Assembly: GCF_006517175.1 (NCBI RefSeq) | Contig: NZ_CP041186.1 | Coordinates: 6,103,074 to 6,167,073, forward strand | DNA length: 64,000 nt | Direction: 5' to 3' | Source: Persicimonas caeni | Lineage (GTDB): Bacteria > Myxococcota_A > Bradymonadia > Bradymonadales > Bradymonadaceae | Shown here: positions 1-64,000 of the stretch, one piece after another | How the letters are laid out: every line of letters begins with the position of its first letter | Position numbering within the stretch: position 1 is the stretch's first letter | Translations under genes and position numbers: made by a program | Notes under the pieces: model-generated | What the model saw: only the letters and a program-made list of their open reading frames with translations | Told to the model about the DNA's origin: nothing | The model's database searches: none

Positions 1-800
1 CCGAAGAACCAGGTGAAGATCTGGCTGATGATATGCCCGACTTTGCCCGTCGCCATAAAGATCTGGCTGCCCGCGCCGCCCAGGCAGGCGAAGACGAAGA
101 CGAGGCCGATGCTTGCCGCGATGAGCACCGCCAGAAGGGCGACGTGGCGTTTGGCCCACTCGAAGCCGGTCGACAGGCTGTCGAAGATGCCGTCGCCGCG
201 GCCCACCAGATAAAAGGCGGGCAGCATGAAGTAGCCGACGGCCAGTCCCGGCAGAATGCAGAGCACGATGCCGACGGTGAACGCGATGGTGAAGACCAGG
301 TAGAAGAGCGCGCCGCGGTTGATCCCGGTGCCGATTTGGCCGACGACCTCCATGATCGAGAGGCTGCGGCCCTCTTTCCATGCGCGGCGCACCGGCCCGA
401 AGGTGGCGACGCCCACGCCCATCTGCACAAATCCGAGCAAGACCGTCAGGCCCATGAACGCCCAGAACTGGGGGCCGAACAGATCGAGGATGGCCGTCGG
501 GCCGGCCTGACCCGACGAGATATTCTCCAGCGCCTCTTGCTGCGAGGCGGGGTCGACGCCCAGCGCCAGCGAGCCGACGGTGGTGATCAGCGAGATGAGC
601 AGCCAGACCGCCGAGTAGCTTCCCCACGCGCTCAACAGGGTGGCGGCGTGGTCGCGCCACAGCTCCTTGATGACGTCGAGCACCGTATCGAAATTCGCCT
701 TGCGGTGCGGCGAGCCGGTCGGCCTCGGGGCGGCGACATCGGCTTGCGGGTCGTGCGTGGCAGGAGTTTCGTACGGGTTGGGGCTCTGGTTGTCGTCCAT
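1..800 (-). CDS. Multi-pass membrane protein, C-terminus cut by window edge
   Basis: No function can be assigned. Translation from ATG 800 gives 266 codons before the left edge of the window; the stop lies outside. After a polar, Pro-rich N-terminus of about 40 residues (NQSPNPYETP) there are at least four hydrophobic segments, at about residues 55-75, 105-130, 155-190 and 210-235. The third ends in CILPGLAVGYFMLPAFYL, which resembles the membrane regions of DUF975/YciC-type proteins; this is only a weak family resemblance. The reading frame is clean for the whole visible length. It is followed upstream by 134 bp of non-coding DNA and then by the 3' end of the neighbouring lipoprotein gene on the same strand, so the two may be co-transcribed, with the lipoprotein first. 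Confidence 0.75.
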   Translation of the reverse strand, partial: MDDNQSPNPYETPATHDPQADVAAPRPTGSPHRKANFDTVLDVIKELWRDHAATLLSAWGSYSAVWLLISLITTVGSLALGVDPASQQEALENISSGQAGPTAILDLFGPQFWAFMGLTVLLGFVQMGVGVATFGPVRRAWKEGRSLSIMEVVGQIGTGINRGALFYLVFTIAFTVGIVLCILPGLAVGYFMLPAFYLVGRGDGIFDSLSTGFEWAKRHVALLAVLIAASIGLVFVFACLGGAGSQIFMATGKVGHIISQIFTWFF

Positions 801-934
801 CGGTCGTGTCCCAAAATAGGGGGGGCATGTCGGTGGGAGTGTAGCCACGCAGCGAAGCGATGCCAAGCGCGTTGGTACGGCAATGGTGAGCAGCGAGAGC
901 TCCGGGGCACGAAGAGCTCTCGCTGCTCGAGTTC

Positions 935-2497
935 TCAGGGCCCGAACAGGTGCGACGCCGCAGCCGGCGTCATTCCCGAGTTGCTGTGGCCCACGTTGGG
1001 CACGAAGTCGAGCGTCCAGTTGAACGGCACGCCCAGTGACTGCGCCGCTTGTTGGCCCACCGAATAGTAGAACTGACCGCGTTCCAGGCGGTTGTATCCC
1101 TGATAGTCGGCCTCGGCTCTCGTGCGCAGGTACGAATCACGCACCGTGTCCTCCTCGCCGAGGAGCACCACGAGGTTGTGGGCGAACATCTTGCGCTGGC
1201 GAGTCGCATCGGGCGGAGCACCCTGGAGCCCGTAGGGCATGTAGTAGTTGCGGTCGTTTCCGCCGCCGTCACTCGGCAGCGTCCACCAGCCGGGGTTGGC
1301 GGCGACGGCCTTTTCGACGCGCGCGTCGGGTCGGAAGGTCAGCAGACGGTGGACGAATTGGCCACCGGCGCTGTGGCCGTAGATCGAGTATTTGCACGTT
1401 CCCAGTCCCAACTCGGTCCTCACCGCCTCGAAGAGGTGCTCGATCTCGCTGTGGGTGTAGTTGTTCGGGTCGCGCCACTGATACGAGCGGTACGTGCCCG
1501 TGTACGGCGTTCCCGAGGTGCCCACGCCCAGGTTGTAGTCCTCCGAGCCGGGGTAATAGGTCTTCGGGAACTCGGGGGCGATCGCCAGCACGTTGCGCCC
1601 GTCGACGTGACTGCGCCACTTGTCGAGGTACTCGTCGGCGTTTCGGTTGGCTCCGTGCATGATGAACACGATCTTGCCGGTGGCCGGATTGAAGCTCGGG
1701 CTGCGGTGGGTGTAGGCGTTGAGTAGGTTGCCGTCGCGCGCCACGAAACGCAGCACGCCGCGGCTCGAGGTCAACGCCGAGGTGTTTTGCAGCACCGACG
1801 GATAGGGATCTGCTGCGCAGGTCGAGTTCGTCGGGGGCTGGCTGCCGGTGTCGGGTGAACTTCCGGTGTCGGCATATCCGCCCGTGTCGGTCTGGCTGCC
1901 GGTGTCGGTCTGGCTGCCGGTGTCGGGCGAGCTGCCGGTGTCGGGGGAGCTGCCCGTGTCGGGCGTGCTGCCCGTGTCGGACGTGCTGCCGGTATCTGGA
2001 TACCACCACCAGTCGTCATCATCGTCGTCTTCGTCATCAGTGCTACCTGTGTCGGGAGTGCTGCCCGTATCTGGCGTGCTGCCTGTGTCGGGAATGCTGC
2101 CCGTATCGGCCGCGCTGCCAGTGTCAGTCACTGTGCCGGTGTCGGCCGGGCTACCGGCGTCGCCCATATCGTCATCGTCGACCTGGCCATCGTCGTTATC
2201 GGGCTGGCCCTCGTCGGCGAACTGGCCGGCGTCGCTCTCTCCGCCGCTGTCGAGCGGCTCGCGGGCGTCCGCGAGCCCTTCGCTGTCCGGTCTGCTGGAC
2301 GCATCGCCGCGCTCCCGGTCTTCGAGCGAATCGCCCGTATCGGAGCGTGCCTCGACGTCGGCCTCATCGGCTGCGTCCGATTCTGAAAGCTGCTCGTCAG
2401 GCGACGTGGTTTTGTATTTCGGAGTGATGTCTTGGCCGCAACCAAAGGCGATGAACGAGACCAAGAAGGCGACTGCGAATCTATAGGATACTGCCAT
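935..2497 (-). CDS. Lipoprotein with DTGS-repeat linker and alpha/beta-hydrolase domain
   Basis: Predicted surface or periplasmic serine hydrolase of 520 residues. It has an N-terminal signal sequence ending in a lipobox-like FIAFGC (Cys20; the -3 residue is Ala, so slightly atypical), then an acidic linker of about 200 residues with tandem DTGS/PDTGS units and a DDEDDDDDDWWW patch. The C-terminal domain (about residue 245 to the end) is an alpha/beta hydrolase: HGANRN oxyanion region, nucleophile motif GHSAGG (Ser about 376), likely acid in GEEDTVRD (Asp about 450) and NVGHSNSG (His about 504). The layout resembles PHB-depolymerase/feruloyl-esterase-like folds, but the substrate is unknown. 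DTGS linkers of this kind are typical of secreted proteins in Bradymonadales and Myxococcota and probably act as flexible spacers. A 9-bp inverted repeat (2482-2490 and 2538-2546) brackets the start region. Confidence 0.82.
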   Translation of the reverse strand: MAVSYRFAVAFLVSFIAFGCGQDITPKYKTTSPDEQLSESDAADEADVEARSDTGDSLEDRERGDASSRPDSEGLADAREPLDSGGESDAGQFADEGQPDNDDGQVDDDDMGDAGSPADTGTVTDTGSAADTGSIPDTGSTPDTGSTPDTGSTDDEDDDDDDWWWYPDTGSTSDTGSTPDTGSSPDTGSSPDTGSQTDTGSQTDTGGYADTGSSPDTGSQPPTNSTCAADPYPSVLQNTSALTSSRGVLRFVARDGNLLNAYTHRSPSFNPATGKIVFIMHGANRNADEYLDKWRSHVDGRNVLAIAPEFPKTYYPGSEDYNLGVGTSGTPYTGTYRSYQWRDPNNYTHSEIEHLFEAVRTELGLGTCKYSIYGHSAGGQFVHRLLTFRPDARVEKAVAANPGWWTLPSDGGGNDRNYYMPYGLQGAPPDATRQRKMFAHNLVVLLGEEDTVRDSYLRTRAEADYQGYNRLERGQFYYSVGQQAAQSLGVPFNWTLDFVPNVGHSNSGMTPAAASHLFGP

Positions 2498-2726
2498 GGT
2501 AGTACTGCTCTAAGTGGTTGTGTTTCCACGGCTTTCGTATCCTATAACGTGTTGGTTTTGAAGCGGTTTTTTGAGTCCGTTGCACTGAACGATAGCTCCA
2601 GAAAGCGTGCGCGCGGGGCGAACGAGCTTCGTCACCGAGCAACTTCGAATTGTGTACGACGCGCTCCCTCAGGATGCCCGCGCACAAATCGGGCGTTTTC
2701 TCGAGCCCAAAATGCGCTAAAACAGT

Positions 2727-3215
2727 ATGAGAGCGAAGATAACCAAGCCCCCCAGCCCAACGACCATGCCCAAGACGCGCCGTAGAAGACGCAAGCATCC
2801 AGCCCAATGCCCGTGCGGTCTCGCAAATCGCTATCGAGAGTGCTGCGGACGGTTCCACCGCGGAGACGCGACGCCCGAAAGCCCCGTCGAATTGATGCGT
2901 TCGCGCTACGCGGCCTACGCCAAAGGGGAGGTCGATTACGTCATCGAGACGACCGACCCCGACGGCGAGGCGTGGGAAGAGCCCGAATCGAAGTGGCGGG
3001 CCGACATTCGCAAGTTCGGCCGCGATGTAGACTTCTTGGGTGTCGACATCATCGACTCGGGCGTCGAGGAAGACGCCGGTTGGGTGCGCTTTCACGCCAG
3101 GCTTCGCTCGAACGGCGCGAACGCCTCGTTCACCGAGCGCAGCGAGTTCGTGCGCCGCGACGGCAAGTGGTTCTACAGCCGCGGTGAAGTCGAGGTCGAG
3201 GGCGTGAGCGGGTGA
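2727..3215 (+). CDS. ychJ: YchJ family protein with SEC-C motif
   Basis: YchJ/UPF0225-type protein of 162 residues. The N-terminal SEC-C metal-binding motif is visible as CPCG (Cys28, Cys30) followed by Cys39-Cys40 and His44, the Zn-binding pattern found at the C-terminus of SecA and in YchJ. The rest is the NTF2-like YchJ domain, with the typical MRSRYAAYAKGEVDY segment near residues 55-70 and FTERSEFVR/GKWFYSRGE near the end. Its cellular role is not established. ATG 2766 (residue 14, MPKTRRRR) is an equally plausible start because the first 13 residues are not family-like and no strong ribosome-binding site marks either. It is divergent from the hydrolase lipoprotein and convergent with the next hydrolase gene. 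Confidence 0.85.
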   Translation: MRAKITKPPSPTTMPKTRRRRRKHPAQCPCGLANRYRECCGRFHRGDATPESPVELMRSRYAAYAKGEVDYVIETTDPDGEAWEEPESKWRADIRKFGRDVDFLGVDIIDSGVEEDAGWVRFHARLRSNGANASFTERSEFVRRDGKWFYSRGEVEVEGVSG

Positions 3216-3234
3216 CCGACAACGAGGGCTCGTA

Positions 3235-4107
3235 TCAGGCCGTGAAGAACCCGGAGATGCGCTCCGTTAACCAGCCTCGAAACTCGTCGGTCGTCGGCGG
3301 ACAATGTCGGCAGTCGGCCATCAACTCAGTCGCCTCCAGGCTCGGAATGAGCTTCTCGACGCGCGAAATGACTTGCTCGCCGGGGAAGCTCAGATCTTTG
3401 TCGGCAGCGAGCACGATGGTCGGCGCGCGTAACTCGTCGAACTCTCCCACTTTGGCCAGCCGAGGGATCTTGACCCGCCCCAGGTTCACCGCCTGAAACA
3501 CCTCCCCCATATAGGCCTCCCACTCCTCGTCGCGCGTCGTCATCATATGCGCCAAAAAGGCCTCCAGGCGCTTTTGAGTCGGCGCCAGCAGGTACATCGC
3601 CATCGGAATCCCGATCTTGAACCAGCCGCTCCAGTGGCTCTTGACCACGCCGGCCGGAACGATCAGCGCGAGCCGCTCGATGCGCTCGGGGGCGAGGGCG
3701 GCCAGTCGTAAGGCCACGAAACCGCCGAAGCTAACCCCGACGACGTGGGGCTTGTCGAGCCGGAGGCCGTCGAGCACGTCTCGAAGCCAGGCGCCGTAGT
3801 CGTTGTTTTTGACCGAGAGCAACTCGTCGTGACCCATCGGCGATTGGCCGACGATGTCGACCGCGTAGACCCGAAAGCGCTCGAGCAGGGGGGCCATTTC
3901 GACGAGCACGTGAGCGGAGGTGGCCATCTGGCCGTGCAGGAGCACCAGGGCAGGTGCATCTTCGGGGCCGCCGACCAGGACGTGCGTTTCGCCGAACGGA
4001 GTGTCGAGTCGGCATGTTTCGGTGGGCGCGCTGAGGCGACCGCGGAACCGGTCGAACCAATCGATGATGCGGTCTTTGGCTTTGGGACTCTTGAAGGTGG
4101 ACGCCAT
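3235..4107 (-). CDS. Alpha/beta fold hydrolase
   Basis: Cytoplasmic alpha/beta hydrolase of 290 residues without signal peptide. Visible features are the HGQMATSAH oxyanion region (about residues 58-66), nucleophile elbow GVSFGG (Ser126), an AADKDLSFP strand with the probable catalytic Asp, and a C-terminal RHCPPTTDEF segment with the likely catalytic His. Similar proteins include carboxylesterases and C-C hydrolases; the substrate cannot be told from sequence. It lies 39 bp downstream of the TetR gene on the same strand, so the two almost certainly form one operon controlled from the tandem operator at 4755-4780. The divergent ATC-hydrolase-family gene would share that control region, which points to a small inducible catabolic or detoxification unit (inference). 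Confidence 0.85.
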   Translation of the reverse strand: MASTFKSPKAKDRIIDWFDRFRGRLSAPTETCRLDTPFGETHVLVGGPEDAPALVLLHGQMATSAHVLVEMAPLLERFRVYAVDIVGQSPMGHDELLSVKNNDYGAWLRDVLDGLRLDKPHVVGVSFGGFVALRLAALAPERIERLALIVPAGVVKSHWSGWFKIGIPMAMYLLAPTQKRLEAFLAHMMTTRDEEWEAYMGEVFQAVNLGRVKIPRLAKVGEFDELRAPTIVLAADKDLSFPGEQVISRVEKLIPSLEATELMADCRHCPPTTDEFRGWLTERISGFFTA

Positions 4108-4146
4108 GCTCAGCTCCTATTTGCTTGGGGGCAGGTGTACTCGGAA

Positions 4147-4734
4147 TCACGGCCGGAGGCCGTCGAGGTGTTGGATGAGTTGGCGCTCGACGAGCGCCAC
4201 GGGGTGTTCATAGGCCCCTTGCACCCACGAAATCAGCGCGAAGTAGAAAAACGAAAAGTAGCTCATGCCGAGCAGGGCGATGTCGGTGTCGGCGCGAAGC
4301 TCGCCGCGTTCGATGGCCCCTTGGGCTAGCTGGGCGATCTTGGCGTGAATTTGCGCGACCTGTCCGGCGAAACGCTGCGCCCAGGGAGGCTCGGCGAAGA
4401 GCGACTCCTTCAGCAGCGTGCGCGACAGGTCGGGGCGGCGCCTGTAGTAGCCAAAGACCACCCGGGTCAGCTGCATCAACTGCTCGACGAGCGGCCCTTC
4501 GCCGGGAGCTTCGAGTGCGGCGGCCATCGTCTCTTCGAGATCGGCGAAGAGGGCGGCGTGCAGCAACTGCCGCTTGTCGCCGAAGTGATGGATGATCGAG
4601 CCGGCGGAGATGTCGGCGCGCCCGGCGATCGAGCGCAACGTGGCGTCTTCGAACCCGACCTCTTCGAACTCTTCGAGTGCGGCATCGAGGATCGCCTCCC
4701 GGGTCATGCGCTTTTGTTCTTTGCGAGATGCCAT
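4147..4734 (-). CDS. TetR/AcrR family transcriptional regulator
   Basis: TetR-type repressor of 195 residues. The N-terminal helix-turn-helix is clear: TREAILDAALEEFEEVGFED, then TLRSIAGRADISAGSIIHHF and the GDKRQLLHAAL helix, spanning about residues 10-58. The C-terminal two thirds is the variable ligand-binding and dimerisation region. It is the first gene of an operon with the alpha/beta hydrolase (39-bp gap) and is divergent from the ATC-hydrolase-family gene. The 107-bp gap to that gene's likely start contains two tandem copies of a 13-bp near-palindrome, a good candidate for its own operator. The ligand is unknown. Confidence 0.92.
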   Translation of the reverse strand: MASRKEQKRMTREAILDAALEEFEEVGFEDATLRSIAGRADISAGSIIHHFGDKRQLLHAALFADLEETMAAALEAPGEGPLVEQLMQLTRVVFGYYRRRPDLSRTLLKESLFAEPPWAQRFAGQVAQIHAKIAQLAQGAIERGELRADTDIALLGMSYFSFFYFALISWVQGAYEHPVALVERQLIQHLDGLRP

Positions 4735-4754
4735 AGCTGTTGTTGATTTTTTCG

Positions 4755-4780
4755 TTAAACGTGTTTATTAAACGTGTTTA
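4755..4780. promoter_or_regulatory. Tandem TetR operator candidate
   Basis: Two exact, directly abutting copies of TTAAACGTGTTTA (4755-4767 and 4768-4780) lie 21 bp upstream of the TetR start codon and between the two divergent transcription units. Each copy is a near-perfect 12-bp palindrome (TAAACGTGTTTA with one mismatched central pair), and the pair is flanked by CG on both sides. Repeated AT-rich palindromes between a TetR gene and its divergent target are the usual operator arrangement, often binding two dimers. That the adjacent TetR protein binds here is an inference. Confidence 0.7.
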
Positions 4781-4841
4781 GCGAAAAGTAGCGCGGTAGG
4801 CAATAGTGACCCGTACAATTTGGCGGCGAGGCAAGCTGAAT

Positions 4842-5534
4842 ATGGAGATCGAAGACTTGAGAAACTACGGGGCGGCCTTTAGCGAGGCGGAAGGCTCGTG
4901 GCCGGACGATGTCAAAGCGCGCATGCAGAGCGACGCCAAGGCCGTCATCATGCGCCATCTGAGCGGCTGGCAGAAGGTGCGCCTGATGTGGCACTTCATC
5001 AAAGCCCGTCGTCAGGCAGCCAAGCTCGACTTGAGCGACCTGCGGGAGCGCGGGATGACCGACGAGGCATTCCTGGACCAGCAGCTCGAATATCTGGCGA
5101 TGTTCTCGGCGCTCGCCCAGCTTTTCGATGCCGAGCGCGCGGTGGTCATCATGAAGGAGGTGATGGACGAGTCGGCTCGCGAGCCCCTGCTTCACTGTCT
5201 GCCCGAGCCGGAGCATGTGCGTCAGGTCGACGCGGAGCCGTTTGACGTCTTTCGCGACTACAACGACGCGATGGCGAAGTCGTCGGTCGAAGCCGGCTGC
5301 AACATGATGGCCGTCGAAGACGACGGAGACGACGCCTTTCAGCTCAACGTGACGTGGTGTGTCTGGTTGGAGTTGGCCGAGCGTATGGGCGTGCCGGAAG
5401 CTTGCAAGCCCAATTGCTATGCGGACGACTTGGTCTTCCCGGAGTATTTCGATGCACTCGGGATTCGGTACTCGCGCAGCCAGACGCTCGCATGTGGCGG
5501 CACATGTTGCGACTTTCGGTTCGAGCGCAAGTAA
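4842..5534 (+). CDS. L-2-amino-thiazoline-4-carboxylic acid hydrolase family protein
   Basis: Member of the ATC hydrolase family (Pfam ATC_hydrolase), 230 residues from ATG 4842. Visible family features are the C-terminal Cys-rich block: NVTWCVWLELAERMGVPEAC, then KPNCYADD and the terminal ACGGTCCDFRF with conserved Gly-Gly and Cys-Asp-Phe. The founding enzyme opens the thiazoline ring of ATC in L-cysteine formation, but most family members are uncharacterised and found beside TetR genes, as here. A longer frame could begin at GTG 4806, but its 12 extra residues (TRTIWRRG) look unrelated and it would start only 25 bp from the operator. It is divergent from the TetR-hydrolase operon and probably derepressed together with it. 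Confidence 0.8.
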   Translation: MEIEDLRNYGAAFSEAEGSWPDDVKARMQSDAKAVIMRHLSGWQKVRLMWHFIKARRQAAKLDLSDLRERGMTDEAFLDQQLEYLAMFSALAQLFDAERAVVIMKEVMDESAREPLLHCLPEPEHVRQVDAEPFDVFRDYNDAMAKSSVEAGCNMMAVEDDGDDAFQLNVTWCVWLELAERMGVPEACKPNCYADDLVFPEYFDALGIRYSRSQTLACGGTCCDFRFERK

Positions 5535-5567
5535 AGTCTCTTCGGTGAGCTGCATCGAGGCGAGGCG

Positions 5568-7160
5568 TCACCGCGCGTTGACCGCGATTTGCCCCACGAA
5601 ATCGTAGCTGCCGTGACGTGAGTCGTTGCCGAATAGGCGCACTTCGTAGCTGCCCGGGCGGTCGATGTCGCAATCGATGGCCACGGTGCTGTTCCCCTCG
5701 ACCTTGCATCGCGTGCGTTCGCCGCCGTCCTTGGGGTAAAGCGACGCCAACAGGAACTGGCCCTGCGGGCGTCGGACTTTGAGCGACGCGCGCTTCTCGA
5801 CGGTGATCTGGGAACGGTCGGGGTCGATGAGCTCGAGGCCGCGTTGGTAGAAGCCGGCGCTCAAGATGGGCTGGCGCATGAACTCGCCGCGGGTGATCGG
5901 CTCACGGCGCAACTGCCACTTGTCATCGTCGGGGAAGTGGTCGACGCCGAGGACCTCCGGCGGGGTGAACAGGTAGTCGGTGGTGTAGCGCTTTTCGAAA
6001 GTGTCGTTCTCGACGTATCCCGCCCCCCACGTCACGTCGATGAGGTACCATTTTCCCTCCACCTCGACCGCGTTCCACGCGTGTCCGCTGCCTCCGACAT
6101 TGCCGCCGCGGTCGCGCGAGACTCCGGTCACGTAGACCATGTTGATATCGATGGTCTCGGCCATCTTGGCGAGCAGCTTGGCGTAGCCGGCGCACACGGC
6201 CTTGCGCGTCGAGAAGACTGTCTTCGGGTCCTGGGGCGGATAGTCGCCGCGCGCCAGGGCCGGGGCGTCGTAGCGGATGTGGTCGGCGACCCAGTCGTAT
6301 AGCGCTTTGACGCGCAGGTACGGGTCGCTCTCGTTGGCGGCGATATAGCGCGCGACGGCTTCGGGGCTCGTCTCGTGGGCGGCGGGGATGGTCGCCACGG
6401 CTGGATGCAGCTCGTCGGGCATCGGCCAGCGCGGCGGGCCGTCGCTGGGCTTTTGGTCGGGTGTTCGAGGCTCGTCGCCGGCTTCTTTGTTGCCTGCAGT
6501 CTTGTCGGTTGTTTTGTCGGTCGTCTTGTCCGCGACCTTGGTGTCCGCCTTGGTCTCGACCGCCTTTGCTGTGTCCGTCTTCTTCTCGTCGCTGCGCTCC
6601 TGCTCGACCTTGCCGGCGACCGGGGCAGGCACCGGCTCGTCATCCTCCTCGGCCCACTTCTCGTAGGGATTGTCGCGCGTGGAGTTGTAGAGCCATTCGA
6701 GGCCGCCGGCCGCGGTGAAGAGCACGTCGCGCGTCTTGTCGGCCCACGGCGCGGTCTGGCCGGTGAGCATCCAGTCGCCGCGGGTCGACAGCGCCGTGAA
6801 TCCGTCCTGAGGAAAGAGCGCGCCGAGCACCCCCAAGAACGCCAGGTTGACCGCCAGCGTGCGCAACACGAAGCGGTCGGCCAGCGTCAGGATTCGCTCG
6901 CGCGACTCCTCGCCGTCGGCCTCCAGACGTTCGACCTTCTTGCGGTAGCGGTGTTGCCCGACGAGCTCCCATAAGAGCGGCAGCGCCGGGAACGCCGCGA
7001 TCCCGACGACCCACGCCGCCCACACCGGCCCGTTCAGATACGCGGCCAGCGAGGACGCCAGCCAGAAGCCGAGCAGCGGTGTGGTGATCACCAGCACATA
7101 CCACAGCCCTTTGAGGATCAATCCGATGACTTTGAGAGCGGTGGCGAGTTTTTGAAGCAT
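5568..7160 (-). CDS. Membrane-anchored transglutaminase-like protein
   Basis: Membrane protein of 530 residues with an external transglutaminase-like cysteine peptidase fold. Hydrophobic segments lie at about residues 10-40, 45-66 and 100-117. A low-complexity Lys/Asp/Thr linker (about 170-245, with DKTTDKTTDKTAG) leads to the catalytic domain, where the Cys-His-Asp triad is plain: KAVCAGYAKLL (Cys323), GSGHAWNAV (His360) and WYLIDVTWG (Asp375). This arrangement matches the CYK3/YebA-type transglutaminase family. The C-terminal about 90 residues (DFVGQIAVNA end) look like a beta-sandwich. Role unknown; such proteins are thought to process or cross-link proteins or peptidoglycan outside the membrane. 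It is divergent from the kinase-ATPase gene, with about 120 bp between starts. Confidence 0.85.
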   Translation of the reverse strand: MLQKLATALKVIGLILKGLWYVLVITTPLLGFWLASSLAAYLNGPVWAAWVVGIAAFPALPLLWELVGQHRYRKKVERLEADGEESRERILTLADRFVLRTLAVNLAFLGVLGALFPQDGFTALSTRGDWMLTGQTAPWADKTRDVLFTAAGGLEWLYNSTRDNPYEKWAEEDDEPVPAPVAGKVEQERSDEKKTDTAKAVETKADTKVADKTTDKTTDKTAGNKEAGDEPRTPDQKPSDGPPRWPMPDELHPAVATIPAAHETSPEAVARYIAANESDPYLRVKALYDWVADHIRYDAPALARGDYPPQDPKTVFSTRKAVCAGYAKLLAKMAETIDINMVYVTGVSRDRGGNVGGSGHAWNAVEVEGKWYLIDVTWGAGYVENDTFEKRYTTDYLFTPPEVLGVDHFPDDDKWQLRREPITRGEFMRQPILSAGFYQRGLELIDPDRSQITVEKRASLKVRRPQGQFLLASLYPKDGGERTRCKVEGNSTVAIDCDIDRPGSYEVRLFGNDSRHGSYDFVGQIAVNAR

Positions 7161-7281
7161 GCGGGCGACCCGATTGACGCTGTGGCGATGTGGCGATTAG
7201 AATCCCCGACTTCTTGTGACACTTCAAGTTGCTCGACTCGAGTCGCCCAACTGACGAGACAAGCCCACGGGAATCGCACCT

Positions 7282-10200
7282 TTGCTGGAAGTCGGATCCA
7301 AATTGGTAGCAGGTCGCTTCGAGCTGGTCCGACAGCTCGGAGAGGGCGGCATGGGCGTGGTCTACGAGGCCATCGATCAGCGCGGCGGCGGTCGCGTGGC
7401 GCTCAAGACCGTCCACCGGCTCGACGGACGCAGCCTGTATCGCTTTAAGCGTGAGTTTCGCGCGCTCGAGGATATCCAGCACCCGAACCTCGTGCAGCTT
7501 CGCGAGCTGCACCGCGAAGACGACCTCTGGTTCTTCACCATGGAGCTCGTCAAAGGCGAGGACTTTCGCACCTACGTCGCACGCACGCCGAAGGCGACGC
7601 CGATTCGCTACAACACCGCCGATCTGCTCACCACGCTCGACTCCCAGACCGAGCGACTCGCCTTCGAGGCCACGCTCGACGAGCCGCCGGGGGTCATGCG
7701 CACCGGCTTCGACGAGGCGCGCCTTCGCGGCGGCATGAGCCAGCTCGTCGACGCCCTCGACGCCTTGCACCGCGCCGGGCGCGTCCACCGCGACGTCAAA
7801 CCGTCGAACGTGTTGGTGACCGCCCAGGGCAGAGTGGTGCTGCTCGACTTCGGCCTCATCGCCGAGTTCGAGCGCATCGGGTTTCGCCCCGCCTCGCGTA
7901 ACGGCTTCAGCGGCACTTTGCGCTATATGGCGCCCGAGCAGGCCAGCGACGAAGAGGTCGGCCCGGCGGCCGATCTCTACGCCGTGGGTGTGATGCTCTA
8001 CGAGATTCTGTGCGGCCGGCCGCCCTTCGATGGCCCGGCGGTCAAGCTCATGCTCAAGAAGCGCCTGGGCGACTACGTTCCGGCCGTCGAGGCGTCCTCT
8101 GGGGCGCCACGAGACCTGCTCGAGCTTTGCGACGCGCTCATGCGTCCCGACCCGGAGTCTCGGCCCACCGCGGCCGAGGTCCTCGAGGTTTTGTCCGTCG
8201 GAGCACGGTCGCAGCGGGCGCGGCTCGATGCCGAGACGACCAGTGACGTCTTCGTGGGACGCCAGGCCGAGCTCGACGCGCTCGAAGGGGCGTGGGCGGC
8301 GGTTCGCGACGAGGGCGCCGTCAGCGTCATCGTCGAGGGGGAGGCCGGGGTTGGAAAGAGCGCGCTCGTGCGCCGGTTCGTCGAGCAGCGCTCGGTCGAC
8401 AGTGAGGCGCTCTTGTTGCTGTACGGTCGCTGTTACGAGCGCGAGTCGGTGCCCTACAAGGGCCTCGACCGGGTCGTCGACGACCTGACGCGCTTTCTCG
8501 ACGGGCTGGGCGACGAGGTCGAGGCGCTGCTCGACGAAGATATCGTCGCGCTCGCACGCATCTTCCCGGTGCTCTCGCAGGTCCGCCCCATCTACGCGCG
8601 GCTCAATGAGGGGCTGTCCATCCGAAACCCCCGCGAGATTCGCCGCCGGGGCTTCGCCGCGCTCAAGTCGTTGCTGGCGAGGGTGGCCGAGCAGCGACCG
8701 CTGATGGTCGTCATCGACGACCTCCAGTGGGCCGACGCCGACAGCTTGGCGCTGTTGAGCGAGCTGGTCGATCCGCCCGACGCGCCCCGCATGTTGCTGT
8801 TGGCGACGCGCCGGCCGGGTCATCGCTCCATCGAGCTGCCCGGCGAGGTACGCCAGCTGAGCTTGTCGGGGCTCCAGCGCGACGAAGTCGAGGCGTTGAT
8901 GCGCTCGCTCGACGACGGCTCCGTGGGTGACGAGCACGCCTGGAGCGCAGACGCGCTCACAAGCGAGACCGGCGGCCATCCGCTCTTCGTCCAGCAACTC
9001 GTCCAGCACATGGCCGGATCGACCTCCGCCAAGGGTGTGGGGCTCGAGGAGGTGCTGTGGCGGCGTATCAACGAGATGCCCAACCAGGCGCGCTTGCTCA
9101 TCGAAATCGTCGCCGTGGCCGGTGTGCCCCTCGACGTGCACGTGTTGTCGACGGCGTTGGGCGTCGGGCTGGCCGACGGCGTCGAGATCGCCCGCCAGGC
9201 CCAGACGGCGATGTTGCTGCGCATCGCCGACGAGTCTGACGAGGTGACCGTCGAGGCTTACCACGACCGGGTCCGCGAGGCGGCATCGCGCTTTATGGAC
9301 CCCGAAGAGCGCCGGTTCTATCACGCGCGGTTGGCCCACGCGCTCGAGGTGACCGAGCTCGCTGACCGCCGCCCGCACCTGATGCTGCGTCACCTCGAGG
9401 GGGCCGACGAGGAGCAGCGCGCGGCGCGCTTCGCTGTGCAGGCCGCCGAGCAAGCCGCCGAGGCGATGGCGTTCGAACGCGCCGCCGAGTTGTACCGTCA
9501 GGCGCTCCGCATCGGCGACTACGCCCCCTCGAAGGCGCGCGACCTCGAGCTGGAGCTCGCCCGCGCTTTGAGCAACGCCGGGCTGGGCCTCGAGGCCGCC
9601 GAGATCTACCTCGCCGCGGTCGAGTCGGTGCCCCCCGACCAGCGGCTGGTGCTCGAGCGGCGCGCCGCCGAAGAGCTGATGACCAACGGCGACGTCGAAC
9701 GCGGCATGTCGCTCATCGACTCGGTGCTCGAGGAGATCTGCGTTCCCCAGACCCAGAGCACCTTCGCGACCATCTGCCGGGTGATCTGGCTGCGGCTCGT
9801 CTTGCTCCTGGTCGGCCTACGTCCTCGTCGCAGCGAACCCGACGCCCAGGCATCCCAGATGCGCCAACGCATCGATATTCTGGCCACGCTCGGCCGGCGC
9901 CTGGCGCTCATCGACACACTGCGCGGCTTCGAGTTCCAGAGCCGCGAGCTTCGCCTGGCGCTACGCTACGGAACCGACCACCAACTCGCCGCAGCCCTGG
10001 CCACCGAGGCGACCTACCAGTCGAGCTCGGGCACGACGCGCGGCATCGAGCGCGGCGAGCAGGTGCTCGTCCAGGCGCGCGAACTCGCCGCCGAGCTGCA
10101 GGACCCGTGGCTCGACCACTATATCGCCATGCAGTGGGGGATTATTTGCTTCTTCGCCGACCGCTTCCGCGTCGCCGTCGACACCCTCGAAGAGGCGGTC

Positions 10201-11028
10201 GAATGGTTCGCCAGCGAGTCGCCCGGCGATCAGTATCTGGTCAACTCGGGGCGTCTCTTCATGATGTTCGCGCTGCGTCATCTGGGGGAGATCCGCAAGA
10301 TGAGCGAGCATTACGAGGCCTACGCTCGCGACGCTCGCCACCGTAACGACCGGCTGGTGCTGACCACCATCGGCACCGCGGCCAACACCTATTGGTTATT
10401 CGCGGGCGACCCCGCCGGCGCCACTCGCCAGCTCGACGAAGCCGACTGGGTGCCGCCCGAGCGCAGCGTTCATCTGCAGCATTGGTTCGAGTTCGTGGCC
10501 CGCGCCGAAATCGCCATCTACGAGGATCGCGCGCTCGAGTTTTGGACCGAGAACCGCAAGGAGATCCGTCGGCTGGCCCGCAACCCGGTCATCTGGGCGG
10601 CGCGCGCGACCTACGGCGAACACTTCTGGGCCGCCGGCCGCCTCCACGCCGCCGCGGTCGACGGCGGAGCCGACCCGCAAGAGCACAGCCGACACCTGCG
10701 CCGCATCGTGCGCAAGCTCGCCGGCGAGGACAGCAAGATGGTCCAACTGTGGTCGCGCATGCTCGAGGCCGCCGCCGAGGCGATCGCGGGCGACTCCAAG
10801 GCGACCATCGCCGCGCTCGAGCGCACCATCACCCACGCCGAAAAGATCGAGATGAAGATCTGCGAGATGGCCGCCCGCGGAAGGCTCGCCGAGATCCTCG
10901 CCCAAACCGGCAACGACCCGGTGCGCCAGGCCCGCCTGCGCGCCGAGGTCGACGCCTGGATGCAGGCCGAGGGCGTGGGCGACCCGCAGCGTTTGTTGCA
11001 GCTTTACATGCCCGGCTTCGGTTCCTGA
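7282..11028 (+). CDS. Ser/Thr protein kinase fused to AAA ATPase and TPR-like region
   Basis: Very large one-component signalling protein of 1248 residues. The N-terminal Hanks kinase has GEGGMGVV (about 20-27), VALK with Lys42, catalytic HRDVKPSN (Asp171), DFG at 189-191 and YMAPEQ. From about residue 325 there is an Orc1/MalT-like AAA ATPase: Walker A GEAGVGKSALV (about 353-363) and Walker B LMVVIDDLQWAD (about 474-485). The C-terminal 600 residues are Ala- and Glu-rich helical repeats (TPR or MalT-like). This architecture is common in Myxococcota-type genomes and sometimes ends in a histidine kinase or GGDEF domain; here it ends without an effector domain. The start is TTG 7282, 10 codons before the glycine loop strand, with no in-frame ATG nearby. 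Physiological input is unknown. Confidence 0.9.
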   Translation: MLEVGSKLVAGRFELVRQLGEGGMGVVYEAIDQRGGGRVALKTVHRLDGRSLYRFKREFRALEDIQHPNLVQLRELHREDDLWFFTMELVKGEDFRTYVARTPKATPIRYNTADLLTTLDSQTERLAFEATLDEPPGVMRTGFDEARLRGGMSQLVDALDALHRAGRVHRDVKPSNVLVTAQGRVVLLDFGLIAEFERIGFRPASRNGFSGTLRYMAPEQASDEEVGPAADLYAVGVMLYEILCGRPPFDGPAVKLMLKKRLGDYVPAVEASSGAPRDLLELCDALMRPDPESRPTAAEVLEVLSVGARSQRARLDAETTSDVFVGRQAELDALEGAWAAVRDEGAVSVIVEGEAGVGKSALVRRFVEQRSVDSEALLLLYGRCYERESVPYKGLDRVVDDLTRFLDGLGDEVEALLDEDIVALARIFPVLSQVRPIYARLNEGLSIRNPREIRRRGFAALKSLLARVAEQRPLMVVIDDLQWADADSLALLSELVDPPDAPRMLLLATRRPGHRSIELPGEVRQLSLSGLQRDEVEALMRSLDDGSVGDEHAWSADALTSETGGHPLFVQQLVQHMAGSTSAKGVGLEEVLWRRINEMPNQARLLIEIVAVAGVPLDVHVLSTALGVGLADGVEIARQAQTAMLLRIADESDEVTVEAYHDRVREAASRFMDPEERRFYHARLAHALEVTELADRRPHLMLRHLEGADEEQRAARFAVQAAEQAAEAMAFERAAELYRQALRIGDYAPSKARDLELELARALSNAGLGLEAAEIYLAAVESVPPDQRLVLERRAAEELMTNGDVERGMSLIDSVLEEICVPQTQSTFATICRVIWLRLVLLLVGLRPRRSEPDAQASQMRQRIDILATLGRRLALIDTLRGFEFQSRELRLALRYGTDHQLAAALATEATYQSSSGTTRGIERGEQVLVQARELAAELQDPWLDHYIAMQWGIICFFADRFRVAVDTLEEAVEWFASESPGDQYLVNSGRLFMMFALRHLGEIRKMSEHYEAYARDARHRNDRLVLTTIGTAANTYWLFAGDPAGATRQLDEADWVPPERSVHLQHWFEFVARAEIAIYEDRALEFWTENRKEIRRLARNPVIWAARATYGEHFWAAGRLHAAAVDGGADPQEHSRHLRRIVRKLAGEDSKMVQLWSRMLEAAAEAIAGDSKATIAALERTITHAEKIEMKICEMAARGRLAEILAQTGNDPVRQARLRAEVDAWMQAEGVGDPQRLLQLYMPGFGS

Positions 11029-11054
11029 TCGGCAACGTGATAGCGGGGAGGATT

Positions 11055-11075
11055 ACACGGTGTCAGACACCGTGT
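11055..11075. repeat. Perfect 21-nt palindrome (TVSDTV-type REP)
   Basis: Twenty-one bases form two perfect 10-nt arms (ACACGGTGTC and its complement) around one central A. It lies 27 bp after the kinase-ATPase stop codon. The core GGTGTC/GACACC is shared with the family at 31971-31988 and 34762-34910, so this looks like a REP element rather than a classical terminator (no T-run follows). Confidence 0.75.
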
Positions 11076-11081
11076 TTATCA

Positions 11082-11326
11082 GCGAGGGCAAGATGCCCCC
11101 GCACCGAAGGAACGTCGCGCGATGTATTCGGTGCGGGGGCATCTTGCCCTCGCCGAGGCTATCGGTGCGTGGGCATCTTGCCCTCGCCGAGACTTTCGGT
11201 GCGGGGGCATCTTGCCCTCGCCGAGACTTTCGGTGCGTGGGCATCTTGCCCTCGCCGAGGCTATGGGTGCGTGGGCATCTTGCCCTCGCCGAGACTTTCG
11301 GTGCGGGGGCATCTTGCCCTCGCCGA
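11082..11326. repeat. 34-bp hairpin repeat array (GGGCATCTTGCCC family) with one inverted copy
   Basis: Six head-to-tail units of exactly 34 bp run from 11129 to 11326 (the last truncated), each containing CGGTGCGGGGGCATCTTGCC or a one-base variant. One inverted copy sits at 11082-11107. The core GGGCA-TCT-TGCCC forms a 5-bp stem with a 3-nt loop in every unit. Unit tails alternate between GAGGCTAT and GAGACTTT. The stretch fills the 370-bp gap between the kinase-ATPase gene and the next secreted protein. Open frames through it (for example GHLALAE or CGGILPS repeats) are artefacts of the repeat. No unique spacers are present, so it is not CRISPR. Confidence 0.9.
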
Positions 11327-11398
11327 TCACATTACTTAGATCCATCGCGCTGCTCGCCCGTTGGTACGAGGTGTCCACACACCTCTTCGGGAGCAGCC

Positions 11399-12352
11399 AT
11401 GCAACTACGTCTTCCCTTCGCCGTCGTCCTGACCGTTCTGTTCGCCTCCACCCTCGCCGCCAACGCCGGCGCGCAGGAGGCTGAGCAAGAGTCCGAACAA
11501 GACTGGCGCAAGCCCCGCTCACTCGACGGCCTCTACGAACGCATCGCCAAAGACCTGAAAGGGGGCAAGCCACTGGTCATCGCCTCGTACTACGGCATGT
11601 GGCAGGCCCGCGCCGATCAGCCCGACCGCAACCTGAACTGGGGCGTGTACTACGGCCACAAGACGATGTTGATGCGCGCCAAAAAAGACGGCCATATCGC
11701 TAAGAACTACAAGCACACCGACTGGAAGAGGGTGCACCGCGCCGAGAGCGACGCCGACCCGATGCGCGTGCTCGTCTTTCACCAGGAGGTCGAGCCCAAC
11801 GCCCGCTGGAAGAAGCTCGGCGTCCAGAAGAGCTTCGACGTCTACCTGGTCATGGAGGCGTGGCAGGGCCAAGAGGCGGCCGCCAAGGCGATGGTGCGCG
11901 GCCTGCGCCAGAATAAGGGCCGCGACATCGCGATCGACGACGAGACGACGATCAACACCGGCCAAGCCCAGGTGACCGGCTATTTCGGCCACAACTTCTT
12001 TTACGACTACGTCGACTTCTACTGGGACGGCCTCGACGACATCAAAGGCGATATCGCGCGCCCCACCGGCGTCTTCGCCGTCGGCTGCAAGACCGCCCGC
12101 GTGCCCGGCTTCGGCCGGTTGATCACGCCCAACGCCTACGCCGTGCTCTACTCACGCACCCTGATGGCCTCCGAGGGCTACTCGACGCTGGCCCTGGCCG
12201 ACGGCCTGCTGCGCGCGCTCGACAGCAAAGCGATGGTCGGCCTGGCCGACCGCACGTACCGGTACTTCCAAAAGCACGCCAAGCCCGATCGCCGGGTCGG
12301 CAGGCCCTTCGTCTCCCACGGGTTTCGCATGTTCGAGGACACCTCGAAGTAG
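11399..12352 (+). CDS. Secreted protein of unknown function, possible caspase-like fold
   Basis: Not recognised. 317 residues from ATG 11399, chosen because it opens a clean Sec signal peptide (MQLRLPFAVVLTVLFAS, cleavage after ANAGA); the same frame continues upstream only through the repeat array. The mature part has an early KPLVIASYYGMW strand, a conserved-looking TGYFGHNFFYDY loop (about residues 195-206) and a VFAVGCKTARVPGFG strand (about 228-242), then LITPNAYAVLYSRTLMASEGYSTLALADGLL. A His following a strand plus a Cys after the next one is reminiscent of clan CD (caspase/C25/CHAT) peptidases, but this is a guess from the pattern alone. The gene stands alone between repeat DNA and a small gene on the same strand 93 bp downstream. 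Confidence 0.75.
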   Translation: MQLRLPFAVVLTVLFASTLAANAGAQEAEQESEQDWRKPRSLDGLYERIAKDLKGGKPLVIASYYGMWQARADQPDRNLNWGVYYGHKTMLMRAKKDGHIAKNYKHTDWKRVHRAESDADPMRVLVFHQEVEPNARWKKLGVQKSFDVYLVMEAWQGQEAAAKAMVRGLRQNKGRDIAIDDETTINTGQAQVTGYFGHNFFYDYVDFYWDGLDDIKGDIARPTGVFAVGCKTARVPGFGRLITPNAYAVLYSRTLMASEGYSTLALADGLLRALDSKAMVGLADRTYRYFQKHAKPDRRVGRPFVSHGFRMFEDTSK

Positions 12353-12445
12353 CCCCGAAGTTTTGAAGCGAGCCGAAGCGCGTTTAACATCTCGACGCAC
12401 TGGAATTGTGTTGTAAACAACCCTCGACGTATCGAGAGGTAAACC

Positions 12446-12739
12446 ATGGCTGTCATTGGCATCGAAGCAATCGAAGACACCCAAGGCAACGAACTGTCCA
12501 TCGACAACGCCTCGTTGGTGACCTACCCCGACGGCGGCATCGACCTCGAAATCCGCACCCGGTCGGCCGACGACCTCCAGCAAGATTTTGAAGCCATCAC
12601 CGTGACCGCCGCCGGCGGCGACCAATACCTGCTCGCGGGCATCGAGCAGGAGCGCGAAGCCCCGGTGACCAGCATGGTCACAGGCGCCGTGAAGACCGTG
12701 CGCCTGTCGGCCGAGTCGGTGCGCAAAATGCCGGCCTGA
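12446..12739 (+). CDS. Small conserved-looking hypothetical protein
   Basis: No family recognised. 97 residues, without signal peptide or membrane segment, acidic to neutral. It reads as alternating beta strands (MAVIGIEAIED, SLVTYPDGGIDLEIRTR, EAITVTAAGGDQYLLAGIEQ, VKTVRLSAESVR), which suggests a small all-beta or ubiquitin-like cytoplasmic domain. The start ATG 12446 is preceded by GAGAGG at a good distance. Codon use is like its neighbours. A strong hairpin at 12780-12811 ends the unit shortly after the stop. Confidence 0.65.
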   Translation: MAVIGIEAIEDTQGNELSIDNASLVTYPDGGIDLEIRTRSADDLQQDFEAITVTAAGGDQYLLAGIEQEREAPVTSMVTGAVKTVRLSAESVRKMPA

Positions 12740-12779
12740 AAGACGCCGGGTTGAGGCGACAAACGCAGCAAGAACGGAC

Positions 12780-12811
12780 GAGGGCCGGCAGGAAACTTCC
12801 TGCCGGCCCTC
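12780..12811. terminator. Strong bidirectional hairpin between convergent genes
   Basis: GAGGGCCGGCAGGAA at 12780-12794 pairs perfectly with its complement at 12797-12811, giving up to 15 base pairs. It lies between the stops of two convergent genes (12739 and 12860). A short TCGTTTTGCC run follows on the plus side. Most likely a shared transcription terminator. Confidence 0.75.
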
Positions 12812-12859
12812 AGTCGTTTTGCCTATCACTGTATCGACGCCAGTCGATTCAGGCGGTGA

Positions 12860-13207
12860 TCACTCGCCGCCTTCCAGATTGGCCAGGTCGCTCTCGATCT
12901 CCTTTTCAAGCTGAGCGGCCACCTCGTCGGCGTTGTCGGCGGTGACTTCTTCCGCGAACTGCTGCTTCTTCTGGTCGAGCAGCGCTTCGCGGCGCTCTTC
13001 GACGGTCGGCGCGGCCGCTTGCTCGGCCTGCGCTTCTTGCTTGGCTTCTTGCTCGGCTTCTTGCTCGGCTTCTTGCTTGGCTTCTTGGTCGGCCTCGGCC
13101 GTCGCTTCTTCGCCGCCGGTCTCTTCCTGCGGTTTTTCACACCCGACCAGCGCCATCGAAGCCGCGGCGAGCAGGGTTACAAAAAGTACGGTCAGTTTCT
13201 TCGTCAT
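12860..13207 (-). CDS. Small Glu/Lys-rich lipoprotein
   Basis: 115-residue lipoprotein with a clear signal sequence and lipobox ALVGC (Cys23). The mature part begins with an acidic, Gln/Lys/Ala/Glu-rich tract (AEADQEAKQEAEQEAEQEAK), likely a single charged helix or disordered spacer, and ends with a second helical stretch (RREALLDQKKQQFAEE...). The 12-bp units coding EAEQ/EAKQ are visible in the DNA as TTGCTCGGCTTC-type tandem repeats on the plus strand. Function unknown; size and composition recall small helical envelope lipoproteins such as Lpp-like proteins, without homology evidence. It shares orientation with the K/G/E-repeat protein gene upstream, separated by 54 bp, so they may be co-transcribed. 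Confidence 0.75.
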   Translation of the reverse strand: MTKKLTVLFVTLLAAASMALVGCEKPQEETGGEEATAEADQEAKQEAEQEAEQEAKQEAQAEQAAAPTVEERREALLDQKKQQFAEEVTADNADEVAAQLEKEIESDLANLEGGE

Positions 13208-13261
13208 TCTCTTTCCTCTCGAGTACGAGCTGTCGTGTAGTCGACCAAAGGTGCGGCCAGA

Positions 13262-13957
13262 TTACTTGCCCTTGTCGGCCTTCTTTGCCTTCTGCTTGCC
13301 CTTGCCGTCGGCCTTTCCTTTGGCCTCGGCTTTGCCCTTGGCCTTGGCGCCGGCCGCTCCGATCTGCTCCATCTTGGTTTGATGGCGCTTGCGCTCCTTC
13401 TCGAGCAGCATCTGGGCTTTCTCGCGCAGGGTCTCGTTGTCGTTCTTGTCGGCCAACGTCTCGAGACGCTGGATCTTGGCCACACGCGTGGTGTGCTTTT
13501 GCAGCTCGTCCTCGACCTGCTTGTCGGGGTGGGCTTTCGCCGCGGCAGCTTTACCTTTGCCGGCCGCCTTGCCTTTCTCGCCAGCCTGGCCTTTCTCGCC
13601 AGCCTTGCCTTTCTCGCCAGCCTTGCCTTTCTCGGCGGCCTGGCCTTTCTCGCCAGCCTGGCCTTTCTCGGCGGCCTGGCCCTTTTCGCCGGCCTGGCCC
13701 TTCTCGCCGGTCTTGCCCTGGGCTCCCTTGGCCTCTTTGCCTTTGCCCTCAGCCTGCTCGCCTTTCTCGGCGGCCTTGCCTTTCTGGCCGGCCTTGCCTT
13801 TGGCCTGCTTGCCTTGCTTGCCCTTGCCCGGCTTCTCCTGCTGCTTCTCCGCCTTTTGCGAAGCCCCTTTGTTGTCGGGGCGTTGCGCGCTCGCCGTCGA
13901 GACACCCGTAAGAATGAATGCCACGATTGCGACGACCGATACCAATGAGCGTTTCAT
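13262..13957 (-). CDS. Secreted Lys/Gly/Glu-repeat protein
   Basis: 231-residue exported protein of low complexity. The start at ATG 13957 is supported by AGAAGG five bases upstream; ATG 13960 is adjacent. Signal peptide MKRSLVSVVAIVAFILTG with cleavage after ASA. The mature region carries about 15 six-residue units of the form KGQAGE/KGQAAE/KGKAGE, then a more ordinary helical part (ARIQRLETLADKNDNETLREKAQMLL-like segment) and a final Lys/Gly-rich tail. It is strongly basic overall. The repeat spacing is six residues, not three, so it is not a collagen-type Gly-X-Y repeat. Function unknown; such basic repetitive proteins may bind nucleic acid or cell-wall polymers outside the cell (inference). 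Confidence 0.75.
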   Translation of the reverse strand: MKRSLVSVVAIVAFILTGVSTASAQRPDNKGASQKAEKQQEKPGKGKQGKQAKGKAGQKGKAAEKGEQAEGKGKEAKGAQGKTGEKGQAGEKGQAAEKGQAGEKGQAAEKGKAGEKGKAGEKGQAGEKGKAAGKGKAAAAKAHPDKQVEDELQKHTTRVAKIQRLETLADKNDNETLREKAQMLLEKERKRHQTKMEQIGAAGAKAKGKAEAKGKADGKGKQKAKKADKGK

Positions 13958-14171
13958 CATCACCTTCTGAAATTGAGGATAGTGATTCGGTGCGTTCGGC
14001 AGCATAACACGCTGCTCGGTTGCCCAGAAGCAACATCAGCGACGCCGGTCCAATCTCCTTTCTTTCGAGGCGCTTGACAGAGTTCAAAGGGTCCTGAACA
14101 TCTGTTGGGTGCTGAACGCATGTTTGGTATGCTGCCCGTCGGTCAGCGACGGTTTGTCAGGAGGTATTCGC

Positions 14172-15464
14172 ATGGCCCGACCGCAAGTCAACAGAAACCA
14201 AGTCAACAGAAACAAGACGATCAAAGACAAGCTCGCCATCCTCGCCGACGCGGCGAAATACGACGCCTCGTGTGCGAGTAGCGGGGTCAAACGCAAGAAC
14301 AAGTCGGGCGGGTTGGGCAACTCGACGGGCGTGGGCATCTGTCATAGCTACACGCCCGACGGCCGGTGCATCTCGCTGCTCAAGATCTTGCTGACGAATT
14401 TCTGCATTTACGACTGCAAGTACTGCATCAACCGCGCCTCGAGCAACGTGCCGCGGGCGCGGTTCACCCCCGACGAGGTCGTCCGGCTGACCGTCGAGTT
14501 CTACAAGCGAAACTATATCGAGGGGCTCTTCTTGAGCTCGGGGATCATCCGCGACGTCGACTACACGATGGACCAGTTGGCCGAGGTCGCCCGCAAGCTT
14601 CGCCAGGAGCACGACTTCAACGGCTATATCCACCTCAAGGCGGTGCCGGGCGCGTCCGACGAGGCCGTCCAGAAGGCCGGCCGGTGGGCCGACAGGCTCA
14701 GCGCCAACATCGAATTGCCCACCCAGGACGACCTCGACGAACTCGCCCCGGCCAAGACCGTCGACGACGTCGAGAAGACGATGGGCGAGATTCGCCAGCG
14801 CCGCGACGAGGCCAAGGCGGCCAAAAAGTCGAAGGCCAAAGACGCCCCCAGGTTCATGCCCGCCGGCCAGAGCACCCAGATGATCGTGGGGGCGACGCCG
14901 AGCACCGACCGCACGATTCTGCAGACCGCCGACCGCCTCTACACCAACCACAAGCTCAAGCGCGTCTACTACTCGGCCTACAGCCCCATCCCCGACGTCG
15001 ACCCGATGCTGCCCGCCCAGACGCCGCCGCTCATCCGCGAGCATCGGTTGTACCAGGCCGACTGGCTCATGCGCTTTTACGGCTTTCAGGCCGCCGAGAT
15101 CGTCGAGGAGGAGGATAACCTGCCGCTCGACATCGACCCCAAGCTCGCCTGGGCGATTCGCCACCGCGACCTCTTTCCGGTCGACCTGAACCGGGCGAGC
15201 TTCGAGGAGATCGTGCGCGTGCCCGGCATCGGCGTGCGCAACGCCAAGCGCATCGTGGCGATGCGCCGCAAGCGCCGGGTGCGCCTGGAGGATCTGCGTA
15301 AGATGCGCTCGAACGTGCGCAAGGCCGCGCCCTTTGTGATCACGGCCGACAAAAACCCGCACCTTCGCCGCCTCGACGACCTCGACCTGCGCTACCAATT
15401 GGCCGACCGCTCCGAGCAGCTCTCGCTGTTCGACGCCGGCCAGTCGAGTCGTCTTGGAGCGTGA
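14172..15464 (+). CDS. Putative DNA modification/repair radical SAM protein
   Basis: Radical SAM enzyme of the family that travels with uracil-DNA-glycosylase-like partners (TIGR03916, rSAM linked to UDG). 430 residues from ATG 14172, preceded by AGGAGG. The [4Fe-4S] motif is CIYDCKYC (Cys78, Cys82, Cys85), after a conserved KNKSGGLGNSTGVGICHSYTPDG-like N-terminal region. The C-terminus contains a helix-hairpin-helix of the ComEA type (VDLNRASFEEIVRVPGIG, then NAKRIVAMRRKRRV), which supports DNA binding. Its stop codon overlaps the first possible ATG of the DUF4130-UdgX gene, so the two are translated as one unit. The chemistry is unknown; a role in processing modified or damaged DNA bases is a family-level inference. 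Confidence 0.9.
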   Translation: MARPQVNRNQVNRNKTIKDKLAILADAAKYDASCASSGVKRKNKSGGLGNSTGVGICHSYTPDGRCISLLKILLTNFCIYDCKYCINRASSNVPRARFTPDEVVRLTVEFYKRNYIEGLFLSSGIIRDVDYTMDQLAEVARKLRQEHDFNGYIHLKAVPGASDEAVQKAGRWADRLSANIELPTQDDLDELAPAKTVDDVEKTMGEIRQRRDEAKAAKKSKAKDAPRFMPAGQSTQMIVGATPSTDRTILQTADRLYTNHKLKRVYYSAYSPIPDVDPMLPAQTPPLIREHRLYQADWLMRFYGFQAAEIVEEEDNLPLDIDPKLAWAIRHRDLFPVDLNRASFEEIVRVPGIGVRNAKRIVAMRRKRRVRLEDLRKMRSNVRKAAPFVITADKNPHLRRLDDLDLRYQLADRSEQLSLFDAGQSSRLGA

Positions 15465-15487
15465 TGGAGAACGTGATGGGAGGCCTG

Positions 15488-16936
15488 ATGTTAGAAGTCT
15501 GCATCGACAACGGCTGGGAGCAGTGGCGAGACCTCGCCCGCGAACTTGTGCGCCGCGACGTCGCCCCCGTCGACGTGACCTGGCGAGACGCCGGCGAGCG
15601 CCAGCAGACGCTGCTCGGCGCCGTCGACACCGTCTCGCTCGACGACGTCCTCGAGCGCCCCCCGACGCGGCCTCGCCCGCGCGTGTCGCGCCGCTTCGTC
15701 GACGTCGCCAAGCTCGCCTCCTTCCACCGCGACCCCACGCGCTGGGGCCGCCTCTACAAGTTGTTGTGGCGGCTCGCCGCGGGCGAGGCGGGCCTGATGG
15801 ACGTGCGCACAGACGCCGACGTCGCCGAGGTCGAGGCGATGGCCAAGGCCGTGCGCCGCGACGCCCACAAGATGAAGGCGTTCGTGCGCTTCAAGAAACT
15901 TGTCGTCGACGGCGAGGAGTTCTTCGTGGCCTGGCATCGGCCCGACCACCGCATCGTGCGCAAGGTCGCGCCGTTCTTCAAAGACCGCTTCGCCGCGATG
16001 AACTGGACGATCATGACCCCCGACGAGACGGTGAGCTGGGACGGCGAGCGCCTGAGCTTCGACGAGGGCACCCCGCGCTCGGAGGCACCCCAATCGGACG
16101 AACTCGAAGGCTTGTGGAAGACCTACTACCGGTCGATCTTCAACCCCGCGCGCATCAAGCTGCAGGCGATGTTCGCCGAGATGCCCAAAAAGCACTGGGC
16201 GACGATGCCCGAGACCGCCGCCATCCCGCGCATGCTCCAAGAGGCGTCGGCGCGGGTGCGCTCGATGGTCGACGCCAGCCCGCAGGGCGCGCGCGTGCCG
16301 GTGGGCGAGAGCGCAACCTACGACGAGCTGCGCGAGGCTTGCCGCCGGTGTCGGGCGTGCGAGCAGTGCGAGGGGGCGACCCAGGCCGTCTTCGGCGAGG
16401 GCCCCGCCGACGCCCGGCTGATGCTCGTCGGCGAGCAGCCCGGCGACACGGAAGACCGCGTCGGCCGACCCTTCGTCGGCCCGGCCGGCCAGGTCCTCGA
16501 CCGCGCGCTCGCCGCCGCCGGCATCGGGCGCGACACGGTCTATGTGACCAGCGCGGTCAAGCATTTTGGCTACGAGCAGCGCGGCGACAAGCGCATCCAC
16601 AAGCGCCCCGACAGCTACGTCACCGAGATGTGTCGCCCCTGGCTCACCGCCGAGCTCGAACTCGTGCGCCCGCAGGTCATCGTCGCCCTGGGCGCCACGT
16701 CGGCCGGCGTGCTGTGCGGCCGGCGGGTCGCCGTGACCAAAGAGCGCGGCCAACCCATCCGAACCCCGCACGCCGAGCTGTTGATCCCCACGTTCCACCC
16801 CGCCGCGATCCTGCGTCATCCCGACACGACCGCCCAGCAACAACGCTTCGACGCCCTCGTCGACGACCTTCGCCGAGCCGGACAGGCCGTCGAGGCGCCC
16901 GAAAACTCGTCGTGGCGACCGATGGTGTCGTCGTAA
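15488..16936 (+). CDS. udgX: DUF4130 domain fused to UdgX-type uracil-DNA glycosylase
   Basis: Two-domain protein of 482 residues. The N-terminal about 260 residues are the 'probable DNA metabolism protein' domain (TIGR03915/DUF4130), with DPTRWGRLYKLLWRL and KMKAFVRFKKL visible. The C-terminal part is a UDG-superfamily domain: Cys pairs CRRCRACEQC, GEQPGDTEDRVGRPFVGPAG (about residues 315-334), the UdgX-specific R-loop DKRIHKRP (His371) and the terminal TFHPAAILRHPD. In mycobacterial UdgX the equivalent His forms a covalent bond to the abasic sugar after uracil excision (established for that family). Start 15488 is preferred because GGGAGG lies 5 bp upstream and MLEVCID fits the family; ATG 15464, overlapping the radical SAM stop, is the alternative. 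Acts in the cytoplasm on DNA. Confidence 0.9.
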   Translation: MLEVCIDNGWEQWRDLARELVRRDVAPVDVTWRDAGERQQTLLGAVDTVSLDDVLERPPTRPRPRVSRRFVDVAKLASFHRDPTRWGRLYKLLWRLAAGEAGLMDVRTDADVAEVEAMAKAVRRDAHKMKAFVRFKKLVVDGEEFFVAWHRPDHRIVRKVAPFFKDRFAAMNWTIMTPDETVSWDGERLSFDEGTPRSEAPQSDELEGLWKTYYRSIFNPARIKLQAMFAEMPKKHWATMPETAAIPRMLQEASARVRSMVDASPQGARVPVGESATYDELREACRRCRACEQCEGATQAVFGEGPADARLMLVGEQPGDTEDRVGRPFVGPAGQVLDRALAAAGIGRDTVYVTSAVKHFGYEQRGDKRIHKRPDSYVTEMCRPWLTAELELVRPQVIVALGATSAGVLCGRRVAVTKERGQPIRTPHAELLIPTFHPAAILRHPDTTAQQQRFDALVDDLRRAGQAVEAPENSSWRPMVSS

Positions 16937-17236
16937 CGACGGATTGGGTCGTCGTGGTGAGCAGAGGAGTCGTCGAGGTGAGCAGAGCGGTCGTCGAGGT
17001 GAGCAGAGCGGCCGTCGAGGTGAGCAGAGCAGCCGTCGAGGTGAGCAGAGGAGTCGTCTAAGCACTCGTCGAGGTCGTCGAGGTGGTCGCGAAGGTCGTC
17101 GAGGTGGTCGCGAAGGTCGTCGAGGTGAGCAGAGCGGTCGTCGAGGTGAGCAGAGCGGTCGTCGAGGTGAGCAGAGGAGTCGTCGAGGTGAGCAGAGGAG
17201 TCGTCGAGGTGAGCAGAGCAGTCGTCGAGGTGAAAC
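16937..17236. repeat. 21-bp minisatellite
   Basis: About fourteen degenerate tandem units of 21 bp with core TCGTCGAGGTGAGCAGAG fill the gap between the UdgX-fusion stop and the amphi-Trp gene. Four units are followed by a spacer with GTGGTCGCGAAGGTCGTCGA variants (about 17070-17120), then six more. Because 21 is a multiple of three, repetitive open frames appear on both strands (VVEVSRA, SSAHLDD), but these lack a start signal and are not supported as genes. Confidence 0.85.
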
Positions 17237-17309
17237 GCTTGCAAGCGCTGCGGCCCCCGCATAGAGTGGCCGCGCAGTCATACAACAACTTTGCCTTGGA
17301 GGAGCAGTT

Positions 17310-17519
17310 ATGGAACGCGACGTCGAAAAGATCACCGACCGAGAGTATTTCGCCAAAACCCTGCGCCGAGTCGCCGACGCCGTCGAAGCCGGCGAGTCGT
17401 TCCGCATTCAGGTCGCCGGCCACCGCTTCACGGTGCCCGCCGACGCGACTATGTCCGTCGAGCACGAAGCCGAGGCCGGCGAGGAAGAGCTCGAGCTGCA
17501 ATTCAAGTGGGGCAGCTGA
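17310..17519 (+). CDS. Amphi-Trp domain protein
   Basis: Small cytoplasmic protein of 69 residues that matches the amphi-Trp domain family (TIGR04354) over its whole length: MERDVEKITDREYFAKTLRR, then ADAVEAGESFRIQVAGHRFTV, PADATMSVEHEAE and the terminal EELELQFKW with the family's near-terminal Trp. The function of the domain is not known; it is often found alone beside unrelated genes in archaea and bacteria. ATG 17310 is preceded by GGAGGAG at ideal spacing. A rho-independent terminator follows 31 bp after the stop, so this is the last gene of its transcript and may be monocistronic behind the minisatellite. Confidence 0.88.
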   Translation: MERDVEKITDREYFAKTLRRVADAVEAGESFRIQVAGHRFTVPADATMSVEHEAEAGEEELELQFKWGS

Positions 17520-17550
17520 GTTGTCGCCGACGCGATGATGCATCAGTAAG

Positions 17551-17580
17551 GGCAGCGCGTTATCGCGCTGCTCTTTTTTT
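17551..17580 (+). terminator. Rho-independent terminator
   Basis: GCAGCGCG at 17552-17559 pairs with CGCGCTGC at 17564-17571 across a TTAT loop, followed by TCTTTTTTT. A textbook intrinsic terminator for the amphi-Trp gene. Confidence 0.9.
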
Positions 17581-17691
17581 GTGCCCGTCTCGTAGCGCAA
17601 TGACGAGGCGCGCGCGCAGAAAGGGTTGCGGAAATCGCATTAAATTCGTTAAAAAGACCTCTATCTGGTGAAACACTGTGGGAGGCAGGCG

Positions 17692-19275
17692 ATGGCAAAT
17701 AGAGGCGACGAAGAGGCCGCCGAGGGCACATTGGAAGGGCGCGGCGCAGAGATCTTTGCCGAGATGGCCAACGGGCTACCGTTGATCGTGTGGGTCCACG
17801 ATGCGTCCGGCGAGCAGGTGATGGTCAACGACACCTTCTGCGAGTTCTTCGGGGTGACTCGCGAGCAGATGAAGGGCGACCGGTGGCAGGTGCTGATGCA
17901 TCCCGACGATGCCGACGCGTACACCGAAGAGTTCCTGGCCTGTATCGAGGAGCAACGACCGTTCCATGCCGAGGTGCGCGTGCAGCGCGGCGACGGTGAG
18001 TGGCGCTGGATCGAATCGTGGGGGCGGCCGCGCTTTTCGGCGGCCGGAGAGTTTCGCGGAATGGTGGGCACCAGCGCCGACATCACCGAGCGCAAGCAGG
18101 CGACCGAGGAGTTGGCTCGGGCTAACCAGCGCATTGCCGAGCAACACGAAGACCTGCAGAAGAGTGCCGAGAGACTGCGCGAGGCCAACCGGCGCAAGAA
18201 TGATTACTTGGCCATGCTCGGCCACGAGCTGCGAAATCCGCTGGCCGCCGTTCAAAGCGCGACTGAGCTGGTGGGAGTGGCCGCGATGGAGAACCCGCGG
18301 CTCGAGCAGGCCGTCGAGGTGTTGTCGCGTCAGTCCGAGCACATGGTTCGCCTGATCGACGGACTCTTGGAGGTCTCGCGCATCGCGCGGGGCAAGGTCA
18401 CTATCGACAAGGACGTGGTCGATCTGCGCACGGTGTGTGCGGAGGTGCTCGAGGACCGCCGCACCCGGGTGGACGAGGCCGGTCTGTGCATGGAGGTCCA
18501 ACTCCCCGACACCCCCGTGTGGGTGTCGATCGACGAGGTGCGCACCGTCCAGATCTTGGACAATCTGATTTCGAACGCCATCAAGTTTACGCCCGAGCCG
18601 GGCCAGATTTCTTTTGCGCTGCACCCCGAGGGCGAGTCGGCGGTGATGCGCGTGTGCGACACCGGAGTGGGTATCGCGCCCGACAAGTTGTCGACGATCT
18701 TCGAGACCTTTCATCAGGAGAGTCAACATCACGAGCGGAGCAGCGGGGGGCTCGGCCTTGGGTTGGCAATGGCCAAAAGTTTGGCCGAGTTGCACGACGG
18801 CAGCATCGAAGCCCACAGCGATGGCTTGGGGCAGGGCGCCGAGTTCACCGTAAGACTGCCGCTGCACGCCGAGCCGCCGCGGCGCGACGAGGCCTCCGAC
18901 ACGACAAAGCCGGGCGTGCGCTCCATTCTCCTGGTCGAAGACAACCGCGACGTGGCCGCCATGCTCCACGACCTGCTCGCCGTGCAGGGCCACGACGTCA
19001 CGGTCGTCCACAACGGCGCAGACGCGCTCGAGGCGCTCGAGGCCGGCCGCTACGACCTGTGTCTGTGCGATATCGGACTGCCGGACATGAGCGGCCACGA
19101 GATTGCCCGCGCTGCACGCTCGAGTGACGCGATCGACGACGTCACCCTCGTCGCGCTGACCGGCTACGGCCAGGCCGACGACCGCGCGCGCAGCAAAGAG
19201 GCGGGCTTCGACGCCCATCTGACCAAACCCGTGCGCCTCAACGACCTCACCGAGGTGCTGGGTTCCGCCCGTTAA
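17692..19275 (+). CDS. Hybrid histidine kinase: PAS-HisKA-HATPase-REC
   Basis: Soluble hybrid sensor kinase of 527 residues from ATG 17692, preceded by GGGAGGC. An N-terminal PAS/PAC domain (about residues 20-140; LPLIVWVHDASGEQVMVND, ending GTSADITERKQ) precedes a short coiled coil. HisKA has the phosphoacceptor in LGHELRNPL (His178). The HATPase domain has DNLISNAIKFTPEPGQ (N box), DTGVGIAPD (G1) and GLGLGLAMAKSL (G2). The C-terminal receiver has ILLVEDN, phosphoacceptor Asp460 in LCDIGLPDMSG and LTKPVR with the conserved Lys. No membrane segment, so it senses an intracellular signal. No cognate response regulator lies next to it; output must go through an unlinked phosphotransfer partner (inference). 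Confidence 0.93.
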   Translation: MANRGDEEAAEGTLEGRGAEIFAEMANGLPLIVWVHDASGEQVMVNDTFCEFFGVTREQMKGDRWQVLMHPDDADAYTEEFLACIEEQRPFHAEVRVQRGDGEWRWIESWGRPRFSAAGEFRGMVGTSADITERKQATEELARANQRIAEQHEDLQKSAERLREANRRKNDYLAMLGHELRNPLAAVQSATELVGVAAMENPRLEQAVEVLSRQSEHMVRLIDGLLEVSRIARGKVTIDKDVVDLRTVCAEVLEDRRTRVDEAGLCMEVQLPDTPVWVSIDEVRTVQILDNLISNAIKFTPEPGQISFALHPEGESAVMRVCDTGVGIAPDKLSTIFETFHQESQHHERSSGGLGLGLAMAKSLAELHDGSIEAHSDGLGQGAEFTVRLPLHAEPPRRDEASDTTKPGVRSILLVEDNRDVAAMLHDLLAVQGHDVTVVHNGADALEALEAGRYDLCLCDIGLPDMSGHEIARAARSSDAIDDVTLVALTGYGQADDRARSKEAGFDAHLTKPVRLNDLTEVLGSAR

Positions 19276-19629
19276 TCCATTTTTGTTTGAATAATTGCTC
19301 TCTGTGGTTTGATTTAATGATGGACAGCTGATAGAGGTTGTCCGTCGGCCGGGTCGACTCGGCCGCCAACATCTCGAGGAAAGCCTACCTTATTGTTTGG
19401 TTTCCGGTTTTTTTCACGCGGTCTGTAGTGTTTGGATTTGGGTGTTCGCACCTTCCTCCCTTCGTCAGTAGATTTGCCTGGACAAAATTGGTCAGTTCCA
19501 CAGTGAGCTGGCGCCCCAAGAGACGGGTGCTCGATGGATTCGAGTGTCCGCAATTTGCCCCTCGATCGGCTCCGTTAGAGAGCTGGGTCGGGGATTCATG
19601 AATGAAGCACCGAGTACACAGGACAAAGC
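19276..19629 (+). promoter_or_regulatory. Long AT-richer leader of the cold-shock gene
   Basis: The 354 bp before the cold-shock gene hold no supported gene and are clearly more AT-rich than the surroundings (runs such as TTTTTGTTTGAATAATTG and TTATTGTTTGG). A near-perfect 20-nt dyad, CGGCCGGGTCGACTCGGCCG, lies at 19346-19365. Long 5' leaders that refold with temperature are known for cspA-type genes, so this may be both promoter and regulatory leader; which parts are transcribed cannot be read from sequence. Confidence 0.4.
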
Positions 19630-19842
19630 ATGTCGAACAGAGTCGAAGGTAAAGTGAAGTGGTTCAACGAAGACAAAGGCTACGGCTTCATCGAGCGCAA
19701 TGACGGTGGTGAAGACGTCTTCTTGCACTTCAGCGCGCTCGCGCAGACCGGTTTCAAGACCATCGCCGAGGACGCCGCCGTCGAATTCGACGTCGAGCCC
19801 GGCCCGAAAGGTCCGAAGGCCGCTAACGTGGTTCAGCTCTGA
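19630..19842 (+). CDS. Cold-shock protein, CspA family
   Basis: Single cold-shock (OB-fold) domain of 70 residues, the usual family length. Both RNA-binding motifs are intact: RNP1 KGYGFIE (about 17-23) and RNP2 DVFLHFSAL (about 30-38); the end NVVQL is standard. It acts as an RNA chaperone in the cytoplasm, melting mRNA structure at low temperature or in stationary phase, and may itself be controlled through its 354-bp leader. AGGACA lies 6 bp before ATG 19630. A strong intrinsic terminator begins 55 bp after the stop, so the gene is monocistronic. Confidence 0.95.
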
Positions 19843-19896
19843 ACCGCGACGAGGTAACTCGCCGGATGCCCTGATACGGTAGTCGTCGAGACCTTC

Positions 19897-19937
19897 AAAA
19901 GCCCCGGTCGTCCCGCAAGGGATGGCCGGGGCTTTTT
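19897..19937 (+). terminator. Rho-independent terminator of the cold-shock gene
   Basis: AAAAGCCCCGG (19897-19907) pairs with CCGGGGCTTTTT (19926-19937); the inner part TCGTCCC/GGGATGG extends the stem around a GCAA tetraloop. The A- and T-runs on both sides could make it work in both directions. Confidence 0.92.
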
Positions 19938-20019
19938 GCGTTCCGCTCCCTGCTGGAACGTCACGATGCGCCTCGATGTGCTTAGTTTCTGCAGTGTGAG
20001 GCTGGGTACTGGGGGAAGC

Positions 20020-21648
20020 ATGCGTCTATGGCACCGCTACATTATCGGAGTCGTGGTGGCGATCGGTCTGTTCGCGCCGCTCGTCGCGCAGGCGCAGAGT
20101 GCGCCCATGACCGAGGTCGACCAGCCGGTGCGCGCCGAGGGCTTCGAGGTCATTATCTTGGGCAACCAACTGCTGCTCGACCCGGTGCTCAGCAAAGAGC
20201 TCGACCTACCTTATGCTCCCTATCCCACCGAAGCGTTGGCCCAGAAGGCCGAGCGCCAACTGCAGAGTTATCTGGTCGACACCGGCTTTACGTTGGCCCG
20301 CGTCGAGGCGGTGATCTACGGCGGCAAGCTGTGGCTCTTCGTCGACGAGGGCAAGATCGACGAGGTCTTCTTTACCGGCGCGGGCACCACCAAGACCGCG
20401 CAGATGCAGCTCGAGTTCGATCTCCCCCAGGACATCTACAACCAGATCCACCTCGAGCGCGAGCTCGAGCGGCTGCGCGCAAAGCACGGGCTGCAGCGCC
20501 TCGACGCCGAGCTGGTCGAAAAGGAGGCCGAGGCGCCCGAGCACCTCGAGCGGCGGCTGGTCGCCGCCCTGTCCGACGGGGGCGCAAATGGCGAGGGCGC
20601 CGACGAGGCCGAAAAGATCTGGCGAGAGGCCCAAGATCGCTACTCGCTGCGGGTCATCGCGGTGGGCGAAGAGTGGGGCCGGGGCGTCGACTTCGGCGTC
20701 GACGTCATCGGGCCCTACGGCCTGGAGGTCGCCGTGGGCTACTCGGACACCGACTTGTTGTTCGCCGCCGACCGCTACAGCGTCGAGCTGGAGGTGGGCG
20801 GGTTGAGCGAGGAGTGGTTCACCGGCGCCGAGGCCGAGCTGTTCTACGCCGCGCCCGAGCAGCTCGACGAGTCGGTGCGCCCGGCGATCGATATCGACGG
20901 GCAGGTCGACAACCTCGAGCGCGAGACGCTCGATCTGACCCGCTACATGTACCTGCAGACCGACGCGGTGGCGCTGGTGGGCTTCGAGCCGCGCTACGAC
21001 CTGGTCATCGCGCCGGGCGTGGGCTGGGGCTACGATAACCTGCTCGACTTCGAGCCCGGCGAGAACACCCCGGCGTTCGTCGTCGAGCAGTCCCGAAGCT
21101 ATCCGGTCGGCCAGATCGGGCTGGAGTGGCTCATCGACCGCGTCGGTTTTCGCCAGGACAAGCTGCACTTGCTCGAGGCGATCTTGGAGGCGCGCTCGGT
21201 CGACGAGGGGCTGTGGCTTCGCTTCGAGGGCGACTACCAAAAGGCCTGGGGCTTCGACTACGACACGCTTTTTTTGCGGGCGAACTACTTCGGGTTCTTT
21301 GGCGACGGCATCGAATGGTACGACGAAGATCCCATCGCCTCGCAGGTCATCCGGGCGGTGCCCGGCGATTACGAGTTCGCCCGACGCCTCTTCGCGGTAG
21401 GCTCCGAGTACCGCCTGTCGCTCTACGAAGACCTCGTGAAGGCGGGCGTGTCGGGCTCGGCCGCCGCCGCCAACCTGCACAACCGCCAGACCCGCGACCA
21501 ATTCTTCGAGCTGTACGCCTCCGGCGGCCCCGGCTTGCACCTGCAACTGTTGGGCAACTTCCAGCTCAACCTGTACTACCACTTCGGCTGGCGCGGCGAC
21601 GGCGACACCACCGGGCGGTTTTCGCTGAGGTTCTGGAAGATCTACTGA
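20020..21648 (+). CDS. Outer-membrane protein with POTRA-like domain and beta-barrel
   Basis: Predicted outer-membrane barrel of 542 residues. Start ATG 20020 follows GGGGGAAGC and opens a signal peptide (MRLWHRYIIGVVVAIGLFAP, cleavage after AQAQ). The periplasmic part (about residues 50-160) has a POTRA-like pattern: AERQLQSYLVDTGFTLARVE, then VIYGGKLWLFVDEGKIDEVFFTGAG. From about 220 onward, alternating aromatic/hydrophobic strands (YGLEVAVGYSDTDLLF, HLQLLGNFQLNLYYHFGWR) end in RFSLRFWKIY, a typical C-terminal barrel signal ending in an aromatic residue. Likely relatives are BamA/TamA/ShlB-type Omp85 proteins, though the divergence is large. Partner unknown. It is followed directly by a hairpin-repeat array. 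Confidence 0.75.
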   Translation: MRLWHRYIIGVVVAIGLFAPLVAQAQSAPMTEVDQPVRAEGFEVIILGNQLLLDPVLSKELDLPYAPYPTEALAQKAERQLQSYLVDTGFTLARVEAVIYGGKLWLFVDEGKIDEVFFTGAGTTKTAQMQLEFDLPQDIYNQIHLERELERLRAKHGLQRLDAELVEKEAEAPEHLERRLVAALSDGGANGEGADEAEKIWREAQDRYSLRVIAVGEEWGRGVDFGVDVIGPYGLEVAVGYSDTDLLFAADRYSVELEVGGLSEEWFTGAEAELFYAAPEQLDESVRPAIDIDGQVDNLERETLDLTRYMYLQTDAVALVGFEPRYDLVIAPGVGWGYDNLLDFEPGENTPAFVVEQSRSYPVGQIGLEWLIDRVGFRQDKLHLLEAILEARSVDEGLWLRFEGDYQKAWGFDYDTLFLRANYFGFFGDGIEWYDEDPIASQVIRAVPGDYEFARRLFAVGSEYRLSLYEDLVKAGVSGSAAAANLHNRQTRDQFFELYASGGPGLHLQLLGNFQLNLYYHFGWRGDGDTTGRFSLRFWKIY

Positions 21649-21655
21649 GCCGGGA

Positions 21656-21851
21656 ATCGGTGCGGGGGCATCTTGCCCTCGAAATCGGTGCGGGGGCATC
21701 TTGCCCTCGAAATCGGTGCGGGGGCATCTTGCCCTCGAAATCGGTGCGGGGGCATCTTGCCCTCGAAATCGGTGCGGGGGCATCTTGCCCTCGAAATCGG
21801 TGCGGGGGCATCTTGCCCTCGAAATCGGTGCGGGGGCATCTTGCCCTCGAA
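21656..21851. repeat. Seven exact 28-bp hairpin repeats (GGGCATCTTGCCC family)
   Basis: Seven identical units of exactly 28 bp, each ATCGGTGCGGGGGCATCTTG followed by CCCTCGAA. Each carries the GGGCA-TCT-TGCCC stem-loop. The array begins 7 bp after the outer-membrane protein stop and ends 7 bp before the stop of the convergent SDR gene, so it occupies nearly the whole space between two gene ends. There are no unique spacers. The perfect identity of units implies recent amplification. Confidence 0.95.
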
Positions 21852-21858
21852 ATCGAAA

Positions 21859-22608
21859 TCAAGTATGCGCCTTGAGCATGCCGAGGCCCCCATCGACGCC
21901 GAGCACCTGCCCGGTCACCCAGTCGTTGTGCCCGTCGAGCAGCCACGTGATCGCCGAGGCGACGTCTTCGGCCTTGCCGATACGGCCCAGCGGGTGCATG
22001 TCGAGCGAGTACTGCTTGGTCTTCTCGCTTGCGGTGATCTGCTCGGAGGCGGGCGTCTCGACCAGCCCCGGGGCCACGCAGTTGACCCGAATCCCACGCT
22101 TGGCGTAGGAGGCCGCGGCCGCCTTGGTGAGCCCGATGATGCCGGCCTTGGCGGCCGCGATCGACTCGTGGTTCGCCAGCCCGATTTGGGCGGCCGCGGA
22201 GCTGACCAACACGATTGAACCCCCTTCATTCTGCATGCGCGACGTCGCCGAGCGCACCGTAAAGAAGGCCGTGTCGAGGTTCAGGGCCACGACACGATGG
22301 TAGTCGTCGGGGTTGGTGCGGTGCGCGGGTTTCAAGAAGACCGAGCCGACACAGTTGACCGCGCCGTCGATGCGGTCGCACTCGCGCATGGCGAAGTCGA
22401 AGCAGTCATCGACCTGCACGGCGTCGGTCGCGTCGAGCTGGAAGCCCTTGGCGTCGAGCTCGCGACACAGGTGGTCGACCTTGTCCTGGTGGTGCCCGGC
22501 GATCACCAGCCGAGCCCCCGCCTCGCGCAGGTCCCTGCACAACTGCGAGCCGATACCGCCGGTCCCGCCGAGCACGACGATGACCTTCGAGTTGAGTGTG
22601 GATGCCAT
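21859..22608 (-). CDS. SDR family protein lacking the catalytic tyrosine
   Basis: Short-chain dehydrogenase/reductase-like protein of 249 residues. ATG 22608 follows AGGGAGGAGAAG. The Rossmann cofactor motif is VVLGGTGGIGS (about 10-20), then NCVGS and SIVLVSSAAAQ with the catalytic-region Ser. The usual YxxxK is changed: the sequence is NHESIAAAK, where Lys is present but Ile stands in the Tyr position. Related SDR subfamilies with the same NHExIAAAK pattern exist, so this is probably a natural variant, not damage; its activity as a dehydrogenase is uncertain. The C-terminus (VLGVDGGLGMLKAH) is normal for SDRs. The ORF could be read 65 codons further upstream, but that part is repetitive (SPRLSPRLSPQLPP). 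Confidence 0.88.
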   Translation of the reverse strand: MASTLNSKVIVVLGGTGGIGSQLCRDLREAGARLVIAGHHQDKVDHLCRELDAKGFQLDATDAVQVDDCFDFAMRECDRIDGAVNCVGSVFLKPAHRTNPDDYHRVVALNLDTAFFTVRSATSRMQNEGGSIVLVSSAAAQIGLANHESIAAAKAGIIGLTKAAAASYAKRGIRVNCVAPGLVETPASEQITASEKTKQYSLDMHPLGRIGKAEDVASAITWLLDGHNDWVTGQVLGVDGGLGMLKAHT

Positions 22609-22748
22609 CTTCTCCTCCCTCTTTAAAATTATGGTGAGCCGCCGCAATACTCGGCTCGTTAGTGGGATGCAGAGAATGGGCGTCGCGTTGCGGAAAAGGT
22701 GTGGGGAGGCGAGGCAGCGCTCGACGCGCTGCCTCTGTGGTGGAAGTT

Positions 22749-22793
22749 GCGGACTCAGTCGCGGACTCAGTCGCGGACTCAGTCGCGGAATTG
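22749..22793. repeat. Three 12-bp direct repeats carrying the acyl-CoA synthetase stop
   Basis: GCGGACTCAGTC is repeated three times in tandem. Read on the minus strand each unit is CGCGACTGAGTC-like and contains TGA in the frame of the acyl-CoA synthetase gene, whose last residues are Phe-Arg-Asp. The gene therefore ends in a run of repeated stop codons. Confidence 0.8.
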
Positions 22794-24470
22794 CTCGTAC
22801 CAAAACTCGTTGTCGCGCTGCTCGCCTTCCGGGCCGCGTTCGACTTCGCTGCGGCGAAGCTCGACGCGTCGGATCTTGCCGGAGACGGTCTTGGGCAGCT
22901 CGAGAAACTCGATGCGACGAATACGTTTGTAGCCGGAGAGGTCCTCGCGGATCATCGCGAAGATGCTGCGGGCGACCTCCTCGCCCGGCTCGTAGCCCTC
23001 TTTGAGGGTCAAAAAGGCCTTGGGGATTTCGCCGCGGGTGGCGTGCGGGCTGGGGACGACGGCGGCCTCGGCGACCGCCTCGTGGCGGATGATGAAGCTC
23101 TCGAGCTCGAAGGGGCTGATGCGGTAGCCCGAGCTCTTGAACACGTCGTCGGCGCGGCCCACGTAGGTGATATAGCCGTCTTCGTCGCGCTCGGCCACGT
23201 CGCCCGTCAGGTAGAACTCTCCTCCGACCTTCTCGCGACTGCTGGTTTCATCGCCGTAATAGCCGGCCATCAAACCCACCGGGGCGGGGTCGAGGCGAAT
23301 GGCGATCTGGCCCTCGCCGGGGCCGTCGATGGGCTCGTCGTCGGCGTCGAGCAGCACGATATCGTAGCCGGGGAGGGGGCGGCCCATCGAACCCTCTTTG
23401 ATGGGCTGGTCGGGCGTGTTGGCGATCTGGGCGGTCGTCTCGGTCTGCCCGTACCCGTCGCGAGGGCGCAAGCCCCAGGCCTCGTCGATCTTGTCGATCA
23501 CCTTGGGGTTGAGCGGCTCGCCGGCACTGACGATCTCGCGCAGGCTGACGTCGTAGCCGCCCAAGTCATGCTGGATGAACAGCCTCCAGACGGTCGGCGG
23601 CGCGCAGATCGAGGTGACCTTGCAGTCGGCGATGGTCTGCAGCGCCCAGTCGGCGTCGAAGCGATCGTAGTTGAGGTAGACCACCGTGGCGCCGGCGATC
23701 CAGGGGGCAAAGAAGCTGCTCCACGCATGCTTGGCCCACCCCGCCGAGCTGATATTGAGGTGATTGTCGCCGGGCTGTAGCCCCAGCCAGTACATCGTCG
23801 ACAGGTGCCCGACCGGATAGCTCTGGTGGGTGTGCATCACCAGCTTGGGCGCGGCGGTGGTCCCGGAGGTGAAGTAGAGCAACAGTGGAGAGTCGGCCGG
23901 CGTGTCGGCGTCGGGGCTGAAGGAGGCGTCGGCTCGGGTCGACCCTTCGAAGCGCTGCCATCCGTCGACCTCACCTCCCACGCTGATGCGGGTCTGCTCG
24001 TCGAGCAACTCCTCGAATTTTTCGGTCTCCTCGTGCCAGACGATGACGTGGCTCACCTCGCCGCGCTCGAGGCGGTCGGCGAGGTCGTCGTCGGTCAGCA
24101 AGACCGTCGCCGGAATGGTCACCGCGCCGAGCTTCATCAGTCCGAGCATCGCCTCCCAGAGCGGCACCACGTTGGGCAGCATCAGCAGCACGCGATCACC
24201 GCGCTCGATGCCCTGATCGGCCAAAAAATTCGCCACCTGATTCGAGCGGCGGCGCATCTCGTCGAAGGTGACTTTGTGCTGCGTGCCGTCGTCGTCAATT
24301 CCCAAGAGCGCGAGCTCATCGTTGCCTTCGGCCATGGGGTCGAACCAATCGAGCGCCCAGTTGAAGGTGTCGAGTCGGGGCCACTCGAACTCGGCACGGG
24401 CGGTGTCGTAGTCCGTGCGCTGGTCGAGGAGAAGTTGGCGGGCGCGAGCGAACGAGTGGTCTTCTTGCAT
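22779..24470 (-). CDS. AMP-dependent acyl-CoA synthetase (ANL superfamily)
   Basis: Acyl-CoA ligase of 563 residues, the full family length. It activates a carboxylic acid to acyl-adenylate and then to the CoA thioester in the cytoplasm. Visible motifs: P-loop LLYFTSGTTAAPKLVMHTH (about 208-226), DGYGQTETT (A5 region), YLTGDVAERDEDGYITYVGR with the hinge Asp, and the catalytic Lys region PKTVSGKIRRVELR near the C-terminus. Overall it resembles the medium-chain ACSM/benzoate-CoA ligase-like group more than acetyl-CoA synthetase; the substrate is not certain. It is 94 bp downstream of the LpoB-like gene on the same strand. The SDR downstream is also on this strand, but a repetitive 170-bp gap separates them. 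Confidence 0.9.
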   Translation of the reverse strand: MQEDHSFARARQLLLDQRTDYDTARAEFEWPRLDTFNWALDWFDPMAEGNDELALLGIDDDGTQHKVTFDEMRRRSNQVANFLADQGIERGDRVLLMLPNVVPLWEAMLGLMKLGAVTIPATVLLTDDDLADRLERGEVSHVIVWHEETEKFEELLDEQTRISVGGEVDGWQRFEGSTRADASFSPDADTPADSPLLLYFTSGTTAAPKLVMHTHQSYPVGHLSTMYWLGLQPGDNHLNISSAGWAKHAWSSFFAPWIAGATVVYLNYDRFDADWALQTIADCKVTSICAPPTVWRLFIQHDLGGYDVSLREIVSAGEPLNPKVIDKIDEAWGLRPRDGYGQTETTAQIANTPDQPIKEGSMGRPLPGYDIVLLDADDEPIDGPGEGQIAIRLDPAPVGLMAGYYGDETSSREKVGGEFYLTGDVAERDEDGYITYVGRADDVFKSSGYRISPFELESFIIRHEAVAEAAVVPSPHATRGEIPKAFLTLKEGYEPGEEVARSIFAMIREDLSGYKRIRRIEFLELPKTVSGKIRRVELRRSEVERGPEGEQRDNEFWYEQFRD

Positions 24471-24564
24471 GCGTACGTACTCCTGTCGTCACGGCGGGAA
24501 GCATCTTCTTGTGGCGCACAAGCTACCCACGAAGGCGCGCGCGACAAGGGAGTACGCGGTCGCA

Positions 24565-25257
24565 TCAGTTCGGCTTCGTCACTGTGGTGGTCGTCTCGTG
24601 GACGATCGCTTTGGTGTCGACGTCGAGCACATACATCTGCACGGTGTAGGTGACGCGGCGGGTCGGCGGCTCGGGCTTGGCGTCCGAGGAGACTCTCCCA
24701 GTGACGACGTAGTCGGCCTTGGCTTGCTTTCCAAACAGGGCGAGCGCGTCGAGCTCGGAGTCGGGCTCTTGCTGGAAGGCAACAGCGACGAGCTCGGAGG
24801 CGTTTTCGGGGCTGATGACACCGGACTCCGGTCGATTGACCAGCTGCGTCTCGAGCTTCATCACGATGGCATCGATCGACGCACCCACCGGAGCGTCAGT
24901 TTCGTTGGCGAAGGGAGCAAAGATGAGCAGGGGCCTGTTGCCGCTGTCGGTCTGCTGGGCCCATGTGGAGGCAAGTTCGGAGGACTCGTATTGCTCCAAC
25001 AAAGTTTGGTTCAGTCGATCGAGGTCCTGACGGTCGAGCAGGAGCTCTTTGGCGCTGACCTCGTGTCGATCGCCTCCGTCGGTATCTGTCGGGCTTGTCT
25101 GCGCATTCGCGTTGGCCTGTGGAACTCGTTCGGCTTGCGTCTCGGATTGCTGATTGGCAGCGCTCGAGTCGGACGCGCATCCCGCGAGGTGCCCGATGGC
25201 CATGGCCGCGAGCGTTAAGACGACGACAGAGCGAGTGAACGGCGAGCGAACGGTCAT
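24565..25257 (-). CDS. LpoB-like lipoprotein (penicillin-binding protein activator family)
   Basis: Outer-membrane lipoprotein of 230 residues. Signal sequence with lipobox HLAGC (Cys27), a disordered linker of about 40 residues (NQQSETQAERVPQANANAQT), then an LpoB-type domain: RPLLIFAPFANETDAPVGA, DAIVMKLETQLVNRP, ADYVVTGRVSSDA and TYTVQMYVLDVDTKAIV. In gammaproteobacteria LpoB reaches through the peptidoglycan to activate PBP1b; that role here is a family-based inference. The start ATG 25257 is preceded by GAGGAG. No penicillin-binding protein gene is in the window. Confidence 0.85.
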   Translation of the reverse strand: MTVRSPFTRSVVVLTLAAMAIGHLAGCASDSSAANQQSETQAERVPQANANAQTSPTDTDGGDRHEVSAKELLLDRQDLDRLNQTLLEQYESSELASTWAQQTDSGNRPLLIFAPFANETDAPVGASIDAIVMKLETQLVNRPESGVISPENASELVAVAFQQEPDSELDALALFGKQAKADYVVTGRVSSDAKPEPPTRRVTYTVQMYVLDVDTKAIVHETTTTVTKPN

Positions 25258-25350
25258 GAGAAGACTCCTCGGAAAGTCAGTATTGGCAAAGCGGGTCGAG
25301 CGCGGATTGTATAGCGCGTCTGATGCGATGCCAACGCGACGTTCGAGAAA

Positions 25351-26094
25351 TCAAGAGCGCGGCTCGGCGATGCGCAGCGCGACGACCTGAACGAGCAGCC
25401 AGGCCAGGCCGATCACCCAGGCGGCCAACACGTCGGTGGGCCAGTGGGCGGCGGTGGCCACGCGGCCCCAGGAGACCGAGCCGGCGAGTGCGATCCACAC
25501 GAGGATGGCGACGAGTTTTTCGCCGGGACGGTCGCTGACTCTCCACCACAGGTAGCTGAGGATGCCGAAGGCGAACACGGCGTGGGCGACGTGGCCCGAG
25601 GGGAAGGCGTTGAACGCTTTGGCCGTGGAGCTCGTCGCCAAAAAGGTCGGCGAGGAGCGGCTCCAGACCCACCAGCCGGCGAAGACGATGAGCTGGGTAA
25701 CCGGATAGCCAGGAAAGATGGAGAGGGCGGTGAGCGGCTTTTTTCGCCAGGCCGCCATGCCCGCAGCGAAGATCATCATCGGCCACAGCATGATCGAGTT
25801 GCCCAATACGCTCATCCACTGGGCTGCAGCAGCAGGCACGCTGTCTTCGAACCAACGCAACAGGTTCGGCTCCCAGGCAAAGTGAGTGCCGCCGGAGAGC
25901 GCTTTGACTCCGCTGGCCATGCCGCCCATCAGCACGAGGCATAGGGCAAAGCCGCCGGCAAAGACGATCAGCCAGTGCTTGGCGGCGTCCTCGGGGAGGT
26001 CGTGCCACCCCTTCAGGAAGCGGTCTTTGCAGCGGCTCAGGAACGAGGTCGCCGCCCAACGGTCATCGGTGGGGTGAGGCTGGGTGGTGGACAT
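25351..26094 (-). CDS. PAP2 family phosphatase, membrane
   Basis: Integral-membrane phosphatase of 247 residues with about six hydrophobic segments. PAP2 signatures are clear: FPSGHVAHAVF with the catalytic-region His, and GRVATAAHWPTDVLAA with Arg, His and Asp of the third motif; motif 1 is weak (WRKKPLTAL). Such enzymes dephosphorylate undecaprenyl pyrophosphate, phosphatidic acid or other lipid phosphates at the membrane. The start at ATG 26094 (MSTTQPHPTDDR) is much more likely than the long in-frame extension, which is a shadow of the upstream DUF808 gene. It shares the strand with the DUF808 and YhiN genes upstream; the gap of 101 bp leaves co-transcription open. Confidence 0.85.
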   Translation of the reverse strand: MSTTQPHPTDDRWAATSFLSRCKDRFLKGWHDLPEDAAKHWLIVFAGGFALCLVLMGGMASGVKALSGGTHFAWEPNLLRWFEDSVPAAAAQWMSVLGNSIMLWPMMIFAAGMAAWRKKPLTALSIFPGYPVTQLIVFAGWWVWSRSSPTFLATSSTAKAFNAFPSGHVAHAVFAFGILSYLWWRVSDRPGEKLVAILVWIALAGSVSWGRVATAAHWPTDVLAAWVIGLAWLLVQVVALRIAEPRS

Positions 26095-26195
26095 GGTCCG
26101 CACATCGGTTCGACGAGCTTCGACAAGGGCGAGCGTGCAGTCCCAATTGTGGGCGCGACTCACCGCCTGTCGAATCGACGCTTGCCGAAGCGGGG

Positions 26196-27152
26196 CTAGC
26201 CGAGCACGCTGTCGTAGAGCTTCTTGCCTGCGACGACCACCGCCAGAATGAGCGCGCCGGCGATGACCCCGAGCACACCGTCGAGCAGGATGGCGACGAC
26301 GCCCGAAGCCGGCCCGGTCGCGTGGGCGATGTCGTGGAAGAGGTGGTGGATCGGCTCGATGTTGTGCGAGAAGATGCCGCCGCCGACCAAAAACATCGCG
26401 ACGGTGCCCACGATGCCCAGGCCCTTCATCAGCTTGGGGGCGGCGTCGACCAGGAAATCGCCGAAGCTGCCGATGCCGCCGCCTCGCTTCGAGAGTTTGA
26501 GACCGAGGTCGTCGATTTTGACGATTCCGGCGACCAGGCCGTACACCACGAGCACGACTCCCAGGCCGACGACCGAGAGGACACCGAGTTCGACGAGGAG
26601 CTCGCTCGTCGCCTCGCTCATCCCACCGAACTGGTAGGTCTTCTCGGACAAGGGGCCTGCGATGGCGCCGAGGGCGATCACGATGATCTCGGCGGACAGG
26701 ATGAAGTCCGTTCGGATGGCTCCCTTGATCTTCTTCTCTTCGAAAGCGACCAGATCGACCTTCTGGTCGCGAAACGCCTTTCGCAGGTCTTCCTTCTCGT
26801 GCTTCTCCTCCTCGTGGTGGAACAACTTGTGGTGGACTTTGTGGAAGCCCTCGTAACACAAGAAGGCACCGCCGAGCATCAACAGCGGCACGATCGCCCA
26901 CGGCAGAAATGCGCTGATGAGCAGCGCGGCCGGGATGAGGATGATCTTGTTGAGCGTCGCGCCTTTGGCCACCGCCCAGATCACCGGCCACTCGCGCTCG
27001 GCGGCAAACCCGGTGACCTGCTCGGCGTTGACGGCGAGGTCATCTCCCACGAGGCCCGCCGTCTTCTTGGCGGCGACCTTGGTCATGACGGAGACGTCAT
27101 CGAGGAGAGTGGCGATATCGTCGATGAGTGCGAGTAAGCTTGTGCCGGCCAT
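26196..27152 (-). CDS. DUF808 family (YedI-like) inner-membrane protein
   Basis: 318-residue multi-pass membrane protein matching the DUF808/YedI family nearly end to end: MAGTSLLALIDDIATLLDDV at the N-terminus, then the conserved KKTAGLVGDDLAVNA and LLMLGGAFLCYEGFHKV, plus the charged loop HHEEEKHEKEDLRKAF. Hydrophobic segments lie at about residues 65-105, 150-175, 185-215, 235-255 and 280-310. The function of the family is unknown. The DUF808 hallmark segment 'AAKKTAG..GDDLA' is intact. It lies on the same strand between the YhiN flavoprotein gene and the PAP2 gene. Confidence 0.92.
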   Translation of the reverse strand: MAGTSLLALIDDIATLLDDVSVMTKVAAKKTAGLVGDDLAVNAEQVTGFAAEREWPVIWAVAKGATLNKIILIPAALLISAFLPWAIVPLLMLGGAFLCYEGFHKVHHKLFHHEEEKHEKEDLRKAFRDQKVDLVAFEEKKIKGAIRTDFILSAEIIVIALGAIAGPLSEKTYQFGGMSEATSELLVELGVLSVVGLGVVLVVYGLVAGIVKIDDLGLKLSKRGGGIGSFGDFLVDAAPKLMKGLGIVGTVAMFLVGGGIFSHNIEPIHHLFHDIAHATGPASGVVAILLDGVLGVIAGALILAVVVAGKKLYDSVLG

Positions 27153-27274
27153 GCTGCGGTCCGTTGGGTCTCAGTTGGTGAACCAGTTTCTTCGTCGGTG
27201 GGCTTTTTTATAACGGAGTGGGCCGCGACGCAAAGAGCGGGCGACGAAAAGTCGGATCACCCCGGAAAGTCGGA

Positions 27275-28507
27275 TTAGCCAGCTGCTTCGGCCATGGCTT
27301 GGCCGGCGAGGTGGCCCGTGGTCCAGGCGTTTTGGAAATTAAATCCCCCGGTGACCCCGTCGATGTCGAGCAACTCGCCGGCGAAGTAGACGCCCGGAGT
27401 GATGCGACTCTCCATGGTGCGCATGTCGACCTCGTCGGTGGGGACGCCTCCGCAGGTGACGAACTCGTCTTTGTTGGTGCTCTTGCCGGTCACGGAGAAC
27501 TCGGCGCGGGTCAGGTGGCGGCCCAGCGCGCGGCTCTTCTTTTTGGACAACTCGGCCCAGCGGCGCTCGGGATCGATCTCGGCGGCGTCGACCAGCCGCT
27601 CCCAGAGTCGCTTGGGCAGCTGGTCGAACGGCGAGCGCGAGCCGACCTGGCGCTTGCCCCAGTCGGCGCGCAGCTTGTGGAAGCGCTGCTCACAGTCGAC
27701 GCCGGGGAGCCAATTGACCTGGAGATCGAAGGTGTAATCGAGCGCATGGAGCTCGCGGGCGCCCCACGCCGACAGCTTCAAGATCGCCGGTCCGCTCATG
27801 CCCCAATGCGTGACCAGCAGGGGGCCGTCGTTCGCCAACGGCTCGCCGACGACCTCGACCTCGACGTGGTCGACCGACAGGCCTTGCAGGCCCTCGATGC
27901 GCGGGTCATCGATGTGAAACGTGAACAGGGACGGCACAGGGGGGATCAACTCGTGGCCGAGGCTTCGGGCGAGGCTCGCGCCGCTCGTGGAGCGGGTGCC
28001 GCCGGTCGCCAGCAGGACGGTGCGCGTTCGGACGGTGCGTCCGTCTCGAAGCGCGAGTTCGAAGCCCTCGTCGATCGGGGTGATCGCCTCGACGCCGGCC
28101 GAGGTCCACAGCTCGACGCCGGCTCGATCGGCGGCGTCTTGAAGGCAGTCGATGACGGTTTGGGAGTCGTCGGTCGTCGGGAACATGCGCCCGTCGGCCT
28201 CGGTCTTGAGCTCGACGCCGCGCGCGGTGAACCAGCGCACCGTCTCGCGCACGCCAAAGCGGTGCAGCGGGCCGATGAGCGCCTTGTTGCCGCGCGGGTA
28301 GTGGGTGGCCATGCGCTTGGGGTCGAAGCAATCGTGGGTGACGTTGCAGCGCCCACCGCCCGAGATTTTCACCTTCTGGAGCACTCGCCGCGCGCGCTCG
28401 ACGATGAGCACACGAGCCCGGCGGGGCAGGGCGTTCGCACACGTGATGGCCCCGTAGAAACCGGCGGCACCGCCGCCGATGATGATTGCGTCCCAAATGT
28501 CGGTCAT
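27275..28507 (-). CDS. HI0933/YhiN family FAD-dependent flavoprotein
   Basis: Flavoprotein of 410 residues, usual for the HI0933/YhiN (BaiN-like) family. The N-terminal dinucleotide-binding motif is IIIGGGAAGFYGA (about 8-20); the family's KVKISGGGRCNVTH (about 47-60) and PRGNKALI follow. The mid part has VLLATGG and the C-terminus VYFAGELLDIDGVTGGFNFQNAW, where FAD-binding closes, then the TGHLAGQ end. Physiological substrates of this family are not settled; BaiN was linked to bile-acid chemistry in gut bacteria, but most members are housekeeping oxidoreductases of unknown role. Divergent from the SRPBCC-CheR unit, with 167 bp between starts. Confidence 0.93.
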   Translation of the reverse strand: MTDIWDAIIIGGGAAGFYGAITCANALPRRARVLIVERARRVLQKVKISGGGRCNVTHDCFDPKRMATHYPRGNKALIGPLHRFGVRETVRWFTARGVELKTEADGRMFPTTDDSQTVIDCLQDAADRAGVELWTSAGVEAITPIDEGFELALRDGRTVRTRTVLLATGGTRSTSGASLARSLGHELIPPVPSLFTFHIDDPRIEGLQGLSVDHVEVEVVGEPLANDGPLLVTHWGMSGPAILKLSAWGARELHALDYTFDLQVNWLPGVDCEQRFHKLRADWGKRQVGSRSPFDQLPKRLWERLVDAAEIDPERRWAELSKKKSRALGRHLTRAEFSVTGKSTNKDEFVTCGGVPTDEVDMRTMESRITPGVYFAGELLDIDGVTGGFNFQNAWTTGHLAGQAMAEAAG

Positions 28508-28674
28508 AGCTGTTGAATCTCTCGCTGCATGCGCACCTGCGTCAGCGTATGGCTTAGCGAATGGTGGGTCGTCGAGGCAAGCCTCGCGTTACGCCAAGGC
28601 GAGTTCTGGCGTCTAAGTTTAGCCAGTGTGGACAAAGACCCTTCCCTGTCGGTCGAAATCGGACGGAGCGAATC

Positions 28675-29199
28675 ATGGAACGATTTGTCAAAGAGACGCG
28701 CATCAACACGACCCCTGAGAAGCTGTACGAGTGGCATATGCAGCCGGGCGCCTTCGATAAACTGGTGCCGCCTTGGCAAAAGGTCGAGGTGCTCGAGCGA
28801 CCCAAAAAGCTCAAAGAGGGCGCGGTGCTGTTGATGAAGGTCTACGCCGGCCCCATCGGGGTGCGGTGGGTGGCGCGGCACCAGGACTTTGTCGAGGGGC
28901 GCCAATTCGTCGACGACCAGGTGCACGGGCCGTTCGAGTCGTGGACGCACACCCACGAGTTCCTGCCCGACGGACATGGCGGGGCCATCTTGCGCGATTC
29001 CATCGACTACGAGCTTCCGGCGGGCAAGTTGGGCGAGGTCTTCGGAAGTTGGTTTGCGCGTCGAATGCTCGAGCGCATGTTCAACTACCGCCACGAGAAG
29101 ACCGCCGCGGAACTCGAGGGAGACCAGACGTCGGCGGTCCCGCCGAATTGGAAGGACGAGTCGAGCCGCGCCCAACCGAACAGGCATAAGGATGGATGA
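28675..29199 (+). CDS. SRPBCC family (START-like) protein
   Basis: 174-residue cytoplasmic protein with the helix-grip pattern of the SRPBCC/polyketide-cyclase-like family: FVKETRINTTPEKLYEWHM at the N-terminus, VDDQVHGPFESWTHTHEF in the middle, and the long C-terminal helix LGEVFGSWFARRMLERMF. These domains bind hydrophobic ligands; similar ones are sometimes annotated as CDP-paratose epimerase-associated or 'SulA-like' domains. The start ATG 28675 (MERFVKE) fits the domain border; upstream codons in the frame are not family-like. Its stop overlaps the start of the CheR-type methyltransferase by 8 bp, showing an operon and translational coupling. Confidence 0.85.
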   Translation: MERFVKETRINTTPEKLYEWHMQPGAFDKLVPPWQKVEVLERPKKLKEGAVLLMKVYAGPIGVRWVARHQDFVEGRQFVDDQVHGPFESWTHTHEFLPDGHGGAILRDSIDYELPAGKLGEVFGSWFARRMLERMFNYRHEKTAAELEGDQTSAVPPNWKDESSRAQPNRHKDG

Positions 29200-30073
29200 C
29201 CGCGACTTTGTCTATTTCCTGCAATGGGCGCTGCCGAAGATGGGCATGCGTTGGGCGGGGTTTCGCAAGGTGCGCGGGCAGGCCAAAAAGCGCGTGAGCC
29301 GGCGCATGGCCGAGCTGGGCGTGGGGAGTCTCGACGCGTATCAGCGACACCTCGAAGAGGACGAGTCAGAGTGGGCTGTGCTCGACGAGATGTGCCACAT
29401 CACCATCTCGCGGTTCTACCGTGACCGTGGCGTGTTCGAGTTTTTGGGCGGCACGGTGCTTCCGGAGCTCGCCGAGGCGGCCAAAAGGCAGGGGAGAGGG
29501 CGGCTGCGGGCGTGGAGTGCAGGGTGTGCGTCGGGCGAGGAGCCGTACACGCTCAGCCTTGTGTGGGAGTTCGAGTTGGCGAAGCGTTTTGGGGAGCTCG
29601 AGCTGGACATCGTGGCCACCGACGCCGACGAGCACATGCTCGAGCGAGCCCGGCGGGCTTGTTATCCGGAGGGAAATTTGGCGGAGTTGCCGGAGGGTTG
29701 GCGCGAGGAGGCCTTCGAGCCGGTCGAGGGTGAGTACTGCCTGGGCGCCCGGTTTCGCGAGCGGGTTGAGCTGCGCCTCGAAGATGTGCGCGAGACGCAG
29801 CCCGACGGGCCGTTCGATGTGGTCTTGTGCCGCAATCTGGCGTTTATGTACTTCGACCACGACACGCAGATGGCGGTGCTCGACGCGATCGGCGAGCGCC
29901 TGGTGCCGCGGGGTGCGCTGGTCGTGGGCGCCCACGACACGCTCCCTGAGGGCTACAACATGGTCCCTGAGAGCCGCGACATGGTCCCTGAGTGCCACGA
30001 CACGGTCTCTGAGAGCCGTCGGTCGTTCGAGCCTTGGAACGAGGGCCGTCGCGTTTTTCGGCTTACCTCATGA
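29192..30073 (+). CDS. CheR-type methyltransferase with repeat insertion
   Basis: SAM-dependent methyltransferase of 293 residues resembling the chemotaxis methyltransferase CheR. Features: helical N-terminal domain; CHITISRFYRDRGVFEFL; SAM-binding WSAGCASGEEPYTLSLVWEF (about 110-129); VATDADEHMLERA; and DVVLCRNLAFMYFD. CheR methylates receptor glutamates, but no chemotaxis genes are nearby, and it is coupled to an SRPBCC gene instead, so its substrate may differ. Near the C-terminus three 7-residue units (MVPESRD, MVPECHD, TVSESRR; DNA 29960-30022) interrupt the usual end. Their DNA matches an intergenic repeat at 34762. The reading frame is kept, and the C-terminal PWNEGRRVFRL after the insert is normal. 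The last 6 bp overlap a convergent lipoprotein gene. Confidence 0.87.
   Translation: MDDRDFVYFLQWALPKMGMRWAGFRKVRGQAKKRVSRRMAELGVGSLDAYQRHLEEDESEWAVLDEMCHITISRFYRDRGVFEFLGGTVLPELAEAAKRQGRGRLRAWSAGCASGEEPYTLSLVWEFELAKRFGELELDIVATDADEHMLERARRACYPEGNLAELPEGWREEAFEPVEGEYCLGARFRERVELRLEDVRETQPDGPFDVVLCRNLAFMYFDHDTQMAVLDAIGERLVPRGALVVGAHDTLPEGYNMVPESRDMVPECHDTVSESRRSFEPWNEGRRVFRLTS
29960..30022 (+). repeat. Three in-frame 21-bp repeats inside the CheR-like gene
   Basis: Units 29960-29980, 29981-30001 and 30002-30022 share ATGGTCCCTGAG or ACGGTCTCTGAG. The 15-mer ACATGGTCCCTGAGA at 29959-29973 recurs exactly at 34762-34776 in a non-coding repeat cluster, so the units look like captured intergenic repeats, not a product of coding evolution. 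Confidence 0.75.
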
Positions 30074-30700
30074 ATCGCAGTCCTGGCGCTCGTCGGCGAT
30101 CTGGAAGCGGACGGGCTTTTCGGTCGCGGGGATCGACTTGGCGTCGATGATCGGTCGAAGATCTTTGGTCACCGGGCAGCCTGCGCCGGGTCCCGTCAGC
30201 TTGACACCCACGATTATTTCGGCGTGCGTCTCGATGACCGAGGCGATGACGATCTTGCGAAGGCTGCTGCCGGCACCTTCGATGGCGAGCAGCACGTCCT
30301 TTTGGGCGAAATCGACGTTCGGCGTGACCAGCTTCTCAGGGAACATGTTGGCCGACGGAATGTAGTACATGCCCGGCTCGGGCAGGTCGGTGGCCATGGC
30401 GCCCTCGATGGCGACGTCCTCTAGCGGGAGTTCGCGGCCTTGGGTGAGCGCGAGGGTGTCCTCGTAGGTGTCGGGCAGCGGCTCGTAGATGCGAGCGCGC
30501 GCCGAGGCCTGGCTCGAGGGTGCCTCGGTAGCGGTATCAGGGACCTTTTCTGACGGTTCTTGTTCCGATGTTTTTGGGGTCATATCTTGGCTCGTTTCGG
30601 CCGTTTGGGCCGGCGCTTCGTCGGGGGCGGCCGACGGGCCGGCGCAGGCGATGAGCGGGATAAAGCTGGCGAGCAGAAGAAGTTTGATGGGAGACGGCAT
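30068..30700 (-). CDS. Lipoprotein of unknown function
   Basis: 210-residue lipoprotein from ATG 30700 with lipobox LIAC (Cys near residue 19). After a disordered linker rich in Ser, Pro, Glu and Thr (to about residue 70) comes a compact domain of about 140 residues containing ARARIYEPLPDTYEDTLALT, VLLAIEGAGSSLRKIV and HAEIIVGVKLTGPGAGCPVT. It has no recognisable family. Two Cys (in GAGCPVT and the terminal DCDS) could form a disulphide. ATG 30742 is a longer alternative start but would put 14 polar residues before the signal sequence. Its 3' end overlaps the convergent CheR-like gene by 6 bp. Confidence 0.78.
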   Translation of the reverse strand: MPSPIKLLLLASFIPLIACAGPSAAPDEAPAQTAETSQDMTPKTSEQEPSEKVPDTATEAPSSQASARARIYEPLPDTYEDTLALTQGRELPLEDVAIEGAMATDLPEPGMYYIPSANMFPEKLVTPNVDFAQKDVLLAIEGAGSSLRKIVIASVIETHAEIIVGVKLTGPGAGCPVTKDLRPIIDAKSIPATEKPVRFQIADERQDCDS

Positions 30701-30785
30701 GGCGTTGCTCGGGTCTGAAGTGTCTGAGTCGACAGGCGTCACAGGATCGGACGTGCTGCCGGGGAAAAAATTCGTTGCATGGTCG

Positions 30786-31859
30786 TCACAGGAGGCCGGC
30801 GGCGCACTGATCGAGCAGCTCGTCGAGACGGTCGAAGGTCTGCTGATTGTCCTGTCGCTCGTAGTTGGCCAGAGCAGCCCGGTAGTCGGGCAGCTTGCCG
30901 AGAAAGTGCTCGATGGCGGCCGCGTCGAGTTCCTCGTAGTAGGTGCCGTAGCCGAGCTTGTCGAGGTAGCGCGCGTTCATGAGTTGCTCGAATTGGCTGC
31001 GCACCGGGGTCGCCAGGTACGGCTTGCCCAGGTGCACGGCCTCCCCCACCAGCGTAAAGCCTGCCGAGGCGATGACACCGCGGCAGCTGGCCAGATCTTC
31101 GACAAATTGGGTGTCACTGAAGGGGCGATAGGTGAGATTGCCCTCGACCTGGTCCTCGGTGATGTCGCGGCGAAGGCCGTAGATGTAGACGGGCACGTCG
31201 AGCTGCTCGAGCATCGCCGGCAGGGTCTGAAAGGTCTCTGAGGTCTGATAGACCAGCAGATGATCGCCGTCGGACGGCTCGGCTTCGACGATCGAAGGGC
31301 GCAGGATCGGGGGCACGAGCGTGGTGCGTTCTTTTCGCAGGGGCGGATGGAAAAAGGTGGTGATGAGGTAGTGGGCAGCGCGCGGGGTGCGAGCCTTGAC
31401 GACGGACTTGGCTAGCTGGAAGTCGTCTTCGAGCCCGGCAATGATGTCGTCGTCGTGCTCGCAGCGGTTGATGATCTGGATATTATCGAGGCAAATCACG
31501 GGCACGCTGTACATCTTGCCGAACGCCCAGCTCCAGGTCTCGAAGTCGCTGATGACGGCGTCGGGGGAGAACTTCGCTTCGACCTCGAAGAAGCGGCGCA
31601 CGTTGTCTGGGAAGCCCGACAAGGCCCCTTTGAGGTTGTGGCGAGCGGTGAGCCGCTTCTTGACCTCGTTGTCCTGCATGACCATCGAGAGGCCCCAGAT
31701 CTCGCTGATGTCGCCGAAGCGCTCGCGCAGGTAATCGACCGCGCGGCCGGAGGCGACCAGGTGGACCTCGTGGCCGTCGGCCCGAAGCTTTTCGACCACG
31801 ACCGAACTGCGAATGGCGTGGCCCATGCCATCGCCGACGACGCCGTACAAAATCTTCAA
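30786..31859 (-). CDS. GT-B fold glycosyltransferase
   Basis: Glycosyltransferase of 357 residues with the GT-B layout of the MGT/MurG-like group (archaeal MJ1255 and related bacterial proteins). The N-terminal MKILYGVVGDGMGHAIRSS holds the first Gly-rich loop with His13-region acceptor base; the mid part has DAVISDFETWSW; the C-terminal donor site is marked by RGVIASAGFTLVGEAVHLGK (about 270-289) and PVRSQFEQLMNARYL. No membrane segment. The sugar donor and acceptor are unknown; envelope glycolipid or polysaccharide synthesis is likely. It stands alone on the minus strand, divergent from the transposase gene. Confidence 0.85.
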   Translation of the reverse strand: MKILYGVVGDGMGHAIRSSVVVEKLRADGHEVHLVASGRAVDYLRERFGDISEIWGLSMVMQDNEVKKRLTARHNLKGALSGFPDNVRRFFEVEAKFSPDAVISDFETWSWAFGKMYSVPVICLDNIQIINRCEHDDDIIAGLEDDFQLAKSVVKARTPRAAHYLITTFFHPPLRKERTTLVPPILRPSIVEAEPSDGDHLLVYQTSETFQTLPAMLEQLDVPVYIYGLRRDITEDQVEGNLTYRPFSDTQFVEDLASCRGVIASAGFTLVGEAVHLGKPYLATPVRSQFEQLMNARYLDKLGYGTYYEELDAAAIEHFLGKLPDYRAALANYERQDNQQTFDRLDELLDQCAAGLL

Positions 31860-31970
31860 AACAACCTCACGTGTAGAACTGTCGAGCGCAGTGTTTCAGA
31901 CGACGGCGACGCTGAAAAGTCCATCCTTACAAAACAGAAATCACCCCCCGATCTCAACCCACCCAAAACA

Positions 31971-31988
31971 AGGTCTCAGACACCGTGT
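31971..31988. repeat. TVSDTV-type REP, inverted copy upstream of the RAYT gene
   Basis: AGGTCTCAGACACCGTGT is the complement of the ACAYGGTGTCTGAGACC motif found four times, partly degenerate, at 34762-34910. It lies 153 bp upstream of the transposase start in an otherwise featureless 282-bp gap. RAYT genes are normally flanked by copies of the REP they act on, which makes this the likely cognate family (inference). Confidence 0.7.
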
Positions 31989-32141
31989 TGTGTAGCATTC
32001 ATGGGCGTATGAGCGCGATCTTGGGGCGTCCATTTGGTCGCTCCTTCGCAAGAAATTTTGCCCCAACACGCAACGAAATGGCCCGTTCTGCCGAAAACCG
32101 TAATGAGGGATGTTTGACTACCTTTACCTACGGAGGCTGAC

Positions 32142-33107
32142 ATGGGTTACCCACTGCGAGAGCAAAAGGCGGACGCGTTCTACGACATCTGCAACCGTAC
32201 CCACCAGCAGTTCTACGGGCTGTTGCCCAGCGAGGAGGTCAACAAGATCATTCTGGGGCTGTTGGCCAAGTACGCCTGGATTTACGGCGTCGAGATCTTC
32301 GCGTTCTGCTTTATGAGCAACCACTTCCACATCATCGCGCGCTGCAAGTCGCTGCAGCTTCACCTGTTCATGCGTGACTTCCAGGCCCAACTCGCCAAGA
32401 AGATCAATGCGCTACGTGGACGCACCGGCACCTTTTGGGAACGTCGCTACACCGCCATCGAAATCTTGGACGACGACGCCATGATAGAGCGTTTGCGCTA
32501 TACGGTGTGCAATCCATCTGAGTCAGACCTGGTGCGTCACCCAAGGCTGTGGCCGGGGCTTTGCTCGTGGGATATCCACGACAACGGCGGCGAGCCGCTC
32601 TGGGGCGAGGTCGTCGACCGCGAGACGTACTGGCGTGAGAAGCGAAAAAAGAAGAACGAAGACAAGACCGAGGCCGAACTCATCGAGATGGCGACTGTGC
32701 GCTACCCGCTCGAGCTGGCCAAGCTCCCCAAGTGGGCCAACCTCGATGACGCTTCGTACCACGCGAAGGTGCGCAAGGAATGTCACGAGCACGCACGCCA
32801 CCTGCACGACAAGCGCGGCTTCAAGTGCCCCGGCCCCAAAAAGGTGCTCGCCAAGAAGTGGTGGCAGCGTCCCGTCCAACCAAAGAAGGCCCCGCGCCCG
32901 CTGTGCCACGGCGGCGACCTCGAGAAGCGTAAGGAGTATCGCGAGCAGCGCCGGGCAGTGACAAACGCTTACAAGAAAGCAGTAGGGAGGTGGCGCAAGG
33001 GAAAGACGAATATCGAGTTTCCCGAGGGGACCATTCCACCGGGTTACCAGTTTTGCTACGGGTGCAAGGCCCAGTTCAATATGACCGTGCCGCCCAAGCC
33101 AGCCTAG
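32142..33107 (+). CDS. REP-associated Y1 transposase (RAYT, IS200-like)
   Basis: Single-domain HUH nuclease of 321 residues. The metal-binding HUH motif is MSNHFHIIA (His61, His63), and the probable nucleophile is Tyr120 in RLRYTVCNP, the position of the catalytic Tyr in IS200/TnpA-REP proteins. GRTGTFWERRYTAI is another family signature. The second half (about 170-321) is a basic, Lys/Arg-rich region (REKRKKKNEDKTEAE, KKVLAKKWWQRP) longer than in typical RAYTs, ending in a Cys pair (CYGCKAQF). RAYTs cut and join single-stranded REP hairpins and are single-copy, domesticated-looking genes. CGGAGG lies 7 bp before ATG 32142. No IS200-type ends or accessory TnpB gene are visible. Confidence 0.9.
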   Translation: MGYPLREQKADAFYDICNRTHQQFYGLLPSEEVNKIILGLLAKYAWIYGVEIFAFCFMSNHFHIIARCKSLQLHLFMRDFQAQLAKKINALRGRTGTFWERRYTAIEILDDDAMIERLRYTVCNPSESDLVRHPRLWPGLCSWDIHDNGGEPLWGEVVDRETYWREKRKKKNEDKTEAELIEMATVRYPLELAKLPKWANLDDASYHAKVRKECHEHARHLHDKRGFKCPGPKKVLAKKWWQRPVQPKKAPRPLCHGGDLEKRKEYREQRRAVTNAYKKAVGRWRKGKTNIEFPEGTIPPGYQFCYGCKAQFNMTVPPKPA

Positions 33108-33219
33108 GACGACCCCCACCGTCGATCCGCAAAGTGCCTACCATCGTGTTCGGATAATCGTGAATTTGGGCGCGGCTCGTGTTATTACGGTAGAGCACCC
33201 CGTGGAGACCGGAGTTGTG

Positions 33220-34707
33220 ATGGTGGACGAAAAAGACGACATGGTCGCCTACTGCCCCGAATGCGGTACGGAGTATGACGGCCACTTCAACGCCTGCCCC
33301 GAAGACGGCACAAAGCTGTACCATTATCGCGCCGCCGAGAAGGACAACGATCCGTTGATCGGCACCGAGATCGATGGGCGCTTTCGCATCGAACGGGTGC
33401 TTGGCGAGGGCGGCATGGGCAAGGTGTATCGGGCCGTGCAGTTGTCGGTCGACCGGCCCGTGGCCCTCAAAGTGCTGCACCGCGCGGTGGGCAAGAACAA
33501 GGAGTTCATCCAGCGCTTTTTGCGCGAGGCGCGGGTCATCTCCGGGTTCAAGCATCCCAACATCGTGACGCTGGTCGATTTCGGCCAGGACCCTCACCAA
33601 GACCTTCTGTACCTGGTCATGGAGATGCTCGACGGCGGCGACTTGGCCGGCCTGCTCGAGGGAGGGCGTCTGCGTGTCGCGCTCGCCGTCGAGATCGCCC
33701 TGCAGGTATGCGCCGCGCTTTCCGAGCCGCACGCCAACGGCGTCGTCCATCGCGACCTCAAGCCCGAAAACCTGATGCTCGTCGTCACCTCCGACGGCTC
33801 ACTGCAGGTCAAGGTCCTCGACTTTGGCATCGCCCAGGCCGTCGGCGGTGATACCAAGCTCACCAAGACCGGCATGGTCTATGGGACCCCGAAGTACATG
33901 GCCCCCGAGCAGGCCAAGGGCGCCGAGATGACCGGGCGTACCGACATCTACGCGCTCGGCATCATCCTCTTCCAGATGCTCGTCGGTCAGGCGCCGTTCG
34001 ACGGCGACACCGCCATGCAAATTGCCCTAGCGCAGGTTCAGAGTCCGGCGCCGCAGGTCCGTGACCTGCTGGGCCCCGAAGACGTCCCCGAGAGTCTCGT
34101 GCATCTTGTGGGCGACATGCTGCGCAAGGCCCCGGACCAGCGCCCCGCATCGGTTCTCGAAGTGCGCGATCGTCTCGAGGATGTCCAGAACGAGCTCGAG
34201 AACGCGCGTGTCCGTCTCGACGTCGACCAGGCATTCGACGAACGATTCTCGCCGTGGATTCTCGAGCCGGTCACCGCCGCAGCCGTGCGTTCGGCCTCGA
34301 CGGGCATGCGCGCTCCAGTGCCCGAGGCGACGTCGGATCCCTCCGAGCCGGTCGACGAGGCCCGGGCCGTGGCGCCCACCGAGGCAGCAGAGGTCGTCGT
34401 CGAAGAGCGGCCCGCCGAACAGGACGTCCACACCATGGCCGCCGACCCGGTGCCTGCCCACCAGGCCAAAGGCAAGTCCAAAGGCAAGCTCGTCTTGGCG
34501 TTATTGGTGCTCGTGCTCGCCGCCGGCGGCGTGGCGGCCTGGTTGCTGTCGTCCGAGTACGAGCTGGCCTACGAATACGCCGGTCCGGGCTCGGAGAACG
34601 CCGAGTACGTTTGGCCTTGGTCCGATGAGGCCGACTTGTCGGTGCCCGTCGGAGAGGGCGATGGCCCGGCGGAGGACAAGCCCAAGAAGGCCGCCACCGC
34701 GAAGTGA
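33220..34707 (+). CDS. Zinc-ribbon Ser/Thr protein kinase with one membrane segment
   Basis: PknB-type receptor kinase of 495 residues. The N-terminus has a small zinc-ribbon-like element, CPECGTEY...CPEDG. The kinase domain (about residues 45-310) shows GEGGMGKVYRA, VALKVL with the catalytic Lys, HRDLKPENLM, DFGIAQA and YMAPEQA. A disordered acidic region (about 345-410) leads to one membrane helix (LVLALLVLVLAAGGVAAWLL, about 425-444) and a short external tail (EYAGPGSENAEY). The start ATG 33220 is preceded by GGAG; GTG 33160 would add 20 residues with no family resemblance. It is followed by repeat DNA, so it is probably monocistronic. Confidence 0.92.
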   Translation: MVDEKDDMVAYCPECGTEYDGHFNACPEDGTKLYHYRAAEKDNDPLIGTEIDGRFRIERVLGEGGMGKVYRAVQLSVDRPVALKVLHRAVGKNKEFIQRFLREARVISGFKHPNIVTLVDFGQDPHQDLLYLVMEMLDGGDLAGLLEGGRLRVALAVEIALQVCAALSEPHANGVVHRDLKPENLMLVVTSDGSLQVKVLDFGIAQAVGGDTKLTKTGMVYGTPKYMAPEQAKGAEMTGRTDIYALGIILFQMLVGQAPFDGDTAMQIALAQVQSPAPQVRDLLGPEDVPESLVHLVGDMLRKAPDQRPASVLEVRDRLEDVQNELENARVRLDVDQAFDERFSPWILEPVTAAAVRSASTGMRAPVPEATSDPSEPVDEARAVAPTEAAEVVVEERPAEQDVHTMAADPVPAHQAKGKSKGKLVLALLVLVLAAGGVAAWLLSSEYELAYEYAGPGSENAEYVWPWSDEADLSVPVGEGDGPAEDKPKKAATAK

Positions 34708-34761
34708 ACCACGTTCCCGAGAGCATTTTCTCCCCACAATGATGCGCCTCTCGATTGATTT

Positions 34762-34910
34762 ACATGGTCCCTGAGACGGTTGCACGTGGTGTCTGCGGCC
34801 ATTTTTACTGGACTTACATGGTGTCTGAGACCGTTTTTGCTGAGATCGTTTTTGCTGCGGAGACGGCCGCGCGAAAAACAACTTACATGGTGTCTGAGAC
34901 CATTTTTGCG
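34762..34910. repeat. Cluster of TVSDTV-type REP elements
   Basis: Four copies of a degenerate element ACATGGTGTCTGAGACC plus NTTTTTGC start at about 34762 (variant ACATGGTCCCTGAGACGG), 34784 (degenerate GTGGTGTCTGCGGCC), 34816 and 34884. Each core GGTGTCTGAGACC can form a small hairpin. Two copies end in TTTTTGC, so they might also stop transcription. The cluster lies between the kinase stop (34707) and the grpE-like gene (35023); nothing else was seen in this 315-bp gap. Confidence 0.8.
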
Positions 34911-35022
34911 GTGCGGGAATTCGTGGCGTGAGTTGGCGTTTTTGGGCATTTCTGCGTACGGTGTTTAAGATTGCTTCGCGTAAGACAGAGCACTGGCTCG
35001 AGTAGTAAGAGGTACACAACCC

Positions 35023-35796
35023 ATGGTCTTTCCTTACGATAAGCGCCCCCGCGGATCGGGCTCCCGCTACGTTCCGCTCGACGTCGCCCGCCAAATTGCC
35101 CAGCAGCGAGACGAGCTGTTGGCCGAAGTCCAGAAACTTCGCCGCCAGAACAACCGGCTCGAATCTGCCGTGGAGGCGGCCGATTCCAAGCAGGCTGCGC
35201 TGAGCCGACGCGTCGCCGAGGCCGAGCGCGAGGCCCGCGAGCTGCGCGCCGAGCTTGCCGAGCAGGCCGACCTTGCGGAGCAACCGCGCGAGCACCAACC
35301 GGAGGAGCAGCAAGACGCGCAGGGAGAGCAGACATCACACGAGGAGCGGGCAGAGGTTCACCAGGAGACCCCTGCCGAGCACCTCGTCGCACGCTTGAGT
35401 CAGCGTATCGAAGAACTCGAAGCCGACCTCGATCGGGTGCGCGAGCGCACCCAGCGTACCGTCGACAACGCCCGCCGCGACGAGCGCGTGCGCATCCTCG
35501 CCGGATTGGGCGCCGTGCTCGACTCCATCGAGCGCGGCCTCGACATCGGCGCCGACACCGCCTGGCGCCGGGGCCTCGAGGCGATCCGCTCCCAGCTCAT
35601 GGCGTTCTTCCGCGCCGAGGGCGCCACGCTCTTGGGCGAGCCCGGCGAGCGCATGAACCCCAAGATCCACGAAGCCATCCAAACGGTCGACGCCGACGGA
35701 GTCGACAAGGGCCACATCGTCGAGGTCGAGCGCCACGGCCTGCAACTCGAAGACGGCACCCTCGTGCGACCCGCCAAGGTCGTCGTGGCTCGCTGA
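35023..35796 (+). CDS. grpE: GrpE family nucleotide exchange factor
   Basis: GrpE-like protein of 257 residues, longer than the usual about 200. It has a long N-terminal coiled coil (IAQQRDELLAEVQKLRRQNN; REARELRAELAEQADLAEQ), an acidic Gln/Glu-rich linker at about 85-115, a second coiled coil and the four-helix region (ILAGLGAVLDSIERGLD), then the small beta domain: LLGEPGERMNPKIHEAIQTV and HGLQLEDGTLVRPAKVVVA, matching the GrpE C-terminal signature. GrpE acts as ADP-release factor for DnaK. No dnaK or dnaJ gene is adjacent. The extra N-terminal coiled coil and the isolated location suggest either a divergent housekeeping GrpE or a second, specialised copy. Confidence 0.85.
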   Translation: MVFPYDKRPRGSGSRYVPLDVARQIAQQRDELLAEVQKLRRQNNRLESAVEAADSKQAALSRRVAEAEREARELRAELAEQADLAEQPREHQPEEQQDAQGEQTSHEERAEVHQETPAEHLVARLSQRIEELEADLDRVRERTQRTVDNARRDERVRILAGLGAVLDSIERGLDIGADTAWRRGLEAIRSQLMAFFRAEGATLLGEPGERMNPKIHEAIQTVDADGVDKGHIVEVERHGLQLEDGTLVRPAKVVVAR

Positions 35797-35802
35797 ATCG
35801 GC

Positions 35803-36633
35803 TCAATGCCCCTCATAATTCGGATCTCGCCCCTGGGCGAACGCCGCGAACGCCTCGCCCAGGTCCTTCGACTGCAAAAACGCGCTGTTCCAGGTCGCCA
35901 CGTACTCCAGGCCCGCCTCTTCGGAGGCGTCCTTGCAGTAGTTGAGCACGCGCTTGGCACCCTGGACGGCCAACGGGGCGTTGGCGGCGATCTGGCTGCA
36001 GATCTCTTCGACGCCTGCGTCGAGCGCCTCGCGGTCGGCGAAGACTTGCTCGACGAGTCCGACTCTTTCGGCGAATTCGGCGTCGTAGTCGCCTGCCGTA
36101 AAGGCCATCAGGCGCGTGGCGCCTTCGCCGATGATGCCCGGCAGTCGCTGCAGAGCGCCCACGTCGGGCGTAATCGCGATGCGCGGCTCGCGCAGGCTGA
36201 ACTTGGCATTGGCGGTGCACACGCGTACGTCGCACGCGGCGATCATGTTGACGCCGCCGCCGATGCACCAGCCGTCGATGGCCGCGATGACCGGCTTTCG
36301 GCACTTGGCGATGGAGGTGAACGCCTGCTGCCACTCGCGGATGAGCGCGTGCAGCTCGGTGCGCTCCTTGGCCAAGTTCTGCCCGGCGATCATCGGCATG
36401 AGCGTCTGTGCGCTCGCCTTCAGGTCGAGCCCGTAGGTGAAGTGGTCGCCGCGGCCGCGCACCACGACCGCGCGCACCGAGTCGTCCGCGTCGAGCGCGT
36501 CGAACACGCCCGGCGTCTCGGCCCAGAAGTCGGGGCCCATCGCGTTTCCTTTGCCCGGGCCGATCAGCTCGACGGTAGCGATGGCGCCGTCGCGAGAGAC
36601 TGCCAAAGATTTCAAATCGCCGAATTCTTCCAT
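35803..36633 (-). CDS. Crotonase family enzyme, dienoyl-CoA-isomerase-like
   Basis: 276-residue crotonase-fold protein. The CoA/oxyanion-hole elements are HFTYGLDLKA (about 65-74) and AIDGWCIGGGVNMIAACDVR (about 118-137). The active-site strand is FSLREPRIAITPDVGALQRLP: the Asp before Val-Gly-x-Leu-Gln-Arg-Leu-Pro is the hallmark of the delta(3,5)-delta(2,4)-dienoyl-CoA isomerase (ECH1) group, in which that Asp is one of two catalytic acids. A role in beta-oxidation of unsaturated fatty acids is therefore likely, but general enoyl-CoA hydratase activity cannot be excluded. The acyl-CoA synthetase at 22.8 kb is not in the same operon. Convergent with grpE with only a 6-bp gap. Confidence 0.88.
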   Translation of the reverse strand: MEEFGDLKSLAVSRDGAIATVELIGPGKGNAMGPDFWAETPGVFDALDADDSVRAVVVRGRGDHFTYGLDLKASAQTLMPMIAGQNLAKERTELHALIREWQQAFTSIAKCRKPVIAAIDGWCIGGGVNMIAACDVRVCTANAKFSLREPRIAITPDVGALQRLPGIIGEGATRLMAFTAGDYDAEFAERVGLVEQVFADREALDAGVEEICSQIAANAPLAVQGAKRVLNYCKDASEEAGLEYVATWNSAFLQSKDLGEAFAAFAQGRDPNYEGH

Positions 36634-36772
36634 TTTTATCTCCTGGCTCTGCGTTGTTGGGGTTCCGATTCTGCTTGTGTCACGGGATGATACACGGTGA
36701 GCGCCTCGCGCAAAGACTCACTGTGCAGACGCGGGGTGGATTATTGGCACCCGAATGTCACTTATATAGGCG

Positions 36773-36800
36773 TTGACGGTTACTCCTGCTGTGCCATAGT
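36773..36800 (+). promoter_or_regulatory. Sigma70-like promoter candidate for the RNase D gene
   Basis: TTGACG (36773-36778) and CATAGT (36795-36800) are separated by 16 bp, close to the TTGACA/TATAAT consensus (5/6 and 4/6). Transcription starting about 7 bp later would give a leader of about 40 nt before ATG 36847. Read from sequence only. Confidence 0.45.
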
Positions 36801-36846
36801 GGCGCCGCAAGCAGTACAAGCCAGCCTCACCGCACGAAGTAGCAGT

Positions 36847-37980
36847 ATGCGCACTCTCTGGATCGACCAGCCCGAGCAACTTCGAGATTTCTGCGCTCAG
36901 ATCGAAGGCGACGTCATCGCCTTCGATACCGAGAGCGACCACTTCCATGCCTATCAGGCGCAGGTCTGCCTGATCCAGGTGGGCTCGCGCGAGTCGAGCG
37001 CGCTCATCGACCCGCTGGCGCTCGACGCCGACGAGCTCGAGCCGCTCTTCGAGCTTCTGCGTGACCCCTCCGTGGTCACGATCCTGCACGCCGGGCGCAA
37101 CGACATTCTCGAAATGGATCGCGACTACGGCGTGATCATCTCGAACCTGTTCGATACCCAGATTGCCGCCAAATTTCTGGGTTACGAGCGCAACAGCTTG
37201 AGCTGGCTGCAAGAGGAGATCATCGGCGATAAGCCGGGGCAGTACTCGACGTTCGACTGGACCACGCGTCCGATTCCGCCCAAGGCGCGCGAGTATGCGG
37301 CGGCCGACGTCGCCGACCTGTTCGCGCTGCGCGACCGGTTTTTGCCCGAACTCGAAGCGGCGCTGTGGCTCGAGCCGTTCCACCAGCAATGTGCCTACGT
37401 CACCTCCATCACCAAATACGAGCCGTCGCCATTCGACGAGGAAGGCTGGCGAAAGATCGACCGGCGCAAGAATCTCGACGGCGAGCAGCGCGCGTGTCTG
37501 CGCGAGCTCTACGTGTTGCGCCACGAGATTTGTACCGAAGAGAATCGCGCCGCGCTGCATATCTTCCCCGATGCCGCCTTGCGAAAGATCTTTCGCGACC
37601 GTCCGCAGACGATCGCCGACCTCGAGGCTATCCGTCGGCTGCCCGACGAGACCATCGAGGCGCACGGCGAGCGCATTTTGGAGGCGCTCGAGCGCTCCCA
37701 GCACTGTGAGCCGCCGCCCGAGCGGCCGCCCCGAAAGTCGCGCCCGCGTCTGAGCAACGCCCACCGCAGCCGCTACTCGGCGCTCAAGGACTGGCGCAAC
37801 GAGACCTCCGAGTCGCTCGACCTCGCCGGTGAATTCATCGCCACCAACGCCACGCTCTTCGACGTGGCCGAGGACCCGCCGACCTGTGTCGAGGGACTCG
37901 ACGCCTTTGCTGGAATCCTCCCCTGGCATCGTGAGATGTTCGGCGAAGAGATCCTCGAGGTCATCGAGAGGGCTTCTTAG
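36847..37980 (+). CDS. rnd: Ribonuclease D family 3'-5' exonuclease
   Basis: 377-residue RNase D-type exoribonuclease. The DEDD catalytic acids are seen in VIAFDTESDHF (Asp27, Glu29), in LHAGRNDILEMDRDYG and in REYAAADVADLFAL (the YxxxD pattern). A first HRDC domain follows at about residues 210-290 (ACLRELYVLRHEICTEENRA, then IRRLPDE), and a second, more degenerate one may occupy the C-terminus. RNase D trims 3' ends of tRNAs and other stable RNAs. The start ATG 36847 (MRTLWIDQPEQL) is chosen because it begins the exonuclease fold and lies behind a sigma70-like promoter; the frame is open further upstream. The next gene starts 6 bp after the stop, so the two are co-transcribed. Confidence 0.9.
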   Translation: MRTLWIDQPEQLRDFCAQIEGDVIAFDTESDHFHAYQAQVCLIQVGSRESSALIDPLALDADELEPLFELLRDPSVVTILHAGRNDILEMDRDYGVIISNLFDTQIAAKFLGYERNSLSWLQEEIIGDKPGQYSTFDWTTRPIPPKAREYAAADVADLFALRDRFLPELEAALWLEPFHQQCAYVTSITKYEPSPFDEEGWRKIDRRKNLDGEQRACLRELYVLRHEICTEENRAALHIFPDAALRKIFRDRPQTIADLEAIRRLPDETIEAHGERILEALERSQHCEPPPERPPRKSRPRLSNAHRSRYSALKDWRNETSESLDLAGEFIATNATLFDVAEDPPTCVEGLDAFAGILPWHREMFGEEILEVIERAS

Positions 37981-37985
37981 GTGCA

Positions 37986-39668
37986 ATGAAGACTCAGCTC
38001 GTCATCCTCCTCGTCGTCCTCGGCTCGCTGCTGGGAGTCGTGGCTTCTGCAGCCGCGCAGCCGGTGAAGCTCGACGACCCGGCGCAGACTTACTCGCTGG
38101 TCGAGCACGGCCATTTTGTGCCCGACTTGGATGGACGCTGGACCGCCGACAACATCGACGGACTAGCCGAGGCGGCGCGCGCCGCCCAGACGGGCGTGTC
38201 CGAAGAGCGCGTGCGCAGCACCGAGCGTTTCTGGCTGGTGACTTCGGTTCGAAACGACAGCCAAGAGGCCCGCTGGGTCGTTTCCCTGCTCGTGTCGTAC
38301 CTGCCCGAGGTGGCGCTGGTGGTCGAGGACGAGGAGGGCGAGCGCATCCTCACCCGCAGCGGCGAGTCGACCGGGCTGACGCAGATTCTTCCCGTAGTCG
38401 GCAATGCCCAGCCGGTCATCCTCGAGCCGGGCGAGGTCAACACGCTCTATCTGCTCGTCCGTGCGCGCCCCGAGCCGGGCGTCGACCCCTCCGAACTCGT
38501 CCTTCGCTCGCAGCCGGCTTGGTCGCCGCACGCCTTTCAGCTCACCGGATTCGTGCTGCTTTGCCTGGGCGCGATGATCGCGATGAGCCTCTTCTCGCTG
38601 GTCATCTGGGCGCGTTTTCGCACCACGACTTACCTGTGGTTTAGCCTCTTTGCCGCCACGACGAGCTTGTTGTGGGCGACCGCCTACGGCGTCGTGCAGC
38701 TCTTTTGGGGCGCGTCGTTCGACATCTCGCTGCTCAACTTCGGCGCGAACGCGTCGAGTCTGGTCTTCTGCACGCTCTTCGTTCGCCGTCTCTTGGAGAC
38801 CTACGAGTTGTCCGCAAAGGTCGACCGGACGTTCTTGGTGGTCGCCGCGGCCGCAGCGAGCCTGCTCGTTGCGATGTTCGTCATGCCACACGGGCTGACC
38901 TACACGCTCAACGCGTTGGCGGCGCTGCTCGTCTGGGTGTTGTTGGTCGGCGCGACCGTCTACGCCACCGTCCGCGGCAGCCGGGAGGCTCGCCTGCTCT
39001 TGGTGGCGTGGGGCGTCTTTCTGGTGAGCGCCTTCTTGACGATCATCGAAGGCTTGGGCGCCTCGCTTCCCACGTTGCAGGTGCGGCTGTGGACCATCGG
39101 CACGACGGCGGCTGGCATGCTCTTGATGGGGCTGACGATGGGCAGTCAGATGCGCCGCCTCCTCATCGAGAAACGAAGCGCCGAGCGCGACGCGCGCACC
39201 GACGCGTTGACCGACCTGCGCAACCGCACCGCGTTCGAGTTCGACTTTCGCAAGCGCGCAGCGGCTTATAACGCCGGGCGCTACGCTGAGGTGATGGTCG
39301 CGTTCATGGACCTCGACGGCCTCAAGGGCATCAATGACGCCCGCGGCCACGAGACCGGCGACAATCTGCTGCGCACCTTCGCGCGCCTGCTCGAGCGGGA
39401 GTTTCGTGACGACGACCGCGCCTACCGGCTCGGCGGCGACGAGTTCGTCTTGTTGCTGCCGGCGCGCTCGGCGCCCGAGAAGGGCGAGCACAAGTGGCTG
39501 CAGATGCGCCTCGAGGGGATCATCGCCGAGGTGCGCGCCAGTGGGTTTCCCGAGGCGGACGTCAGCTTCGGGCTGGCCAGCCTGTCGGAGACGGGCGGCA
39601 ACCGCAAAGAGACGCTCGCCCGGGCCGACGCGCGGATGTACAAGAACAAGCGGCGCAAGCGGGTTTAG
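37986..39668 (+). CDS. Diguanylate cyclase with 7TM (7TMR-DISM-like) sensor
   Basis: Membrane-bound GGDEF protein of 560 residues. Signal peptide MKTQLVILLVVLGSLLGV, an external beta-rich domain (about 30-170), seven hydrophobic helices (about 180-385) and a cytoplasmic GGDEF domain. The active site is intact (GGDEF, residues 483-487), and the inhibitory I-site RDDD stands five residues before it, so the enzyme should make cyclic di-GMP and be product-inhibited. Layout matches 7TMR-DISM sensors, which detect small extracellular ligands such as carbohydrates. It is coupled to the RNase D gene (5-bp gap). The stop region overlaps by 4 bp with the convergent alpha/beta-hydrolase gene. No cyclic di-GMP effector is seen nearby. 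Confidence 0.92.
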   Translation: MKTQLVILLVVLGSLLGVVASAAAQPVKLDDPAQTYSLVEHGHFVPDLDGRWTADNIDGLAEAARAAQTGVSEERVRSTERFWLVTSVRNDSQEARWVVSLLVSYLPEVALVVEDEEGERILTRSGESTGLTQILPVVGNAQPVILEPGEVNTLYLLVRARPEPGVDPSELVLRSQPAWSPHAFQLTGFVLLCLGAMIAMSLFSLVIWARFRTTTYLWFSLFAATTSLLWATAYGVVQLFWGASFDISLLNFGANASSLVFCTLFVRRLLETYELSAKVDRTFLVVAAAAASLLVAMFVMPHGLTYTLNALAALLVWVLLVGATVYATVRGSREARLLLVAWGVFLVSAFLTIIEGLGASLPTLQVRLWTIGTTAAGMLLMGLTMGSQMRRLLIEKRSAERDARTDALTDLRNRTAFEFDFRKRAAAYNAGRYAEVMVAFMDLDGLKGINDARGHETGDNLLRTFARLLEREFRDDDRAYRLGGDEFVLLLPARSAPEKGEHKWLQMRLEGIIAEVRASGFPEADVSFGLASLSETGGNRKETLARADARMYKNKRRKRV

Positions 39669-40687
39669 TCGTCCGATTCGAGCCAGTGGGCGATGCTCGG
39701 CCACGTCTCGATGGGCGCGCGGCGCCCGATGAGCAAGTCCCAGTGGCCGTAGTGGTCGTTGTCGCCGCGTTCGGGGCCGTGGACGATGGCCTCGGCGTTG
39801 TCGCCGAGCAAGTCGGCGGTGTGGACGATGGCGTCGACCGAGACCTGTGCGTCCTTGCTGCCGGCGAGCAGCCGAATCGGAAACGGAAATTCGGGGGCGT
39901 TCGGGACGAACCGAAACCCGTTCTGCAGGCTCAGCCCGTCGGGCTCGAAGGTCGTCGCCAGCGAGCCGAGCAGGCTCGTGGGGATGGCGTGAAAGCACGT
40001 GGCGTGCAGCGCGCGCAGCATCTCCGGCTCGATATTGCTCGGCCAGACGTTGAAGACCTCCAGCGGCCGAAGCCCGCGGCCCATCGCCGGGGCGATCAGG
40101 TGCATGAACATCCCGTAGGGGATGGAGCCCATGCGCTCGATAATACCCCGAATCTTGAGCAGTTGCTTGAAGCCCGTCTCACCCACCGAGTAGTCGAGCG
40201 CCGAGCCCACCGCGACCCCGCGCGCAATCGGCGCCTCGGGCTGCAGAATCCCGTAGCACATCAACAACACGCCACCCATGCTGTGGCCCACCCAGTGGAC
40301 CAGGTCGACGTCGGCGAGCCGGCGAATCCCCTCCAGGATCGCCGGGATATCGTGCTCGAGGTAGTGGTCGATGCGCCAGTCGTAGCGCTCGAAATCGCTG
40401 TCGCCGTGGCCGCGAAGCTCGGGCAGCCACACGTCGAAGCCCCGGTCGGCCAGCCATTCCGCGAGCGAGCGCTCGCCGAAGTGCAGGCCGCGGTGATTGG
40501 CGGCGAGTCCGTGCAGAAGCATGACCGCCGGGCGGTCGGGCTTGGCGTCGAGGCGGCGCACGCGGCGAAGGTGCAGCCGCAGGCCGTCGCGGGTGGTCAC
40601 CTCGTGGCGCTCGGCGAGCGCGGGCGGGTGGTGTAGGTGGCGCCAGGGGCGCGGGCGATCGAGGAGTTGTTGGAGTGTATGAATCAT
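39665..40687 (-). CDS. Alpha/beta hydrolase, lipase-like
   Basis: 340-residue cytoplasmic alpha/beta hydrolase. The oxyanion-hole motif is VMLLHGLAANHRGL (about 54-67) and the nucleophile elbow is VHWVGHSMGGVLLMCY (Ser about 137). The likely acid is in LLAGSKDAQVSVDA and the catalytic His in NDHYGHWDLLIG near the C-terminus. The RDGLRLHLRRV start strand and the PELRGHGDSDFE segment are typical of lysosomal-acid-lipase-like or PHA-synthase-like hydrolases. The substrate is probably a lipid ester; this is a guess from family feel. It overlaps the convergent diguanylate cyclase gene by 4 bp and is 54 bp upstream of the copper monooxygenase gene on the same strand. Confidence 0.87.
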   Translation of the reverse strand: MIHTLQQLLDRPRPWRHLHHPPALAERHEVTTRDGLRLHLRRVRRLDAKPDRPAVMLLHGLAANHRGLHFGERSLAEWLADRGFDVWLPELRGHGDSDFERYDWRIDHYLEHDIPAILEGIRRLADVDLVHWVGHSMGGVLLMCYGILQPEAPIARGVAVGSALDYSVGETGFKQLLKIRGIIERMGSIPYGMFMHLIAPAMGRGLRPLEVFNVWPSNIEPEMLRALHATCFHAIPTSLLGSLATTFEPDGLSLQNGFRFVPNAPEFPFPIRLLAGSKDAQVSVDAIVHTADLLGDNAEAIVHGPERGDNDHYGHWDLLIGRRAPIETWPSIAHWLESDD

Positions 40688-40741
40688 GGCCGGGGGATTA
40701 TGCCGGGAGCCGGCGAAAATCGCCAGCTCCCAACAACCATC

Positions 40742-42091
40742 TTACAATCCCGGCGGTCGCTTGATGATCACGTAGTTCAAGCACATCTCGTCGTAGGTTC
40801 CCTCGCCCCAGGTCACGTCGCGCGGGGTGCGCCCGTCGGGTTGGTTCTCGGGGGAGTTGTCGAACTTGCACGTCAGGGTGACGCGCGAGCTGCCCGGAAT
40901 GCGGACGGGGTCCTTGTAGAGGTAGAAGCCTTGCCAGTCGAAATCCCACTCGGGGATGTCGACCAGGCAGGTGTCTTGGCCGTCCTTGGTGTATTTGACG
41001 TCGATGCTCTTGCCGAGCAGGTGCATGTGGGGGACCACGCCGTACAGGTCGATGGGGATGGGCAGGTCGATGGAGACGGTCTCGACGGCCTCGGCGTTGC
41101 CGGCGGCGATATTCAGGTTGGTCTGGGCGAGCGGCAGCATGGCCAGCTCGACGTCGGGCGTGCCGTCGGTGTAGTGCAGCTCGACGGTGGTGCGGTCGGT
41201 GCCGCCCGGGTCGTTGAGCATGTTGTAGTGGACCTGCATGACGAGCTTCGAGCCCTGCTCGATGCGGATGCCCTTGTCGGCGCCGAAGTCGAGCGGCACG
41301 GTGCCCGGCACCCAGCCGCCGAGCAGCGTGGGCTCACTCAGGCGCGGGCCGCCGAAGCAGGTGTAGCCAGGCGAGCTGGTGTCCTCGTCTTCGAGCTCCT
41401 GGATGCGCGAGGCCTCGTCGGGTCCGGCGGAGTAGAGGAGTACGTGGTGGACGATGGAGTCATTGCCCGGGATCGACTCGAAGGCGCGCAAAAAGCGGTC
41501 TTGGTCGAGCTGCGGGTCGATGACGAAGCAGTGGTAGTCGTCGATGCCGCCTTCGGGCGGGTTGCCCACGTAGTCGAAGCCGGGGTCGGCCACGAAGTCG
41601 GGCTCGCCCAACTCGACGGTGTCTACCTGGCCGCTGGCGGCGTTGGCCGGGTCGCCCTCGGGGGCGCCGGTGTCGGCCCACTCGCGAATCTTGGCGATCT
41701 CGTCGGCGGTGACCGCGCGGGTGTGCTGGAACTCGCCGCAGCCCTCCTGGGGCGGCCAGGGCGGCATGCTGCCGCTCTCGACGGCGGTGGCCAGCCCGCC
41801 GGCGACCGGCTTGGCGGCTTCGTAGGAGTCGAGCACGAACGGGGCGATGCCCCCTTCGGTGTGACAGCTCACACAGTTCGATTCGAGGATCGGTTTGATG
41901 TGCTGGTAGTAGGTCACCGGACCCTGCGCGGCGTCCTCGTCGGAGCCGCCGGTGTCCTCTTCGACGCTGCCCGTGTCCGTCTCGGGCTGTTCGCCGATCT
42001 TCCCGCTGCCTCCGCCGTTATCCGACGAACAGCCCGCCACGCTCAACACACCCGCCAGACAGAGCACCATCCATCGATTCTTTGCAGCCAT
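40742..42091 (-). CDS. Copper type II monooxygenase (PHM-like) lipoprotein
   Basis: Exported lipoprotein of 449 residues with lipobox SVAGC (Cys21), acidic linker, one CxxCH site (CVSCHTEG, 73-77) resembling a cytochrome c haem-attachment motif, and a C-terminal domain like peptidylglycine alpha-hydroxylating monooxygenase (PHM). All copper ligands known from PHM have counterparts: IVHHVLLY (His-His), VMQVHYNM (third His of CuH), VVPHMHLLGKS (His-x-His of CuM) and TYDEMCLNY (Met of CuM). In animals PHM hydroxylates peptide glycines with ascorbate; bacterial homologues have unknown substrates. The CxxCH domain could supply electrons instead of ascorbate (inference). GGAGG lies 8 bp before ATG 42091. 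Followed upstream by a repeat region. Confidence 0.88.
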   Translation of the reverse strand: MAAKNRWMVLCLAGVLSVAGCSSDNGGGSGKIGEQPETDTGSVEEDTGGSDEDAAQGPVTYYQHIKPILESNCVSCHTEGGIAPFVLDSYEAAKPVAGGLATAVESGSMPPWPPQEGCGEFQHTRAVTADEIAKIREWADTGAPEGDPANAASGQVDTVELGEPDFVADPGFDYVGNPPEGGIDDYHCFVIDPQLDQDRFLRAFESIPGNDSIVHHVLLYSAGPDEASRIQELEDEDTSSPGYTCFGGPRLSEPTLLGGWVPGTVPLDFGADKGIRIEQGSKLVMQVHYNMLNDPGGTDRTTVELHYTDGTPDVELAMLPLAQTNLNIAAGNAEAVETVSIDLPIPIDLYGVVPHMHLLGKSIDVKYTKDGQDTCLVDIPEWDFDWQGFYLYKDPVRIPGSSRVTLTCKFDNSPENQPDGRTPRDVTWGEGTYDEMCLNYVIIKRPPGL

Positions 42092-42159
42092 TCTCGCCTC
42101 CGCTCGAGTTAGGAATGGCTGCAGGATATTGCCAAAGGCGCGGGTTTGCAAAGGCGGGC

Positions 42160-42720
42160 GTAAACGGCGCGTTTGGCGCGAAATCAGCCTTTTCCAGGCG
42201 GAAAAGCCTCGTTTCGCGCCAAATCGGCCTTTTCCGCGCGGAAAAGGCCCATCCCGCGCCAGAGCGAGGTACCCGTCGGTGGAAAAGGCCGATTTCGCAC
42301 GGGACGAGGCTGTACGTTGGCGGAAAAGGCCGATTTCGCACGGGACGGGGCTGAACGTCAGTGGAAAAGGCCGATTTCGCACGGGACGAGGCCGTTCGTA
42401 GGCGGAAAAGGCCGATTTCGCACGGGACGAGGCTGTACGTCGGCGGAAAAGCCTGCTCCGGCGCGAAACGAGCGTTTTCCGGCGCCGGGAGGCCGTCGAG
42501 CTGCTCGGAGCGGGCATTTCCGGTTCGAAGCCGCCTGCTCCGGCGCGAAACGAGCGTTTTCCGGCGCCGGGAGGCCGTCGAGCTGCTCGGAGCGGGCTTT
42601 TCCGGTTCGAAGCCGCCTGCTCCGGCGCGAAACGAGCGTTTTCCGGCGCCGGGAGGCCGTCGAGCTGCTCGGAGCGGGCATTTCCGCCCGAAGAAAGCCT
42701 CGCCCGACGCCGGTCGGCCT
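42160..42720. repeat. Tandem 41-bp and 82-bp palindrome-rich repeats
   Basis: The 631-bp gap between two minus-strand lipoprotein genes is filled with repeats. Around 42281-42445 are four 41-bp units beginning GGAAAAGGCCGATTTCGCAC; around 42446-42690 are three 82-bp units (2 x 41) containing CCTGCTCCGGCGCGAAACGA and GGCGCCGGGAGGCCGTCGAG. A perfect 24-nt palindrome built from GGCCTTTTCCGC and its complement lies at about 42222-42245. Open frames across the region on both strands (RPISHGTRL, FRRREAVELLG) reflect the repeat and are not supported as genes. Confidence 0.85.
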
Positions 42721-42722
42721 TC

Positions 42723-44432
42723 TTACCTCGGAATCCCGAAGTTCTGCGTCCAGAAGTAGCCGTACCGGTTGTTGTCCAGGTACACGTAGCCAACGCCAAG
42801 CTCGGTGAAGCCGCTCATGATGTTGCGGCAGTGGCCGTCGGAGTTCATCCAGCCGACCATCGCCGAGATCGGGTCGCGGTAACCGGCGGCGATATTCTCG
42901 CCGATGCTGCGCCAGGGGTAGCCGGTGGCGTTGATGCGGTCGGACATCGAGTCGCCGTTGGCGCTGGTGTGGCTGAAGTAGTCCTGCACGGCCATGTCGA
43001 GGCTGTGGCAGCGGGCGGCCTCGCGCAGTTGCGGGTCGGCCGTCAGGGCCGGCTGCGGCGAGTAGTAGGTGGCGCCGCACGAGGCGCCGGCGGCGCGCTC
43101 GGCGTTAGTCAGCTGCAAGATCTGGTCTTCGTAGGCGACCCAGTCGGTCGGCCAGGTCGACGCGTCGCGACAGTCGAGGGCGGTGCTTCCTCCGCCACTC
43201 GACGAGCCGCCGCCCGTCGAACCGGTGTCGGGAGAGCTGCCCGCGTCGTAACTTCCGGTGTCGTAACTACCAGCGTCGTAACTGCCGGTGTCGGCTTCGC
43301 CGGCGTCGTAACTCCCTGCATCTTGGCTACCCGAGTCTTGGCTACCCGCGTCGTAGCCTCCACCACTCCAGCCGCCGGTGTTCGACGAGCTCCCGCTAGG
43401 GATGCCGAAGTTCTGCGTCCAGTAGTGGCCGTACCCGCCGGAGCCGCCGTTGTAGTAGCCCACGCCGAGCTCGGTGAACCCGCTCATGATGTTGCGACAG
43501 TGACCCGAGGAGTTCATCCAGCCAGTCATCGCCGAGCTGGGGGTGCGGTAGCCGGCGGCGATATTCTCGCCGATGCTGCGCCAGGGGTAGCCGGTGGCGT
43601 TGATACGGTCGGACATCGAGTCGCCGTTGGCGCTCGTATGGCTGAAGTAGTTCTGGATGGCCATGTCCATGCTATGGCAGCGCGCGGCCTCGCGCAGTTG
43701 CGGGTCGGCGGTCAGGGCCGGCTGCGGGGAGTAGAAGCTTCCGCCGCAGCTCGCCCCGGCGGCGCGCTCGGCGTTGGTCATCTGCAGGATCTGGTCTTCG
43801 AGCTGCACCCACGCGGACGGCCAGGTCGAGGCGTCGCGACAGTCGATGACGGTGCCTCCACCGCCGGAGCCCGCGTCGGGTTGACTTGGGTCGGGCTGGC
43901 TGGTGTCGGGCTGGCTCGTATCGGGCTCGCCGGCGTCCCATCCGCCTGTGTCAGGCGTCGAACCTGCGTCGGGCGTCGAGCCTGTGTCGGGTTGTTGGGG
44001 CGGCTCGGGCGTGTCGTCAACAGGCTCGTCGTCCTGCTCGGGCGCGTCGTTTGTGGGTTGGTCGTCTTCGGCAGGCGGCTCTTCAGCAGGCTCGTCGCCC
44101 GTGCCCGCGTCGTCGATGGGCGTCGGCTCGTAGGTTCCGGAATCGCTAGGATCGGATTCGTCGCTATCTGGGGCGGGCTCGCCGGCGTCGCGCTCGACCG
44201 GCTCGAAATAGGCGGGGCCGTCGTCCGGTGTGACCGTCGGCGGGGCAAAGCTCGGCGAATCTTCCTGTTCAGAATGATCGTCGCTGTGCGATTCGACACC
44301 GGCGTCGCCCGAGCCTTGGCTAGGGGGCGCGATGTCGTCGCCGCAGGCGACCAGGCTAAATGATGCGATCAGAACGAGGGCGTGGACTGCAAAGCGGGCG
44401 CGGCGTCGGGCCGCAGGTACTGCGAACGTCAT
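42723..44432 (-). CDS. Lipoprotein with two CAP/SCP domains and DTGS linkers
   Basis: 569-residue secreted lipoprotein. Start ATG 44432 follows GGAGAAG; lipobox SLVAC. An acidic, Pro/Asp-rich region of about 180 residues (DTGSTPDAGSTPDTG) leads to the first CAP domain, a second repetitive linker (DAGSQDSGSQDAGSYDAG) and a second CAP domain ending the protein. Each CAP domain has CHSMDMAIQNYFSHTSANG or its near copy, SIGENIAAGYR and SSGHCRNIMSGFTELGVGY, including the His, Glu, Glu and His of the CAP cavity. The two domains are almost identical, also at DNA level (about 42900-43160 versus 43560-43820), so the duplication is recent or kept alike by gene conversion. The function of bacterial CAP proteins is mostly unknown. 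Confidence 0.9.
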   Translation of the reverse strand: MTFAVPAARRRARFAVHALVLIASFSLVACGDDIAPPSQGSGDAGVESHSDDHSEQEDSPSFAPPTVTPDDGPAYFEPVERDAGEPAPDSDESDPSDSGTYEPTPIDDAGTGDEPAEEPPAEDDQPTNDAPEQDDEPVDDTPEPPQQPDTGSTPDAGSTPDTGGWDAGEPDTSQPDTSQPDPSQPDAGSGGGGTVIDCRDASTWPSAWVQLEDQILQMTNAERAAGASCGGSFYSPQPALTADPQLREAARCHSMDMAIQNYFSHTSANGDSMSDRINATGYPWRSIGENIAAGYRTPSSAMTGWMNSSGHCRNIMSGFTELGVGYYNGGSGGYGHYWTQNFGIPSGSSSNTGGWSGGGYDAGSQDSGSQDAGSYDAGEADTGSYDAGSYDTGSYDAGSSPDTGSTGGGSSSGGGSTALDCRDASTWPTDWVAYEDQILQLTNAERAAGASCGATYYSPQPALTADPQLREAARCHSLDMAVQDYFSHTSANGDSMSDRINATGYPWRSIGENIAAGYRDPISAMVGWMNSDGHCRNIMSGFTELGVGYVYLDNNRYGYFWTQNFGIPR

Positions 44433-44549
44433 CAGGTACTTCTCCAAAGATGTCCGTCGAGAGAACTCGTTGTCTTTAGAGAGGTTAGGAGGCTGGTTTG
44501 GGTTGATCAACCCCCTGAAAAGCCACCGTTTTTTCTTGATCGCCTGAGC

Positions 44550-45554
44550 CTAAGAGCCCGCAAAGGCCTCAAAGGATTCGACAACTTTTTCGATATCCGA
44601 GCGCGCGAGATCGCGGTGGGTCACCAACCGCAAAACGGGGCCGCGCACGTAGATTTGGACGCCTCGCTCGAGCATGAAGTCGGCGATCTCATCTTGGGCG
44701 CGAGCGTCGATGGTGACGAAGAGCGTGTTGGTGTGCGGGCCGTCGACTTCGAAGCCGGCGCGTGTGAGGCCGTCGGCCAGCAGACGCGCGTGCTCGTGGT
44801 CGTCGGCCAGCGAGTCGACGTGGTCGCGCAGGGCGATGATACCGGCCGCGGCGAGCACGCCGGCTTGCCGCCAACCGCCGCCCAACACTTTGCGCCAGCG
44901 ACGGGCGCGCTCGATGAAGTCGGCCGGTCCACACAGCACCGAGCCGACCGGCGCGCCCAATCCCTTCGACAAGCAGATCGACACGGTGTCGAAGGGCCGG
45001 GCGAGTTCGCCGGCGCCGACGCCCAGGGCAACGGCGGCGTTGAACAGGCGCGCGCCGTCGAGGTGGAAGGCGAGCCCGTGGCGGGCGACGACGTCGGCGA
45101 CCTCGTCGACGTACTCGGGCCCGATGACCTTGCCGCCGATGGTGTTCTCCAGGCAGACGAGCCGCGTCTTGGCGAAGACGAGCGCGTCGGGTTTGATGGC
45201 GGCCTCGATCTTATCGACCGGAATCGAACCATCGGGCGCGTTCTCGATAGGCTGGGGCTGCACGCTGCCGAGCACCGCCGCGCCGCCGCCTTCGTAGCGG
45301 TAGGTGTGCGCGTTTTGGCCCACGATATACTCGTCGCCACGCCCGCAGTGGGTCATGATGGCGCACAGGTTGCTCATCGTGCCGCTGGCCACGAAGAGCG
45401 CCGCCTCTTTGCCGAGGGTGTCGGCGGCGAGCGCTTCGAGCTCGTGGACGGTGGGGTCGTCGCCGAAGACGTCGTCGCCGACGGGCGCTTCGGCCATGGC
45501 GCGGCGCATTTCGGGGGTGGGGCGGGTGACGGTGTCGCTTCGCAGATCGATCAT
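44550..45554 (-). CDS. ltaE: Low-specificity L-threonine aldolase
   Basis: PLP-dependent aldolase of 334 residues, full length for the family, cleaving threonine/allo-threonine to glycine and acetaldehyde. [20 protein letters not shown] and [15 protein letters not shown] are diagnostic at the N-terminus; PLP is held by Lys197 in [16 protein letters not shown]; the [16 protein letters not shown] segment carries the Asp that contacts the pyridine ring. The start ATG 45554 lies one base after the stop of the GST-like gene, so translation is probably coupled; the longer in-frame extension upstream is a shadow of that gene. Confidence 0.95.
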
Positions 45555-45555
45555 C

Positions 45556-46260
45556 TTAGGTCCAGTACAGGTCGTCGATACGTTGGGAGTGGGCGACGAG
45601 GTTGTCGTGGGATTGGACCGCCTCTTTGAGTCGGTCGTCGATGGGGGCGGCGAGGATGCCCGAGAAGAACGAGTGGACCATGGCGTCGGTCGTCGAGGGC
45701 TCGCCGAAGAACCAGTCGTTGTCGCCGAGGACGCTGGCCACGGCGCCGACGTCGGCGCAGCCGATGTCGAAGATCTCCTTCTTGGGCAGCCGCCCGATGC
45801 CTTGCTGGTGGGTCTGCTTGGCGACCCTGCGGCGAAGTAGCGCGGGGACCACCGTGCCGACGACCGGTGGGAGGTGGCCGAAGAACGCCTCACGGGTGAC
45901 CTCCCAGTTTTCGATCCAACGCTGCCAGATCATCACGAAGTAGAGGCTGTTCTCGAGCGTGCGCTGCAGCATGTGGGCCGTGGCGCGCTGCGCGTCGCTC
46001 AGGTGGGCGTCGAGTTCGACGCCGTGCTCACGGGTGAGCGTCTCGATGATGAAGCTGCTGTCCTCGAGGTAGCTCCCGTCGGGCCGGTCGATATAGGGCG
46101 CCTTGCCGGTCGACGACTTGGGCGGGCCTTTCAAGTAGGTGACTCGGTGGGGGACGTCGCTCATGCGCAGCCACGTCAGGAGCTTGAGGCAAAACGGGCT
46201 GGCGCTGGCAGTGCCCCAGGCGCCGCCGAGGCTGTAGACGTTGACTTCTTGTTGGCTCAC
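45556..46260 (-). CDS. Glutathione S-transferase-like protein (FAXC/metaxin type)
   Basis: 234 residues from GTG 46260; TTG 46296 would add 12 residues and neither start has a strong ribosome-binding site. The N-terminal thioredoxin-like part has the pattern [19 protein letters not shown], then [19 protein letters not shown], where Glu-Asp-Ser is the usual glutathione-contact turn. The C-terminal part is all helical ([40 protein letters not shown]). This combination matches the FAXC/metaxin-like GST group, common in deltaproteobacteria. Enzymatic activity is unproven. It is the first gene of a two-gene operon with threonine aldolase, one base apart. Divergent from the MORN lipoprotein gene. 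Confidence 0.85.
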
Positions 46261-46394
46261 GGTCTGTCCGGGGAGCGGTGGTGGAGTGGCCCGCAATCGT
46301 AGGCTGCGGGGAGTCTATTGATTTTGTCGGCCCGATGATACATTAGCTGCCCGTCACGCCAAGTTTGTAGAGTGCCGTCGCCTCGAGGTCAGAA

Positions 46395-47603
46395 ATGAGA
46401 CGTCTGTCGGTCTTGTCGGTTGCCGTTCTGTTGGTGAGTCTTCTCCTTCCCGCCTGTGTGCTCAATGGGACGCACACGTCCGAGCATTTCGGGTATACCG
46501 ACGTGGACGGTGAGACGCGCCGCACGTCGGGCAAAATGACATGCGACTATGTCAACGGCGTGCCGCACGGAAAATGTGTCGTGGAGTTGCGCAGCGGCGT
46601 CACCGGCAAAGGCACGGTCGAAAGGGGCCTGGCCGACGGCGAGTGGGTCTGGACCGACGAGAATGGCGAGTTGATGGCGAAGGGCAGCTTCGTCGACGAC
46701 AAGCCCCACGGGATGTGGGTCTATCGCAACCGGCGACTCAAAATTGGCTTTACGAGCCGCGAGTTCGCCGAGGCCGAGGGCGGTTGGAACAACGGCAAAC
46801 GCTCGGGAACCTGGACGTTCGTGCGCACCAACGGCGAGCGTATCGTGGCCAACTACACCCAAGGGGAGCTCGATGGACGCTACGAAGCCTACTATGCCTC
46901 CGGCCAACTCGAGCGAGCGGGCGACTATGAGGCCGGTGACAAGGTGGGCGTGTGGAAAGCGTTCTTCCCAGACGGAAGCCTGCAGACGCTGACCGATCGA
47001 GACGCCAAAAAGTTCGAGCGTTGGACACGTCCAGGGTATCGGCGAATCGAAGGCACCATCTATCCTTCGCCGCGCACGGTCAGCCTGAAGAGTTACAAGG
47101 AGTGGAACAAGCACTTGCCGCTGGTTCGCACGGTCGTCAAACGAGAGAAGGGACCGTGGCGCTACGGACCGAAGATCGACCGGCAGGGTCGCGAGATCGC
47201 TGCGTGGGGTGAGCCGTGTCCCGAGGGCACTAACCTTGTCGGCGCCCTGGGTGACGAGCTCGAGCAGTGGTGTCAGCTTCCGGCTGAAGATGGCCTCCAC
47301 AAAAAGCACGGGCCGCACTGGATCTGGAGCACGATGAACGGGCGGGTCATCTCCAAAGGAAACTACAAAAATGGCGAGCGCCACGGTACCTGGAAGACGT
47401 TTTGGCCCACCGGCGGCCGGTGGGAGGTCGCCGAGTATGTGGGCGGCGAGAAGCACGGGCGCTACCGAGAATACGAGTCGGACGGGCGTTTGAAGCGTCA
47501 GGGCGATTTCAAACGGGGCAAACGCCACGGCGAGTGGCTCTACTACAACGCCGCCGGTCAGTTGGAGAAGAAGGTCGAATGGGCAAACGGGAAGAAGCGA
47601 TGA
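46395..47603 (+). CDS. MORN-repeat lipoprotein
   Basis: 402-residue lipoprotein with lipobox LLPAC (Cys21) and about eight MORN-type units of the form G-x-x-x-G-x-W-x-x-Y/F-x-x-x-G (for example GVPHGKCVVELRSG, KPHGMWVYRN, KRSGTWTFVRTNG, ERHGTWKTFWPTGG, KRHGEWLYYNAAG). A non-MORN insert of about 90 residues lies in the middle (about 215-305). Secreted MORN proteins of this kind resemble the YwqK family, where the repeats form a beta-sheet ribbon; the function is unknown. Its last codons overlap the start of the next lipoprotein gene (ATGA), showing tight coupling and a shared role or location for the two proteins. Confidence 0.9.
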   Translation: MRRLSVLSVAVLLVSLLLPACVLNGTHTSEHFGYTDVDGETRRTSGKMTCDYVNGVPHGKCVVELRSGVTGKGTVERGLADGEWVWTDENGELMAKGSFVDDKPHGMWVYRNRRLKIGFTSREFAEAEGGWNNGKRSGTWTFVRTNGERIVANYTQGELDGRYEAYYASGQLERAGDYEAGDKVGVWKAFFPDGSLQTLTDRDAKKFERWTRPGYRRIEGTIYPSPRTVSLKSYKEWNKHLPLVRTVVKREKGPWRYGPKIDRQGREIAAWGEPCPEGTNLVGALGDELEQWCQLPAEDGLHKKHGPHWIWSTMNGRVISKGNYKNGERHGTWKTFWPTGGRWEVAEYVGGEKHGRYREYESDGRLKRQGDFKRGKRHGEWLYYNAAGQLEKKVEWANGKKR

Positions 47604-48430
47604 AGCAATGGCAGTGGGCGGCGTGGGCGCTGGCAATTTCAATGTTGGCCGGCTGCGTGAGCGATAAGGTGGTCGGCGGAGGCCAAGAAGCATCTGCGGA
47701 CGTGGCCGACACGGCGACGGATACCTCGTCGACGCAGGACGCAGCCTCCGACGCGGCGCCGAGCGACGTCTCCGATACCCGGGCCGACATCCAGCCCGAC
47801 ACCACACCGGACGTCCAACCGGACACCGTGTCTGACACCACGTCGGACACACAACCCGGCCCGGGCACCTCCATCGGTACGTTCTGGAACACCTATTACT
47901 ACCTGGCCGACGAGGCGGGCTATTCGGGCGCGGACGACACGACGCTGTACGACGATAGCTGCAATCCCATCGCCGAGGTGCCCTCGGAGTTCGCCGACGA
48001 CGCCTGCATCGAGGGGAGCGCGCGGCTCGAGGACGGCACGGTCATCAACTACCACTCACCGTGCTCGTGCGGGCCGTGCTCGTTTTGCTGGGCGGAGATG
48101 GACCCCGATACCCACCCGTGGGGCATGGGCTCGCGCGGCAATGCGCTCGAGCCGCTGGTGTCGTGGGCGGTCGACACCGATGTGATCGCGCGTGGCACGG
48201 TGGTCTATGTCGAGGAGTGGGACGGCGTCGAGATTCCGCAGATTGGCGAGCTCGGCGGGTTCACCCACGACGGGTGCTTCCGGGCCGACGACGTCGGCGG
48301 GGCGATCAACGGCAATCACTTCGACTTCTTCGCGGGCACGCCGGAGATGTGGCAGGCGCTCGAGGGCATTTATCCGACGCGGACCGACTTCGAGGTGTAC
48401 GTCGATTCGCCGCGGTGTTCGGGGGGCTGA
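47600..48430 (+). CDS. Lipoprotein with 3D (Asp-Asp-Asp) domain
   Basis: 276-residue lipoprotein: signal sequence MKQWQWAAWALAISMLAGC (Cys19), an acidic Asp/Thr/Ser linker (SDVSDTRADIQPDTTPDVQP), then a domain with the 3D signature found in MltA-type lytic transglycosylases and YabE/YocH proteins: DVIARGTVVYVEEWDGVEI and GGFTHDGCFRADDVGGAINGNHFDFF, where the three Asp are expected in the double-psi barrel. A Cys-rich loop (CSCGPCSFCW) is unusual. It probably binds or cuts peptidoglycan, but catalysis is not proven. The linker DNA contains ACCGTGTCTGACACC (about 47825), which resembles the REP family at 34.8 kb. Starts by ATGA overlap with the MORN gene. Confidence 0.85.
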   Translation: MKQWQWAAWALAISMLAGCVSDKVVGGGQEASADVADTATDTSSTQDAASDAAPSDVSDTRADIQPDTTPDVQPDTVSDTTSDTQPGPGTSIGTFWNTYYYLADEAGYSGADDTTLYDDSCNPIAEVPSEFADDACIEGSARLEDGTVINYHSPCSCGPCSFCWAEMDPDTHPWGMGSRGNALEPLVSWAVDTDVIARGTVVYVEEWDGVEIPQIGELGGFTHDGCFRADDVGGAINGNHFDFFAGTPEMWQALEGIYPTRTDFEVYVDSPRCSGG

Positions 48431-48517
48431 GGCGCTGATTCGCTGATTTGCTGAACGCTGAGGCGCTGAAGCGCGGAAGCACCGAACGCTGGGGCGCTGA
48501 AGATTCATCTGAAGTTC

Positions 48518-48780
48518 GCCTTGCAAGGCAGACACGCATGCTAAATGGGGCGCCCTGAACAGCGGGCGATAAGGACATAGGGGTTGCGTGGCGCAGCGTT
48601 TGGGTTGCTGCAGCCGGCCATGGCGCGCCTTCAAAAACCCGGGCGTGGCGACTCGCAGCCCTCATGTCCTCCGAGCGCGTTTTTCAGCGCGCCCTATGTA
48701 GATGGCGTCACTCTTCTGCAAGGCGTTCGCTTCGGGTCGTTTCTTCTGAGAGGTGCACCTTGCAGGGCAGACACGCCAGC
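48518..48780. repeat. 239-bp palindromic repeat, copy A plus truncated copy A2
   Basis: Copy A runs 48518-48756 and a second copy starts exactly 239 bp later (48757) but breaks off after about 24 bp, 10 bp before the PLP-enzyme stop codon. Copy A has the conserved core GGCGCAGCGTTTGGGTTGCT and inverted arms (CGATAAGGACATAGGGG against CCCTCATGTCCTCC). Copy A is more diverged than the others. The preceding 85 bp (48431-48515) is low-complexity CGCTGA-rich DNA with no gene. Confidence 0.9.
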
Positions 48781-48789
48781 GCCTCAACG

Positions 48790-50544
48790 TCAGTTCTCCA
48801 ACTGTAGCGGATTCTTGTTCAGCGACGCGCTAGGCGTGCCGTTGAGCTCGGCGAGCGCCTCGTCGGGCAGCGGGAACCAGCGCAGCTTCTCGAAGTCCTC
48901 GCGCACCTTCGGCGCCTCGAGGTCGAGGCCGCAGTAGCGCTCTTCGGCGCGCTCGACGATTTGACGCGCCTCGTCGAGGTAGCGCGGCAATTCGGTGGCC
49001 GGGGCGGTGGCGCGGTGGCGCGGGTGGCGCGGAAAGCCGGTCTCGTAGGAGATGTCGAGTAGCGAGTGCGGCGCCTGCAAGCGGCGCTCGCGGTGGTACC
49101 AGCGGCCGGTGTCGGGCTCGAAGGCGTAGTCGGGCAGCAGCTTCCAGCCGTGCTCGGCCACGAAGGCGACCGCCTCGAGGATATAGTCGAAGACCTCGTC
49201 GGTCAGGAAGTAGTTGAAGTTCACGCGCACCCACCCCGGCTTGATCCCCTCACAGCCGCGCACGATCTCGCGCTCGAAAGCGTGTGAGGTCTCCAGGTCG
49301 ATGCCCAGGAGGCGGTGGCCGTAGGGCCCGGCGCACGAGCAGCCCCCGCGGGCCTGAATCCCAAACAAATCGTTGAGCAGCGCGACCACGAAGTTGTGGT
49401 GCAGGTAGCGCTCGCCGTGGCGCACCACGAACGAGACGATGGACAGCCGCCATGCGTCCGGGTTGCCCAGGATGTCCATCTTCGGGTGCTCGGACCAGGT
49501 GTCGATGGCCTTCTTGATGAAGCGGTGCTCGCGCTGGGCGATGGCCTCGTGGCCGACGGCCTCTTTGAGCTGGAAGACCAGGCCGGCGCGGATCGACTCG
49601 ACGATGGCCGGCGTGCCGCCTTCTTCGCGGTGAATCGGGTCGTCGAGGTAGCGGTGCTCCTTGGCGTTGACGTAGGCGACGGTGCCGCCGCCAGGCGTGG
49701 TGGGCACGCGGTTGGAGAGCAGCTTCTTTTTGACGACCAGCACGCCCGGGGTGCCCGGGCCGCCGATGAATTTGTGCGGCGACATGAAGATGGCGTCTTT
49801 GTAGACGAGGTCGCCGTCAGGGCCGTCGTCCTGCGGGGTCATCTCGACTTTGACGTAGGGGCCGGCGGCGGCGAAGTCCCAAAACGACAACGCCCCGTGC
49901 CTATGCAACAGGACCGACACCTCGCGGGTCTTCGAGCCGATGCCGGTGACGTTGGAGGCGGCCGAGAAGCTGCCGATCTTGAGCGGCCGGTCGGCGAACT
50001 CGACGAGCTTCTCTTCGAGCATCTCCAGGTCGATGCGCCCGTCGACGTCCTCTTCGATCTCGACGACGTCGGCGATCGACTCGCGCCAGGGAAGCTCGTT
50101 GGAGTGATGCTCGTAAGGGCCGATGAAGACGACCGGGCGCTCGTCGGCGGGGATATGTTCGTCGAGCCCGAAGCGCTCGTTGAGGTCGGCCGGCAGCCGC
50201 AGGTTGAGGATGTCGACGAGCTTGTTGATGGCCCCGGTGGCCCCCGAGCCGCAAAAGAGGACGACGTCCTCGTCGGTCGCGCTCACCGCGTCGGCGATGA
50301 TCTGGCGCGCCTCCTCGCGAAAACGCGTGGTCTGCAGACCGGTGCCCGAGGTCTCGGTGTGCGTATTCGCGTACAGCGGCAGGACCTGCTCGCGAATATA
50401 GTCCTCGATGAAGCTCAGCGCGCGCCCCGAGGCGGTGTAGTCGGCGTAGGTCACCCGCCGATGTCCATAGGGACCGTCGATCGCGCGGTCCTCGCCGATG
50501 ATGCTGTCGCGAATCAATTCGATAAGAACATCACTGCGGTCCAT
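48790..50544 (-). CDS. Class V PLP-dependent enzyme, cysteine-desulfurase-like
   Basis: 584-residue fold-type I PLP enzyme, about 180 residues longer than SufS/NifS. The N-terminal VTYADYTASGRALSFIEDYI and HTETSGTGLQTTRFREEAR are typical of this long subgroup; PLP is bound through Lys258 in FMSPHKFIGGPGTPGVL; EGGTPAIVESIRAGL and a possible catalytic Cys in ARGGCSCAGPYG follow. The last about 150 residues are an extra domain (YAFEPDTGRWYHRERRLQ) ending with an acidic helix. It may be a selenocysteine lyase/cysteine desulfurase or an enzyme with another amino-acid substrate. It lies 42 bp downstream of kynurenine 3-monooxygenase on the same strand; a link to kynurenine chemistry is possible, but the sequence is not a typical kynureninase. 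Confidence 0.87.
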   Translation of the reverse strand: MDRSDVLIELIRDSIIGEDRAIDGPYGHRRVTYADYTASGRALSFIEDYIREQVLPLYANTHTETSGTGLQTTRFREEARQIIADAVSATDEDVVLFCGSGATGAINKLVDILNLRLPADLNERFGLDEHIPADERPVVFIGPYEHHSNELPWRESIADVVEIEEDVDGRIDLEMLEEKLVEFADRPLKIGSFSAASNVTGIGSKTREVSVLLHRHGALSFWDFAAAGPYVKVEMTPQDDGPDGDLVYKDAIFMSPHKFIGGPGTPGVLVVKKKLLSNRVPTTPGGGTVAYVNAKEHRYLDDPIHREEGGTPAIVESIRAGLVFQLKEAVGHEAIAQREHRFIKKAIDTWSEHPKMDILGNPDAWRLSIVSFVVRHGERYLHHNFVVALLNDLFGIQARGGCSCAGPYGHRLLGIDLETSHAFEREIVRGCEGIKPGWVRVNFNYFLTDEVFDYILEAVAFVAEHGWKLLPDYAFEPDTGRWYHRERRLQAPHSLLDISYETGFPRHPRHRATAPATELPRYLDEARQIVERAEERYCGLDLEAPKVREDFEKLRWFPLPDEALAELNGTPSASLNKNPLQLEN

Positions 50545-50586
50545 GGCGCGCCTCGCTTTTGGGTCGTGAGTCGTGAGTCTTGGTTT

Positions 50587-51972
50587 CTAGAAAGATAGGT
50601 CGACGTCGTGCTGGTCGTACAGCGGCACGAGCTTTTGCTCGATGAGTTCTCGCGCATGCTCCATGTCGGCGTCCTCGGGGCGCTCGATGTCGGCGCAGAG
50701 CTCCTCGAGGATCTCCTGCTGCACTTCGCCCAGGCTGTAGGCCACGCTGTACGGGATATAGCTGTACATCACCATCGCGTAGCGCGAGCGGTAGATGTCA
50801 GTGAACTCGTTCTCGAGGCGGTGCTCGACGGCCTTTTTGAGCAAAAAGTGCGGGTCGCCGACCTTGTCGCGCATCTCGACGAAGTTCTCGAGCGCCATGT
50901 CGGCGATGGCGTCGCTGTTGGGCTTGCGGCGCGTGTCGAAGGTCGAAAACGCCTCGGCGAGGTCGTCGGTCTGTGTAAAGACCTCGTCGAGGACGACGCA
51001 GTCTTCGAAGCCGCAGTTGAGGCCCTGTCCGAAGAAGGGAACGATGCCGTGGGCGGCGTCACCAATCAGAAGCGCGCGGTCGCCCAGGTGCCACGGCTTG
51101 CAGCGCACGGTGCCGAGCTTGCCGTTGGGGTTCGACAGGTACTCCTCTTCGAAGTCTTCGCCGAGAAGTGGGATGGCGTCGGGGTAGAACTCCTCGAAGA
51201 AGGCGCGCACTTTCTCGACGCTGTCGAGCTCCTCGAAGCCGTGCTCGCCTTTCCACGGCAGGTAAATCGTGCCGGTGAAGCTGCCGTCGAGGTTCGCCAG
51301 GCCCATCAGGAAGTGGTCGCCGCGCGGCCAGATATGCAACGCGTGGCCCGCCATGGCCGGCTCGCCGCCGTCGGCGGCCGGAAAGATGAGCTCTTTGTAG
51401 CCGTACTCGAGCATCTCGACCGAGTCGTCGACCGCGCCGGCCTCCACCAGCGCCTTGCGCACCGCCGAGGGCGCGCCGTCGGCGCCGAAGATGACGCCGG
51501 CGTCCACCGGGTCAGATCCCTCGAAGTGAAGCTGCGATGTGTCGAAGTCCGCGCCCGTGCAGGTCTTCTCGAAGTGAATGGTGATGCCCATCTCCTCGGC
51601 GGCGTCGAGCAAGAACTTGTTGAGCTCGCCGCGCGACACCGAGTAGTTGCACTCCGAGTCGTCCTTTCCGTAGGGCTGGTAGGCGAGCTCGCCGTCGACC
51701 GAGTGCATCATGCGCCCGAGCACCGGCACGGTGATCTCCAAGACCTTCTCGCGAAGCCCGAACATCTCGAGCGCGCGAAGCCCGCGGTCAGTGAGCACGA
51801 GGTTGATGGACCGGCCACCGTCGGCCGATTCTGCGCGCATATCGGGACGCATCTCGTACATCTCGACGTCGTGGCCGCGCTTGGCCAGAAGCATTGCGAG
51901 CACGCAGCCCACCGGGCCTGCGCCCACGACGGTCATCTTTTTGGGGGCCTTCTGCTCTCGAACGCTTGCCAT
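50587..51972 (-). CDS. kmo: Kynurenine 3-monooxygenase
   Basis: FAD-dependent monooxygenase of 461 residues, colinear with KMO of animals and bacteria. It converts L-kynurenine to 3-hydroxykynurenine with NADPH and O2. Visible: FAD motif TVVGAGPVGCVLAMLLAKRG (about 14-33), the KMO-specific DGGRSINLVLTDRGLRALE, the substrate loop RMMHSVDGELAYQPYGKD followed by SVSRGELNKFLLDAA, and DRALLIGDAAHGIVPFFGQG with the second FAD contact. The C-terminal helix has a mostly soluble character. First gene of a likely two-gene operon with the class V PLP enzyme. Other kynurenine-pathway genes are not in the window. Confidence 0.92.
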   Translation of the reverse strand: MASVREQKAPKKMTVVGAGPVGCVLAMLLAKRGHDVEMYEMRPDMRAESADGGRSINLVLTDRGLRALEMFGLREKVLEITVPVLGRMMHSVDGELAYQPYGKDDSECNYSVSRGELNKFLLDAAEEMGITIHFEKTCTGADFDTSQLHFEGSDPVDAGVIFGADGAPSAVRKALVEAGAVDDSVEMLEYGYKELIFPAADGGEPAMAGHALHIWPRGDHFLMGLANLDGSFTGTIYLPWKGEHGFEELDSVEKVRAFFEEFYPDAIPLLGEDFEEEYLSNPNGKLGTVRCKPWHLGDRALLIGDAAHGIVPFFGQGLNCGFEDCVVLDEVFTQTDDLAEAFSTFDTRRKPNSDAIADMALENFVEMRDKVGDPHFLLKKAVEHRLENEFTDIYRSRYAMVMYSYIPYSVAYSLGEVQQEILEELCADIERPEDADMEHARELIEQKLVPLYDQHDVDLSF

Positions 51973-52067
51973 CTATCGCCTCGTCTTTGCTACGGTTATC
52001 GGTCCCAAAATGTATAACCCTCGGGAGGCAAAGAGGAAAGGGCAGAAGGGTTTCTTCAGAGAGGTGT

Positions 52068-52985
52068 GCCTTGCAGGGCAGTCACGCCAGCTAAATGGGG
52101 CGCCCTGAACAGCGGGCGTTAAGGACATAGGGGTTGCGTGGCGCAGCGTTTGGGTTGCTGCAACCGGCAATAGAGCACCCTCAGGAATCTAGGCGTCGCA
52201 ACTCGCAGCCCTCATGTCCTTAACGCGCGTTTTCCAGCGCGCCCCAAATAGATGGCGCCACGCCTCTGCAGGGCCTTCGCTTCAGGTTGTTTCTTCAGAA
52301 AGGTGTGCCTTGCAGGGCAGTCACGCCAGCTAAATGGGGCGCCCTGAACAGCGGGCGTTAAGGACATAGGGGTTGCGTGGCGCAGCGTTTGGGTTGCTGC
52401 AACCGGCAATGGAGCGCCCTCAGGAATCTAGGCGTCGCAACTCGCAGCCCTTTAGTCCTTAACGCGCGTAGTTCAGCGCGCCCCAAATAGATGGCGCCAC
52501 GCCTCTGCAGGGCCTTCGCTTTAGGTTGTTTCTTCAAAGAGGTGTGCCTTGCAGGGTAGTGGCGCCAGCTAAATGGGGCGCCCTGAAAAGCGGTCGCGAA
52601 GGATTTGAGGGTTGCGTGGCGCAGCGTTTGGGTTGCTGTAACCGACGATGGAGCGCCCTGAACAACCCGGGCGCCGCGATTCGCAGCCCCTATGTCTTTA
52701 ACGCGCGTAGTTCAGCGCGCCCTATGTAGATGGCGCTACGTTACTGCAAGGCGTTCGCTTTGGGTTGTTTCTTCGTAGAGGTGCGCCTTGCAGGGCAGTC
52801 ACGCCAGCTAGATGGGGCGCCCTGAACAGCGGGCGTTAAGGACAGAGGGGTTGCGTGGCGCAGCGTTTGGGTTGCTGTAACCGACGATGGAGCGCCTTCA
52901 ATAACCTGTGCGTCGCAACTCGCAGCCCTCATGTCCTTAACGCGCGTAGTTCAGCGCGCCCCAAATAGATGGCGCCACGCCTCTG
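52068..52985. repeat. Four tandem 239-bp palindromic repeats (copies B1-B4)
   Basis: Copies start at 52068, 52307, 52546 and 52785, each exactly 239 bp apart. In B1 the left arm (52069-52138) and right arm (52197-52275) are inverted relative to each other; for example GGGCGTTAAGGACATAGGGG faces CCCTCATGTCCTTAACGCGC. They flank a conserved 58-nt centre with GCAGCGTTTGGGTTGCTGC, itself a small hairpin. Junctions between copies read CTTCGCTTCAGGTTGTTTCT. B1 and B2 are nearly identical, B3 and B4 more diverged. Open frames (RHATPMSLTPAVQGAP) recur in each copy and are not genes. The 95 bp before B1 hold nothing recognisable. Confidence 0.95.
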
Positions 52986-53055
52986 CAGGGCCTGCTCTGC
53001 TCTTCGAATGAAATCGCGAGAGCAAGGATGCACTCGCACCGATGTGGCGAGAGTA
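52986..53055. repeat. Conserved right-end tail after repeat B4
   Basis: After the last B copy the linker is replaced by TCGAATGAAATCGCGAGAGC-AAGGATGCACTCGCACCGA. The same tail follows the last copy of the D block (54132-54200), and a diverged version follows copy E (55391-55452). Internal copies never have it, so it looks like a defined right boundary of the element. Confidence 0.75.
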
Positions 53056-53060
53056 ACCAG

Positions 53061-53354
53061 TCAGAATAACGAAGGTCTGATGTTGCGAAGCCCACTGAGC
53101 ACACGCACCACGTCGACCGACGTCTCAGCGATGCGATAGAAGATGACGTAGTTACGGAAAGGGAAGCTGCGCAGGCCGCGGACCAGGTCGTCTCGGCAGC
53201 GACCCATGCGAGGCGTATGTGTCAAAGCGAAACACCTGGAGTGAAGCGCATCGACGAAATCATCAGCGGCATTTGGATTGTCTGAGGCGATAAACGCCCA
53301 AATATCGATGAGATCGTGCTCGGCCGCAGGTGAGATGTTGAGGTCGAGAGTCAT
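53061..53354 (-). CDS. ParE/RelE family toxin
   Basis: 97-residue toxin of the ParE/RelE superfamily. LNISPAAEHDLIDIWAFIAS begins the fold; the diagnostic DLVRGLRSFPFRNYVIFYRI and VDVVRVLSGLRN close it, with the basic Arg residues in the usual C-terminal strand. ParE-type members poison DNA gyrase, RelE-type members cleave mRNA; RSFPFRNYVIFYR is more ParE-like. Its start overlaps the antitoxin stop by one base (TAATG), so translation is coupled. The pair sits between two 239-bp repeat blocks, which fits a mobile or accessory location. Confidence 0.92.
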   Translation of the reverse strand: MTLDLNISPAAEHDLIDIWAFIASDNPNAADDFVDALHSRCFALTHTPRMGRCRDDLVRGLRSFPFRNYVIFYRIAETSVDVVRVLSGLRNIRPSLF

Positions 53355-53623
53355 TAGGAGTTACGGTCGAGCTTCTCTCGGCCGGCACGTTTGATGTCGG
53401 CCACCGCAGACGAATCGAACGAGCGCCCCTCACCGCGGTCGAGTTGCTCGATGCCTTCCTCGAGTTCAGCGCGGAGTTCACGGCGCTGATTGTCGTATAG
53501 CTCCTCCTGGCGTTGCATCAGCCGCAGGGCTTCTCGGACGACCTCACTTTCTGAGGTGTACATCCCCGTCGCTAGGCGGTCTTGGACCCATTTTTCTAAT
53601 TCGGGGGTGAGTTTTACGTCCAT
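53354..53623 (-). CDS. ParD-like ribbon-helix-helix antitoxin
   Basis: 89-residue antitoxin partner of the downstream toxin. The N-terminal ribbon-helix-helix DNA-binding domain is MDVKLTPELEKWVQDRLATG, then YTSESEVVREALRLMQRQ, standard for the ParD/CopG family. The C-terminal half (ELEEGIEQLDRGEGRSFD) is acidic and would wrap around the toxin. ParD proteins repress their own promoter, here expected in the region 53624-53680, which is AT-rich (GTTGGTTGATAAATCAGC). Confidence 0.92.
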   Translation of the reverse strand: MDVKLTPELEKWVQDRLATGMYTSESEVVREALRLMQRQEELYDNQRRELRAELEEGIEQLDRGEGRSFDSSAVADIKRAGREKLDRNS

Positions 53624-53775
53624 TGGGCTGCCGTGGGGCTAGTTGGTTGATAAATCAGCGTACGCTCTCAATTGTAGGCTCGTTGGGGGATGGTCGCAAT
53701 ACGCTGAGTACACGTTAGCTGGCGCCGGAGGCACCAGGGCGGGCGAGGACGCCGCGCGGCCCGAGGAGGTTCGTG

Positions 53776-54131
53776 ACGTGCAACCGGCAATGGAGCACCC
53801 TCAGAAAGCCAGGCGCTGCAATTCGCAGCCCTCATGTCCTCCGAGCGCGTAGTACAGCGCGCCCTATGTAGATGGCGCTACGTTACTGCAAGGCGTTCGC
53901 TTTGGGTTGTTTCTTCGTAGAGGTGCGCCTTGCAGGGCAGTCACGCCAGCTAAATGGGGCGCCCTGAACAGCGGGCGTTAAGGACATAGGGGTTGCGTGG
54001 CGCAGCGTTTGGATTACTGCAACCGGCAATGGAGCGCCTTCAAAAAGCTGTGCGCCGCAACTCGCAGCCCCCTAGTCATTATCGCGCGTAGTTCAGCGCG
54101 CCCCAAATAGATGGCGCCGCGCCTCTGCAAG
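53776..54131. repeat. 239-bp palindromic repeats, partial copy C and full copy D
   Basis: Copy D starts at 53927. Counting back 239 bp, copy C would start at 53688, but repeat identity begins only at about 53776 (GTGCAACCGGCAATGGAGCA), so its left arm is missing. D has all features of the B copies. The preceding segment 53640-53775 shows no gene and no repeat. A right-end tail follows D. Confidence 0.92.
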
Positions 54132-54205
54132 GCCTGCTCTTCGAATGAAATCGCGAGAGCAAGGATGCGCTCGCACCGAAGCGCCAACCGCGCTATAGAT
54201 TCACG
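54132..54205. repeat. Conserved right-end tail after repeat D
   Basis: TCGAATGAAATCGCGAGAGC and GCGCTCGCACCGA match the tail after B4 almost exactly; they are followed by GCGCCAACCGCGCTATAG, also seen (diverged) after copy E as TCGCCAATCGCGTTATAAG. The shared GCGYTATA could be part of a promoter for the genes that follow both D and E. Confidence 0.6.
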
Positions 54206-54281
54206 CAACCGCGAGGTCGCCGTCAGGGATGAATTGTCTTAGATCGATGAGTGGGCCGTCCCCATCGAAGGGCAGGAGAAG

Positions 54282-54809
54282 ATGCGTCCGGTGTACCGAG
54301 ACTTTCTCGACGACAGCGTCGGCTACGAGCCGTTTCACACCACGATTAATCGCGCCTTTCGCGAGTGGAAGAATGATGAGCCGATCATTGACGACTTAGT
54401 TTGTGTACCAGGTGAGCCTGTCGATGAAACGAGCGAGTTGATCCTCTCATACACCGCGCAGCACTCTAGGGACTTCGACTTCTACGAATCAATGGCGTCG
54501 TTCTTGAGAGAGTGCAAACTCCGAAAGCCAGAGGAGATTCATGACCTCGCCGCGGTTATCTGGAACGACCAGGACAATCGGTCGCTGCGAGGCAATGCGT
54601 CTGTCACTCGGGCGCTTATTGGCGCACTATATGCACACGATTTTGTGGCTCGCGAAGATGACAACCCTTATGCAAATAACTTGTTGTGGAGTCTGGTGTG
54701 TGCGTTCGAAGACATCGACTACCTCGACGACTTCGATCCGCGCACGGATGGGCAGATAGGACGGGTTATCGATCAGACTAGCCGTAATTTGAAGGACAGG
54801 AGACACTGA
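54282..54809 (+). CDS. Hypothetical protein in repeat-flanked cassette
   Basis: Not recognised. 175 residues, acidic, no signal peptide or membrane segment, mostly helical by composition. Notable segments are MRPVYRDFLDDSVGYEPFHT, DFDFYESMASFLRECKLR and LVCAFEDIDYLDDFDPRTDG. It has a strong ribosome-binding site (GGAGAAG before ATG 54282). The gene is less GC-rich than its neighbours. It lies between 239-bp repeat copies D and E with a small membrane protein gene 4 bp downstream; this suggests a horizontally acquired two-gene cassette. It could be an immunity-type protein, but nothing in the sequence proves it. Confidence 0.72.
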   Translation: MRPVYRDFLDDSVGYEPFHTTINRAFREWKNDEPIIDDLVCVPGEPVDETSELILSYTAQHSRDFDFYESMASFLRECKLRKPEEIHDLAAVIWNDQDNRSLRGNASVTRALIGALYAHDFVAREDDNPYANNLLWSLVCAFEDIDYLDDFDPRTDGQIGRVIDQTSRNLKDRRH

Positions 54810-54813
54810 CGCG

Positions 54814-55080
54814 ATGGCCGACTCTGAACAACCACGAAAGCTCGTCAAAGAAGCCGCGCCCCTGTGGAAACGCCTGCTGATCACGTTCTTCACCGCCATT
54901 CTCAGCGGACTGGTGCCCGGGCTAGGGCAGTTGATCAACCGGCACTGGATCAAGGGAGTCGTGATGGGCGTCTTGGGACTGCTGCTCTTTACGTCGATGC
55001 TGGGGTTTTTGGTCCGCTTTTTCGCCTACGTGGACGCCGCGAGCTGGGCATGGCAGCGCACTGGGGCGCAGTACGAGTGA
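54814..55080 (+). CDS. Small TM2-like membrane protein
   Basis: 88-residue inner-membrane protein. A polar N-terminus of about 18 residues leads to two hydrophobic helices: LLITFFTAILSGLVPGLGQL (about 21-40) and VVMGVLGLLLFTSMLGFLV (about 48-66), joined by the basic turn INRHWIKG. The SGLVPGLGQLINRHWIKG motif resembles the TM2/DUF5683-like domain in which a Pro-Gly-Gly/x-Gln turn precedes a Lys-Gly. Function unknown. It begins 4 bp after the preceding stop and so is coupled to the unknown 175-residue protein. A cloverleaf-forming sequence follows 22 bp after its stop. Confidence 0.8.
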   Translation: MADSEQPRKLVKEAAPLWKRLLITFFTAILSGLVPGLGQLINRHWIKGVVMGVLGLLLFTSMLGFLVRFFAYVDAASWAWQRTGAQYE

Positions 55081-55102
55081 TACGACCAATTGGTGCGGAA
55101 GC

Positions 55103-55163
55103 CCTTAGGAGGCAGCGCATCTTGCGCTGGTAGCACCAGACCTGGAAGGTCTGCCTCCTAAGG
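55103..55163. repeat. Perfect DNA cloverleaf (outer stem plus three hairpins)
   Basis: CCTTAGGAGGCAG (55103-55115) pairs perfectly with 55151-55163. Inside the 35-nt interval three stem-loops follow without gaps: CGCA-TCT-TGCG (55116-55126, with a shared flanking pair), TGGT-AGC-ACCA (55128-55138) and GACCT-GGA-AGGTC (55139-55151). Each has a 3-nt loop. The result is a four-way junction with every base pair Watson-Crick. It lies between the small membrane protein gene and repeat copy E. It is not a tRNA: no acceptor CCA, T-loop or anticodon arm fits. Confidence 0.85.
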
Positions 55164-55183
55164 AGCGCGACTCGGTGACGGAG

Positions 55184-55452
55184 GCCTTGCAGGGCGGTCA
55201 CGCCAGCTAAATGGGGCGCCCTGAACAGCGGGCGTTAAGGACATAGGGGTTGCGTGGCGCGGCGTTTGGGTTGCTGCAGCCGGCAATGGAGCGCCCTCAG
55301 AAATCCAGGCGCCGCAACTCGCAGCCCTTTAGTCCTTAACGCGCGTAGTTCAGCGCGCCCCAAATAGATGGCGCTACATCTCAGCAAGGCGGCCGTCGAA
55401 GCCAAACGAGAGCAATCACGCGCTCGCACCCAGTCGCCAATCGCGTTATAAG
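55184..55452. repeat. 239-bp palindromic repeat, copy E with diverged tail
   Basis: A full repeat unit from 55184 to about 55390 with intact core (GGCGCGGCGTTTGGGTTGCT) and arms, followed by a diverged right-end tail (AACGAGAGCAATCACGCGCT, then TCGCCAATCGCGTTATAAG). The SDR gene starts 39 bp after the tail. Confidence 0.9.
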
Positions 55453-55490
55453 TCTCGGCACATCGAAACCAAACCAATCGGAGGAGAGCC

Positions 55491-56327
55491 GTGGAACAGT
55501 TCGAAGACAAAGTCGTCGCCGTGACTGGAGCTGCCGGGGGCATCGGGCGAGCGCTGGCCATCGAGTTTGCCAGGCGCGGAGCGCATCTGGCGGTTTCGGA
55601 CGTCGACGAGCAGGGGCTCAAAGAGACTGCTGCGATGGTGCGCACCTACGACGTCGAGGCGCACGCGAAGACCGTCGACGTGGCCGACCGCGAGGCGGTG
55701 TATGCGTGGGCGGAGGAGGTCGTCGAGGAGTTTGGCAGGGTGAACGTGATTGTCAACAACGCCGGGGTGGCGTGCACCGCGTCGGTCGAGGACCTGAGCT
55801 ACGAGGACTTCGAGTGGCTCATGGGGATCAACTTTTGGGGCGTCGTCTACGGCACGAAGGCGTTCTTGCCGCACCTGCGCGCCTCCGGCGAGGGCCACGT
55901 GGTCAATATCTCGAGCGTGTTCGGGCTCATCGCGCAGCCGTCGCAGTCGGCGTATAACGCCGCCAAGTTTGCGGTGCGCGGGTTTACTGAGTCGCTGCGT
56001 GCGGAGCTCGAGTACGAGGGGGCGCCGGTCAGCGCGACGAGCGTGCATCCTGGCGGGGTGAAGACGAATATTGCGCGGTCCGGACGATTTGCCGACACCG
56101 GCGCGCTCGAGCGCAGCCCCGACGAGATCATCGAGGAGTTCGAGCGCAAGCTCGCCCGGCTCAGCCCCGAGGGCGCGGCGTTGCAGATCATCGAGGCGGT
56201 GCGCAAAGACGAGCGTCGGGTGCTGGTGGGGACCGATGCGCAGATCATCGACCTGGTGCAGCGGTTGATGCCGTCGGGGTATGTGGGGGCGTTGGTGAAG
56301 TTGCTGCGCAGTCGTTATCGAGGATAG
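55491..56327 (+). CDS. Short-chain dehydrogenase/reductase
   Basis: Classical SDR of 278 residues. Cofactor motif VTGAAGGIGRAL (about 11-22), VDVADREAV, NNAGVACTAS (about 88-97), catalytic Ser in VVNISSVFGLIAQPSQ and YNAAK with the catalytic Tyr and Lys (about 151-155). HPGGVKTNI follows. The Asp at the end of the second beta strand (VSDVDEQ) favours NAD(H). The C-terminal extension of about 40 residues (RRVLVGTDAQIIDLVQRLMP) is the type seen in acetoin-dehydrogenase- or lipid-related SDRs, whose substrates vary. GGAGGAG precedes ATG 55491. It follows repeat E and is followed by a short hairpin array. Confidence 0.92.
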   Translation: MEQFEDKVVAVTGAAGGIGRALAIEFARRGAHLAVSDVDEQGLKETAAMVRTYDVEAHAKTVDVADREAVYAWAEEVVEEFGRVNVIVNNAGVACTASVEDLSYEDFEWLMGINFWGVVYGTKAFLPHLRASGEGHVVNISSVFGLIAQPSQSAYNAAKFAVRGFTESLRAELEYEGAPVSATSVHPGGVKTNIARSGRFADTGALERSPDEIIEEFERKLARLSPEGAALQIIEAVRKDERRVLVGTDAQIIDLVQRLMPSGYVGALVKLLRSRYRG

Positions 56328-56331
56328 AGAC

Positions 56332-56417
56332 GAGGGCAAGATGCCCGCGCACGGAGCTAGCGAGGGCAAGATGCCCGCGCACGGAGCTAGCGAGGGCGAA
56401 GATGCCCGCGCACCGAT
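56332..56417. repeat. Three 30-bp hairpin repeats (GGGCATCTTGCCC family, reverse)
   Basis: Units of 30 bp starting at 56332, 56362 and 56392 contain GAGGGCAAGATGCCCGCGCAC, the complement of the core at 11.1 kb and 21.7 kb; the last has a one-base insertion (GGGCGAAGATGCCC). The spacer is GGAGCTAGC. They lie between the convergent stops of the SDR gene (56327) and the FAD oxidase gene (56420). Confidence 0.92.
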
Positions 56418-56419
56418 GA

Positions 56420-57709
56420 TCAAACCCGCGGGCGGGGCTCTTCGGGGCCGGGCTGCTCGAGAAAGCCCCAGCGGGACGCCTCTACGATCGCCTCGGCGAC
56501 GCGTCTTCCGGAGAGCATCGCCCCGTTGATGGAGGCGGTGTCGCGGTGGTCGCCGCACACCCAGACGCCGTGGCCCATGTCGAGGCTCTTGTGCACCGGC
56601 GGCATCGTGTCGGGGGCCTGGCGGGGCAGCGAGTTGTGGAGCACGTAGGTGCGCAGGTGCTCCCAGTCGGCCACGCCGTGGAACCAGCGCGACAGCTGCG
56701 CGCGGCACTGGGCGATGAGCTTCTCCTCGTCTTCGACCACGCGCAGCACCGAGCCCGAGACGAGCGCGCGGCGGCCGTCGCCGTAGGCCGGCGCGGTGTT
56801 GGTGACCACCGTCAGGCTGTTGATGGGCCCTCGGTGGGTGCCGTTGAGCGCCAAGATATTCTCGTCGTAAGGCGGCTCGGGGGCCGAAAAGTACACCGTC
56901 ATCGACCCGCGCATCTCGCAGGTCTCCAACCCGTCGATCAGTTCGCAGGCGGCCGGGCCGTCGGTCGCCACCACGATATGTTCGGCTTCGAGTACATCGC
57001 CGTCGTCGAGTTCGACCTCTCCCTTGGCCACGCGGGCTACGCGGGTGTCGAGGCGAATGTCGCTGCGTGTGAGGCTCGTGGCCAGTTGCTTGGGCACCGA
57101 ATCCATGCCCAGCGCGGGCAGGGAGGTGTCGCCGGCGCCGAACATCGAGAAGATGAAGTCGAAGAGCTCGCTCGAGTTTTCGAGCTCGGGGTCGACCATC
57201 GCCCCGCCGAAGAGCGGGCGCATGAAGCGCTCGATCATGTGTTCGCTGAAGCCGAAGTCGCGCAGCGCCTCTAGGGTCGTCTGGTGTTTGCCCTTCGAGC
57301 TGATACCGTTGGCCTTGACCAGCTCGAGCTTCGACCACAGCTTGGCGAGTTTGGCCTTGTCGGCGAGCCCGCCGACGTCGGAGACCGCCGCTTTGATTCC
57401 GCCGATGACGTCTTTGCGAGGGTCGCCCAGACGCGTGAACTTCTCGCCGGTCCAAATCATCGCGCCGCGCTTGAACCGTTGGAGGTCGAGGGCCTTGTAG
57501 TCGAGGAAGCGCTGGGTCTCGGGGTAAGCCTCCAAAAAAACTTGGAAGCCGCGGTCGAGTAAAAAGCCGTCGACCTCGTCGGTACGAACGCGCCCGCCGA
57601 CCCCGTCGGATGCCTCCAAAATGAGCGCACTCCGACCCTGTTCCTCCAAGCGCTTCGCGCACGTCAAACCGGCCAAGCCGGCTCCCACGATAATGACATC
57701 TGCGTTCAT
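56420..57709 (-). CDS. FAD-dependent amine oxidase/protoporphyrinogen-oxidase-like protein
   Basis: Flavin enzyme of 429 residues from ATG 57709, preceded by GGGAGAGAG. The FAD-binding motif is IIVGAGLAGLTCAKRLEEQG (about 5-24), and GVGGRVRTDEVDGFLLDRGF is the usual amine-oxidase second Arg motif. The C-terminal GVWVCGDHRDTASINGAMLSG is the closing FAD site with the conserved Gly-Asp. It belongs to the flavin amine oxidase/phytoene-desaturase-like superfamily; proteins with this layout in cyanobacteria and plants have been called NAD(P)-binding amine oxidoreductases. The substrate is unknown. Single gene, convergent with the SDR across the 30-bp repeats. Confidence 0.9.
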   Translation of the reverse strand: MNADVIIVGAGLAGLTCAKRLEEQGRSALILEASDGVGGRVRTDEVDGFLLDRGFQVFLEAYPETQRFLDYKALDLQRFKRGAMIWTGEKFTRLGDPRKDVIGGIKAAVSDVGGLADKAKLAKLWSKLELVKANGISSKGKHQTTLEALRDFGFSEHMIERFMRPLFGGAMVDPELENSSELFDFIFSMFGAGDTSLPALGMDSVPKQLATSLTRSDIRLDTRVARVAKGEVELDDGDVLEAEHIVVATDGPAACELIDGLETCEMRGSMTVYFSAPEPPYDENILALNGTHRGPINSLTVVTNTAPAYGDGRRALVSGSVLRVVEDEEKLIAQCRAQLSRWFHGVADWEHLRTYVLHNSLPRQAPDTMPPVHKSLDMGHGVWVCGDHRDTASINGAMLSGRRVAEAIVEASRWGFLEQPGPEEPRPRV

Positions 57710-57829
57710 GCTCTCTCTCCCGGCTATCGAGTTCGCCAAAGCGGCGTGACTCTCGAAAACTAAACACCGCGAGAGAGGTGCGGACCGTTGCAGATGTGCC
57801 TGGCGGGCGACGCTACTGCGCGTGCGGCC

Positions 57830-58747
57830 TTACTGGGAGATGGCGATGCCGTACTTGTCGCCCAGGTACGCCTCGACCTTGGCGATGTCGGCCTCCGAGA
57901 GGCTCTGGCCGTACACGAGCACCTCCGAAATCGCGCCGTCGTAGTAGCCCTGGTATTTCTGGCGGTGGAACCGGGCGCCCAGGCGCACCTGCGGCACGGT
58001 CAACAAGTCGGGCCCGCCGCCGGCGACCTTCTGCTCTTTTCCATCCAAGCGCACCGCAGTCTGGGTGTCGTCGATGGTCACGCTGATGAGCGCGGGGCGA
58101 GCGAAGGGGACCGAGTCCTCGAGGAAGTCTTGGCCGCAGGTGACCGTCGTCTTGGCGCTCTGGACGTTGATGGTGTTCAGGGCGGTGGTCGAGTCGGGGT
58201 ACTTTTCGTCGCAGCCGGTCCAGGCGCCGCCGCCCAGGTCGACGTGAAAGCCCGTGAACGAATCCTCGGCGTTGCGGTTTCCGGCCGAGAGTAACCCGTC
58301 GAATTGCCCGGTGTTGGCGGCGGGGGCGGCGACGATGAAGACGGTGGCCATGGGCAGACGCTCGGGCGAGAAGCCGTCGCGCAGTAGCATGTCGTCTTGG
58401 CCGTCGAAGCGCACCGCGCCGCGGCCGCCGAAGGCGTCGGCGTCGAGCGTGGGCCGAAAGGTGTTGCCCGGCGCGATCATGTCGTTGCCGTAGCCGCTGG
58501 CGTCCTTCCAGTTGGTCACCTTGTCACCGGTCGTCTCGAACTGACTCGCCTCGGGGCGCAGCCACAAGACGAGCTCGGAGTCGGGGATGTCGGGCGTAGT
58601 GGGCTCGGCGGCCGTCTCTTCGGCACTCGCTTCTTTGGGCGAGGGCTCGTCGGGCTGCGAGGCGGACGAACCGGCGCAGCCGGCCAAAAAGCCGAGAGCT
58701 GCGGCGAGGGTGATTGAGCCGATGTGGCGTGAGGGCTTCGCGATCAT
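57830..58747 (-). CDS. LamG-type (concanavalin-like) lipoprotein
   Basis: 305-residue lipoprotein from ATG 58747 (GGAG five bases upstream) with lipobox GFLAGC. After a linker (SSASQPDEPSPKEASAEE) a laminin-G/concanavalin-like jelly roll of about 230 residues follows: LVLWLRPEASQFETTGDKV, VTNWKDASGYGND, GAVRFDGQDDMLL and DGAISEVLVYGQSLSEADIAK, then the family's terminal YLGDKYGI. These domains bind carbohydrates or proteins at the cell surface. A Cys pair (GCDEKYP and TCGQDFL) may form a disulphide. It lies 32 bp downstream of the rhomboid gene and is likely in the same operon. Confidence 0.88.
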   Translation of the reverse strand: MIAKPSRHIGSITLAAALGFLAGCAGSSASQPDEPSPKEASAEETAAEPTTPDIPDSELVLWLRPEASQFETTGDKVTNWKDASGYGNDMIAPGNTFRPTLDADAFGGRGAVRFDGQDDMLLRDGFSPERLPMATVFIVAAPAANTGQFDGLLSAGNRNAEDSFTGFHVDLGGGAWTGCDEKYPDSTTALNTINVQSAKTTVTCGQDFLEDSVPFARPALISVTIDDTQTAVRLDGKEQKVAGGGPDLLTVPQVRLGARFHRQKYQGYYDGAISEVLVYGQSLSEADIAKVEAYLGDKYGIAISQ

Positions 58748-58779
58748 AGGAACTCCATCCGATTTGTAAGAATTACTAG

Positions 58780-59715
58780 TCACTGCAGCTCGAGATGCAT
58801 CGACTGCATCCACGCGCGCAGCTCGTCGACCGTTTGTTGGAACTTCTCGTTGCCCGGCTCGAGCTCGGCCGCCTTTTCGTAGGCGTCGAGCGCGTCTCCG
58901 TAGCGGCCCATGCGCGCGAGGGTCACCCCGCGGTTGAAGTGCCAGCGGGCGTTGTCGCCGTAGTCGGCGAGGATTTCGTCGTAGATGTCGAGGGCGCGCT
59001 CGTAATCGTCGTCTTCGAGCGCCTCGTGGGCGGCGAGTTCGCGGTCGAGGCCGCCGCCCGTGATGTTGACCGCCGGCCGAAAGGGGCCGCCCGCGGCGAG
59101 CATCAGCGCAAAGGCAGCGGCCGTGGCGACTCCGGCGGCGATACGCTTGGCGCCGCGGCTTCCCACCGCCCATCCGACGAGCCCGCCGAGCACGGCGCCT
59201 GCGCCGTGGGCGACGTTGGCCACGTTCATCGCGTCGACGGCGGTCGCGGCGATGCACAGGAAGAACCAGCCAATGAAGACCATCGCCGTCTGGCTGTCGA
59301 CGACTTCGGCGTGCTCGGGATCGTGCTTGCCGGCAATCCACAACAAGCCGAAGAGTCCGTAGCCGACGCCGCTCAGGCCCACGCCGCCGCTAAAGACCGC
59401 GTACTCGGCTGCGCCCGAGCCCGCCGCGAGCACCAAGAAGAGCAAGAACGTGCGCGGGTGACCCCACTTCTCCTCGACGTAGGTGCCGAAGACCCACAAC
59501 CAGTACAGGTTGAAGAGGATGTGCAGGATGTCGATGTGGGGCAGCGCCGAGGTCACCAGGCGCCACGGCTCACTGCCGAAGGCTTGGTAGCTGAGCGTGA
59601 GCGCGTCGATATCGTAGCCGGCGAACCACAGCAGGGTGGTGCCGAGGGCGAGCAGCCCGACGCCGGCGGTGACCGGGTAGTGGGGAGCGCGTGCTAAGGG
59701 AGGTGCTTGTCGCAT
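58780..59715 (-). CDS. Rhomboid intramembrane serine protease with TPR tail
   Basis: 311-residue polytopic membrane protein. Rhomboid catalytic features: HILFNLYWLW (Asn69, oxyanion side), GLSGVGYGLFG (nucleophile Ser115) and NVANVAHGAGAVLGG (His170), forming the Ser-His dyad. Six hydrophobic segments end at about residue 208. The C-terminal about 100 residues hold two or more TPR units (YERALDIYDEILADYGDNAR, then WHFNRGVTLARMGRYGDALD), which may recruit substrates. Rhomboids cut single-pass membrane proteins within the bilayer; the substrate is unknown. Spacing of 22 bp to the gene upstream and 32 bp to the LamG lipoprotein downstream suggests one operon. Confidence 0.93.
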   Translation of the reverse strand: MRQAPPLARAPHYPVTAGVGLLALGTTLLWFAGYDIDALTLSYQAFGSEPWRLVTSALPHIDILHILFNLYWLWVFGTYVEEKWGHPRTFLLFLVLAAGSGAAEYAVFSGGVGLSGVGYGLFGLLWIAGKHDPEHAEVVDSQTAMVFIGWFFLCIAATAVDAMNVANVAHGAGAVLGGLVGWAVGSRGAKRIAAGVATAAAFALMLAAGGPFRPAVNITGGGLDRELAAHEALEDDDYERALDIYDEILADYGDNARWHFNRGVTLARMGRYGDALDAYEKAAELEPGNEKFQQTVDELRAWMQSMHLELQ

Positions 59716-59737
59716 CAGTTTCAGACTGTCCTATGAC

Positions 59738-60451
59738 TTACCAGGCGCCGAATTTGGCCGAATCGCCTTCGTCCTCGGCCTCGTCTTCGGATAGGTCCGC
59801 GGCGTCAGACGAGTACGAGAAGTCGGCCAGTTGGGCCTCGCCGGCCTTGGCGAGCGCCGAGCCACAGCGGGTGAGCTCGTCGATATTGTGGCGAAGCTTC
59901 TTGTCGCCGGCGATGCCATCGTGGGTGATGCGCAGTCGGCCTTTGCCGTAGCTAAGCCGGCCACGCACGTTTTTGACACAGCGGAGCAGGGCGGAGGCCA
60001 CGCCCGAGCGCTTGAAGAACTCGGCGATGGCCTCTTCGTCGTCGCCGGTGATGATGAAGGCGTCGTCGAGCACCTTCAGCCCAACCTCCATCTCGGTGCG
60101 CTTGAGCAAAGCGTCGAGCTGGACGCCCATGACTCGCTGCTCGGGTTGCAGGCGCATCGGCGGGATGCCTCGGCCGCCCAGCGGCACTTCGTATTGGGTG
60201 ACCGTCTTGGTGCCGGTGCCCGAGGCCATCTCCTCGACGCGCACGACCAGGGGGACGTCGTAGCGCTCCCCCTCGAGCACGTGGTGAGACTCGTCGCAGA
60301 AGAGGTCCATCTCGCCGGCGACCTTCTTCCAGCCGCGGCGTCGCCACAGCCGGTTGGCGCCGAGCACGCCAGAAATGACCACGCCGATGGCCACGATGAT
60401 GAGGCCGAAGGTGGTCAGTTCGAAGAGTGTGAGCGATGAGGAAGGTCGCAT
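59738..60451 (-). CDS. Membrane protein of unknown function (DUF3137-like)
   Basis: 237 residues from ATG 60451, preceded by GGGAG. ATG 60466 is an alternative start. One membrane helix near the N-terminus (LTTFGLIIVAIGVVISGVLG), a basic stretch (RLWRRRGWKKV), then a soluble cytoplasmic domain with beta strands (YDVPLVVRVEEMASGTGTK; TQYEVPLGGRGIPPMRLQPE) and KVLDDAFIITGDDEEAIAEF. This order loosely resembles DUF3137-type proteins; the match is uncertain. An acidic tail (SEDEAEDEGDS) ends the protein. It is upstream of the rhomboid gene by 22 bp and may start that operon. Confidence 0.78.
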   Translation of the reverse strand: MRPSSSLTLFELTTFGLIIVAIGVVISGVLGANRLWRRRGWKKVAGEMDLFCDESHHVLEGERYDVPLVVRVEEMASGTGTKTVTQYEVPLGGRGIPPMRLQPEQRVMGVQLDALLKRTEMEVGLKVLDDAFIITGDDEEAIAEFFKRSGVASALLRCVKNVRGRLSYGKGRLRITHDGIAGDKKLRHNIDELTRCGSALAKAGEAQLADFSYSSDAADLSEDEAEDEGDSAKFGAW

Positions 60452-60542
60452 CCGTAGGGCTCCCATTGGGCCGTGACGAGGTTTGAGTCACTGTGCCAGA
60501 GCGCGGCCTGCGCCTGCAAGCGACGACCATCGGTGATGGTGT

Positions 60543-61478
60543 TTAACGGCGCGGCCAGCGTCCGGGGACGACGAAGCCGCGGGTGACCTCGCGCCAACCG
60601 TCCTCAGTCTCTTCGAGGCCGGCCACCAGACTCGCTCGATTTGGCGGAAGCGTGCCGTGCAACATGCTGAAGCTCATGAGCGTGTCGTCGTCAAAGGGAC
60701 ACGCCGGCGACATCCATCGCAGCCGCGACAGCGTCACCCAACGGCGCTCCCCGGTCGGGTCGAGCCGCTCTTCGAAGTCGGCCAGCGCGCCACGATGTAC
60801 CCACCAGCCGCGAAGCCCGTGCGGGTTCGTGTGGGGGTGATGGTCGACCGCAAACGCCTCGTCGAGCGGCTCGAAGAGGTAGCCCTTGATGAACGCCGCC
60901 GGCTCGACGGGCTCGTCGACGCCGAGCTTCTGCAGCGTCTCTTTGCCCGCCGGCTTGTCGGCCAGGCGGAGCTGGTGGCGACACATCTTGCGCCACTTTT
61001 TGTCGAGCCGATCGCGGGGGTTGGGGCCGTACCACGACTGTTCGCCGTGGGGGCCGGGGTGGCCGAGGTAGAATTTGATGGCCAGCTCCCAATGGTGGAC
61101 CACCCGATCGCGACGGAATACCAGGTCGAACTCGCCGATTGTGTGACCGCCGCGAGAGACCTGCTGGTTGGACGCGACGATGGTCGCCGGCGGGATCTGG
61201 TCGAGCCAGGTGATCAGCAGAATCTCGAAGTATTCGCCGAGCCGGCCGCTCTGGCGGTTTCGAAGCGCGTGGATGAGCTCGGAGCCGCGGTCGTCGAGCC
61301 GCGACATCAGCCCCTGGTTGCGCGCCAACTCGAGCTCGCCCCAGCGCTCGTCGACCGCCAACTCGTGGGCCATCATGCTCGGACTCGTCAGCGCCCAAGC
61401 GAGGTCGCGCGCAGCCTGGGTGCGGTACTTATAGACATCGTAGTGCACAAATTTGCTCGTGAAGGTTAAGGTGTCCAC
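60543..61478 (-). CDS. DUF1853 family protein, PD-(D/E)XK nuclease-like
   Basis: 311 residues from GTG 61478; ATG 61544 would add 22 residues made of a repetitive sequence (SWGLGLESWGS), so the later start is preferred but not certain. The protein matches DUF1853: KYRTQAARDLAWALTSPSMM at the N-terminus, SGRLGEYFEILLITWLD, then GEFDLVFRRDRVVHHWELAIKFYL, and WYGPNPRDRLDKKWRKM. The Asp in GEFD and the Glu-x-x-Lys in WELAIKF have the spacing of a PD-(D/E)XK nuclease active site, which has been proposed for the family. Biological role unknown. It is on the same strand as the rhomboid cluster, 91 bp upstream of it. Confidence 0.85.
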   Translation of the reverse strand: MDTLTFTSKFVHYDVYKYRTQAARDLAWALTSPSMMAHELAVDERWGELELARNQGLMSRLDDRGSELIHALRNRQSGRLGEYFEILLITWLDQIPPATIVASNQQVSRGGHTIGEFDLVFRRDRVVHHWELAIKFYLGHPGPHGEQSWYGPNPRDRLDKKWRKMCRHQLRLADKPAGKETLQKLGVDEPVEPAAFIKGYLFEPLDEAFAVDHHPHTNPHGLRGWWVHRGALADFEERLDPTGERRWVTLSRLRWMSPACPFDDDTLMSFSMLHGTLPPNRASLVAGLEETEDGWREVTRGFVVPGRWPRR

Positions 61479-61574
61479 AGGATCGGGCCTCGAGCCCCAA
61501 GACTCAAGCCCCAAGCCCCAAGACTCGAGACACACACGACTCACACGACCCGAGACTCAGGAAGTACACTAACC

Positions 61575-62162
61575 GTGTTCGAACTCCTCGCAAAAGCCTA
61601 CCTCGCCGCGACCGGCTGGACCGTTCGCAATGACGTGCCCGACGACGTCGACAAGTTCGTCATCATCGCCGCCCCGCACACCAGCAACTGGGATTTCCCG
61701 GTCACCCTGGCGGTCGCCAAGACGATCGACATGAAGTTCTACTGGGTCGGCAAGCACACCCTGTTTCGCTGGCCCTTTGGCGGGCTGATGCGCCGGCTGG
61801 GCGGCATCCCCATCGACCGGCGCAGTTCGCAGGGCTTCGTCGAGCAGATCGCCGAGGCCTTCGACGACGCCGACGCCATGGCGCTGGGCATCGCGCCCGA
61901 AGGGACGCGCTCGAAGCGTGATCACTGGAAGTCGGGCTTCTACCATATCGCCCGCGAAGCCGGCGTGCCGATCGTGCTCGGGTTTCTCGACTGGGGTCGA
62001 AAAGAAGGCGGGCTGGGGCCGATGGTCGACGCCTCGCAGTCCAAAAAGGAGGTCATGGACCAGATCCGCGCCTTCTACGCCGACAAAGAGGGGAAGCGAC
62101 ATGACACCTACACCGAGCCCCGGCTTCGCAACGAAGAAGAGTCTGCTGATCTAGCTTCCTGA
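61575..62162 (+). CDS. 1-acylglycerol-3-phosphate acyltransferase-like protein
   Basis: 195-residue lysophospholipid acyltransferase-type protein starting at GTG 61575. PlsC block I is APHTSNWDFPVTLAVAK (HX4D variant with His-Thr-Ser-Asn-Trp-Asp), block II FRWPFGGLMRRLGGIPIDRR and block III LGIAPEGTRSKRDHWKSGFY. It acylates a lysophospholipid or other lipid on the inner-membrane surface; only a weakly hydrophobic N-terminus anchors it. This short type is often found in bacteria as a second copy beside the main PlsC. It shares its strand with the PIN gene 13 bp downstream, so they may be co-transcribed. Confidence 0.9.
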   Translation: MFELLAKAYLAATGWTVRNDVPDDVDKFVIIAAPHTSNWDFPVTLAVAKTIDMKFYWVGKHTLFRWPFGGLMRRLGGIPIDRRSSQGFVEQIAEAFDDADAMALGIAPEGTRSKRDHWKSGFYHIAREAGVPIVLGFLDWGRKEGGLGPMVDASQSKKEVMDQIRAFYADKEGKRHDTYTEPRLRNEEESADLAS

Positions 62163-62175
62163 CCCACGGAGCGTT

Positions 62176-62568
62176 ATGCCGACCTCGAAAGCCATCCTGG
62201 ACACCAACGTCTTCGTCGGCTCGGGGTTCAACTCGAGCAGCGCGTCGCGCAAGCTCGTCGACGCCATTCGCTCGGGCGAGCTTGTCCTGGTGTGGAACGA
62301 GGAGACGCGCCGCGAGACCCTGGCCGTGCTCCGCAAAATCCCGCCGCTGTCCCACGAGGACGTCGAGGCGTTGTTCGGCGAGGAAGGCCGTTGGGACGGT
62401 GAGACGCACCCGGAGGAGTTCGAGCTCGTCGAAGATCCGACCGACCGCAAATTCGCCGCGCTGGCCCACGCGGCGGGAGTGCCCGTCGTGACGAACGACG
62501 ATGATCTGCTCGGGCCGCGCGAGCAGTTGCCCGTCGAGGTGTTCACGCCGTCCGAGTTCGTCTCTTGA
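62176..62568 (+). CDS. PIN-domain protein, putative toxin
   Basis: 130-residue PIN-domain ribonuclease of the 'putative toxin-antitoxin system toxin component' type (TIGR00305). First acidic residue in AILDTNVFVGSGFNSSSAS (Asp9), Glu in ETRRETLAVL, the DPTDRKFAALAHAAG block with Asp, and the last motif PVVTNDDDLLG. These residues form the metal site for RNA cleavage. Usually such proteins have a small antitoxin gene upstream; here the upstream gene is a lipid acyltransferase 13 bp away and no antitoxin frame is seen, so it may be an orphan or a housekeeping ribonuclease. Confidence 0.88.
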   Translation: MPTSKAILDTNVFVGSGFNSSSASRKLVDAIRSGELVLVWNEETRRETLAVLRKIPPLSHEDVEALFGEEGRWDGETHPEEFELVEDPTDRKFAALAHAAGVPVVTNDDDLLGPREQLPVEVFTPSEFVS

Positions 62569-62740
62569 GTAAGATCACACCCGCGCGGCACTCAACATCA
62601 TCGCGCAGGCCATTGACGAACCCGACCTTCGGCCTCGCTGAATTTTGCGGAGAGTTTCGCTGTCGGGCCACCCGATGGCCATCTGTACCCCCCGAAACTC
62701 CCACCAACTGTACCTTTTCGCATCTCCTCTCGCTGATAAC

Positions 62741-62774
62741 CTCGAAATCAAAGGGGATTTCTTACAATTTCGAG
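62741..62774. promoter_or_regulatory. Dyad in the gap before the beta-helix gene
   Basis: CTCGAAAT (62741-62748) faces ATTTCGAG (62767-62774) around an 18-nt AT-rich loop. It lies in the 280-bp gap 62569-62848, which holds no supported gene. It could be an operator or part of the preceding transcript's end; no T-run follows. Confidence 0.35.
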
Positions 62775-62848
62775 TTGACCGCTGTGACGCTTTCCCGAGT
62801 GCTGACTGTACGAGGGGCGTCGGGGGCGGTCTCTGTTTAGGAGAAGCG

Positions 62849-64000
62849 ATGTTGCAAGCAGTATGTCGCAGACGCTTGATGCGTCTGTTTGTTGTTTTGA
62901 TTGGTTGTATGGCGGGCGTCGCGCTCGCCGAGCCGGCCCAGGCGCTCACGACGGTGCCCGGCGGTGATATCACCGACGCACAGTGGACGACGACGGGAAG
63001 TCCGTATCTGATCCAGGGCGATGTCCGTGTGCCCCAGGGGAGCACCCTCGAGATTCAGGCCGGGGTCGAAGTCTGGTTTGCCGACAGCGATTCGCAGGCG
63101 GGCGGCGTCGACACCGCGCGCGTCGAGTTCGTCGTCGACGGCACGCTGACGGTCAACGGCACGTCGACCGCGCCGGTCATCTTCAAGCCCAACTTGAGCA
63201 GCCCTGCTCGGGGCCACTGGAGAGGACTCGTGGTCGGCTCGAACGCGACCGCGGTGCGCATCGAGCACGCCGAAATCGCCCACGCCTTCCACGGCGTCGA
63301 CACCGCCGCGGCGGGGCCGCGCCTCGAGATCCTGCACAGCTCGATTCACGACGCCAGCAATATCGGGCTCAACGTCACCGCCGGAAGCCCGGCGATCTCC
63401 GACACGACGATCGAGGATAATGGCGGGGGCGGCGTGTACGTCGAAGAGCCGGCGGCCGTGTCGCTGACACGCACGGTCGTCGCCCACAACGCCGGCTCGG
63501 GCGTCGAGGTGCGCCAGGGCACGAATACGTCCGAGCAGGCGACCATCGACCGCTCGACGATTTACGGCAACACCACCAACGGCGTGTATGTGCGCAACAC
63601 CACCAACTCGACGGCGACGACCATCGTCAGCGACAGCATCATCGCCAAGAACGGCAGCTACGGGGTGCGCACCTACGGAAATGAAGCCTCGGTGAACCTG
63701 CTGTACGTCAACGTGTGGGGGCAGTCGCGAGACTTCTATCCGGCCACGCTGGCGCAGTCGGGCGTCGAGATCATGTCGGCCGACCCGCTATTCGTCTCCT
63801 CGCAGGACCTGCACCTGACGTCGAACTCGCCGGCGCGCTACCAGAGCTCGCAGGGCGATGATCTGGGCGCGCTCGCTTACGCCGGCGACCAGACCCCCGG
63901 GCTCTACGGGACGCTGTGGGCGGACAAGCAACTGACGGTGACCAATAGCCCGTACACCGTGCCCGGCGACCTGACGATTCCGAGCGGTGTGACCCTGACG
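62849..64000 (+). CDS. Exported right-handed beta-helix protein, cut by window edge
   Basis: The frame opens at ATG 62849 (AGGAGAAG just upstream) and is still open at the right edge: 384 codons visible. Signal peptide MLQAVCRRRLMRLFVVLIG, cleavage about AQA. The mature part is a parallel beta-helix with repeated short turns: GSTLEIQAGVEVWF, TLTVNGTSTAPVIF, LEILHSSIHDASNIGLNVT, AISDTTIEDNGGGGVYV, TIYGNTTNGVYVRNTTN. Towards the edge the opening motif is repeated (SPYTVPGDLTIPSGVTLT resembles SPYLIQGDVRVPQGSTLE), so at least a second helix domain follows. Such proteins are surface adhesins or polysaccharide-active enzymes; no catalytic residues are apparent. Confidence 0.87.
   Translation, partial: MLQAVCRRRLMRLFVVLIGCMAGVALAEPAQALTTVPGGDITDAQWTTTGSPYLIQGDVRVPQGSTLEIQAGVEVWFADSDSQAGGVDTARVEFVVDGTLTVNGTSTAPVIFKPNLSSPARGHWRGLVVGSNATAVRIEHAEIAHAFHGVDTAAAGPRLEILHSSIHDASNIGLNVTAGSPAISDTTIEDNGGGGVYVEEPAAVSLTRTVVAHNAGSGVEVRQGTNTSEQATIDRSTIYGNTTNGVYVRNTTNSTATTIVSDSIIAKNGSYGVRTYGNEASVNLLYVNVWGQSRDFYPATLAQSGVEIMSADPLFVSSQDLHLTSNSPARYQSSQGDDLGALAYAGDQTPGLYGTLWADKQLTVTNSPYTVPGDLTIPSGVTLT

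Follow-up and report, generated by a model that had tools for sequence, protein, structure and literature searches.

At positions 55103-55163 of the 64,000-nucleotide stretch of the Persicimonas caeni genome analyzed here (the window, C1:6103074-6167073 of a host genome consisting of a single contig of 8,047,206 bases), 61 bp of DNA can be drawn as a perfect cloverleaf, which raises the question of what this element is and which protein might act on it. The structure proposed in the original prediction was confirmed when the sequence was checked. A fully paired 13-bp outer stem (CCTTAGGAGGCAG / CTGCCTCCTAAGG) encloses three gapless arms with 3-nt loops, all of them perfect: CGCA-TCT-TGCG, TGGT-AGC-ACCA, and GACCT-GGA-AGGTC. 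Such pairing is indeed unlikely by chance, since none of 200 shuffles folded as well as the 81-nt stretch around the element, either as DNA (z of −4.7) or as RNA (z of −3.5). The three CAG/CTG base pairs may be assigned to the side arms or, alternatively, to the outer stem, and in the minimum-energy DNA fold the element formed two hairpins of 7 bp each, leaving the middle arm open. Read in this way, it is composed of two inverted 22-nt REP-like units, with their heads outward and 7 nt between them, placed in the 3′ intergenic region of an 88-aa ORF:

54814..55080, + strand: 88-aa ORF without a Pfam family, whose stop is 27 nt upstream of unit A (ORF and Pfam search).
55103..55107, + strand: left outer flank CCTTA, which pairs with the right-edge TAAGG (sequence).
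55108..55129, + strand: REP unit A, with tag GGAG, a G, and the 7-bp hairpin CAGCGCA-TCT-TGCGCTG; GGAGGCAGCGCATCTTGCGCTG (sequence; 196 related genome units).
55130..55136, no strand: spacer GTAGCAC, which together with the unit tails makes up the non-conserved middle arm TGGT-AGC-ACCA (doublet comparison).
55137..55158, − strand: REP unit B, inverted, with tag GGAG, a G, and the 7-bp hairpin CAGACCT-TCC-AGGTCTG; GGAGGCAGACCTTCCAGGTCTG (sequence).
55159..55163, no strand: right outer flank TAAGG, which pairs with 55103-55107 (sequence).

The 61-mer gave 52 BLAST matches in the host genome, at unrelated loci. By using a pattern in which the variable stem positions were left free, 196 units were detected in this genome compared to none in the reversed control, and the doublet pattern revealed at least 49 inverted doublets, again with none in the control; tandem arrays of units were present too. 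The spans of 50 doublets were 47-58 nt (17 doublets), 68-71 nt (32, mostly 70 nt), and 78 nt (1). The tag was highly uniform (G in 160, G in 163, A in 162, and G in 164 of 164 units, in a selection that tolerated one head mismatch), the loop was TCN, and of the 89 distinct flanks of doublets, 87 had a T at position −2 from the tag and 66 had one at −3. This dispersal largely refutes a gene-specific regulator. Because the RNA fold is stable and lies between two genes of the same direction, the element might be suspected to be an intrinsic terminator or to regulate the downstream SDR gene as a structured RNA; however, no U-tract follows the element, which makes the terminator guessed at in the original prediction unlikely as an intrinsic one, and no Rfam family matched anywhere in the window, where a tRNA/tmRNA scan was negative as well. 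We regard this explanation as highly improbable.

Three stem pairs had been left unconstrained by the search pattern and thus provided a fair test of covariation. In 155 units these pairs were Watson-Crick in 95, 97, and 96% of cases, where base frequencies would predict 36, 58, and 59%. Among 31 distinct units, 94.5% of cells were paired, and changes on both sides of a pair amounted to 35, against 13.4 in shuffles (0 of 500 reached the observed value) and 1-9 in slid controls. This strong covariation indicates that the hairpin is maintained unit by unit, and both checks suggested at the outset, for other copies and for covariation in the arms, were therefore positive. The family displays the features of REPs, i.e., a short palindromic hairpin with compensatory stem changes, many dispersed and mostly extragenic copies, and a conserved tetranucleotide at the 5′ foot, and the inversion of two REPs at preferred distances is that of a REPIN or BIME. 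However, canonical REPs are defined by a GT[AG]G tag (PMC6006769, PMC3686654), whereas the tag was GGAG both in the host and in a second genus described below.

The middle arm was considered as a conserved third hairpin and rejected: it was open in the minimum-energy DNA fold, and at most 2 bp were possible in 12 of the 17 short doublets. The spacer GTAGCAC was found only in the window copy of the doublets, and the long doublets contain a different middle, usually of 26 nt. The cloverleaf's third arm arises as a by-product where two GG/CC tails face each other across a chance spacer, and what really recurs is the pair of side hairpins with their inverted GGAGGC feet. Hence, the elaborate three-arm unit initially envisaged is not supported.

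In a first search with Pfam PF01797, 26 Y1_Tnp loci were retrieved from the host genome, none of them with units of the GGAGGC-type family within 1.5 kb. RAYT-A (C1:3489459-3490109, GTG start, 216 aa), located 2.7 Mb from the window doublet, fell below that Pfam cut-off and was found only with the NCBIfam NF047646 REP-associated transposase model (match C1:3489732-3490043), with a score of 71.1 bits that is itself below the curated cut-off of 80. Arrays of its own REP family lie on either side of the gene: upstream, 11 A units that match the pattern are accompanied by two B units in inverted orientation, and downstream there are additional A units along with five inverted B units. The motifs of the Y1 HUH core, HUH (SHAH rather than NHxH), W (LWQA), and Tyr (YVWRNP), are intact in RAYT-A and conserved among its relatives. 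A direct PDB search with RAYT-A alone gave no match and a profile was needed; the profile of RAYT-A and its relatives matched PDB 4er8, the E. coli TnpAREP, with an E value of 1.2e-7. The same entry, a RAYT-REP complex, was the top Foldseek match of the AlphaFold model of RAYT-A (mean pLDDT of 89), above the ISDra2 and IS608 transposases. Judging from sequence, the doublets almost certainly depend on RAYT-A, a predicted single-strand-cutting transposase.

The most abundant Y1 protein of the host genome is a different one, an about 320-aa RAYT-like protein belonging to a 17-copy family with a 321-aa member in the window itself (32142-33107), and mobilization by these proteins instead of RAYT-A would be the alternative. 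Seventeen copies are an unusual number for RAYTs. That no GGAGGC-type REP hairpin occurred within 1.5 kb of the Y1 loci first examined argues against this alternative, as do the ACGGTGTC[AT]GACACC palindromes that flank most members instead; we consider it very unlikely indeed. A further RAYT-like gene (C1:4722880-4723515; L067:2881-3516) is flanked by long GC-rich repeats with CTGCGGCCGGGAGACCGCAG, and may belong to another REP set.

Genome G008, from a second genus and very probably Bradymonas sediminis, encodes a RAYT 52% identical to RAYT-A, flanked by arrays of GGAGCCAGACCATCTTGGTCTGG (GGAGC-CAGACCATCTTGGTCTGG; GGAG-C-[CAGACCA-TCT-TGGTCTG]), and 111 units of the GGAG-C-[CAGACCA-TCT-TGGTCTG] form were counted in that genome. 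Tag, tag-stem distance, TCN loop, and even one arm type are common to both genera. In the G008 RAYT (L115:1519-2121), THIH replaces NHxH and the ORF ends earlier than in RAYT-A; the search reported two internal stops in its alignment, yet the frame read open. The RAYTs of other relatives likewise had repeated hairpins in their flanks, with stems of 7-8 bp and of the kind seen in the GGAG units; the feet of these hairpins, as read by eye, were GGAG (L117, L121, L122, and L131), GGTG (L126), GTAG (L116 and L130), and GTGG (L130). That class-level relatives carry the canonical GT[AG]G in the corresponding position supports GGAG as the guide tag. Beyond these genomes, the strict A-type pattern gave seven single matches in unrelated phyla over a collection of named genomes, which were treated as chance, and a looser pattern gave a few scattered matches in each of 94 other genomes, with mostly non-complementary arms and at a level like that of the reversed control. 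Collectively, the 196 units, their covariation, a RAYT flanked by the same units, and the orthologous set in a second genus bear out a REP-like element associated with an HUH transposase, whose recognition of the units is putative.

It had also been suggested that the TCT loop of the first arm is common to the GGGCATCTTGCCC arrays of the window. This link is real but indirect, as those arrays are a sister REP family, distinct from that of the window doublet, that belongs to RAYT-B (C1:5453047-5453793). RAYT-B is a 62% identical paralogue of RAYT-A and is flanked by GGTGCGNGGGCATCTTGCCCTCG units, of which the host genome holds 400 copies at no more than 1 mismatch and G008 none. In the window, repeat searches placed this family as follows:

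11086..11319, no strand: sister REP family array GGTGCGNGGGCATCTTGCCCTCG, of paralogous RAYT-B.
21666..21846, + strand: sister REP family array GGTGCGNGGGCATCTTGCCCTCG.
56334..56376, − strand: sister REP family, at least 2 units, inverted.

Compared to known systems, the doublets resemble the REPINs of Pseudomonas fluorescens SBW25 (PMC3116915) in being inverted, dispersed, and RAYT-linked, with heads outward and a span of about 70 nt. They differ in that SBW25 REPINs carry the GT[AG]G tag and are described as symmetric, forming one long hairpin, whereas here the tag is GGAG and the arms are unlike and fold separately. Doublets of two different REP subtypes are known from the Y-Z1 and Y-Z2 BIMEs of E. 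coli, where a single RAYT, TnpAREP, is also flanked by its own REPs (PMC8266576, PDB 4ER8, the best match of the RAYT-A model) and where the REP is cut but the inverted REP is not (PMC8266576). Unlike E. coli REPs, the units described here have a shorter stem without a bulge as well as the GGAG tag, and RAYT-A displays SHAH / WQ / YVWRNP in place of the DHLH / WE / YIHYNP of subclass 2.2. The short perfect stem, short loop, and tag 0-2 nt from the stem are like those of the subclass 2.5 REPs of Stenotrophomonas and Pseudomonas, which differ in their GT[AG]G tag and in the motifs DH[LF]H / WQ / YI[VI]ANP (PMC6006769, PMC3686654). The GTAG and CGTC palindromic repeat superfamilies (PMC3733652) likewise bear a tag at one foot, have stems of 6-9 bp in which alternative arm residues remain complementary, and occur as singletons, HH dimers, and clusters; their tags, however, are GTAG or CGTC with variants, and the string GGAG is absent from the text of that paper.

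Genomic placement of the 50 doublets was determined with a home-made dicodon gene caller, and the resulting numbers are therefore crude: 21 lay in tandem, 13 in convergent, and 4 in divergent gaps, 3 were inside ORFs, 3 overlapped an ORF end, and 6 were unclassified, so that divergent gaps account for 4 of 38 classified intergenic doublets. For many doublets, the distance to the end of a called ORF was about 30 nt or less. REPs usually lie outside genes and away from shared promoters, and the trend observed here is alike. For E. coli REPs, 3′-end roles such as mRNA stabilization, attenuation, and gyrase or nucleoid binding have been described, and the units might similarly have been spread once by RAYT-A and now be immobile, domesticated 3′-end elements of the host. 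The strong RNA fold, the proximity to ORF ends (the window doublet begins 27 nt past a stop codon), and the scarcity in divergent gaps would all fit such a role. The same location bias, however, would also arise if insertions into genes and promoters were selected against, the gene caller behind the placement is crude, and the unit arrays around the RAYT gene together with the lineage-specific amplification favor a transposase, so that we consider domestication unlikely, though clearly less so than the alternatives discussed above.

Other features were noted around the element. An imperfect palindrome of 207 nt at window positions 55184-55390 belongs to a family with seven copies in the window (also at about 48518, 52068, 52307, 52546, 52785, and 53927). 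Genome-wide, about twenty nearly complete copies of 71-95% identity were counted, and some copies are arranged in tandem at intervals of about 239 nt. On the − strand, two small adjoining ORFs (53061-53623) resemble by eye a ParD/ParE-type antitoxin-toxin pair.

The two units of a doublet were almost never alike. Unlike arms were found in 49 of 50 doublets (mostly CGC, ACC, or GGC; the inner pair is T-A or A-T), and the single like pair compares to a mean of 10.4 when units were reshuffled among doublets (P = 1e-4). When each distinct unit pair was counted once, values were 1 of 27 against 4.4 (P = 0.04). At the variable arm positions, pairing within units was 96%, compared to an identity between units of 35%. 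As a consequence of their unlike arms, those heterotypic doublets for which a fold was computed gave two separate hairpins and not the one long hairpin of a REPIN, which was formed by the sole homotypic doublet (−32.5 kcal/mol). The 34 doublets counted by eye among the matches listed for the second genus were all heterotypic as well, many being tandem copies from few loci that represent about six independent cases. Amplification by descent of two or three founder doublets could be a partial source of this heterotypy. Some doublets had longer repeated flanks in common, and no empty sites or insertion polymorphism were found among the flanks of the loci examined.

The dispersed family, its covariation and doublet architecture, a RAYT flanked by the units, the orthologous pair in a second genus, and the intact catalytic motifs are established by the sequence. 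The window element is very probably a REP doublet (REPIN, BIME unit), a non-autonomous passenger of RAYT-A, which together with its flanking units would constitute a REPtron. Counting against this reading are the GGAG tag, the NF047646 score below the cut-off, the SHAH motif, and the negative search for empty sites. As to how RAYT-A would bind, cut, and move the doublets, and what heterotypy would contribute, we infer the following. When the locus becomes single-stranded, e.g., on the lagging strand, each unit would fold into its own 7-bp TCN-loop hairpin. By analogy with the biochemistry of TnpAREP and of IS200/IS605 (PMC8266576), RAYT-A, through its HUH and Tyr residues, would read, on one strand, the tag together with the hairpin, and nick beside them. 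The doublet would then be excised or copied and re-inserted elsewhere, mostly outside genes. Owing to their different arms, the two hairpins of a doublet would be unable to pair mutually, and each would stay available as a recognition hairpin.

REP-RAYT systems are of a known kind. New here is the host group, as no description of a REP-RAYT set in bradymonads was found in the literature searched; the non-canonical GGAG tag and the strongly heterotypic doublets are unusual. We propose, as a tentative possibility, a bradymonad rule of heterotypy by which the hairpins of a doublet must differ, giving two recognition hairpins in a minimal cloverleaf, together with a GGAG guide tag in place of GT[AG]G in a RAYT lineage that has changed its tag between relatives. 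More speculatively, by analogy, heterotypy might mark which unit the RAYT reads. These data provide a complete bradymonad REP-RAYT set. Its heterotypic doublets separate two folds, a pair of small hairpins and one long hairpin, that look the same in symmetric REPINs, and make the question of which fold is the substrate of the RAYT directly testable. The related RAYTs, whose tags are GGAG, GGTG, GTAG, or GTGG, offer a natural series in which the reading of the guide tetranucleotide by the enzyme can be tested.
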